A stretch of 64,000 nucleotides of DNA from positions 35,754,233-35,818,232 of the forward strand of contig OZ007571.1 of assembly GCA_963931925.1 (NCBI GenBank). Reading direction: 5' to 3'. A model generated the notes under the pieces. It did no database searches, was not told the DNA's origin, and was given only the letters and a program-made list of their open reading frames with translations. Made by a program: the position numbers and the translations under genes. Below are positions 1-64,000 of this stretch, piece by piece. Each line of letters starts with the position of its first letter. The first letter of the stretch is position 1. The stretch is from Onchidella celtica. Its lineage: Eukaryota; Mollusca; Gastropoda; Systellommatophora; Onchidiidae.

Positions 1-3000
1 TACTCATGGGATGAATGTCTGAATCTTCGAGAAGTCAAGGTAAGCCAGATCTCATCACAACATATAGATGCACAAATATTGGTCGGGGTTTGGGATTTTT
101 TGCTATGTATTTTGTCACTTGGGCCTAACACCTTCACACATGATTGTGCATCCACAGGGCAGACAAATACTAAGACATAAGGTCACAGTAATTTTAGATC
201 TTTACCAAATAAAATTGCACAGTCGGTGATTTCAGTGAATTGGGTAATTAATTTTGTTTTATGCCTTTGGGTCTCATAACTGCATTGATCATCCAACGAC
301 AGGGCTGAAGATTGCGTGCATACTGTTTTTGCTGCAAAGTCCAAATGAAAATTTAAAGTGCAACTGATGCTTTTCATTTGCCCAAAATATCAGCAGTTAC
401 ACTTAAGTCCTAATTAGCACATTTTATCCCCAATTGAAGTAAACAATTGGTACTTTTCTGGGTGTTTGTGAAAAGCTGTTTCTGACTGGTAGATCATGCT
501 GTCCATCGAAAACAACAAGTACCTCCTTCCCAAGCCCACCCAGTTACCACTACCATATAGTGATAATTTGAAATATTCTTGCAAAGCTTATACAGTAAAT
601 AACAAAAAATGTCCATTTTTAAAGATTTTTTTTTTTACATACATCCATAATTGTATAGTATTTGTTATTGCCTTTTGAATTCTGATTTAAAATAACATAG
701 GGGTAAAATCACAAGGTTTCTGTTTAAAACACATGCAGACAGTTATAACATTGATCTTCTATCAACAGTCCCTCCGCAAGCTGAATCATCCAAACATTGT
801 GAAGTTGAAAGAGGTGATCAGGGAAAATGACATGCTGTACTTTGTCTTTGAGTTTATGAAAGAAAATCTGTATCAGATGATGAAAGACAGGTGAGTGAGT
901 GCAAAGTTTGCAGAGGATTAAATCTCTGTTGTTGAAGTATATTATAAACCTCTTCTCAGTAAACTATGCAGGGCATTGCATGGTCTTTATCTCGTGACAT
1001 GCCATAAAATCCAGACTCAAATTCAACTTCCATCTCTTATCATGTAACAAGATTAAAAACCGCATTGATGGCAGTATTCATAAAAATAATACATGTATAT
1101 CCAAAGGAATCATTTTTGCAATCTGCGGTATTACAAACTTTGATAAAAAGCTATTGCATACACTATCTTCTGTCAGAGGACAGATAAGAGGTCATATCAA
1201 AATGACTGAGCAGCTCAAAACGAAGAAGGAACACCATTCAGTATAGATTGATTAATGCAATAGCTAGGAAGTGACCTGTAAAGAGACTTGCATGATTTTT
1301 TTAGGACAAAAGAACAGATTCTAAAGTACACATGTTCGTGAATTTATTTTCGTTCACAAAAGATTCAGAAACACTGAATATAGTTCAGGAGTCAATGCTG
1401 ACCTTGTTTGCACTTTTGAAGCAAATAAACAGTTTGAGTGAAAATATATGTTTTATCTATGAAATGCATTGTTACAAACTAGCAGGTCAATTGCTGTGAC
1501 TCATGATCAGTAAATGCAGGTGGCATTGAACTTTACATCATAAAAGTGTGCCCATATCATACTCTGTTCATTACATTTACAAAAAATCAGATAAGCTGAA
1601 TAAAACTAAAGAACATGATCGAGTTCACTGCAACTTTGTGGGAGATGGAAATGGAAGATGATTTGAAGCTGTTGTCATGGCAGTTATGTAATCTGCTATC
1701 TTTCTCATTCAGGGACAAACTATTACCAGAGTCAGTGGTCAGAAACATCACCTACCAAGTATTGCAGGGCTTGTCATTTATGCATAAACATGGTATGTGA
1801 AATACGAACTCCAGATGTATGAGGCAGAGAACAAAAAAAAATTCCATGAAGTGATGATAAGCAAATATATTTTTAAAAATATGGATAGAATAAAATTATC
1901 TATGCTTTTATTTTAGTGTAACAGTATCAGCATTGATAAAGTAGTTGGGTGTTATGACTCCAAGGAACACTAGTATATGATTCATTTTTTTTTTCTAACA
2001 CTGGTAAACTTATGATGAAAAGACTTAACACTTGGACAGGATCCCTGCTTGGAAAAAGGAGGGGAATGTCTGGAATTTTCTCAATTTATTGTGGTGTACT
2101 GGCCAGTGAGTGTCAGCAAATACTCACAAACTTTAGTCTTTGCCTGTTTGAATTTATGTTCATTTTTTGTTGTTTTTTTAAAATGTTTATTTCAGATTTG
2201 GGATGGGGAGAGAGGGAGTGGGGTGGGGCCATGTTCAGGCCAAACATTTTGAAGATATTGAAAGGCCATTATTCTCTTACCTAAACTGATTACCATTCAG
2301 TGTTTGAATTATTCATAGCAGTGACACTAGTAACGTAATTATAATCCTTAAGCTTTAAATGATTGAGAAAGACAGTGTGAGATTGGCTCAAAGTCTAAAT
2401 TAATCTGCAGATTTTTTGTTGTATCAGGTGTGTGTTTTGCTTTCCCTCCTGTAGGTTTTTTCCATCGTGATCTGAAGCCAGAGAATTTGTTATGTCATGG
2501 CACAGAACAGGTCAAGATTGCAGATTTTGGCCTGGCCAGAGAGATCAGGTCTCGACCTCCATACACAGATTATGTTTCCACGAGATGGTGAGTTAGTAAA
2601 AAGTCTACGGTTTATTTTTGGCCACTGGTGGGAAACAAGATACATGTCAGCCAAGCAGAAATTTATTTCTTTTAGATTTTATTACTTTTTTGGTTTGTTT
2701 GTTTAATGAGTGCTCCATCTCCAGTAACTGCCCTTCTATCATAGACTTGTTAGTTCATCTTTCACACATGTAAGCGGAAGTGTTAGTTCTTTTGGGAAAG
2801 GGATTTAGAATTCTCTGTATTGTTTGAGACACCTATTTTTGTTCGTTTTCTTGTTGTTTTTTCTTCAGGTTTTTTATATAGGTTGTCACTACAATTTCTA
2901 CACATATTGGCTAGGAGTTTCAAAAACTGAAAAAGTGGGCCAGGAAATAAAACATAAATGGGGGAAAATTCAAGTTGGATGGAGAGGAGGGGGAGGTGCC

Positions 3001-6000
3001 AAAATTCTTTTTTTTTTCGATGAATGATTTGGTCTGTTTAAAAAGTTGCAGGGATGAATATTCCATGGGTGGAATTGATGACAGAGGCTATTGGCTGTTG
3101 TCAGTTATGTCATTGTTAATGAGATTGTTTTTTTGTTTTTTTTTTATTTCAAACTCAATTGATTTGTGTATGTTTTCATATTTAAAATCAAGAAATTAGT
3201 TTAATAAATGTAACATTAAAACACTTATGATGGTGGAGCATTGTGCTTTTTTGTCACCTTTGTAAAATTAATCTGCACTGCAGAAAGTCTGCATTATTGT
3301 CATGATAAGGTTCTTTCATTATCCAACAGGTATCGTGCTCCTGAGGTATTGCTGAGATCAACCAATTACAGTTCTCCTATTGACATGTGGGCTGTAGGGT
3401 GTATCATGGCAGAACTGTACACACTCCGTCCACTCTTCCCAGGCAGCTCTGAGATTGATGAAATTTTCAAAATCTGCTCTGTATTAGGAACTCCAAAAAA
3501 GGTATGGGACTGTGCCCTGGGAAGATTTTTATATTATTGTGTTTGGTCTATAAGTGATCGTCACATTCAAGTCCAGTCACTTCTTATTCAAAAGTTTCCT
3601 CAAAATAGAATTGAAACTTTTGTGTTTTGGTAGTTGTGTTAAATGTGGAGTTATTCTTGTGAAAAGTGAAAATCTATATAAAGTCGCTTGAATTGGAGAT
3701 TTTAGAAGCAATAGTTTTTTGTTGATCCTCATAGTGCTTACAAATTGCAGCTTTAAATGCATGTCAAGCATGTCTTGGTTGATGTTATGGTCTTGTTGAA
3801 GTGAACATCACAGAAAGATAGAGATTGTCTGTCGGCTGTTGGAACCTGGTTAAAATTAGCCTTTGAGACTATTTTTAACGGACCTGGCTCTGATTATAAA
3901 GCCAGATAGAGAAAATACTGAGTATTGTTCACTGCTCAGCTATAGCTTTCTATGTAAAATACTGTGATCCTCCAATAACAGCCGCAACAACTAGTTTTAA
4001 CAAGGTTCCAACAGCTGACTGATGATATTATGTATTGTGTGAAATTTATGTTTGGATGTTATCCAGTGATTTGTCTTTACAGTTTAAAATGGCTTTTTTT
4101 AATCACTGTTTCTCTGTAGGAGGACTGGAACGAAGGATATCAGCTGGCTGCAGCAATGAATTTTCGCTTCAGTCAGTGTGTGCCTGTCCCACTGAAACAG
4201 ATCATTCCAAATGCCAGTAATGATGGGCTACATGTACTTCGAGACATGTTGTTATGGAATCCACAGAAAAGACCTTCAGCACCACAGGTTAGTCATATTT
4301 ACTTTGGGATCCTTCGTGGTTTTCCCCTAACCATCTTCATTTCCATAGTCTAAAAGCTAGCACAAAATCATAAATTTTATTTGAATGCATCAGGATCCGC
4401 ACAATTCTTTCATTTCTTTCCCATGCATCTGTGTCAAAAATCTATTGTAATGTAATAATTCATGTCATATTTCATTATTTTTATTTGTATCAGCTTAAAA
4501 GTTATGACAACATTCCCCCCTTCCCTTCTTGAAAATTCCAGTCCCTCCGATATGGTTATTTCCAAGTTGGGACAGACTTGATGCGGCCTCCACCAGTCTC
4601 CAAAACTCCAGTCAACTTGCCTTCTCAGCCCTCTCCATCACAGAAACCCACCACCAAGCCACCCTATACTTTCCCTAATGCTTACCCTGAGCCTAAACCT
4701 AGTGACTACGACTACCAGCCCCCGATGCAGCCTCGGGGACAAGGGGATGACAAGCTGGCTGCACTGCCTGCCATACCTAATGTAATGAGTAAACAAAATG
4801 ACTCAGTAAGTGGAGGTTGACTGTTCTTAGTGGTGTATTTGAAATTCAGCCATACACTGTTTTGTTAAAGAGAATCAGTGACACCTCAGAACAATCAAGT
4901 TTCAGTTATTGTGAAATTTTCTTTGATCTTCCTTGTTTTCATTGAGTTTTATTATTGCATTATGTGCTGTTAGTGTTCATTATTCGTATCATTCCGTCGA
5001 CCCTACATGTAGCAATTTAGTGATTCTTATATATATCAGATCTCCATTTCACAGGAACAAATTTAGTGTAGTATACTTGGTTGAATTGTTCATTAAAATT
5101 TCTTTCATTACAAGTGACACTTAGAAGAACTCAGAATTATAACATGGATGAGTTGTCCCATTCAAAAAACATATTGATAGACTTGAAGGGGAATAATTGC
5201 ATGATCATTCTCCTGTTAACTCTCTACCAGGAGCAGTTGTTACAGCAGTGATATATATGGTCAGCTTATGTCATGATAACCTGCTGATGCACATGCTGTT
5301 TTTGTCTGTATCCAGGACATGTTTGCCATGACTGTCAGTAAAAAACAAAGTGGTGGTCGTAAACGCTGGGGGGCAGGACTGTCAGACACTTGGGATGATT
5401 GGACAGACTTCGATTTCTTGCCAAGTAAAACCACGAAGAAAGTTGTACAACCCCCTCGAAATAACTTTGGAAAGGAAAATGATGATGACTTCCTAGGGTG
5501 AGTACACAGGTGAAGGAAAAATGTGCTAATCGTTAGGCTGGTCATTTCTTTTAATTTTATCATGGAGATTATAATAAGCTTTCAAGTTGGATCTGAGAAT
5601 CACAGAATCACAAAGCAAAATATTTTTGAAAAAGATTACCTTTATTTCAAATTAGAGTTGTTGTTGAAAATGTGAAATAAAGTAAGTTTTCAAAAATAAA
5701 TAAGTATTATCTGAATTTAATATGAAAATGATTGCTTCCTGTCCTATCCTCTCCACACCAGGAGTCTCATGCCAAAGAAGAACCAGAACAACAAAGCAGC
5801 AGCTAGAATCAATTCTGGGAGATCATCAGCTTCCTCAGCCAAACAGCATTACATGAGCAAATCCAGATATCTGCCAGGTAAGGTTTATCATGCACTGCAG
5901 TTCACAGTACAGGAAACTATATAATACACAATGTGGGAGAATTACAACACCAGCTTCCAGGCCAGAGGATGGAAAATGATGTCAGTGCTTATATCCTTAA

Positions 6001-9000
6001 TCAGAAGGCTATAACATTGTAGCACTTAGCTAAATACATCTCATTTTGAATGATCTGCATGATATTGCCATCGATAATTATACATAAAGAGCAAACAATA
6101 CATAAAGAGTGAACAATGAATTCAGATGAATTTTCCCTTTTACTTGCTGTACTCTTTGGCATGATTGTGAATCTGTGCAAAAATAATAAACTTGTTGTTA
6201 ATTTTTCATTTTATCATTGTGGGAAGGAGGGCACAGAGCATGAAGCTTAATTGTATTTGTGGATGAATATTAATTTAAGCAAACATACAGGTATTCAAGT
6301 AAAAACGACTGATAATCGTATATGTATTGTCAATTGCAATATCAATGTCAGGTATCAACCCTAAGACAAGTGCACGCAGAGACAGCTTACGGAGGGACAG
6401 TTTAGGTTTAGGTACAGAGTGGTCACCTCTTGGGAAGGGATCTCCTCTAGGAGCCATCAACCCTAGTAATCGTAAGTTATCATTGTGTACCAATTTTACT
6501 CAGTTAGACAGGGTGTATATGTATGACATGCTTAGTGCACTGTTTAAGCTTGAGAGCTTAAAGCACCTACTTGAGATGATCTAGAATCAAGGCATTCCTG
6601 TTATAAATTGGTTAGGGACAAGGAATTTGCTGACCAAACTAAAGTACAGTCAAGCTTGCAAAACTCAAACACACCTAAGTCGAAATCATGGATCCCACGA
6701 ACAAAGGCCCAGGTTCCGAATTTATTTCTCAATATTCTTTGTACAGTGGACCATCATGTTTAACGACACTGCTAATAACGAGAACTTTGCCTGTAGCGAG
6801 AACATTTTAAATCCCCGTTTTTCCTACTATATAAGCCATATATTAAAATATGGTAGGATCGAGTACCTAGTCTTCTCGGATAAGGACGAAAAAATTCGGA
6901 GGGCCCGTGTGCACGTTGCGCACGTTAAAGATACCTTGGCAGTTGGAAATCGTAAAGAGCAGGCCGAAAGGCCGCTGCCCGGGCAAAATTGAAATTAATA
7001 GATTAAAATTTATACATATCACCACCACCCCCCCCCCCCCCCCCCAGAACAAGAAATAATAAAACAAGTAAAGTGAGGTGTAAATGCCAAGGGCAGCGAA
7101 CCTCCTAAAATAAAGACCTCAAATCCACTTGAATAACGGCAATCGATAATCAGAACACTTGTTATAGCGAGAGAATTAATTCTGAGTGCATACGGCAAAT
7201 TGTGGGAGCGGCCGCAGTACATCGTGTAGCGAGTCAGACATAATATGTACATGTATTGTTCTTTGTCTGTTACTGCACGCCCATCCGTCTAGTCACCTCT
7301 CACTCAGGCCAACAATGCTTTGTTTCCTTACTGACCACGTGTCATGACAGCGCATTACACTACCCCCCTCGCAATCAATAAATTTACATTTGCCCGCCTG
7401 CCCACCCGTCCAATTATGTCTTGCGTAGGCCTAGCAAGCGCTGCCTACTTGCTGACCAGGTGCCGTGACAGCACTGTACACCATCACCCACGCAGTCAGT
7501 AAATTTATGCCCGCCCACCCGTCCAATCAATCATGTCTTGCGTAGGCCTAGCAAGCATTGTCTACTTCCACCATCCACACACACAATATATTTACGCCCG
7601 CCCACCAGTCCAATCATGGGATCTTGCTGATACCAAAGAAGCTTTGTTTTCTTACTGACCGCACACTATGCCACCATCCACGCAACCAAAAAGCGCATTA
7701 CACTACCCCCCTCGCAATCAATAAATTTACATTTGCCCGCCTGCCCACCCGTCCAATTATGTCTTGCGTAGGCCTAGCAAGCGCTGCCTACTTGCTGACC
7801 AGGTGCCGTGACAGCACTGTACACCATCACCCACGCAGTCAGTAAATTTATGCCCGCCCACCCGTCCAATCAATCATGTCTTGCGTAGGCCTAGCAAGCA
7901 TTGTCTACTTCCACCATCCACACACACAATATATTTACGCCCGCCCACCAGTCCAATCATGGGATCTTGCTGATACCAAAGAAGCTTTGTTTTCTTACTG
8001 ACCGCACACTATGCCACCATCCACGCAACCAAAAACAATACCGGTAGTGATTTACGCGGATCATAGACCGTGCATATCACAAGTAGTGACCAGAGAGTGT
8101 ACGTGTCTGACGAAGCTACCTGTACATGGTTGTAGCCTTCATGGCCAGTCCCACAGTTCGCCCCAGTGAGTGATGAGTCATCACTCTGAGCTGGCTGCGC
8201 GTAGTGTGCTGTCACAGCAGAGGTCAATGGGATCGACGGGAGAGAAAGCATACTTATTACTAGGCCTACGCAAGAGATGGCCAGGTGGGGCCACAACTCG
8301 CAAGGCAATCATTACACACAGTCTTTGATCGCAATTGATCGCGGCGTATGCTCTTTGTGTACATCGGGCTTCCTGACCACATGCCTACACTCGTCACAAA
8401 CATGCGACCAATTTATTACTCGTCTGCCTCTAACTTTTGAACCTGTCTCTCTCATAATTTGATCGAAACATGGCTACCGTCAGCACATAAAGACGAAACA
8501 AAACAAACAACAACAACAAAAAAGTACCGAGATCTGCCGTCAGTTTGATAAACAGTAAAGTAGGCCTACGTTGATCGACAGAACATGCCAGCAAGAGAGG
8601 TAACCATTATTTTCATGGTTACCTCCCTTGTTAGCATGTCCTGCACATAGTGGGGGTATTTTAACCCCTTGCCTTGCCTTTTTGACGCTGTCCTGGAATA
8701 GCGAGACCTTTGGTATAACGAGACATTTTTGGTGGAACATGACCTCTCGTTATAACCAAGTTCCACTGTAGTTATTTTACGCGAACCTTGAACTGTGACA
8801 CGGATTCATCGAACCAGTGTTCCTGCTGCGAGTGTGATCCAAGTAGCCAAAAAGTAGAAAAAAAAACAAAAAACGAATGCCAGAAACTGCATTCAGTTAG
8901 CCGTAGCATAGCCTAGTGGTGGCAGGATAGTGCGTATAGTCATTGTCACGCCCCCAACCCCACCCCATGTGCTAGCATAGAATTGTTCACACTTTAATTA

Positions 9001-10366
9001 AGGCAGAGAGGAATTATTTAATGAAAATGCATTAAACAAAAAATTAGCCAGAGTTCATAAGAACCTGCTAGGGAAGGTGTCTGTTTACAGGGTGACAATT
9101 TCTTTTGTAACTGTTCACTTTATATGGTGAGGGATCACTTTCAGTCCCATCATTTCAGAGGTTGATTCATCTGTACTGTTTCTTTAGTATTCTTAAAATA
9201 GTTCTGTTACCATATTAGACTCTAATGATAACTGTATTTTTATGAGGATAAAGGTAGCGGAGAGTAGATATAATATTTATTTTCTATCCAGTGCTTAAGA
9301 GGTAGGCTATTTCAAGTGTAAGAGCTTCCAGGCCATGTGAGTTTTGTTTACCTGTGAGTGGATGTTATCTGTCTGCAGGGGGACCTCGGACGAATAACAA
9401 TGATGGAGATTATCTCCCGTCTTTTGGGGGAGGAGGAGGTGGGAAAGGTGAGTGTCTGTGATGTACGAAATGTTGCTGTGAAATGATTGCTTGAACATAG
9501 ATATGTATGTCAGGGCCATATTAATCATTAGATGACTGAAGAAACATTGAAGAAACATATTTAGAATAAATACCTCTGAAAATACATTGTTTTTATCAAT
9601 TTATATGGACTGAGAACGTATCAAGTCACAAGTTAATTATCATATCATTTTGGGATCATCCATTTGTATAATAGTACTGGCAAACTGTATGCAACCTCAA
9701 GCATAGTCATCAGACACAAGATCTGGTCCATACGGATATTTGTGTAGATATGTCTAGTTTGAGACACAAGTAAAAACCAGACAGACCAACTTTGAGAAAT
9801 CTCTGCATGAAACCATGTATTTCAAAGTTTGGTTGTGAAGGTTTTCATGGTTTCTAAAGGTAGAATACTTTGTCCACATGTTTGGAGAGTTGGCAAGATT
9901 ATCAGTGGATATATTAGAATCAGTTTCAGCAGCAAAATTTTTCAATTCATTCTTGTTTCCATTGCTTTCTCTGGCAGCAGCCATCACATGTTGTGCTTTA
10001 TGAGTTTATGTATAGTCAGTGTAACATTTGGCCCATCTTATCTTCCTTTGTCCAGGGGGTTTTGGTAGTCCGAACTATGGGGCATCTCCCAACTATGTCT
10101 CTCCAACTAGTTTAGGAGGTGGAGGAACAAGTTTTGGCAATCCTGCAGGGCGGGGCACCCACCAACCTACCATTGGAGGTTACAAACCAGGAGTTGGCGG
10201 TTACCAGCCATCCTTTAACCAGCCCATGGGAGGCGGCTATCAGCCAACTGTGGGAGCACCTTGGAAAAAAGCAGCTCCACTTCCTGGTGTTGGAGCTAGT
10301 AAAAAACCAGGTGGAGGAGGGAATTATGGGCAGGGACCCCGGAGAACAGACTGGGCATCCAAGTGA
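1..10366 (+). CDS. CILK1: MAK/CILK1-type ciliary Ser/Thr kinase, 5'-partial, 12 exons
   Basis: Exons: 1-39, 769-890, 1713-1792, 2455-2587, 3330-3501, 4120-4287, 4542-4805, 5316-5497, 5762-5877, 6352-6471, 9379-9447 and 10056-10366. Together they give 592 in-frame codons including the stop, and all junctions are GT/AG. The first exons lie upstream of the window, so the Gly-rich loop is missing. Seen in the sequence: the catalytic loop [11 protein letters not shown], and a MAPK-like activation loop TDY followed by VSTRWYRAPE (exons 2455-2587 and 3330-3501), then [19 protein letters not shown]. After the kinase fold comes a Pro/Gln-rich and then Gly-rich tail ending in RRTDWASK. Known for the family: RCK kinases (MAK, CILK1/ICK, MOK) act at the ciliary tip on intraflagellar transport and are activated by CDK20 on the TDY threonine. 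The kinase sequence and the RTDW tail favour MAK/CILK1 over MOK. I cannot separate MAK from CILK1, since one invertebrate gene may be ancestral to both. Confidence 0.93.
40..5315 (+). other. CILK1: Introns of the kinase gene between 1-39 and 5316
   Basis: The introns 40-768, 891-1712, 1793-2454, 2588-3329, 3502-4119, 4288-4541 and 4806-5315 are AT-rich. They hold only short poly-T runs and small chance ORFs; I see no transposon with clear ends. The introns 5498-5761 and 5878-6351 are equally plain. Confidence 0.7.
6851..7126 (+). mobile_element. 5'-truncated SINE copy (family copy A)
   Basis: It begins at GGTAGGATCGAGTACC and ends near AATAAAGACCTCAAAT. It matches the reverse complement of about 22475-22735 almost base for base, including a poly-C run near 7027-7046. 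The tRNA-like head is missing. The ORFs crossing it are not real genes. Confidence 0.75.
7350..8035. repeat. Perfect 343-bp head-to-tail duplication inside the pogo-like element
   Basis: Positions 7350-7692 and 7693-8035 read the same from GCGCATTACACTACC to CACGCAACCAAAAA, and I saw no difference between them. Each unit contains smaller diverged repeats of roughly 110 bp, with TCTTGCGTAGGCCTAGCAAG followed by CCCGCCCACC and GTCCAATCA. It is a higher-order tandem repeat. Either the last duplication is very recent or it is an assembly effect. Confidence 0.8.
10056..10366 (+). CDS. CILK1: Terminal coding exon of the MAK/CILK1 kinase, Gly/Tyr/Pro repeats and RTDW tail
   Basis: The exon follows a TTTGTCCAG acceptor and joins in frame to exon 9379-9447. 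It encodes GFGSPNYG, three GGY(K/Q)P-type repeats (GGYKPG, GGYQPS, GGYQPT) and the family's conserved C-terminal RTDWASK. The stop TGA at 10364-10366 lies inside a good donor-like sequence (AA then GTGAGA). It is therefore possible that the real transcript splices here and ends in a downstream exon. Vertebrate CILK1 proteins, as I remember them, end a few residues after this point. Confidence 0.85.
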
Positions 10367-10660
10367 GAATTGATACTTTTTGTCGTAATTCATTACCCAT
10401 GCACATTGTCAGGTGGTTAACAGTCTTTCAGAACAGACTGGGCATCCAAGTGAGAATTGTTACTTTCTGTCTTAATTCATTTCCCATACATATTGTCACC
10501 TGGCCAACAATCAGTTATATTACTTTATTTTGTTTGTTTTTTTACCAATAGGCCAACAATCTTTTAGGACAGATTGGGCATCCAGGCGAGACTCTTTTGT
10601 TTTTCGTCATAATTCATTTTAAGTACTTTTTTTCATCCAGCCAACAGTCTTTTCGTTTGA
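10344..10660 (+). repeat. Degenerate tandem copies of the kinase gene's last coding segment
   Basis: The segment GAACAGACTGGGCATCCAAG and its downstream flank (10344-10430) recurs from 10431. A third copy follows from 10567 (GGACAGATTGGGCATCCAGG), after an extra stretch rich in T, and the start of a fourth (CCAACAGTCTTTT) lies near 10640. The period is 87 bp between copies 1 and 2. Copy 1 is the coding end of the kinase. Copy 3 in the matching frame also reads RTDWAS, followed by RRDSF. Confidence 0.8.
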
Positions 10661-13165
10661 TTTGTTCTTTAGCTATTTAGAAATTTGAGAGGAAAGCTGA
10701 TCAAGTGATGTGTATTTATCTAGTTTGAGAAATATGATCAAATGCATAATTACACCTTCTGTCGTTTTAGAGATGCTGTTGATTAAGCTAAGCTCAGACT
10801 AAACCAGCTGTTTCATTAACTTGTCAGACACATTTGTCAAAATTGATTACCTACACTTAACAAAAAAACTTGCAAGCCCAGATAATCCATGACAGTGAAA
10901 AGTGTGCAATTCTCATTCATATTTTACACAGGATTCGCCATTTCTGGTTGCAAAGTCAAACTTAAGTTTATTATTTCAAATTTTTCAGATACCTCAAGTC
11001 CTGATGTTGATGGATATATGGTGTCTTGAGATGTGTGTGACTCTTTGAAATACAGGCTAAAGGAATCAGGAATCAGGACGTGTGTGGATTTGCTGTGATG
11101 TGTCTGCACAAACACAAGAATATGTGCCAGAAACCATTGAGTGCAGGATAACTGCCTTTTGACATACAAAATATGTGGTTATATCAGACTGGGGAGGAGT
11201 GATAGACAACCAGTCAATTCCTTCTTGTAAAGCTTATGATGGCTGCCACATTTAATATCTATTTCATGTCATTTGAACAAACATGCCATTTCTTCAGTTT
11301 CTTGGTGAGAAGGAGGGGCCTAAAGGAAAAGAACTTCAGATAATTGTATCACCTGAATAGGAAACAATAGATGACTTTACTTGAATTCACCTGATGAACT
11401 GGCACGTTCCAGCCAAGCATTTGGGAATATATAAGACCTATGGATAAAGCGACCATTTATGCTAATTAGGGGACTGCTTTTCAGTGACGATATACACTGT
11501 CAACTGTTATAGATTTAGTGTCAAATAAAACTGGAGAGGAACGTTTGAAACAGTGATTTCATTAATTTTGATGTTTTTAGAATTATTTTTAGTGTGCCTA
11601 TAATGCTTACATCTGTTGCATGATGCAACTTTTTGTTTCATTGGAGGAGCTTAAATTTGCCCTAGGCAGAGCATGACCATACAATCTTCCATGCTCCATC
11701 CCTCACCATATCCTTGTATTAGTTGATACTGAGTTACAAAATTGAACTATGGATGGGGTGAGAAAAAATGATATTTATGCAATGATGCTGTTCCACTTGT
11801 CACCTCAGTATTGGGGTGACTTGGGTCTTGTTTTGCCAGACATTTGACACGTACATCAGAATTTATAAAATGTTGTAACACCTGTATTGCATGTACACTC
11901 GGAAGTGTACAAATGAGATTCTTGTTCATTTACTGAAAAAGACCTAGGAGCCCCTATTGATAGTCTAATAAGACCATTTAAGAATATAGTGCTGCAGTGG
12001 TGGAGAAAAATATGAAAACTGAGGCTTTTGATCTCAATTTGGACAATTATGCCTCGAGAATGTTGCAAAAGAAAAAAATGCCAAAATTCTGAAGTATTTT
12101 GAATAATAGAGCTGGGCAATGTGTATTTTAAAAACAGTTTCTATTTTACAGATTTTCGTTCATTTTGAAAAGTTGATTTCCTGGAATTATCATGGAACCA
12201 TTAGCAAGAACAATACATGTACAAGTGAAAATTATTTTGCATAAAAATTTTCTTATAGCTAAGAATTTTCTGAAGTTGACAAGAGAATGATGGCACTGGA
12301 ATCATTTCCTGGCTCCCTCCCTACCTCAATCATATTTTAGCACAGGTTTGTTGTGTATTGCAGCATGAGATTTAGGAAATCTGGCATTGTATTTCTACGC
12401 AGATTAAAGAAGAGAAAACTAATTATATATGTTGTTTTTCTGGACAACTTTTAAACTGGCTCTGTGATAAACAAATTTTATAAATGTTGACTCTATACTT
12501 TATATGTTGATATTTTTCATTGCTTTCACATGTTGTGATGACATTGCACAAATGTAAAGTGTATATTTCTACATATTTACAATATACATTATTCAGTGTT
12601 GAACACAAAATTCAGGTCAGATCTGATATCTTGGATCTGTAACTACAATCAAACCAGACTGAAAAATGACCGTCCTATCAGTGACCGTCCTTTATTGCCT
12701 GTGTAAGATATTTGTTGGTGCAGCTTGCCAGTTCTTCACATAAAATTTACATGGACTACATGAATTCCAAAACAGAACAACAAAATTTTGTTATGAAAAC
12801 ATTTCAGATTGTGTTTCATTATTTGTTATATACATATATATGTATTTGTATTTCTCAGTGCAAAGTTAGTAAAGAATATCCATCTACTTTGCCTTAGTCA
12901 AAGTAGCTATGAGCTGAAATTAAAAGTGTTGTCTTGCACAACCATGGTGTCAAAACTTCACCTCGTTCCTCACTCCCCCAACAACAGCACACACACACAG
13001 ACATCCCCCCCCCCCCCCCATCAATAAAATTAATGAAAATATGCACCAAGTCTGAAGACAAGGACACTTGACAGATCAGCATTTAATAAAGGAAGTGGAT
13101 ATTTAGGCGGAATGAGGCCTATACAACCAGGTGCTGTGCTATTTGGGCCAAAGGTATTTTAGGCA
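10661..13165. other. 3'UTR and start of the intergenic gap between convergent genes
   Basis: This is AT-rich sequence with no reading frame resembling a known protein. The first part is probably the kinase 3'UTR. A poly-C run occurs near 13001-13019. Small ORFs on either strand look like chance. Confidence 0.6.
11524..11529 (+). terminator. Candidate polyadenylation signal of the kinase gene
   Basis: AATAAA lies about 1.16 kb after the stop codon. It is the first strong signal I noted in the 3' region. Other AATAAA hexamers occur further on, for instance near 13940, so a longer 3'UTR is possible. Confidence 0.45.
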
Positions 13166-13337
13166 AGGGAGTGTCAATTGCCACCGCGGAATACGGTGTC
13201 CATTGTCAATTCAAGTGTGCATTGGAATGGTCAGATGGACCTGGGGACGTGAGGGTCTAGTCATACCGTCAGTGGCCACCACAAAATGCAGTAGTAATTG
13301 ACGCTACTGGAAAATGCGGTGGTAATTGACGCTCCCT
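13166..13337. repeat. Small inverted-repeat (MITE-like) element
   Basis: The left end AGGGAGTGTCAATTGCCACC is matched on the opposite strand at the right end by AGGGAGCGTCAATTACCACC. The right arm contains two tandem versions of a TAATTGACGCT unit. AGGCA occurs just outside both ends and may be the target duplication. The family is unknown. Confidence 0.55.
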
Positions 13338-16300
13338 TCAGGCAATATTGTACGGACACAAATTCTGTGTTTTCAAAAAAACACGCCAAAAAAGTGCAAA
13401 CTGCAAACTCGTTCTATCGGCCCAAATAACCTGGAACCAGGGTTTTGTGCTATCCCAAATGTACCTAGCCTTTAATAAATATAGGAATGAAGTACTTTCT
13501 CATATTTGTTACGTGTATGAATCAGTGGCGATACAAATCAATTGTAAAGGCCCCTGCCAGTGATATCTATTTTTAAGGTTTACTATCACGTATTTGTTTG
13601 CTGACAAAAGACTCTCAAGTTTTTTTGTTGATTAATAGTAAATACACCTCTGTTGTTCCATCCTGGCCAGCAAATGATTCTGTTCAGATATTTAATTTTG
13701 TTTCACATTCTTATAGACAGCCTGTAGTTATCAGCAATAATTCATGTCAGTTCCAAGTCTGAAAACACTGGACGAGGTGACTTGATAAATAGAAGAAAAT
13801 TGTCATTTCATTCAAGACAAATTATATGTATAATACAACATGTGCCAGAAACTTTGGTGTGTGACCGTGTGTTTTGTACATTTATGTATGCATGAATCTG
13901 CAGTGACTGATATTGCTGATATTTGTATGTCTGAGCAAATGAATAAACACAAAGAAGCTATCGAGTTGCAGAGGGATTTGGTAACAATTTATTATTGACC
14001 AAAAAAAAAAAAGTTCTGTTTGCAAAGCCCTGTAGTAGTGACACATTATAAGGAAACAACACTACGATTGCAGCAGTAGCTGCATCTTAAAGTTTGCGAC
14101 TGAGACTTTATAGATACATTTGTCAGGTGCCTTGCCTATCTCAGCAGTCAGAGTTGATTAACTGTGGAAATATTTTCAGCTTTAGAATTATCAGATTATG
14201 AGATATCAAAAGGCATCAGCTCCACAGCCATTAGCATAGTTGGCCACCACTATGGAATCTGTCCCCCAAATCATGCATTTGCATCAGAGCACATATTATT
14301 AACGTGGCAATTTTTTCTTCCATATTTATGAGTAGTATGAGGCACAGAATTTCACCTTCAGCCTCTTCACTGCTAGATTTTTCCTCGCCATGTGCTGAAA
14401 AAAAAATTGAAAGTGTATGAACTTACAGGTTACATTGTTTTAATAGGATGTAGGGTGTACATTAAGTCATTTCAGAGCACACTTGCATCATCAATTTTAG
14501 GGTGGATTTTGGGTTGTACAGTTTATGCCTGTATTGATTTTGATTTTAGGACTCATGGCCTACATCAGGGCAGCCAAGGGGTTAAGTATAATTACATGTA
14601 CAAATATGCTTTTGATATTTCCTGCAAATTAAGCACTGAAGATGATACGGCTTTTGTGCCCAGCTACCAATTTGAAAAAGATTTCCCTGTTTATGATTGA
14701 ATTCATAGTACACAGTGAAAAGGATGAAAGTACATATATTAGGAAATCCTTTTTTTTTTTTTTTTTGTCTTTGTCACTTGCATGGTAGTTCCTGATGTCA
14801 CTGTGTACTTTTGGTTGTGAGGTGATAAAACTGTTGTGTTTGTGGTTAAAGCCAGAGACCATGTTACAGGATGAGACTGGAGTGATTCACACAGTGGGAA
14901 GAGTTCATGTAGACATGTGTAAATGTGGGTAGTTATGCAAGTTTGGTGTATCAGATTTGTCTAACACAACTATAATGCTTGTGTATTCTTGTACTATTCA
15001 CTGATCACATTAAAAATTTACAGTTTTACTATAATGTAATAAAGCAACTTTCAATATTGACATACTACTCTGATTTCTTTTGAAAATTAAAGTAAGGTTC
15101 CAGTTTACTAACAGTTTGCTGTGCCCCCACTGACAAGTAGAATCCAGAGCTTATTTTGTCCAACATTCCCCCTTTCACCTTCCAGCATCAGATATTCAAC
15201 TTTTATCTGTATGTCTAGCCCAGCTTTATCTGTATAAGATACAAAGGATTTGAAGCAATTACGTAAAGGGAATTACCGTACTTACAAAAATTATTGTAGC
15301 GGGAATTGGCCTGAAAAGTCATCTCTATCAAGCCTGGCAGTTTCAGTTTTCGCCACAACTTACCTATTGTGTCAGTGTATTGTGTCATATTATGCCAGTC
15401 CTGTTAGTCCAGGTAATCTCGCCACCTCTCTAACCACCCAATCCTTTCACAAGTCAGTCTGGGGCCAAACAATCTGGTCATGTCAGATAACCCTGTCATT
15501 TGTCTTTCTGTGGCGTACCAATCCTGTCATGTATCAGTCTGTGACCAAACAGTCCTGTCCCACTTCAGTCTTCTGATGTATACTCGTAGAAGTAATGGTA
15601 ATTTATCAATTGATTTTTTATATCAAATGCATTCAGGCTTCCATATGAATTGTTCTCCACAAAATCTTTTTTAAAAAAAAGGAAATGTATATATGACAAC
15701 ACACTGCTTCTTATCACTCATGTCTTGCACCTGAGATACACATGCATAAAAATGTTATTCACCATATGAAACAACACAATATCAATTCCTAAACTTTTAT
15801 TAGAAACATTGGAAGCTTTTACAGTAACCACCCCCTGATATCCCAAATGCAGTGTCTGACCTGTTAATTTTATGACAGACCACAAAGGACCTTTTTGAAA
15901 TTTTTATGTTGTAAAGCCAAATCTTCAGGATTGTCAGTGATAGGCGATACAAAATCTTAATGCACCCACAGAGCAAAATGCAGGAAAAAATAACCAAAAA
16001 TTCATATAGTATCTGAACAAAGTGCAGAGAACTTGTCCAATTACAATTATGATAGCCATGAGATTGGAAAGGAAGAAGAGAAAAAGTGGTCAGAAAACAT
16101 TATGTCATGACCAGAGATCATGTAAATGTTGCAGGAAACTGCTCCAGGCCGAGCATCAAATGTGTGAAATGCTGGTGGGTGAAAATAATTCAGATTCCAG
16201 AGTTTTTTTTCAAATTTTGTTCTTGTTAAGTCCAGGTATAAACATAAAATGAAATAGAAGCTCTGAATCAGGAAATGTGAAGTTCACAGCAACTGCCTTG

Positions 16301-17476
16301 TCTTTACGAAGTTAAAATCTGGTGAAATGTTTTGCGCGAGGGGCTATTTGAACATTTGCATTATATTTACCGAAGTCAGATTTAAGTGATTAGTTGTGGG
16401 TGAGCCATCTGTGAAGATGGAATTCACACATCACTCAAGAGCCTTCCTCTAATCTTCCAGTATTTCAATTCCCAAAGTTTCCATACTTGAAAAAAAAAAA
16501 CTCCCTGGACTTCAATGCTTTCGTGTATTAGAAATTACAACAAGAGATGCCCGACCTGTATTCATGATAAGGTGAATCAACACTATTCACTGAACATCTA
16601 AATTATGGCAAGACACGATTTTTCAAACAGCAATAACTTTGATGAACAAAATTTTAAAAAAGACAATTGGATGGCAAAAGTTCAGCATATTAATGGTACG
16701 TATGATCTTGAGTAATTATGACCTCACAACCAGCTGTTAGACTTGGAGACAGACTTCCTCAAGATGGTGCAATCTCTACCCCACAAACTTGGTTTTTCTG
16801 CACATAAAACTTGTCTGTCACATATAGATACTTGATAGAAAAATTCTTGCACCTAAAGTAAGTCAACCATAAGGCGGAAGAGAATGTCAACTTTTTCAAT
16901 GGTCCTGCTTCATATTCAGTGTAATTTGTACCCGAGAGGCATTATTTCTTCAAAACAAGAACTGGTAACAAGTGGTAGCATTCATCCAGTTGAAATAATG
17001 GCAGATCACTAAATCCATTGTCTACCAACACTAACTTTCTTTTCTACTTCAGCATTTTCAATTGAGGAAAACAAAATGTACAGATGATATGCACAAGGAT
17101 TGGAATTCTGATTTTTTTGCACATACATTCTTAGATGAATGGCTTCATGAGTACAGTTGCAATTTCCTTCACTTGTCACCCAAACCATGTGCGAGTTTTC
17201 ATTTTATAAGGCTTCAGAAACAACAGAATGCCTTGATGGTTCAGAATTGCCACCCAACAACACATATAATTAGACCTTAAAGATTACAACTGTATGGCAA
17301 CAATAAATAACAGTATGGCAACTAACTGATCCTTCAAAAAAAAAAAAAGGTCCAATTCTTCAATACAGATGAAAACTCGGAACTCATGCTTTTTTGTCAA
17401 AGTGTTATTTCACTTTAACATTTCTTATTCTGCATAATATGCATTTTGCTTGAAATCAATAGTTTTGAATGCAGAA
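13338..17476. other. Intergenic sequence without recognisable genes
   Basis: AT-rich DNA with poly-A/poly-T runs. The longest frames (14392-14700 and 15250-15576) lack recognisable domains, good splice context or compositional bias. I see nothing I can support here. Confidence 0.6.
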
Positions 17477-17654
17477 CACTGTTTCTCAAGGCGGGGCATA
17501 TGCCATGGGCATGGCAGTATTTTGGTGGGGCATAGGACTTAAGAATGGGATATATATTATACTGTACACTAACTTTGCCCAATCATGGTGGGGCACATGC
17601 TTTTTTTTTTTTAAATTGAAGTGTGGCGTGCCACAAAAATGTTGAGAAACACTG
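17477..17654. mobile_element. Short hAT-like non-autonomous element
   Basis: The ends CACTGTTTCTCAA and, on the other strand, CAGTGTTTCTCAACA form imperfect terminal inverted repeats of the CAGNGNTTCTCAA type common in hAT elements. The interior is 178 bp, rich in GGGGCA(T/C) motifs and a poly-T run. The eight-base flanks match only partly, so the insertion looks old. Confidence 0.55.
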
Positions 17655-17796
17655 ATTTAGATGAATAAGTTCACCGCAATCGTAAAACTGCCTGAGATAA
17701 TGTGATACATTTTGCCCAACTGAAAATTCCGAAATACTGGTTAGTTTTGACCTCAAAATTTAGAATTTCACACTCTCAGACAGGTTTACGCTGTTA

Positions 17797-18802
17797 GTAG
17801 GTAGTCCAAACTGATGTTTACTTTTTATGATATCTCATACGTTATTGTCAAACCCGATGGAGCTTGCTTTTCCAAGAATTTTGATACCAAATTTATTATT
17901 TTTGAAATTTATGGCATTTTTAAAAGTGAAAAAACACCTCGAATTTACTACCTTTTGCAAATTGCACAAGTCCAACTTTGACCGCCCATAAAATGACGGT
18001 TTGTTGAGTCAAGGCATTAAAAATTCTTAAGTTTCCAAGTTAATGGGACGTACATTGCGCTCATTTTTTTTCGAGGGGTACAAATGTAATACGAGCATCT
18101 CATTTTACTTTTTTTAGTCACCAAACTTCATACGGCGTCAATTTTTTGTGAACTCTTACAAGGGAGTCAAAAATAATGTTTTCGTTTTTTTAATTGAAAA
18201 GGAGCTCAACCGTATCACCATTGACTTAGCACTGAGTGTCGGACAAAGGTGATGAAAGCAAGCATCGGGTGGGTCCATAAAAACAGTTGGTGCTTGCCCC
18301 ATGTCTGATCTTGTCATACTCTTATAATAAAAAGGCTGAAGTTTATTGGTGTATAATTTTGATCCTGTCCAAGTTTCTGCCAGTTTCTCTGTCAACAAAC
18401 AAATTATTTTTAAAGAAATTTCAACTTAAAACACAATGAAAAATACATTGAATTAAACCTCATTCATCTGGCTTTCTGTGTGAGTTATTTTCAAATACGT
18501 GCGCTACATCGGCGCGGCGCGACGCTCTGCGACCCTATGTTATGAGGGGATCAATTCAGTACGCGCAGCTCGAGCGAAAATGGCAAGACTATGACCTGTT
18601 CAAGCTATAAAAACACACAGCTAAACATATTAAACAATACAAAAGATTGTATATTTTGTCAGAGGAAGGACTGAACTTTATTTTGATGTAGGATGCATGC
18701 TGTTTTACATAAATACACAGCAGTAATAGCCTTGTAATGTTGGCCTAAAATTATACCAAAATGGGATTTCGCGCCTATAGCAGGGCAGTTTGGACTACCT
18801 AC
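17797..18802. mobile_element. Unclassified 1.0-kb inverted-repeat transposon with 5-bp target duplication
   Basis: The ends GTAGGTAGTCCAAACTG and CAGTTTGGACTACCTAC are a perfect 17-bp inverted repeat, flanked on both sides by TGTTA (17792-17796 and 18803-18807). There is no long ORF inside. The region downstream of the L3MBTL-type gene runs into this element. I do not recognise the superfamily from the ends. Confidence 0.75.
18678..18683 (-). terminator. Candidate polyadenylation signal of the L3MBTL-type gene
   Basis: AATAAA on the minus strand, about 950 bases after the stop codon at 19633. I found no AATAAA or ATTAAA on the minus strand between the stop and the edge of the transposon at 18802. 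This nearest signal therefore lies inside the 17797-18802 element. Confidence 0.4.
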
Positions 18803-19632
18803 TGTTAGTAATGTCTGGTCAGCACAGCTCATTTGCAATTCATCTACTTTACATAACATTAGAAAAGTCTATTCCATGGAATTCACACAAGTCTGTTCAA
18901 ACTAGCAAGACCACAGCTTGAATGCCCCCACAAAAAAATAGGATCACTAACACAATGACTGGCACTATTACAATTACCATATATCTCTATAGCTGCTGAA
19001 TAAAACCTGTGACTAAACAGTGATGGACCTGAAATCTGGAGAAGTAGAATAAAATGTCAATCACATACAAATGTCAGTGCAAAAAAGATTGAGCAGTAAA
19101 ACCACACATTTGTTCTCTTGCACTCTCCATACCGTCATTATGATGTTTCTACATCTTTACAAACTGTTCAGTGAACACATGAGCAAAGAAAATGGACACA
19201 AGCTGGCATTGTGCTAAATCAATTACAACAGAATAAAAAACCTGATTATGCACTTGAACTGATTAAAAACATGTCAACAAAACATGCCCTCTGTGGCACT
19301 TCCTACATGCAGTAACCTATTCTATAATAATATAACAAAAATTGTACAGTATCAAAAATAAAGGCAATGCACATATGGCACAAAGCAGTAATGTTAACAC
19401 AGTCAGGCAGACCACACATGAAAGCCCTACAGGTGTGTAGAAAACATGAGATTAACCCGGACAATAGAAACATGAGGAGATCACTCACAATTGCGTCTTT
19501 CCTCCACATTCAATACAATGACTCACATGTACTAACAATGCTGTCATCAGTTCATAACTAACGAGATATGAAAAAGACTGAATATGGGAGAAACAGACAG
19601 GCAGGCCTTGAGAGAAAAAAACTACACATAAA

Positions 19633-20544
19633 CTAGTATGCTTCACTAGCAGCCTTGAAAACCAGTATACTGTTGAAGATTTTGATAGCTGGGCCTAGTT
19701 TGATATGCAGAAAATTCAACAAATCACTCTGCTGCAGCAAAAGGAAGGAGTCACCATCAACTTGCTGAGAATATACAAAGACAACTTATTAGTGGAGCTA
19801 CAAAAATGTAAACTGAGATACAGGTGGAGTTGAATCATTGAATCAACAGGTATTAACAATTATCCAAGGACAATTATTGGAGCAATTAAATACCAATTTA
19901 ACAGTGAGTGACACTTTTGTGTCTTTATCTTGTATCTTTGCCTATAAAGCCCTGCTTGCATATTCATTCCTCACATCACATCGGGTCTCTACAATTACTA
20001 GGACTGCAGTTAACTGAAAAGTGTTGGGGCTTTAACAACTGATAATTTAGTTGCAACAAGTACAGCACCTCAATTCCAATTACAAATGACCAAAAACAGA
20101 GAACTGACCACTAAACATATTCACTTGGGGAAATTCAACAGATGAAGTAAATCATTTTTGTCAAATTTTAAAATGGGTAATGACCATGTACCCCCCCTGA
20201 CAGCTATATCAGTATGAATAAGTCTACAGATACAATAAACAATTTCAAATAAATTTTGTTTTCTCAGTAGTATATCTTTCCATTTCCAAAATCTTAGGAT
20301 CTTACCTCTTCTTTAAATTTCTGAGCTTGCTCATGATTGCCTGTTAGCCTCAACACAAAGTCTGCCACCTGGTCCACAGACCACTTGGCTACCACAGTCT
20401 GACTGACTTCAGCCACTCCAGGCAGTAACTTTGCATGCTGTTCCCAGCATAAAGGTTGCTCCATAGGGGGAGGGGACACTGCTGAAGACTGGAACACGGA
20501 CTCATGGATGCTGGCATGGAGGGCACTCCTTTCCTCATTCAGAC
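19633..20544 (-). CDS. L3MBTL3: C-terminal SAM domain exons
   Basis: Exon 20544-20306 ends in [13 protein letters not shown] and KFKEE. The last exon 19764-19633 continues [18 protein letters not shown] then [14 protein letters not shown] and stops after SEAY (TAG at 19633-19635). The final exon is short and was found by searching the minus strand for the missing half of the domain. SAM domains in this family mediate self-association and pairing with other SAM proteins. Confidence 0.92.
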
Positions 20545-23500
20545 CTACACTCAGACAAAATCAGTGTATAGACATGGTCATGATAACGTGTGAGAAGATT
20601 TGGGCAAAGAATGGCGAAGGCAATAAAATGTTAACAATATCAGAAAATGGCAAGCTAAAGAAACAAAAAAAAACCCACAATACTTGGTACTGCAATCCAG
20701 TTTGAAGTGATGATATTCTCCTCTTACACAGGCTCTTCTTTTGCATCCCTTGTCTTAGAATTACATCCATTCTAAATAAAAATCTGAAATATCAGATCTA
20801 AACCTTCTCAATTTGTCCATTAACTTAGTTTTGAAGTTTCTGATTGTGACCACATACTTAATTGGAATTCTCCATGGAGAAGACATTTGATATCTGCTCC
20901 ACTTGTAAAGTGTTTCATATTTTATATAAACAGGTGTTCACTGTAATGGACTTGTTCTTTAACAAAACTTGTCACATGATCTGTTCCCTCTAAAATCTTA
21001 TAAAGATTCATTTTACTGGCTAAATCCTGTTCCTAGTGTAGCTGTAATTTTCTTTTACAAATAGGCTTTATTTCCTTGCACAAAATCCCTTCACAATAGA
21101 AACAGTAGAGAATGTATAATCCAAAAATGGCTAAAACAAAAATAGCGGTAAACCAAAGGCAACTAGGAGTCCTCAATTTTTTTCCTCTTGAGCTCTGTTA
21201 AAAAACTAGCTCTAAACTAAAGTAACCCAATCGTTATACCAAAAAGAAAACTTGGATTCAGGGGGCAGTCCACTGTGATTTACCATAGCTTGGGTCGAGT
21301 TACTGTACCCTCCCCCTCTCCCCCAAGAAGAGCAGGTTTCATTCTCCCCAGTAGTATAAGCCTAATTGGGAGTGGCAGCACTACAAGGGTAGGGGGAGAG
21401 AGAGGGACGTCTATAACTTTGCTGGTCCGAAATCAGATGACAGCGAAAGTCACATTAGACGCATCGTGAGTGACTTTTCACGTAAAATGTATGACACCAG
21501 AAAGACAATACTAGTGACTGCAGACAGCCTAGTTCTTGGCATTATGTACGGTAAAGGTAATGAGATCAGCAGGACGGCGTTCTGTACTGTCTGTCCACAC
21601 TCATGTCTTTCTATTCTGAGAGTTTGTCCGCATTCGCCCGCAATCCATGCTCCTTGTGTCCACAGGCCTGAACCAACCCTCATTCTCCAGTCAAAAACAC
21701 AGAGCAAACGAGGACGTGTTGAGACTGTTTTGCCTATGCACTTACATATGTCCTCTTTGATAGTGATTTGGGCTGTCTCTCTTGAGACTGGCATTTTTTA
21801 AGCCTCCTGCTAAACCGAAACTCTTTCTAAACTGAAAATAAACCTGTGGTCCCACCGATTTCGGTTTAACTGTACTCTACTGTTTATTGCTAACAGAAGT
21901 GTTTCCTTATGTATGAATGACATACATAGTGAAAAATTGTCAAGATCAGGAATGGCTCACCTTCTCCAGGCTCTAACTTGACGACTTTGTCAGGTGGGGA
22001 CAGACCAGTGCTGAAGATTTTCCTGCATACAATCACATGTCTCAGTGAACATAATGGATAAATTAACATGAACATACTTCTATGCTGCAGAAGAATGTCG
22101 TACTCATCACAAAAATAACAGTGACAGTTTCTGTAGGCCACCTTCTAAAATCCAAATCTCCCCAAAAGATGAAAGGATATTCTGTATACAAAATGTCCTT
22201 ACAAAAAGCAAAATAGCAGCAGAAGAAAAATAAAAACATAGCAGACTAATTTTCCCAGGCACAAACAATTCATTTTCCAAATCCATCATTTCTCCACCAC
22301 CATCTGCTAAAAACAGCTTTCATAAAAAGTAAGGATATTGCTTCTTTTTTTAAATTTTTTTTTAGAATGAATTTTTAACTTACCCAGTCCACTAATTAAG
22401 ACCAACATGCACCAACTGCGGCACCAAAAATATATATTACTGAACCAGTTGATCATAATCAAATGTTCTGATTTGAGGTCTTTATTTTAGGAGGTTCGCT
22501 GCCCTTGGCATTTACACCTCACTTTACTTGTTTTATTATTTCTTGTTCTGGCGGGGGGGGGGGAATGATATGGATAAATTTTTAATCTATTAATTTCAAT
22601 TTTGCCCGGGCAGCGGCCTTTCGGCCTGCTCTTTACGATTTCCAACTGCCAAGGTATCTTTAACGTGCGCAACGTGCACACGGGCCCTCCGAATTTTTTC
22701 GTCCTTATCCGAGAAGACTAGGTACTCGATCCTACCACCCAATAGGACCAGGGACTTGAAAATATGAGAAAAATCCAATTTCCAAGAACTACTCGATCCT
22801 ACCCCCCAATAGGACCAGGGACTTGAAAATATGAGAAAAATCCACTTTCCAACATGCCTGCACTGCCCGGGTTTAGAACCCGGGACCCTTGGCATGAGAG
22901 GCGAGCACCTTGCCTCTAGACCACCTTGGTCTAGAGGCAAATGTTCTCATTGCCATTAATATTCTGCATGTAATAATAAAATGAAAGAATGAAAATATAT
23001 GTAACCTCCCTCCCTTCTACTGTAAGAATTTTAAGCACTCTTCCGTTACCATTCATTAAAATTAAACATCTCAACATACCTCTTACGACCACGCCCTGGT
23101 CGACCCACTTGTCGTGGTTCCATCCCATTTTCCTGTTTCACTTTGGCCAGATTTTTCTCAGCCAGCGGGCAACCAGACAAACAATGGTGGGAGGTGAACT
23201 TGCCCGTCACATGACCTAAGCCATCACAACCAGGAGTGGGACACTTCCTGATAGATCAAATGGGAATAACATTTTGAGACAATGTTTCAGGATTATCTAA
23301 CATACAATATCATGTTTACAAGCCAACATATCACGCAAACACAAATTAGGCGGAAAGAAAAAGTTGTAGGTAAGCTATAATTATAAATATTTCATCAACA
23401 CATCATGCAACTTTACTTGCAATACAATGCTAGTGGGTTATCTCCTTGCCCAGCCACACTCAAAATGTCAGCCACTTATGCCTACCTGACATCAGCAGAG

Positions 23501-26500
23501 TTGTCATATCTGGCCTGATGACCTCCACCTTCTTCTGATCTTGAGGACCCCAGACGATCAGTCAGTGCCGAGTCTTTGCTCATATTTATTTCAGAGTACG
23601 GACAGCCAAAAGCACTGAGAAAAAAAAACAAAAACATTCAAACTGTCATTTAAAAATAGATAAACTTCCGTCTCATAGCTGAACAAAGCGAAAAGGAATA
23701 TAAAACTCTTATTTTGTAACTGAGACAGTAACTCTAGTTAGATGTGCATCAACATTTCAACTTGTCCTTTCACGGGTGTGTGGGTGTGTCAATCACATTG
23801 CACTTGTCTAAGATCAAAGAGTGTTGGTCTCCGTCGGTGTATGACTTTTTGGCTTTTCATTTCAATAAACATTAATATAGGAACAGCCCAATAACTTTTA
23901 CACCAATTTATCATGGTTGTGAATGTAAGACATAATCCATATCCATAACTGACCTGTGATGGCCTGTGTACTTGGCACCTTTGATGTGACCAATGCCCTT
24001 GCAGCCTAGTGTAGGACAGCCCCCAGTATCACCTGACTGTTTTAAACTTTTCTTATCTACAAAATGGAAGGAAACCACTCATCATTCACAATCCTCTAAT
24101 GCACATAGTTAAATATGAAAATAACAAAGTAAAATATTATAAATAGTTGATGTTAACAATTCTCTATGCTGCAACCAAATATCTGTGATTCTATCCACAA
24201 AAGGTTACTGAGTCAAATGCACTCTATGTGTGTCTTCCAGACATTCTGTGAGACAGAAATCATCACCATTCCCTAAGACTGTAGTAATTCAAAAACGCGT
24301 AAAATTAATTGTTATAAATTCAACCACATTCAAAGCCGCATCGAATAGTCTTGGTTATACACTCCTAGCCGAAAACTAACCGAATAGCAAACTTTAAAAA
24401 ATTCATCATAATTAGACCAGCTATGCTAATATAAATCAGTTTTTTGCTTCTCCTGATAAGCAGACCTACTACAGTAATCTCCGTCTAATAACCCGGTTAA
24501 CGGGAGACAGAAAAAGCGGGTTCTTAGGCGGACCGGGTACTTAGGCGGATGCCAAAGGATGCCACCCACGACCACTCGTGTCCATGGCTTTATCCCCCTT
24601 GATTGCTCAGATAGGGGTCGTGACCTCATAATGAAAATTATGCGTTGGACATTTTTTTTTTGCTTTAATTTTTTTTTTTTCGCGAATGGTCAAAGTTACG
24701 ACTTATGTCTAGTAGAATGCTCTTTTCTTACAGTGATGTGTAACGAATGAAATGTTTCAAACTGAACAATCAAGTTGTGAATCACAGATGCCGATTTTAG
24801 ACAACACAAGGCCCAGTGATACCCTGTGTAATAACCATAATCAGCCCTAAATACATGTGCCGTGCAAACCAAGCACGTGGTCAGTTACGTATGAAATTCT
24901 GCCCCTCGAGTCAGACAACAATAGATGTTGGGTAATGACTCGTCTAGGAGTGTCCTGCTTGCACACCAAAGACGTAACTGGGCTCCATCCTTTGTACAGT
25001 TTGCCTCCCCCTACCTTTCCTCCACCCGTTCTCTTTCACTGTACTGTGTGGCTTTGTTCTATCCCGTCTACTTAAAAGAGAATTTTGCGTTTAATATGGA
25101 CATTCTGCGTAAAAGTGTGCTAGTCTCTCAATCAAATGCCGGGTTCTTAGGCGGACTTTTCGTTTCAGAGCGGGCTCTTACGCATGTAAATTACAGTGAA
25201 AAATTCGGTTTCACGGCAACAGCGGGTTCTAGGGCGGCGAGTTCTTAGACGGAGACTACTGTACTACAGTTTTAGGGAACGGTGATGAAATACTAACTCA
25301 TATCCATGATATGAAATGTGCATAGGTATTAAACTGACCTATAGGACTCTGTAAGGGATGGAATGTCTTGTTACACCAGTGTGGAGGGTGGAGATCGGAG
25401 GTATCATCGTCAATCCAGTAATCATAGATGGAATCCCAGCCATCAAAGTGGACCAATAACCGATAGTCCTGCACATCAACAATGGTGGCCACACGAATAA
25501 GGATGGGATTGCGTTTGTCCACGAGCTCAACTTTCATGCCTTTCTCAAATCCCATGGGGGCTCGCTGAAAAAGCAAATGCCTAAATCACATATGGCTGGA
25601 ATCTTCCCACTGCCATCACTTTTCCCCATAAACTTTCACACTAACAACAAATCATGTATTATATGCAGACCCCAAAAGCAAATGGTCTATAAACATTTGA
25701 CTACATTTTTCTTACATTTTTTATACATCACAAATTGCTGTAGACTATTCAAGAAATGAAGAGGTATCAGATGTACTGCTGCGGCAGTTGTTCAGCTCAT
25801 TCCCTTCATAAGCACCCACAATTTGATAGCACAATGGAAGGTTTTAAAGATAATAACAAAAAGTACAATTGTTTTTTGTGGTGTTTTTTTTATCCTGGCG
25901 GTTTCCTTTTTTTAAAATTCAGTCAGTCATTCTGTGACATATTTATTTTATGCACATTTATGATGAAACAGAAATCAGCAAATGGCCAGCTGGACAATTA
26001 TGATGGAAAAAATCAGTTTAAAAAAAATGGACTGGGAAGACTCACAGTTTTGAAGGCTCTCGCAGGCACAGCTGTAGAATGAGTGTCAGCCAAGTACATT
26101 TCCCATGTGAAGTTACCACTATCTCCATAGTCTGCAGATGACAGTCAATAAAATCCAGAAAATGAAACAATTAAAACACTGCATTTTGACCTAGTGCCAT
26201 GCCAATCAGGAATGGGACAAGCTAAAGTCACTGGGAAATCAGCACAGCATAACATGGTCAGTTCTCTTACTGTAAATAACTCGTAAACCTCAGGAAAGAG
26301 CAAACCACCTATACAGTTTCAAAGACAAAATATGGAAAAAAGTAGTGTTTATATTCTCAAAGACTGATACCATCACATCAGACACTTCCAGAAGAAAAGT
26401 CGAACTCCTGGTGACCCAGCTGCAAAATCTGTAAAAATAGTTACCTTTAAGATAACATAAGCTATGATAAGATAAGAATCACTTTACTACCATGAGGGAA

Positions 26501-29500
26501 ATTCTCTTTCACAGAGTGTTGAAGAGGACACACATGGTGCACACATCGTACACCTCATTACATAAACATATACATCACAATTTTGACAATGAGTGGGAAA
26601 AAAATTGTGAAGTTAACGAGTAATTTCACATCAGCAGCAATTTATACTGACCTGGCGGAGGAGACAAATTATGACCATTGGACTTGCACCAGCCCACTGG
26701 GTGGATGGAGGGAGAAGTGATGTCACACCAATAGTCGTACGAATCTTCCCAGCCATCAAAGTGAATCAAAATTCTCTCTCCCAATGTGTCTGCCACACTG
26801 GCCACACACACAAGACTGGAATTTTTTTTATCCACAGCTTCAAGTTTCATTCCTACTCTGAAGGCTGATGGAGTGACCTGTTCAAGGAAGTGTTTTGAAA
26901 GAATTATGCAAAGAATGGAAAGATAAAAGAATGAGAGACAAAAACAGGATAGGAAGTAGATAAGAGGAAAGGAATGCTTGATTCACAGGAAATCATCAGA
27001 TCTGAATTGGTCTCTCTACTATGACAAATAACGCAAAACATTTCCCAAGACTCCTTCACATTTAATTCATATATGTGTACATGTTACAAACAAATAATCC
27101 TTCTTGGCGGGCTATATGAAAAGGCTTGTGCAACTGTCAGGCTGCAGACAAAGGAACATCTTAAAAAATACCCAGAGAAATGAGTAAGATTGGATCTCAC
27201 TCCAAACAGGATTTGAATTTGGGATATCTCACACCCTAGTTAAGTGCTCTTTCTTCTGGGCCACAGCAGTGCCACACCTCACACTGACCACATTAATTGT
27301 CAAATGCTCACAGATTCAACTTGTTATTTCCATTATCCACAGTGAAACGAGATACATGGTGAACTGAAGTTTCTAGGGTTCGCAGTAGACAAAAATGAAA
27401 AGTAGAGACTGAAACTTGACAGAGTAGATGTTGACATTTGGACTAAAAAGATTACCAGAATGTAGACAAACTTACACAAGCAGGCTGGTTCAAAAAGAGA
27501 TGTTTAGGTGCTGCCACTGCTCTGACCTGTTTCAGGTAAGTTGTCCAGTTAAAATCTCCCACAGCTGTATCTATTAACAAAGTGAGACATCATTAAGCTG
27601 GAAGATTGGGGTGGGGATGATGCAGAGTCCAAACAAATGTGAACAGATAAGAATAAGAAATGGTAGACTTTTTAACAACGAATTGTAAGTTTTTGTAAAA
27701 TGAATGGACCAACCAGTGGATTGATGAGGCTTGCATTGATCACATAAAGAGCACGCACAAACTTATAATGCACAACAAAAATACAAACAGAAATAAACTT
27801 ACATTTGTAATGAATGTATAAATTCTCTGAACAAATATGGTTGTTTCATCCTAATAATTTGCCATCAAGTACAATTGGTCATTTACTTCCTCATGTAAAA
27901 AAAGTTTTACCTGCCAAAATTTCCAGATTTTATAACCTGGCTTATAGAAATATCATAATATTCGCATATATATATATATATATATAAACCCAATTTGGAG
28001 AAATATTTTCAGGAAAAAAGAATACATTATAAAAACATATCATTCAATTCCATTCCCTGTTTTCTGTTTAAAAAAGTGATTAAAGCAAAATTGTCATTCA
28101 CTGTATACTTTTTACAAGGACTCCATGAAAGAAGTTTTCTCGTACACTGATTTGAACACCTGAATGTAACTATCGTAGGCAAATTAATTTATTGACCATG
28201 ATCCCTAATATATGATAACAAACTATGAAATGGAATCACCATATGCTTCGAAACTACCTTAAACTGACTTACTCTTTGGTGGTTGTAACGTTTTTCCATT
28301 CTTTTCTGCCCATCCTGCTGGGAAAATGAAAGGTGAGTCGGCATTCACCCAAAAATCGTAGCACTCAGAATAGCCATCGAAGTGAAGCCTCAGTCTGGAA
28401 AAAGAACAGATAGTAGCAGCTGGCTCTCACATAATAATAAATACATGAAATTTTCTTTCTTCATGGTCCACAAGCACAGTTAAACTAAACAACAAATATC
28501 TGACAATGTCACATTAAGAACGATAATTCATGCCGAACGACAGGTGTTTAAGTAATGGAGGTTTAATAGAATCAAAGTACTTTATGATAAACATTCATAA
28601 TTCTATTATTTCCTTCAGCAACAATGTGTCATTAAGAGGTCTGTATTAAGCTAACAAAATGAAGCCCGAGGTCACTCCAGTGAAGCATCTGTTAATTCAT
28701 GACTGTGATAGTATTTCTACTTTTGTTAGTTGTATTAAGCTGTGAAGTACCTGTAACCTTGAATTTCTGCCACACTCAAAACACAGATAAGAGACTGATG
28801 CTTTGGATCTATACCTTCTAGTCGCATACCAATACGAAAACCATTTCTCACTGTGGGAAAAGGCTGCATGAGAAAAAGAAAAAAGAAACATACACTAACC
28901 ATCACAAGCTGCATTCTCTGTGCAATTTTAACAGTCACTGTTGCTACTTTTATTTAACCATAGATTAAAGGTACAATAATGAATGTGACAAAATAAAGAC
29001 TAAATTGAGGGTACCAGGATCCAAAGATAACACAGAGTCTGAACAACTATCTTGTAGAGTTCGCAGCTCCTTCACATACATGCAATAAAGCTGCCTCTGA
29101 AGAAGACTAAAAACTATTATCAACTGCTTGTCAGTATGGACATACAAATAAAACAGCAAGTACAATGGCAATGCACTGTCTGTGAAGTACCTCCTTAAAC
29201 AAACGCTTGGGGGCTCCCATGGATCCGGTCTCAGCAAGGTACCAATCCCAGTCAAAATTCATCAATTTTTTCTCTGACAGAGACCCTGCAGCAACAACAA
29301 GAAAACATAATATTTTATTAATATTTCAGTGCAAAGTTTGCATGACCTTAAATCACAGCTAATCTACATAGGATGAAGTGCAATTCTTGCACATACTTCT
29401 TTCTCACAATTCATATGAAATACTAAATGAAACAGTACTATTTTCACAATCATTTTTATATGTATTGTCGTATAGTATCAGACTTTGTAAACTTCTTTCT

Positions 29501-32500
29501 AACTTTATTGCACATTTTTCTCCACTATACCCTTCATAATTGTTTTAACTGAGTCAGATATTTTGCACTGAAAGCAATGTACAAAAAGGTGGCAAAATAT
29601 TCAATTATCTTTACTATGTCAGATATTCTGCAAGGGCAATCCTATGAACAATGACATGCAGAAAGACATGTGACAAAATAAAACTTCAATTATCATGCCA
29701 CATCTACTTTAGTTACTTTATGTTTATTACTTTAGTACTTTAAAGTAGGGGATTGCTGGGTTCGGGCGAAGTACGGGTGACCTTGTGTCACTTAGGCGCT
29801 ACGCTAGCCGTGAAGGCCATCCCGGGTCACCCCGAAACGTCGCTGGCTAACAGGGCTCTGGTGAAATCCTGGCAGCAGGGGATGGATGAGGACGGAAGGC
29901 GACCGAAGGATCTTTGGGCACGGCTTTTGTCTCTCGTGGTTGCGGGCAGAGGATTCCGTTTTTGGAACAATGGCCGGGACCAATGCACAGTATGTGCACT
30001 GCGCTTTCAGAAAGCAATGGCAGACCACTGGAAGAATTTCTTGCCAAAAACTACAATGAAATGTCACACAAAAGGAAAGAAAGTTATAGTTCTGTGTCCT
30101 CTGAGTCCCCCAGGGAGGGTCGGGACTCAAAAACGACTGGGGAGGGAGAATCCACAACTGCAGAAGGCACCCGTGATGACAATACTGGCGTATCTGACGG
30201 TGAGTGCAAGAAACAGAGGTGTAGATACTCCTATTCAAAGAAAAGAAAAAGCAAAAGTGTCATCAACATCGGCACCTGGAATGTTAGGACCATGAAACAA
30301 ATGGGAAAACTTACACTCCTGTTAGAGGAGCTGAAGGAACTCAGCATGAACATCACTGGACTGAGTGAAGTACGATGGGACAAACAGGGCCTATTCAGGA
30401 CAGAAGATCACACCATCGTATACAGCGGAAACAAACGCGGCATGAATGGTGTTGCAATTATACTGGACAGACGCTTACGAGACAACATTAGCAGCCATGA
30501 CGCTATAAGTGATAGAATTGTCACTGTGAAACTTGACACTCAACCCGTCCCCCTGAACATCATACAAGTATACGCCCCCACATCTGCGAGCACAGAAGAA
30601 GAAATAGAGCTGTTCTATAATGACCTACAATCAGTAACAGATAAAATCCCAAGCAGAGAAATATGCATAATCATGGGAGATTTCAATGCCAAAGTGGGAG
30701 AGGGTGAGGATCTGGAATGTGGGATAGGACCCTATGGATTAGGAGAACGAAACGACCGAGGAGACATGTTAGCATCTTTCTGCCATGCAAATGAAATGAG
30801 CATCACGAACACTCTCTTTAAACACCCGATGCGAAGAAGATACACATGGATAAACCCTGGAGGCAATCTCCGAAACCAGATTGATTACATCCTGATTGAC
30901 AAAAACTGGAAAACAACTGTGCTCAACTCAAAGACAAGGCCAGGGGCAGACTGTGACACTGACCACATTTTAGTGACAGCAAAGCTGAGATTGAAAGCCT
31001 ATAGGAAGAGCAAGCCAAAACCCACCACCAGATTTGACACGGACAAACTGAAAGACCCTGAAATCAGCAATGCTTTTCATATCGAAACAGAAAACCGTTT
31101 CTCAGCATTACTCAAGGAGTGGTCAGCTGAAGAAAGACACCCAGATACACTGTGGAAAGACATGAAAAGAATTTGGAGTGAAACAGCTGAATCGAAACTC
31201 GGGAAAAGAACGAGGAAAACTCCCAAACCATACATCAGTGAAGAAGTGATAGAGCTTGCAAAAAGAAAGAGCAAAGCCAGAAAACTTAGTAAACAAGATG
31301 AATATCATGCACTGAAGAAGGAAATCCAAACAAAGATCAGAAGAGACAAGAATGCATGGTTAGAAAGAGAGTGTGCAAACATAACAGAATGTAATACACA
31401 AAGAAAGTCAAAAGAAATGTTTGAACAAATAAGAAAAGTAAAAAAGAGGGATTTCCAACCACAGAACTTGAGTCTGAACAACAAAGAAGGCACAACACTG
31501 ACAAACACAAAAGATGTGCTCTCAAGATGGCACGAATACGGCAAGATGCTGTTTGCGGACAACATCAGACCAGACCCGAGGGACCTCCAACAACCAGACT
31601 CACAACAGATAGATAAAGAACCAGAACCTCTCTTGGAGGAAGTACAGGCTGCAATAAAACAAATAAAGAATGGAAAATCCCCTGGATTAGACAACATACC
31701 AGGTGAACTCCTGAAACATACCAGCGAATCAGGAATAAAAGCACTCCACCAAATGATATGCAAAATTTGGCAGACAAATGAATGGCCAACAGAATGGAAG
31801 CTACAAGAATTCGTCATGCTATACAAAAGCGGCAATGTCAAAGACTGTGGAAATTATAGAACCATCGCCCTCATCAGTCACACCAGCAAAATCCTGCTCA
31901 TCATCATACTCAACAGAATGAAATCTAAGGTAGAAGAGGAACTATCAGAATGTCAAGCTGGTTACAGGACCAACAGAGGAACCGCTGACATGCTCTTCAT
32001 ACTACAAATAATGATTGAACAGATAAGAAGCAATGGAAACGAAGCCTTCATCACGTTCATAGACTACAGCAAAGCGTTCGACAGCGTTAGGCACCATCAC
32101 CTGTTCGATATAATGATTAAGATGGGATTCCCGAAACACCTTGTGACCCTCATCGCTGCACTATACCACGAACAAAAGGCAACGATTAGATGGAACAATG
32201 AGAACTGTCCATATTTCAACATCGAGAAAGGAGTCAGACAGGGTTGCATACTTTCACCTCATCTTTTCAATATTTATACTGAGCAGATCATGAGAAACGC
32301 AGACATAGAAGATATGGGAATAAAGATCGGAGGCCGAAACATCACAAACCTTCGCTACGCTGATGACACAGCTCTTATGTCAGATAACATCACCAGCATG
32401 AAAAGAGTGTTGCACAGAGTGGATGAAGCGGGCAAGACAGCAGGCCTACACCTAAATGCTAAGAAAACCAAAGTCATGCATACTGGAACAGGGCACCATG

Positions 32501-35500
32501 AACACCAGGAGATACTAGTAAACAAAACAGCACTAGAAAAAGTGACTGATTTCAAATACCTAGGATCACATAAATCGCAAGATGGAAGCTGCTCAAAGGA
32601 CATAAAAACAAGGATAGGAATGGCAAAACACAAAATGGTTCAACTAAACAACATTTGGAAGGATAGAGGCACACCAACGGACCTCAAAGTGAATATACTT
32701 AAGTGCTTGATCTGGCCAGTCCTACTATATGGTTGTGAAGCCTGGACACTCAAAAAGGCAGACATAACAAGATTGGAGGCAGCTGAAATGTGGCTTTACA
32801 GAAGGCTACTCAGAATAAGTTGGACAGAAAGGAGAACAGATACAAGCATCTTAGAACAGCTTGGCACCACCAGAAGAATAACACCTGAAATAAATAAAAG
32901 AAGACTTGCATACATCGGCCACGCGGCCCGAAACAAAAGCACGGCCCTTATGATATCAACCCTTCAAGGAAAGACAGAAACAAAGAGAAAACAAGGAAGA
33001 CCACCCATTACATATCACGATAACATCAAGAAAGTCAGCCAGCTGGAAATAAGTGAACTAACTAGGAAAGCTAAGGACAGGATTGGGTGGAGGAGATTTT
33101 GTCGTGACATCCACTGTAGCAGCTAACATCGATGACGATGAAGCCGACAGGTGACAGGTGAGGTGACTTTATGTTTATCCATCATAATACTTGATATCAA
33201 ATGAGAAGTGAAAAAAAGAAAAAATAGATAACATGAAATAAAACTCCACAAAAATGTCAATTCCTTTTCAAACCAAGCCCATGAAGAGTTATAAAATTTA
33301 ATTAAGTCTACAATTGATCTGAATCTGTACACAAGGAACAAAGAGGGTTCAAACCTCAAAAATCTAAATCATCCATTACATCTCACCAAAAAAATCTCCA
33401 CGAAACCAAGGAAATTGGCATGCTATAATAGGTCTAGATATTACCGCATAACAATATCTTACAAACATGTTTGTCATTCAAAAATTTACCTGAATTCCCA
33501 TGTTCATCGCGAGGAACAGATTTCATTTCTCCTGAAATTATCAGCTTTTTCTTCCTGTTCTTCATCCCCATCATCATACGTGACATAATCAGTTGTTTAC
33601 GATGCAGATTTTTCCTAGAGAATAAAAATGACAGTTAAAGGTAAAATAAAGTTTCTGACAAACTGTTTTTTCCTGAAGGTCTAATATTGAAACATGAGAA
33701 ATTTTTGCATATCAATGAAAGATGTGCATGAGTGCTGTCCATAAATACATCAAGACCAATCAACCACTACAGGAAACAGTACATAAAACTCTGAGAGTTA
33801 CAGCAATATAAATTTGCTGATACACTATAAGAAACAAGACCAAATTTTTAAAAATTCTATACAAGCTTCACATGTTCTTTTCATTTGCACTTCTTTCTAT
33901 CAAGTTGATGATTTCTAGAAATACTTTTTTGTCTCTCATGATGGTAACTATGGTATACCAGTTTTCCCACACAAATCTGGTCCAGTGGACAAAACCACTA
34001 AGAATTAATGTTCAATGTCAGAACAAATAAAGTATGAAGACAAAAGGAAAATACCTCAGAGATCAGAACTAATTCTGGCTGGATTCTATATGTTTCAAAC
34101 ACGAGTTCTAATATGCTAGATAGATGGTGGGGAGACTGGGGTGGCTGGACAGGCTTTGAAGATTTCATGAAAAAGGCTGATCAACTCGTATAATATCTGA
34201 AGCACTTAGCCCACATCATTTGTTTCACTTACTTTCCAGCACAGGTCTGAGAACAGAATCTCCCTGATGTTCTGAAATTACTCTTGTAACCATAACGACC
34301 ACAGTAAACACAGCAGCAAATTGGGTCCCCTTCATGGTCTGACAGCTGGGTTGGGTCACTTACTGGCGAACAAAGAAGGAGAACTTAGCAAGGCCTGATT
34401 AAAACACGGAATGTCTCTCTTGGAAACACGTTAGTCATGCATTCAATATTTCTGTGCTTTACTGCATTATCTGTAGAGATAAACCCAAAAATATTGAAGG
34501 GCCACCACATCCCTCATGTCATAGTGCATATTATCAAAACTGATAAAAATTACATATTTTTCCTCAGCATTTCATGAAACAAGGATACTCTTCTTACTAT
34601 TTGTACTTATGCATTAATTTTCTGAACCAAGAGTTTCTCTAGCTACTAGATATGTCAGATATGAAAGGATATTTGTTGTGTCCATGTCACATTGGGCAGC
34701 TAGAGGGCTTGATATGTTCAGTATTGTGGATATACATGTATGTCTTTAAATGTATGGTGCGCATTTAGTAGGATTATATTTCTCTCCAAGTTCTAAATGT
34801 CACTGCTAATATCTAATATCATCGTCATGTCTCTGAAGGAAGACAGCTTTGTTCCAAACAATTCTCATACACACACAAAGAAAATTGAAATCTGACAAAT
34901 GCCTGAATCTGAATGACCTGGGACCTACTGTCCACAAGGTTCTGATGCCAAACCTCCAGACAATACTTTCTTCGTTTACCTAACATTTTTGTTAATTTTA
35001 AAAAATATTCTAAACTAAGTCAGTGTAGCGGAGTGTATTCAAAAATTTTACAGGAGAAAATCCACAACACTGCACATCCATTATTCATTATGAACTGCAG
35101 ATCTCAATATGTTATATGCAACTTTACAAAAGTTAAACAGGTGAGTTTAGCAGTTATGCCATACCTGAACATGCAGCAGTTTCCCTTTGTGAATCATCAT
35201 CATTTGTTTCCGTCTGTTCTTCTGGACTATTGAGGTCAATACTGTCTTCCTCACCTTCAGCAGTAATTCTGCTATTTGAACTTTCATCCTCTACCAACTC
35301 CAAGTCTCCAAATTCATTTATCTTGAACTGAGGACAACATGACCAACATATGATGATAGAAAATGCAGCTCTATTTAATATGCAAAGTACTTTGGCCTTG
35401 GGTAGATTTTGATTTCATTTTGAAATATTCAGTTTTGTTACAAAGTCTAGTACTGTGCAAGAAACTAACATGTCTTCCTTAACAACTCCACATTTCCAGA

Positions 35501-38500
35501 ATGTTAGTGTCTTAATTTGTTCAGTGCTTCACAATTTAAAATGCACTTACCATTTTAAAAACTGACATTATGGTGTCACCTGTCACCTGTCGGCTTCATC
35601 GTCATCGATGTTAGCTGCTACAGTGGATGTCACGACAAAATCTCCTCCACCCAATCCTGTCCTTAGCTTTCCTAGTTAGTTCACTTATTTCCAGCTGGCT
35701 GACTTTCTTGATGTTATCGTGATATGTAATGGGTGGTCTTCCTTGTTTTCTCTTTGTTTCTGTCTTTCCTTGAAGGATTGATATCATAAGGGCCGTGCTT
35801 TTGTTTCGGGCCGCGTGGCCGATGTATGCAAGTCTTCTTTTATTTATTTCAGGTGTTATTCTTCTGGTGGTGCCAAGCTGTTCTAAGATGCTTGTATTTG
35901 TTCTCCTTTCTGTCCAACTTATTCTGAGTAGCCTTCTGTAAAGCCACATTTCAGCTGCCTCCAATCTTGTTATGTCTGCCTTTTTGAGTGTCCAGGCTTC
36001 ACAACCATATAGTAGGACTGGCCAGATCAAGCACTTAAGTATGTTCACTTTGAGGTCCGTTGGTGTGCCTCTATCCTTCCAAATGTTGTTGAGTTGAACC
36101 ATTTTGTGTTTTGCCATTCCTATCCTTGTTTTTATGTCCTTTGAGCAGCTTCCATCTTGCGATTTATGTGATCCTAGGTATTTGAAATCAGTCACTTTTT
36201 CTAGTGCTGTTTTGTTTACTAGTATCTCCTGGTGTTCATGGTGCCCTGTTCCAGTATGCATGACTTTGGTTTTCTTAGCATTTAGGTGTAGGCCTGCTGT
36301 CTTGCCCGCTTCATCCACTCTGTGCAACACTCTTTTCATGCTGGTGATGTTATCTGACATAAGAGCTGTGTCATCAGCGTAGCGAAGGTTTGTGATGTTT
36401 CGGCCTCCGATCTTTATTCCCATATCTTCTATGTCTGCGTTTCTCATGATCTGCTCAGTATAAATATTGAAAAGATGAGGTGAAAGTATGCAACCCTGTC
36501 TGACTCCTTTCTTGATGTTGAAATATGGACAGTTCTCATTGTTCCATCTAATCGTTGCCTTTTGTTCGTGGTATAGTGCAGCGATGAGGGTCACAAGGTG
36601 TTTCGGGAATCCCATCTTAATCATTATATCGAACAGGTGATGGTGCCTAACGCTGTCGAACGCTTTGCTGTAGTCTATGAACGTGATGAAGGCTTCGTTT
36701 CCATTGCTTCTTATCTGTTCAATCATTATTTGTAGTATGAAGAGCATGTCAGCGGTTCCTCTGTTGGTCCTGTAACCAGCTTGACATTCTGATAGTTCCT
36801 CTTCTACCTTAGATTTCATTCTGTTGAGTATGATGATGAGCAGGATTTTGCTGGTGTGACTGATGAGGGTGATGGTTCTATAATTTCCACAGTCTTTGAC
36901 ATTGCCGCTTTTGTATAGCATGACGAATTCTTGTAGCTTCCATTCTGTTGGCCATTCATTTGTCTGCCAAATTTTGCATATCATTTGGTGGAGTGCTTTT
37001 ATTCCTGATTCGCTGGTATGTTTCAGGAGTTCACCTGGTATGTTGTCTAATCCAGGGGATTTTCCATTCTTTATTTGTTTTATTGCAGCCTGTACTTCCT
37101 CCAAGAGAGGTTCTGGTTCTTTATCTATCTGTTGTGAGTCTGGTTGTTGGAGGTCCCTCGGGTCTGGTCTGATGTTGTCCGCAAACAGCATCTTGCCGTA
37201 TTCGTGCCATCTTGAGAGCACATCTTTTGTGTTTGTCAGTGTTGTGCCTTCTTTGTTGTTCAGACTCAAGTTCTGTGGTTGGAAATCCCTCTTTTTTACT
37301 TTTCTTATTTGTTCAAACATTTCTTTTGACTTTCTTTGTGTATTACATTCTGTTATGTTTGCACACTCTCTTTCTAACCATGCATTCTTGTCTCTTCTGA
37401 TCTTTGTTTGGATTTCCTTCTTCAGTGCATGATATTCATCTTGTTTACTAAGTTTTCTGGCTTTGCTCTTTCTTTTTGCAAGCTCTATCACCTCTTCACT
37501 GATGTATGGTTTGGGAGTTTTCCTCGTTCTTTTCCCGAGTTTCGATTCAGCTGTTTCACTCCAAATTCTTTTCATGTCTTTCCACAGTGTATCTGGTTGT
37601 CTTTCTTCAGCTGACCACTCCTTGAGTAATGCTGAGAAACGGTTTTCTGTTTCGATATGAAAAGCATTGCTGATTTCAGGGTCTTTCAGTTTGTCCGTGT
37701 CAAATCTGGTGGTGGGTTTTGGCTTGCTCTTCCTATAGGCTTTCAATCTCAGCTTTGCTGTCACTAAAATGTGGTCAGTGTCACAGTCTGCCCCTGGCCT
37801 TGTCTTTGAGTTGAGCACAGTTGTTTTCCAGTTTTTGTCAATCAGGATGTAATCAATCTGGTTTCGGAGATTGCCTCCAGGGTTTATCCATGTGTATCTT
37901 CTTCGCATCGGGTGTTTAAAGAGAGTGTTCGTGATGCTCATTTCATTTGCATGGCAGAAAGATGCTAACATGTCTCCTCGGTCATTTCGTTCTCCTAATC
38001 CATAGGGTCCTATCCCACATTCCAGATCCTCACCCTCTCCCACTTTGGCATTGAAATCTCCCATGATTATGCATATTTCTCTGCTTGGGATTTTGATTTC
38101 ATTTTGAAATATTCAGTTTTGTTACAAAGTCTAGTACTGTGCAAGAAACTAACATGTCTTCCTTAACAACTCCACATTTCCAGAATGTTAGTGTCTTAAT
38201 TTGTTCAGTGCTTCACAATTTAAAATGCACTTACCATTTTAAAAACTGACATTATGGTGTACCATTAATAAATCAAAATAACAAACTGAAGTAAAATGAT
38301 AGAACAGTTTCTACTGGTGGCATCTGAAACCATTCAAACAAAAGGATAGAAAAGATTCGCAGAATATCAAGAACAATTAAAGAGAGACATATGAACCTTC
38401 ATGTCTGTACCAGGCAAAGTTCCAAGACCATTTGACCATTCCAGTAAATTAGAGTCAATAAATCCTTCAGTAAGTATCATACCCACACCATCGCCTGTGT

Positions 38501-41500
38501 GCTCTTCTTTACTGGACAACTCACCATCTGGCTGACCTATACAGAAATGGTGCAAAAATTGATGGACATAGTGATAAATGGATGAAAAAGTGAAAAATGT
38601 ACAGACTTGTGTAATTTCTTTAATTTTCTTCCATCTTGGAATTTACTGTATGGGCTTTCTCATTGTTTGTTACCAACATGGAATTTTACAGAAAATGGCT
38701 CTTCCCCCAACATTTTAACTTTGTGCCAGGCTCTGCTTTGATCCCATAGGTTTTCTGAATAATTAGTTCAATACTTGAATGAGTAAAGGCAATTGCCACG
38801 GTGAGGCTAGGCTATACAAGTGCTCGAGGAGCAGATGGGTGGACATGCATTTATGATGTCTAATACACTATGCAACTTCATTGAAGACTGAACAAGAAAA
38901 CACTATATTGGAATGGGGGGGGGGGGGGGGGGGAGGGGGGGGGGGGGAAAAGACATGACAAACAAACAGACCTCCATTGGTACATAATGGCCAGTGCTGG
39001 GGTTCAGGTTGAGGAGTGACAGCAGGCACATTTTCAGACACTGCGAGAATGTTCATCTCACTAGATGCAGTTTGTGTGACAACTGGTTCCATCTGAGCAC
39101 TCAGAGTAGCAGTTGCCACTGTGGACACATTGACTGGACTCACTTCGTCAGCTACAATTACTGCACTTGCCGCTGGTACAGACAAATCACTGGCTCTACT
39201 AACTTGAGGCTGACCTGATTCGCAGGCAGTCTGAAAGGAAAGTAATAACAAGCATGGGCATTAAGTCACTTTCATATTGACAAATAAATCCATTCTCACA
39301 TAGGACATTGTAACAGCTGAGGTTGATTTTTGTACGTTATAGTAGGGAGAGTTAGTTGATCTAAACTACTACCCTTTAGAAAGGAAACTATTACAGCTGT
39401 AGTAAAATTAAACACGAGATTTGAACAATTAAATAATACTAGTTTAATTAATAACTATATGATGAATAATAAAATCCTAGGAAGGCACCAGAGAACACCT
39501 AAACAACTGAATATCTTAGCCCACACGGGGAAAAACACAAACGCTGTAGACTCATTTACTCACCGCTACTCACATTTACATGGATCTATTTATATAAAGC
39601 CATAGAAGATGCCAGACTCAACCTAACCTCTGCACTCGCCCGAGACACACAAACTGACCAATCACGTACCAATACGTCACCAGGTTACATCACTCAAGGC
39701 CAAACCTGGCGTAAGCATCTATATCTACCATGTTATCGAATATTCAGGAATGTCCTAATATTGACGAAACAGGTGAAATCACTCAACAACAAGGAAAAAC
39801 TACTCACAAGAAAGGGAATTTCAGGTTGCCGAGTGCAAACACCGCGTACAACAACAAAAGGAAAAAGGAGAAGTGAATACTCGCTCAGTCACCAGTATGA
39901 CAAGCAAAAACAAAAAAAAAGGGGGGGGGGGGGGAGGGAGGAGGGAAAGAAGGGGTAGCCTGCAGATGCTACAGACATATAACATCAAAGAGGTTGAAAC
40001 AGAAGAGACTCGCCTCTCATGCCAAAGGTACTGGGTTCGAACCCCCATCAGTGCAGGCATGTTGGAATTTTATGTGTATGTGGGGGGAAAAGAGAATTCC
40101 TGTCCCTGATCCGATGGTAGGTAAGATCAAGCACCTAGTCTTCTCAGATAAGAAAGATACCATGGCACTATGGCAGTTGAAAGACGAGAAGAGCAGGCTC
40201 AACAAGGCCGCCGCTGTCTGGCAAAATTCTAAAAAACTAATACCTACCACAAAACCCACAGAAACAAGAACAAAAAGAAAAAAGTGAAGTATAAATGTCA
40301 AGGGCAGTGAAACTCCTAAAATAAATACCAAAACACAAACAGATGAGACTCACTTCTTGCATATAAGAAAAGGTACTTGATTTCATGATGACCACAAGAA
40401 ACTTTTAAATGACCAGTTCTTTTTCTTACCTCATCAGTGACCCCTGCCCGTGTTGATGTGCATCTAGGCTGTGTTAAAATGGAAATATTGGAAACGATTG
40501 TGCTGATGGTGGAAGTGATAGCGGAGGTGGCAACAGTGGAGACATTCCGGTCTTCTTCTACACTTGTGCTCATGCTAGTGGGTGTTCCAGTCTGACCAGG
40601 AGATGTTGCAGAACTGACTACTGCCACAGGAGTTGCTGAGGCTGCTGTTGTTATGGTAGCAGTAGTGATGCTGCTTTGATTTACTTTTGTACTCTCAGCT
40701 GAGGCAGGGCTGCTATTAATGGTTAGACTTGCTTGCCTCTGGCTGGTGTCCTTCACAAGCTAAAACAGATAAAAATTGCAACTTGATGTATATGTATCTT
40801 TCCTGACATAAACTAGTCGCTTGTACATCAGTATATTTGTCACTTGGCTTCTACTTCATATAACAGTACCCAAGCTTTTACTGCTATCATATCTACCAGC
40901 TCTTCACAATACTGTATATCTGTTGCAATCTTTTTTTCCACATTGACTATCTCTGTCATTAACTACAGCAACAATCAAATTTAATATATACAGAAACTAC
41001 TGTACATCAATATGTAACTGATGAGTAAAAAAAAACTTGAAACTGCTTTAGGTTGGTAAGCTTGGATCTATTCTGCAAATAATATCTGTGTGCAAAGATA
41101 CCTGTTTCGGGGAAATCGTGGCCATTTGTCGCATCAGACAATGGGAGGTGGACAAATACAACTAACCAACTAATGGTAGCATTAACAACAGAAAATGTCC
41201 ACACACTTGTGTAAGTCCCATCTACTACCTCAAATTAAAATAAAATGTATAATTCTCAACTATTAAAATGAAGTTAGACTACCCAAATGGAACTAATGTT
41301 TCTGGTTTTGATCGCTGTTCCGTCTGGCTACGTCACTTAAAATTTCTGATCTTTACACTGAGCTGTGGCTTTAGCATCTTCCACAAACATGTCAGTGATT
41401 ACCAAATCAAACATCCAATTACCTGTGTTGTCACTTCTTGAGGTGAGCTGGAGACAGTCATCAAAGTGGAGACTGACTGGGCTAGGGTTGTAACAGCAGA

Positions 41501-44500
41501 CTGACTACTGTTGGAGGTCACAAGAGGTGTAGTGAACCCGCTCGCTGAGGACGGCTTGTTGGGGGCAGTGACTGGAACTGACCCATTGTCTTTAATAGAT
41601 GAATTGGTGGTGACAGTGTTACCAATAGTAACTGAAGACATCTGGAACAAAAGATCAAACAATTTTCTGGATTTTAGGCCTGCTTCATATCAGATTCAAA
41701 CAATATCCAAACTGGTAACTCTTCTACTTCAACCTAAAGTATTTTGTTACATTCCTGGGCCTTTTCAAAATTACTGACACAAACAAAGGGTCATTTCAAT
41801 GCAAACACATGAATCAGCAAAGGCAACATAACTCAGGGAACAAAAGATAAAGTTACAGTAACAATATGAAATACAAAGACAAACAACAGATAAAATGAAG
41901 AAATTAAACATCATCCAATTACCTGATAAGAACAATATTTTCATCAGATATAAACTATTTGATTTGGAAACAAATAAGCCTTACACTGTTAAAGACAATC
42001 AGCTGTTCAGTTGAGACTTGAAGTTCACAGATTAAAGTTCTGCTTAACTTCAAGTATAACAGAAGCTGGCAATAGTCTCCGCCTAAGAACCCCGTCAACG
42101 GGAGACAGAAAAAGCTTACCCCCCTTGATTACTCGGACCTGGGTCGTGACCTCATAATGAAAATTAAGCGTTGAACATTTAAAAAAATTTTTTTTTTTTT
42201 TGCGAATGGTCAAAGTTATGACTTATAGCTAGCAGAATGCTCTTTTCTTACAGTGATGATTGGGTAATGAATGGAATGATTCAGACTGAACAATGAAGTT
42301 GTGAATCACAGATGCCGATTTTAGACAACACCAGGCCCAGTGATACCCTGTGTTATAACCACAATCAGCCCTAAGTACACGTGCCGTGCAAACCAAGCAC
42401 GTGGTCAATTACATATAAAATTCTGCCCCTCGAGTTACACAACAATAGATGTTAGGTAATGGCTATGCTAATTTAGTCTAGGAGTGGTCTGCATGCACAC
42501 GAAAGACATAACTGGGCTCCACCCTTTGTGCGGTTCGCCTCCCCCTATCTTCCCTCCACCCGCTCTTTTTCACTGTACTATGTGGCTTTGTTCTATCCCA
42601 TCTACTTGAAAGAGATTTTACGGTATTATGTAAAAGTGTGCTCGTCTCTCGGTCAAAGGCCGGGTTCTTAGGCGGATTATTCGTTTTAGAGCGGGTTCTT
42701 ACGCATGTAAATTACAGTGAAAAAATTCAGTTTCGTGGCAACAGCGGGTTCTAAGGCGGATCGGGTTCTAAGGCGGCGAGTTCTTAGATGGAGACTACTG
42801 TATATCTAAACAATATGAGCAACAAATTGTTAATTATTTAAAACTCTTCAGCCCATTTGGCAACACAAGATATACTGTTTAGGACAATGTCATTCGACAT
42901 CATAAAACAATGTTAGTAGTCACTATTTTTCAAACTTAAAGGACACAAATGTTAGCTTCAAATTAATAGCATATTCCTGCACTTATCCTATGGAGTCTCA
43001 GTTCATGTTACATATTATTTCCAACGCGTAACAAAACCTAGCAGCTTTGGAATTTTTTACCAACACTAACAATATACAGCCTAAACTAGCAGGATGTCCA
43101 AAATGTTTGTTTTGAAATCAGTCAAATCAAATGTACCAATCGCTAATCACTCCACTGCAGACTAAACAATGAGGTAATATTCATTATCACAAAACCTAAA
43201 ATGTAAATTGTCAGCATCAGGGACTAAAGGAGCACCTAGCCATACACTAATATGCTCTCAACGTGTGTACCACAGACTATGTAAAGGCAAAAGCCACCTC
43301 ATTTTAAAATTTTGTCACCATAATTGAATGTAACAAAAATGTTCCACTTCCATATATAAAGGTAAAACAAGAAAACAAAATACTTCTTTTTTTTTTAATC
43401 CTCGCCTGAAAACTTCTGAAAAAACGCTTGCTGTTTTTAAACTTGCAACAGGATATTCAATATTAGTTAGTTGCACCCCAATTCAAGTATCATAATCCAG
43501 CCACTTCAGCACTGACCTGCCTGGACACAACATATTTTCATTTCATACTGCTGCCACATCTTTATCATTGCATAATAGCTACTAACAGGTAGTCAAACCA
43601 AAAAATGTCACTTTATCATGCTGCCACAAAACAATGTCTGAAACAACTGCTGTTAAAATGTTCACATTATACAACCCCCAAGATTTAGTATTAAAAATTT
43701 TTTTTAATAAAATGAAACAGACTTTTTTCAAAATAAACAATTATTAACTAACTCTCATCCAAATAAAGTTAATACAGATCACCATCAAGTTTCTCATACA
43801 TTAACCAGCTTTTCATTTTCACATCGGATGAGCAAACTTCCACCATGACCTCTTCAACACAAAATGTTTTCTCCTTAAATTTCCAATGGATGATAGTGAT
43901 GGCAACTTACCACAGCATGAGCTTTGATGACAGGAGTGACAAGTTGAGGGACCTGTACACTAACCTGACCTCCACAGTTGGCTGAAGGAGACACCACTGG
44001 CTTCTGAACTAATCGCGGGATGGCAGTTGTCTGTAAGACTTGCTGACGACCTGTTAAAGCAAGGGCAGCCCGAGGAAAGACAACTGGTATGCCTGCACGA
44101 ATTACCTGACCTTGGCTAAGACTTGGGCCTGACCAGAGCACCTGTGGAACGTGTTGATTAGGAGTCTGAGGTGTAGCTTGGTTTGATGATGTGGAAGCTA
44201 AAGTCTGAAGTGCAGAAGGGCCTGGAGAAATGGAAGTGACAGTCAGAGTAATTCCAGTGGGAGGTGGGCCAGAGATGAAATTTGCCACTGAAGGCCGAGG
44301 CTGGATAGTAATAGGTTGTCCTGGAACAATGGTGGCATTGCTAATATGAGATGGAGAACCTACAATGGTAGCAGTGCCCACAGGAGATGCTGTTTGTAAT
44401 GTTGTTCCAGCAGTTTGTGTAGACTGTAGTTGTCCCACTGTTGTTACTGAGCCCTGTGCCAATTGAGAGGCCAAGGCAGCATTGGGCAGACACTGGATTA

Positions 44501-47500
44501 TATTTGGCTGTGAAGCTGCTGACACTTGTTGGGCGACAATGGGATTGACAACTCTTTGGACAGTCAATGGCTGCCCATTTGGATTTGGAATCCTCATTCC
44601 TTGCTGCTGAACTTGAAAGACAGGCCCAGTGCTCACTGCAGATTTAAGGACTTGTTGACTACTGTTCACGCTCGCTAAAACTGACCGTTGTTGATTGGTT
44701 ACAACTTGTCTTGGCAATGTGGTTCTACCTGGATTGGCCGAACCAAGCATATTCACCACAGGCTGGCTGGTAATTGGGACAACAGCTCCAGATGGCAGGC
44801 GCTGAACAACAATTCCTGAAAATGCAAGAAAATGCTTAAAGTTTCAGCCTGGGCCATACAAATTTATGGTTACTTTTCAATTACTTCTGGGCATGACAGG
44901 AAAATGCACTTTGAAAAAGAATTAACTTGCTTGAGATAAATAACTCATTTCCCCCAAAAAGTAAAACTAGATAGTCATTGCTTCTTATGTGCCAAGAAGT
45001 TATGCACTGCTCTTCAACATTTTGTCTACACATTAAAATTATCACAGAAAGTGAACTGGAAAATCTAGACAAAGTGATGGTGCTGCACAAAGGCATGTTT
45101 GTCAGGTTGCCGATCTAGTTGAGTTGACAATTTATTTTAAACTTGCACATTTTACAGTTTACTTTCTAGTTAGCAACTTTTGAACAAATCGATTTCAACT
45201 TTTGATTGCTGATCAAACAATTGACAGGATCTCACCTTTAGCTGGCAACCTCTGAAAAGTGATTTGGGAACCCATGACTGCAGTAGAGGGCACCTGAGGA
45301 AAAGCCGGATGCATTCTGGGATAAAGAACCTGATTTGACCCAGTACCACTTAATGGTACTCCAGCTCTGGCCACTTGGATAGTCTGATTAACCGCACCTG
45401 AAGGCTGACTGGACAAGGGCTGTTTAAAAGAAAACAACAAAAAACATGAAAATGAGTATACCACTTAACTGTCAAAAGTTGGGCTTCAAACTCCAATCAT
45501 GCTACCTGAACACTAATTACCAAAAGATGGAATGAAATTGCTCTATGTTGCACAAAGTATATTGATCTCCAAGGTACATGCTGTGCTGCAGCATCACTAG
45601 ATAAATAGTTCAAATGTTGAAGTCCAGTAATAATTATCATTGTGAAAATCTGCTTTTGTCTACTGATGGCAAAAAAGTGCATACTGGAATTCAGTTTGAT
45701 TTTGGTTGCATAAACAGGAAACTCAAGAGTCTAGTCATGTGCATTCAAAATAAACAAATTCAATGTAATGTACAAACATCTCCAAACTGTAGAGTTTGTA
45801 AAAGGTAACTTGAATAATGTACATGATTTGACATGGTTTTTCATCATGCCAAAATCATAAAACCCAAACTTCTCTGCTTTTTCAAGCTTATGATTGCTTC
45901 TTTCAGTTTACATCAATATACTAACTTCTCAATTCAGAAAAGCTGATTTTCTTTTCACATGTAAATCTGGCCAAACAAAATTAACAATATTTATTGTTGG
46001 GAGTTTTTCCCCAAGTTTAATTTGAATGTTCTGAGGTATGTGTCCCTATAACTGTGTACTTATTCATTTGTCACACGGTATCCTGAGTCTGTTCCTAATC
46101 ATACACAGCGCTACTGGATTCATCCTAAATAAAAACTGTCATACTTGGAATAGATTGAATTCTACATAATTAATAAATAATAAAAGAAAACTTTACAATA
46201 CTACAATTGATGTGCTTTTTCCTACTCCTTAACCACATTTTAGACATTTGTTGACCTTCTTCAAGATGCAGTCACATAAAATTTACCTACACTGCAAATC
46301 ATAAAAATTTAACTTTAATATTACTAAATCCTCCATTTCCAACTTACTATTATTAACTCTTTCTGTCCCAGGTCATTTAGCACCAGATGCCCAAGGGACA
46401 CAACACAGAGGGTAACTCTATTAAGGTGTACATTTTCAAACAGCAAAAACAAGGCTAAAACATACAAAGTTCATGTTATTATATATCATACTGATGGGAA
46501 AAAGCAGAAGTTTTATGTTATGTACAACTGATTGTGACTTGGTGTGTCTGCTGCTATGCTTAGCCTCAGGAAAGAGATGGTGGGAAAAAAAGCGAAACAT
46601 TCATGACGATCGATGCATCGGTACAGAAAGATGCATGTATGTGTTGAACAATAAATGAACTGTCTTAACTCACTTGAGACGGATCATGCACCCCTTGCGA
46701 GATCAACTTTTTCAATTGATATGGTCTGTGCTATGCATGCAAGTCCTGCGTGATACGTCTCTAACGCATGTAGAGCCATTCGTTTCGTTTCGTACCAAGT
46801 TTGGCGGAAGTAGGAGTTATAGTTTTGGATCTATGATTTTAGGTAAGTCATTGCAATAACTAAAAATATTGCGTTGCCCTTGTAAACAAAATCATCGTCC
46901 TTTAAACGCAAGAGAAAAGAGCTAGACCAATATTTTTAAGTTTTTGATAATAGCTGGCCAGATTATGATCTGAGTGATTATCTAGACCCTGAGTACATGC
47001 CTCAGGCGCACTCAATTTCCCAGAAAACAAAAATTGACATGATTTTCAAAAATTTATAAAATCAAAACCATACTAGATAAAACATTGAAATTTTTAGTGT
47101 GTTGTGCTTTAGTTGAACTTATTTGTGTTCAAATTTCATTACAATATCTTAATTAAGTGAGTTTTTATGAATTTTTAAAATACCCCCCAAAAAACCCAGT
47201 CTCCAGCGCATGTTGGCCAAAAAAAACTCAGTCCCAAGTGAGTGAAATGTACATTGCCGCAACTTTCAATCACTGTGCATGGGTTCTCCTCTATTTTTGC
47301 TGTTTGATTGGGATGACTCCTTGTATGTTTACCTGTGATGGTGAACCAGGCACACAGGGCTGGCTATTTGTATGGCGGACACCAAACTTAGGACGAAGCT
47401 GAAATCCTGTCACATTGGAAGAAGTTGGGGTACTGGTGGTGGTGATCTGATTAGTTGCTGAAGAATCAGCAGTGGACTGGACAGGTGACTGATAGGGCAC

Positions 47501-47566
47501 TGACAAATCCATGGGGGTTGATCCTTGATCTGCCATAGCAGATATTTTTTTGTCTGTATTTTCCAT
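19633..47566 (-). CDS. L3MBTL3: L3MBTL-type MBT-repeat chromatin reader, 23 coding exons, 1494 residues
   Basis: Coding exons in transcript order: 47566-47333, 45419-45236, 44815-43911, 41641-41423, 40759-40430, 39230-38972, 38536-38397, 35327-35165, 34362-34233, 33614-33490, 29285-29191, 28863-28751, 28394-28273, 27570-27476, 26877-26652, 26131-26046, 25564-25339, 24056-23954, 23614-23486, 23247-23080, 22022-21961, 20544-20306, 19764-19633. They sum to 4485 nt, phases agree throughout, and all junctions are GT/AG. The start ATG at 47566 is the first in frame in an exon that opens at 47581. Domains: Ser/Thr/Gln-rich 1-710, FCS finger 828-852, MBT repeats about 905-1217, C2HC fingers about 1228-1326, basic [12 protein letters not shown] 1424-1488. 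Known for the family: binds mono- and dimethyl-lysine and compacts or represses chromatin. The motif [18 protein letters not shown] near 743-760 resembles the N-terminus of vertebrate L3MBTL3. One invertebrate gene may represent the whole L3MBTL1/3/4 group. Confidence 0.93.
21113..21882. mobile_element. Possible diverged pogo/Tigger-like element
   Basis: Short terminal inverted repeat CAGTAGAG/CTCTACTG, with further loosely matching A/C-rich (AAACC) subterminal motifs inside each end. It lies in the intron between exons 20544 and 21961. The ORFs inside look like chance. Support is weak. Confidence 0.35.
22470..22937 (-). mobile_element. Full tRNA-derived SINE (family copy B) with 10-bp target duplication
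   Basis: On the minus strand the element starts with a tRNA-like head whose B box is GGGTTCTAAACCCGGG. The central body (GGATCGAGTACCTAGTCTTC) resembles conserved mollusc SINE domains as I remember them. The tail ends in AATAAAGACCTCAAAT. CAAATGTTCT flanks it on both sides (22460-22469 and 22938-22947). A segment of about 68 bp, including CCCAATAGGACCAGGGACTT, is repeated in tandem within 22723-22850. It lies in the intron between exons 22022 and 23080. Confidence 0.85.
23080..24056 (-). CDS. L3MBTL3: Two C2HC zinc fingers and basic linker
   Basis: Exon 24056-23954 plus the start of 23614-23486 give [20 protein letters not shown] then [11 protein letters not shown]. Exon 23247-23080 gives [20 protein letters not shown] then [11 protein letters not shown]. 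Both show the Cys-x4-Cys-His-Cys pattern of the C2HC fingers found after MBT repeats in L3MBTL and in MYT1-like proteins. The second exon ends in [10 protein letters not shown], an AT-hook-like basic run that may contact DNA or serve as a nuclear localisation signal (inference). Confidence 0.9.
24472..25261. mobile_element. Pogo/Tigger-like non-autonomous transposon, copy 1
   Basis: TA duplications at 24470-24471 and 25262-25263 enclose the ends CAGTAATCTCCGTCTAATAA and, on the other strand, CAGTAGTCTCCGTCTAAGAA. The motif GGTTCTTAGGCGGA and variants occur several times just inside both ends, a likely binding array for a CENP-B-like transposase. The 790-bp body has no transposase. It sits 77 bp from exon 25339-25564 in the same intron. 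Confidence 0.8.
25339..29285 (-). CDS. L3MBTL3: Three MBT repeats
   Basis: Seven exons encode three MBT repeats, each beginning with an arm such as [40 protein letters not shown] or [20 protein letters not shown]. Cores follow: [13 protein letters not shown] with [18 protein letters not shown] (repeat 1), [13 protein letters not shown] with [15 protein letters not shown] (repeat 2) and [13 protein letters not shown] with [17 protein letters not shown] (repeat 3). Repeat 2 keeps the Asp, Asn, Phe, Trp and Tyr of the methyl-lysine cage known in L3MBTL1, and repeat 3 has a similar set. Repeat 2 is therefore the likely reader. Exon borders fall at equivalent points in repeats 2 and 3 (both core exons are 226 nt), as expected from internal duplication. 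Confidence 0.92.
27966..27987. repeat. (AT)n microsatellite
   Basis: Uninterrupted AT dinucleotide run in the intron between exons 27570 and 28273. Confidence 0.9.
29728..33165 (+). mobile_element. Full-length RTE-clade non-LTR retrotransposon, copy 1
   Basis: The 13-bp target duplication ACTTTATGTTTAT at 29715-29727 and 33166-33178 fixes both ends. The element is about 3.4 kb: a short 5' leader, one long ORF with endonuclease and reverse transcriptase, and a very short 3' tail of GACAGGTGACAGGTGA repeats in place of poly-A, as is common in the RTE/BovB clade. It lies antisense in the L3MBTL intron between exons 29285 and 33490. Copy 2 lies 2.4 kb further on in the opposite direction. Confidence 0.92.
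29983..33126 (+). CDS. RTE endonuclease-reverse transcriptase (intact ORF)
   Basis: An open frame runs from 29914; the first ATG is at 29983, giving about 1047 residues. The AP-like endonuclease begins at [11 protein letters not shown] and includes [15 protein letters not shown] and DHILVTAKL. The reverse transcriptase contains [42 protein letters not shown] and the catalytic [10 protein letters not shown]. The C-terminal part has [14 protein letters not shown] and a basic KRKQGRPP segment. There is no RNase H. The enzyme nicks target DNA and primes reverse transcription from the nick. No stop or frameshift interrupts it, so the copy may still be active. Confidence 0.93.
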   Translation: MHSMCTALSESNGRPLEEFLAKNYNEMSHKRKESYSSVSSESPREGRDSKTTGEGESTTAEGTRDDNTGVSDGECKKQRCRYSYSKKRKSKSVINIGTWNVRTMKQMGKLTLLLEELKELSMNITGLSEVRWDKQGLFRTEDHTIVYSGNKRGMNGVAIILDRRLRDNISSHDAISDRIVTVKLDTQPVPLNIIQVYAPTSASTEEEIELFYNDLQSVTDKIPSREICIIMGDFNAKVGEGEDLECGIGPYGLGERNDRGDMLASFCHANEMSITNTLFKHPMRRRYTWINPGGNLRNQIDYILIDKNWKTTVLNSKTRPGADCDTDHILVTAKLRLKAYRKSKPKPTTRFDTDKLKDPEISNAFHIETENRFSALLKEWSAEERHPDTLWKDMKRIWSETAESKLGKRTRKTPKPYISEEVIELAKRKSKARKLSKQDEYHALKKEIQTKIRRDKNAWLERECANITECNTQRKSKEMFEQIRKVKKRDFQPQNLSLNNKEGTTLTNTKDVLSRWHEYGKMLFADNIRPDPRDLQQPDSQQIDKEPEPLLEEVQAAIKQIKNGKSPGLDNIPGELLKHTSESGIKALHQMICKIWQTNEWPTEWKLQEFVMLYKSGNVKDCGNYRTIALISHTSKILLIIILNRMKSKVEEELSECQAGYRTNRGTADMLFILQIMIEQIRSNGNEAFITFIDYSKAFDSVRHHHLFDIMIKMGFPKHLVTLIAALYHEQKATIRWNNENCPYFNIEKGVRQGCILSPHLFNIYTEQIMRNADIEDMGIKIGGRNITNLRYADDTALMSDNITSMKRVLHRVDEAGKTAGLHLNAKKTKVMHTGTGHHEHQEILVNKTALEKVTDFKYLGSHKSQDGSCSKDIKTRIGMAKHKMVQLNNIWKDRGTPTDLKVNILKCLIWPVLLYGCEAWTLKKADITRLEAAEMWLYRRLLRISWTERRTDTSILEQLGTTRRITPEINKRRLAYIGHAARNKSTALMISTLQGKTETKRKQGRPPITYHDNIKKVSQLEISELTRKAKDRIGWRRFCRDIHCSS
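33490..35327 (-). CDS. L3MBTL3: Acidic segment, FCS zinc finger and basic segment exons
   Basis: Three exons. 35327-35165 encodes [15 protein letters not shown] and an acidic tail. 34362-34233 encodes an FCS-type zinc finger, [12 protein letters not shown] then [10 protein letters not shown], with ligands likely the two Cys of CVYC plus C848 and C852. 33614-33490 is strongly basic and Met-rich ([20 protein letters not shown]). FCS fingers in Polycomb-group and MBT proteins bind RNA or nucleic acid without sequence specificity. The block is bracketed by the two inverted RTE insertions. Its three exons total 418 nt, so skipping them together would shift the frame. Confidence 0.88.
35405..35576. 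repeat. Target site duplication of RTE copy 2, 3'-side copy (172 bp)
   Basis: It runs from GATTTTGATTTC to CATTATGGTGT and is repeated without any difference I could find at 38089-38260. Up to six bases at the 35405 edge may be shared with the element (microhomology), so the true length is 166-172 bp. Confidence 0.92.
35577..38088 (-). mobile_element. 5'-truncated RTE retrotransposon, copy 2, with 172-bp target duplication
   Basis: It is nearly identical to about 30644-33160 of copy 1 but inverted. It starts inside the endonuclease coding region and ends in the same GACAGGTGACAGGTGA tail. The junction at 38083-38094 shares a few bases (AAAATC on the minus strand) with the copy 1 sequence, typical of microhomology at truncated 5' ends. 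The insertion lies in gene-sense orientation in the L3MBTL intron between exons 35327 and 38397. Confidence 0.92.
35611..38064 (-). CDS. RTE copy 2 ORF: partial endonuclease plus complete reverse transcriptase
   Basis: The frame has 817 codons from the ATG of MGDFNAKVG to the stop. It lacks the first part of the endonuclease, including GTWNVRT, and so should not be able to nick DNA. The reverse transcriptase region is intact, with [10 protein letters not shown] and [10 protein letters not shown]. Compared with copy 1 I count five amino-acid differences (His/Gln, Ala/Thr, Glu/Lys, Asp/Asn, Thr/Ile). There are no stops or frameshifts. Confidence 0.9.
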   Translation of the reverse strand: MGDFNAKVGEGEDLECGIGPYGLGERNDRGDMLASFCHANEMSITNTLFKHPMRRRYTWINPGGNLRNQIDYILIDKNWKTTVLNSKTRPGADCDTDHILVTAKLRLKAYRKSKPKPTTRFDTDKLKDPEISNAFHIETENRFSALLKEWSAEERQPDTLWKDMKRIWSETAESKLGKRTRKTPKPYISEEVIELAKRKSKARKLSKQDEYHALKKEIQTKIRRDKNAWLERECANITECNTQRKSKEMFEQIRKVKKRDFQPQNLSLNNKEGTTLTNTKDVLSRWHEYGKMLFADNIRPDPRDLQQPDSQQIDKEPEPLLEEVQAAIKQIKNGKSPGLDNIPGELLKHTSESGIKALHQMICKIWQTNEWPTEWKLQEFVMLYKSGNVKDCGNYRTITLISHTSKILLIIILNRMKSKVEEELSECQAGYRTNRGTADMLFILQIMIEQIRSNGNEAFITFIDYSKAFDSVRHHHLFDIMIKMGFPKHLVTLIAALYHEQKATIRWNNENCPYFNIKKGVRQGCILSPHLFNIYTEQIMRNADIEDMGIKIGGRNITNLRYADDTALMSDNITSMKRVLHRVDEAGKTAGLHLNAKKTKVMHTGTGHHEHQEILVNKTALEKVTDFKYLGSHKSQDGSCSKDIKTRIGMAKHKMVQLNNIWKDRGTPTDLKVNILKCLIWPVLLYGCEAWTLKKADITRLEAAEMWLYRRLLRISWTERRTNTSILEQLGTTRRITPEINKRRLAYIGHAARNKSTALMISILQGKTETKRKQGRPPITYHDNIKKVSQLEISELTRKAKDRIGWRRFCRDIHCSS
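38089..38260. repeat. Target site duplication of RTE copy 2, 5'-side copy (172 bp)
   Basis: Identical to 35405-35576. On the minus strand it contains AAAATG followed by GTAAGT, a donor-like site now present twice in the intron. Neither host exon overlaps it. Confidence 0.92.
38397..47566 (-). CDS. L3MBTL3: N-terminal low-complexity exons of the L3MBTL-type protein
   Basis: Seven exons encode residues 1-757. Residues 1-710 are rich in Ser, Thr, Val, Gln and Pro with no fold I recognise, and vertebrate L3MBTL3 lacks most of this length. The largest exon (44815-43911, 905 nt) has many Q-V-L/Q-P stretches. Two DLSVP motifs occur: PMDLSVP at residues 18-24 and ASDLSVP at 637-643. The first fits the PxDLS docking motif for the corepressor CtBP. 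The last exon of the group (38536-38397) carries [15 protein letters not shown], which joins across an intron to [11 protein letters not shown]. That match fixes the weak donor at 38396 (GTTCAT). Confidence 0.85.
38915..38947. repeat. Poly-G tract beside an exon donor
   Basis: 33 bases of G interrupted by one A. On the transcribed strand this is a poly-C run ending 24 nt downstream of the donor of exon 39230-38972 (GTCTGT, a weak donor). Confidence 0.9.
39231..40011. other. Intron part without assigned content
   Basis: An AT-rich stretch with a G-rich run at about 39920-39935. AGGACATT (about 39303) and AATGTCCT (about 39748) could be the ends of an unknown element, but eight bases are too few to claim. 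Confidence 0.4.
40012..40337 (+). mobile_element. SINE (family copy C), 5'-shortened
   Basis: It contains a B box (GGGTTCGAACCCCC) preceded by CTCTCATGCC as in copy B, then AAGCACCTAGTCTTCTCAGA and a tail AACTCCTAAAATAAATACC. It is clearly diverged from copies A and B. The near-duplicate flanks AACAGAAGAGACTC (39998-40011) and AACAGATGAGACTC (40338-40351) suggest a 14-bp target duplication with one mismatch. It lies in the intron between exons 39230 and 40430, next to a poly-G run at about 39920-39935. Confidence 0.75.
42070..42800. mobile_element. Pogo/Tigger-like non-autonomous transposon, copy 2
   Basis: Same family as 24472-25261: ends CAATAGTCTCCGCCTAAGAA and, on the other strand, CAGTAGTCTCCATCTAAGAA, with repeated GGTTCTTAGGCGGA motifs inside. 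The interior matches copy 1 over most of its length, with substitutions and deletions. TA is kept only on the right (42801-42802). It lies in the intron between exons 41641 and 43911; the rest of that intron shows nothing clear. Confidence 0.78.
46669..47242. mobile_element. Possible decayed piggyBac-like element
   Basis: The left flank TTAA (46665-46668) is followed by CTCACTTGAGAC; the right end GTCCCAAGTGAG is followed by TGAA (47243-47246), one change from TTAA. The 12-bp inverted ends differ at one base. No transposase ORF is seen. It lies in the L3MBTL intron 45420-47332. Confidence 0.5.
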
Positions 47567-49310
47567 TTCTTCATGGATGCACTGAAAGTGAGTTCTAGAT
47601 TCAAAGAAACAGCAATGCCAAACTTCAAAGCCACAAATTTTACTGCTATTCATTTACAAAGTAAGACAATATCTTTGATACTATAGTACATTGAAAAGAT
47701 TCAGGTGGAACTTAAGTCAAATTTTTTTTTTTTAAATTGTTCTAAAAAGTCAACAAATAATTATGTGTCATGAGTGATCTTAGGTCTCACCAACAACAAA
47801 ATATTAGAGGCAAAAGGCATATTACCGATAACATACTGCAACCACCCAACTTGAGAAAATCAAGAAAAAATGATGACTGGGACAAAAATCTATCATTCTG
47901 TTTATTTAGGAAATGATGGCAGACATAACTATCTAATTAAGTGGTAAAACTCAAAAATTAAAAAATTTGAACCCCAACCAACATTTTGTTTGATTTTCTC
48001 AACCTGGTGGCTGCGAAATTTGACAGATTCTGTACCGTCAACTCATAAATGATGTGTATGCCAGTAGTTTCACTATAAAAATATAAATTAATGTCGAATA
48101 AAGAGGGTTGCCAGGGTAAGGGTTCTTCAGAATTTAGTATTTCTTTTGTGGCTTTATTTTTGGGTTTTGTGTGTTTTTTTTTCTAATTTAAAAACTACTA
48201 CAACATGGATAACTTTTTGGGGCTGAATTTTCATTATTCCAGATCTCTGTATGTCCTGACTTCCTAAAAGCACAACATGAATGCTTGAACTGGGAATGGT
48301 CATGGTAAATCATAAACTTAAACAACATTTATTCCTAGGAGCTGCATCTTCATTTCTCTCTATTCAGCCATCAAGTATTAAAACAAGGCTGCATCACAAC
48401 AACCCCTGCGTAAAAACAAAAATAAAAACAAAAACTGAATGGGAGAGGGAGAGGGGCTGATCATGACATTTATTTGAAGACCCGGGTTCAATGTTTTCAG
48501 CCAAAAATGAGAGCAGGCAATAAAGAAAACATTATTTTTTCTTCCCGTCCTTAAATTTACATGTATTTAAAAGTATCGGGTTACTTGAGAGTGGTTCTCT
48601 TTTTTGACAAGACCCTGAATTTTCAAGGCTGGTACATGTGTTGACATAAATTGGTCATTCTGTGTATGTCATTTTTATTCCTGGAAAACGCCAGGTCTAG
48701 TGTGTCTAGTTTGTACCTTACAGCATTTCACATTGTGGCATTCTTGTTTTTTTTTAATGCAAATGAAGAAGTTTGGATTTGCACTGTTCGTGACTGAAAA
48801 CGTTTTTGAATCAGTTGCAGTGAGGAAAATTACCAAATTTAAATCATGGCATAAAGATAGCGAGATTTATGTACGCGGTTTGTTGGCGAGAACGGCCTCG
48901 TTTTCAGATCTGCGACACCTAAACACAACTTCGCGACACGACTGAAGTTCAAGTATGAAATTAATCACCGAATGAAAAAAAAAAAAACCCTACATTGAAA
49001 TAAGTATTCTGGGTACTGTTGTACAATATTCCGAATGCACAAGAAGTAATATGCACCATGCACTTAAATTGAAATTCCACGCATCTTCAGCTCCGGTTAG
49101 GTTTTGATAACGCGTAGGACGAGAAAAAAGGGGGAAAAATAACCACTTCCCTTTCGGTATGCGCAATTTTTCCATTTCAAGCAAATTTCTGACATCCAAG
49201 ACAGCATTTGGCTTTCAGAAAGTGGAAAACAATAGATATTCAATCACATAACAACTGTTTCGCACAACATAAAACGTTTCTTCGCGAAATAAAATAATAA
49301 TTTGTCTTAC

Positions 49311-49400
49311 CAGATGCAGTCCCCGAAAGAGGGCAAAGAAAACTCTTCAAGACAGCTTAACGAGGGAGGTAAATTAAACAGCAAAAACCTTATTCGCTCT
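49311..49400 (-). other. Probable 5'UTR exon of the L3MBTL-type gene
   Basis: On the minus strand the sequence CATCTG followed by GTAAGACAAAT gives a strong donor with exon border at 49311. The next acceptor in line is the one opening the first coding exon at 47581. The 5' limit is a guess. The 1.7-kb intron between shows no element with clear ends. Confidence 0.45.
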
Positions 49401-49589
49401 TCCTCCAATTAAAGTGACGGTTTAACTTGTTTGTCTTTTATATCTTTTTTAATTTCTAATTTCTTTAATTTGAACTAAAGTAATTAAAATGTTACAAAAT
49501 AGCAAACATGCCTGAAAATTTAAGGTTTTGTTCTTTCCACAGAGGGCTAATGTTAATAATGACGTCATCTATGTTGTTGTTTATGTTTT

Positions 49590-49600
<11 letters not shown>
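49401..49600. promoter_or_regulatory. Divergent promoter region of the L3MBTL and PCMTD genes with CRE palindrome
   Basis: The predicted first exons of the two genes lie on either side, pointing away from each other. TGACGTCA, a perfect CRE/ATF site, is at 49560-49567. There is no clear TATA box. The roughly 200-bp spacing is typical of bidirectional housekeeping promoters. Start sites are inferred from exon positions only. Confidence 0.5.
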
Positions 49601-61304
<11,704 letters not shown>

Positions 61305-61821
61305 ACATACCTTTGAGCAATTGGTGCACTAGCTGGAAATTTGTGATAGTGGATATCCCAGTCTATCTCAGCCTGTTGGCTGTGCTTATGTGATCTGTCT
61401 TATATCCAGCTACAAACTCATAATGTATTTGATCATGACATGAGTGTCTAGGGGCACTTTGTGACTGGCAAATTATATATGAAGACACTTGTTTTTCATT
61501 ACCGAGTGACCTGCCTTATATTTCTGATTATGACTATGAGGACTGTCCTGAAAATTACTTTTTTTGGTGTCCATCTGTTCCTTAAATTTGAGCATTGGAT
61601 TTTCTTTCTGAAATTTCAAGGATAAAAATGTATAATATAACAAGGCAGGAAATCTGTGCGGCTTGCTTTTGAAAATGTTCAACATTGACATAGACGGACA
61701 ATATTGTGACTTTAATCCCAAATACGATGAACTAAGACAACATTGAACACTGATGGACCAGCTACGGTGCACTCATCTGTCCGACCAGGATCCAGTTTTG
61801 TATGTGTCTTGTACGGTGAGA

Positions 61822-61827
61822 AATAAA
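61822..61827 (+). terminator. Candidate polyadenylation signal of the PCMTD gene
   Basis: AATAAA, 518 bases after the stop codon. Further AATAAA hexamers downstream (for instance near 63398) allow a longer 3'UTR. Confidence 0.5.
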
Positions 61828-64000
61828 TGGACTATACCTCTAAATATATTGGTGTCAATTGATTTGATGATAACTTTTCTTTATGTTTAAAGTCTTTTTG
61901 TCTGGCTGCAGTCTAAAAGGAGGGGGAAGGGTGTGTGTGTATGTGTGTGTGCAGGTCCAACTTTTCAACAGCTTATTATTTTATTGTGACTTAATCATGA
62001 CTGAAGCAGTTTTCATAAAAGCACAAGGGGCACCAGAAATATATTATGCAGAGAAGTAAACTATACACTAATTGCATTTTGTAGCTTGTCAGAGCCCGGA
62101 TTGGCTGATGAGAAAGTTGGCCTGTCAGTGGTTCTGGAAGCTAGCTGGAGACAATGTAACAAATCCATTTGACCATTAAAGAAGACAGTTCAGAATAGAA
62201 TTACATGTGCAGTGACACAGAAGAGCTGTTTGTTTTAAGTTTGGTAGTGAAAATCTGCCTTGGCCAGTAACAAAAATGGAAGTTTCTTTGTCCTGATGAT
62301 CCTAGCAAATTGAAAAGATAGTGTCCAATTAAAGGCTGAGGTCTCCAGTGAAATAAATTGTTTATTTTATACCATAACAAAAATATCGTGAATGAAAGCT
62401 GCAGAAAAGATGCTTTCCCAGGCATAAATTGGTAGGTTATTGATATTTTTTTTTTTTTTAGCAACTTTTTAAAACTAGCTAAAGCTATTACAACTCCTTT
62501 GTTCATATTCATGGCTGACATTTTGTCAGTATTAGCAGAGTGCAAGATTAATTCATGTGTAGTATCGGGGAATAAAGTATGGAGCATATTTTGCAGGTTT
62601 TGATTATCAGCACCAAATGTAGCCAATGGGTACTGTTGCACTTTACTAAACATGAAAATCCCAGATATTTTCCCCTGAAATTCATAAATTGCAAAATATA
62701 TCCCAAAACCTCCAGTCACATTATTCCCCTTTTGAATTGATAATTACAGAATCTTCACAGTAATAAAATTTACAAAATGCTTCATTCACAGTCATCAAGA
62801 ACAGTGTTTTAGTATTTTTACGCTCTTGTCACTTTCCCTGGATCCAATTTTTTTGCAGTTTCTGGTATGGAGATAAAGATAGAGGATGCAGTCAGAAGCA
62901 GTATGTCTTGTTTGACCTTAACTATGACTATGAGACAGAGAGCCATGGTCTCAAATGTGATTTTGGACGAGGTGTTTCCCCACTCTAACTTGTGAAATAA
63001 CACAGAAAATCAGTGGCTCAAAGTAGGTTTAGAAATTATGATGTAAAGATATCTTGGTGACATTATCTTTGAAAAATGTTCATTTTGAACCATACCCTAA
63101 TGAATGTGCAGTGGACAAAATTTATTAGCAATGACCTTCTGTCATAGTCTCTTATATTGAATATCTGACTTGAAAGAAAGCTTTGATGTCACTTTTTGCA
63201 AATCATTGCTGGTGGTGAATGTGCACAGCAAGTTCATTAGCCATTAAGTGGCTTGCAAGCTTTGCAGCATCATACTGACTTAATCATTTTGTTGTACAGT
63301 TACACATGGTTGCTACCATGATTGAGTCTTTCAAACCAGCATCAAGGAGTGTGACTGGTTGCATTGTTTGATGGTGTGAAAATTTTCCTTTTGAGAATAA
63401 ATTGGATATTTTCAGCAGCTATGAAATGTATATTTTGTATTGCATCATTTGTTTTATTTTTTTTGCTTACGATTTTAATGTACATTAGCATATATATATA
63501 TGCATTGCTCTGTACTTTTGACTCATGATGAGCACTGAAATGTTTCTGCCAAAGATTTTTTCAGTGTTTCTTTTCATGGTAATACTTGGAATCTCTCAAA
63601 TGAAAATTACTGTTTTATGAAGCTCCTGGAGTTACCTGATGAATTTCACACATGATTCTATTGGCCAGCATATTTCCATAATTGTGCACAAGCCAAAATT
63701 GTTCATGTATGTTTGTCCCAGTGATAGATGTTTGCCTGGACCATCCAAAATTGTTGCAATGTATACACTTTAAGGTCTGGCCCACCCTATGAGCCCCCTC
63801 AGAACTGGAACCTCCCTCCCAATCTTCTCATACTTTAACTAAGAAGATTTTATATACATGTGAAAACGAGTTCTCTATGAGAGAGATTGACAAAATGAAT
63901 TGCTGTGTCTCGGCACAAAGGTTTCCTGTGTTACGCCTTCTAGTTTTTAGAGTTTCCACATGGTGATTGAATCTTTATTCTTATGCATCGAGACTTTTCG
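61828..64000. other. Downstream sequence without recognised genes
   Basis: Possible extended PCMTD 3'UTR and intergenic DNA. There is a GT-rich microsatellite near 61931-61953 and a short AT run near 63490. The frame 62201-62719 on the minus strand has no domain and crosses a poly-A/T run. Confidence 0.6.

Follow-up and report, generated by a model that had tools for sequence, protein, structure and literature searches.

A 172-bp direct repeat around a 5'-truncated RTE-like LINE copy in Onchidella celtica: very probably a long target site duplication from staggered TPRT

Introduction

The second half of LINE integration has been called very poorly understood (PMC6895275). Long target site duplications (TSDs) are described for L1 elements in human cells. 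In HeLa cells, duplications longer than 100 bp reportedly never exceed 10% of the recovered events, while they make up 4/7, 21/23 and 22/28 of the events in XPA-, XPC- and XPD-deficient lines, respectively (47/58 taken together), and 3/9 in XPD-complemented cells (PMC5223499). A distant, unrelated second nick is what the authors of that study speculate to lie behind the long L1 duplications (PMC5223499). According to a HeLa assay recounted in PMC2912911, 5'-truncated L1 inserts often come with radical changes of the target, including extremely long duplications; the genomic survey of the same paper, confined to duplications of 5-30 bp, reports more short duplications among 5'-truncated copies. 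For zebrafish ZfL2-2 in wild-type DT40 cells, 24 out of 25 insertions showed short changes (≤20 bp) and one showed a 1228-bp duplication (PMC2666801). The rotifer element R9 has a 126-bp duplication, as cited in PMC6895275, and R9 elements generate a long duplication as a rule, judging by the title of a reference in PMC2861651. Within the RTE clade, the duplications of schistosome SR3 and Helicoverpa HzRTE-1 measure 7-12 bp (PMC1291365, PMC1852546), with 10 and 7 bp for the HzRTE-1 copies (PMC1852546). A reptile survey of Bov-B accepted duplications of 10-49 bp only (PMC13295347) and would therefore miss a 172-bp case. Among the titles and abstract openings covered, none reports a long duplication in the RTE clade; we make no claim that such a duplication is unreported.

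Here we describe a LINE copy between two 172-bp repeats in the genome of the gastropod Onchidella celtica. A first-pass annotation of this locus had considered the length of the duplication exceptional. Duplications of 5-30 bp are indeed usual, but the literature documents LINE duplications that range from 100 bp up to several kb, so that its rarity was overstated.

The direct repeat and its insert

The window, i.e., the whole stretch of DNA that was analyzed, comprises 64,000 nucleotides (assembly GCA_963931925.1, contig OZ007571.1, positions 35,754,233 to 35,818,232 of the forward strand); all coordinates below are window positions. The truncated copy and its surroundings have the following features.

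35405..35576, minus strand: probable TSD copy on the 3' side of the element, 172 bp (172/172 identical to 38089-38260)
35577..38088, minus strand: 5'-truncated APE-RT LINE, 2512 bp (9 mismatches/2512 versus 30649-33160; RVT_1 E 2.9e-38)
35577..35591, minus strand: 3' tail GACAGGTGACAGGTG, putative start of reverse transcription (same tail in the longer copy at 33146-33160)
38089..38260, minus strand: probable TSD copy on the 5' side of the element, 172 bp (repeat finder and BLAST)
38089..38094, minus strand: 6-bp microhomology AAAATC (shared by the end of the duplication and the bases of the longer copy that directly precede the truncation)
38256..38273, minus strand: putative nick site on the first strand, ATTTATTAATGGT/ACACC when read in the sense of the element, the slash marking the nick (T/A, TTT at -10 to -12; Bov-B signature of PMC13295347)

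As the first-pass annotation had stated, the same 172 bases flank the truncated copy without a difference: both the repeat finder and BLAST align 35405-35576 with 38089-38260 at 172/172 positions, far more than chance would give (E 1.7e-87 in the window), with a start-to-start spacing of 2684, and the repeats directly abut the insert on both sides. Nine perfect direct repeats of at least 20 bp have their two copies within 10 kb of each other (20-mers made up of only one or two different letters had been filtered out). The 172-bp repeat is the sole distant pair, the other eight being tandem or 3-460 bp apart. On one side of the duplication 6 bp, and on the other 1 bp, could also be element sequence, so that the stagger amounts to 165-172 bp. 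The earlier wording of two first-strand nicks is in error, as target-primed reverse transcription (TPRT) involves one first-strand and one second-strand nick.

One may ask whether the 172 bp represent an earlier tandem duplication with the element inserted at its junction. Such repeats do exist in the window, e.g., a perfect 344-bp tandem duplication at 7349-8035. Nonetheless, this origin demands a blunt insertion, without a duplication of its own, precisely at the junction, and the site would then read AAAATC/ACACC, which has neither T/A nor a preceding T run, while the outer boundary of the repeat has both. We consider it extremely unlikely.

The 344-bp duplication (spacing 343) overlaps an array whose period is about 117 bp and is either a recent expansion or an assembly feature. 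Other repeats in the window comprise two direct copies of a repeat of about 700 bp (24590-25263 and 42116-42802; 83% identical, carrying short repeats of the GGGTTCTAAGGCGG type toward one end) and an inverted pair of a repeat of about 270 bp (6851-7125 and 22470-22737; 95% identical, with a poly-C/poly-G run inside). By eye, at 35163-38560, the truncated LINE appears to lie inside an intron of a minus-strand host gene, gene and LINE having the same orientation, with candidate exons near 35165-35330 and 38400-38555. Two plus-strand frames at 54601-61301 show a PCMT-like match (E 0.027, below Pfam's cut-off) and a SOCS box (E 8.6e-8), and may belong to one PCMTD-type host gene.

The longer copy and the element class

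A second, longer copy is present nearby.

29715..29727, plus strand: 13-bp TSD of the longer copy, 5' side, ACTTTATGTTTAT
29728..33165, plus strand: longer, putatively full-length LINE copy, 3438 bp (open frame 29890-33126; includes 20 AT-rich nt before GGGGATTG)
33166..33178, plus strand: 13-bp TSD of the longer copy, 3' side, ACTTTATGTTTAT

The 13-bp duplication previously attributed to this copy was recovered at both ends. Its stop codon ends at 33126, 39 nt ahead of the element end at 33165. Between the 5' duplication and GGGGATTG, the 20 AT-rich nt at 29728-29747 (TACTTTAGTACTTTAAAGTA) are similar to the flank (TTACTTTATG), which may have served as the template for them as extra nucleotides, a feature of 5' junctions described for ZfL2-2 (PMC2666801, PMC4245944). 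An HDV-like ribozyme at the 5' end was considered and rejected: a search of 29650-29950 returned no such Rfam family even at E 10, only three weak unrelated matches. Compared with shuffled sequences, 29748-29862 has no better fold (z 0.43), by a program that cannot show the pseudoknots of an HDV-like ribozyme.

The longer copy encodes Exo_endo_phos (3.5e-13) and RVT_1 (3.4e-38) domains in one frame, and its protein matches LINE-1 ORF2p structures in the PDB (E 3.4e-34, query residues 68-873). Self-comparison and the junctions reveal no terminal repeats within the element, while 5' truncation and target site duplications are present. The element is an APE-type non-LTR retrotransposon (LINE). 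Its anatomy, with 3438 bp, one main ORF, a very short 3' end and a GGTGACA-type short-repeat tail, is RTE-like: the RTE clade is marked by a size of about 3.2-3.4 kb, one main ORF and a very short 3' end composed of short tandem repeats. The assignment to this clade is putative and based on anatomy. Schistosome SR3 is likewise about 3.2 kb long and has EN and RT (PMC1291365), and HzRTE-1 shares the very short 3' region of short repeats (PMC1852546). The window contains no family copies beyond these two, and an Rfam scan of the whole window gave 0 matches at the gathering threshold. Protein relatives in viral, bacterial and archaeal contigs were not found either, with none encoded among 46 pattern matches (one collection) and no pattern match (viral), a result that is uninformative on animals.

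The truncated copy aligns to the opposite strand of 30649-33160 over 2512 bp with nine substitutions and zero gaps and, relative to the longer copy, is missing 921 bp at its 5' end. It begins within the endonuclease domain (the match covers positions 146-225 of a 225-position profile and falls marginally below Pfam's cut-off), and its reading frame is open across 35611-38088, reverse transcriptase included. Four of the nine differences are synonymous and five non-synonymous, corresponding to a dS of about 0.8% and a dN of about 0.25% by a rough count. As the self-comparison of the window (E up to 1e-10) aligns the element alone, the two copies represent separate insertions rather than a duplicated block.

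The arrangement of the copies, which are inverted, 99.6% identical and 2227 bp apart (counted between their duplications), would also suit template switching in replication. In that case, part of the longer copy, 2.2 kb away, would have been copied by a replication fork in inverted orientation. The fork would then have returned to a point 172 bp upstream and left an inverted insert between direct repeats, in an MMBIR/FoSTeS-like process. The divergence is compatible with it, as zero changes in 172 bp are expected 54% of the time at a rate of 9/2512, and so is the 6-bp microhomology at one junction. Other features are not predicted by this reading. The insert starts no more than 5 bp from the 3' end of the element itself, which has a probability of about 0.3% for a random breakpoint, the homology at that junction is just 1 bp, and neither the T/A nor the T run at the outer boundary is foreseen. 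Template switching is thus very unlikely here.

Junctions and insertion site

Read in the sense of the element, the sequence at the outer boundary is TTTATTAATGGT/ACACC. In Bov-B, a member of the RTE clade, a T stretch about 10 nt upstream of a T/A nick is reported as an insertion signature, whereas duplications of plant RTE relatives begin with T instead (PMC13295347). Across both available copies of the present family (n = 2), T/A occurs in both, but TTT is located at -10 to -12 in the truncated copy and at -5 to -7 in the longer one. In the rest of the window, T/A with TTT within -9 to -12 is found at 551 out of 115,318 positions on both strands (0.48%); the looser window of TTT at -5 to -13, which fits the longer copy, gives 1,540 (1.3%). 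The A of ACACC at the 3' junction is assignable to the tail as well, and the T/A reading counts it to the duplication. The longer copy continues for 5 nt (AGGTG) past the GACAGGTGACAGGTG tail before its own duplication starts.

At the 5' junction, a shared run of at least 6 bases such as AAAATC arises at random junctions in 0.19% of 200,000 draws (plus-strand background only). Microhomology is described as common at 5' junctions of 5'-truncated LINE inserts (PMC4245944). The tail, the T/A site and AAAATC are what TPRT with an annealing-type join at the 5' end would leave behind.

These junctions also bear on a possible assembly artefact, in which the second flank copy was duplicated on joining haplotypes or contigs around the element. 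A near-identical sister copy 2.2 kb away can hamper assembly. Yet, the window contains zero N bases, and repeat ends that coincide with the motif of an insertion site, a 3' tail and a junction with microhomology are not what a misjoin is expected to produce. This explanation has a next to negligible probability.

Age of the insertion

With 0/172 differences, the divergence between the duplication copies is bounded below 1.7% (95%). The insertion is likely recent on this sequence comparison, in line with the first-pass annotation, but its stronger dating as very recent is unproven with such a bound.

Proposed mechanism

The tail, the T/A site and the 5' microhomology support a true long TSD formed by widely staggered TPRT. 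Ordinary TPRT by an RTE-like, APE-type non-LTR element, in which some 165-172 bp separated the nicks of the two strands, is very probably the origin of the locus. The endonuclease of the element would nick one strand at GGT/ACACC, and the freed 3' end would prime cDNA synthesis on the GGTGACA-type RNA tail. Synthesis would halt after about 2.5 kb. The other strand would be broken about 170 bp downstream, possibly by an unrelated nick or repair gap rather than by an element cut. The 3' end of the second strand could then anneal to the unfinished cDNA via AAAATC, and gap filling would leave the 172-bp stretch on both sides. In this model, the duplication, the common tail, the T/A site and the microhomology are directly seen; what the model supplies is the succession of steps and the origin of the second nick.

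Some observations count against this TPRT reading. A stagger of 172 bp differs from the 13-bp duplication of the sister copy, and, of the two family copies in the window, the longer one agrees only loosely with the T run of the signature. Moreover, 5'-truncated L1 copies of human and chimpanzee lean to short duplications compared to full-length ones, in a survey limited to 5-30 bp (PMC2912911).

Comparison with known systems and implications

The long TSD is a rare but known outcome, which has been seen together with 5' truncation before. L1 in human cells deficient in nucleotide excision repair (NER) produces similar structures, with inserts of 1.9-4.3 kb in the table rows covered and duplications from a few bp to several kb, but those arose in human, mostly repair-deficient cultured cells, whereas here an RTE-like element resides in an animal genome (PMC5223499). 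The 1228-bp case of ZfL2-2 is alike in being a rare long duplication (1/25), in a wild-type chicken cell, and unlike in that it concerns an L2-clade element in cell culture (PMC2666801). Rotifer R9 offers a LINE duplication longer than 100 bp in an animal genome (PMC6895275). It is, however, rDNA-specific, with the long duplication as a rule by title (PMC2861651), while the sister copy at our locus has 13 bp. A long duplication is therefore not a fixed trait of the present LINE family. SR3 and HzRTE-1, close in anatomy, differ in their short duplications (PMC1291365, PMC1852546).

It is doubtful that this RTE-like family, or host flap or nick repair (e.g., NER), regularly yields duplications longer than 100 bp at 5'-truncated copies. 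If true, the L1 phenotype of NER-deficient cells would have a natural counterpart in the germline. Many such copies, if found genome-wide, would bear on what sets the second nick, to which a single case adds little. As a clean natural case that is probably recent, the 172-bp duplication itself exemplifies a second-strand break at a long distance from the first nick, with a 13-bp sister copy nearby.
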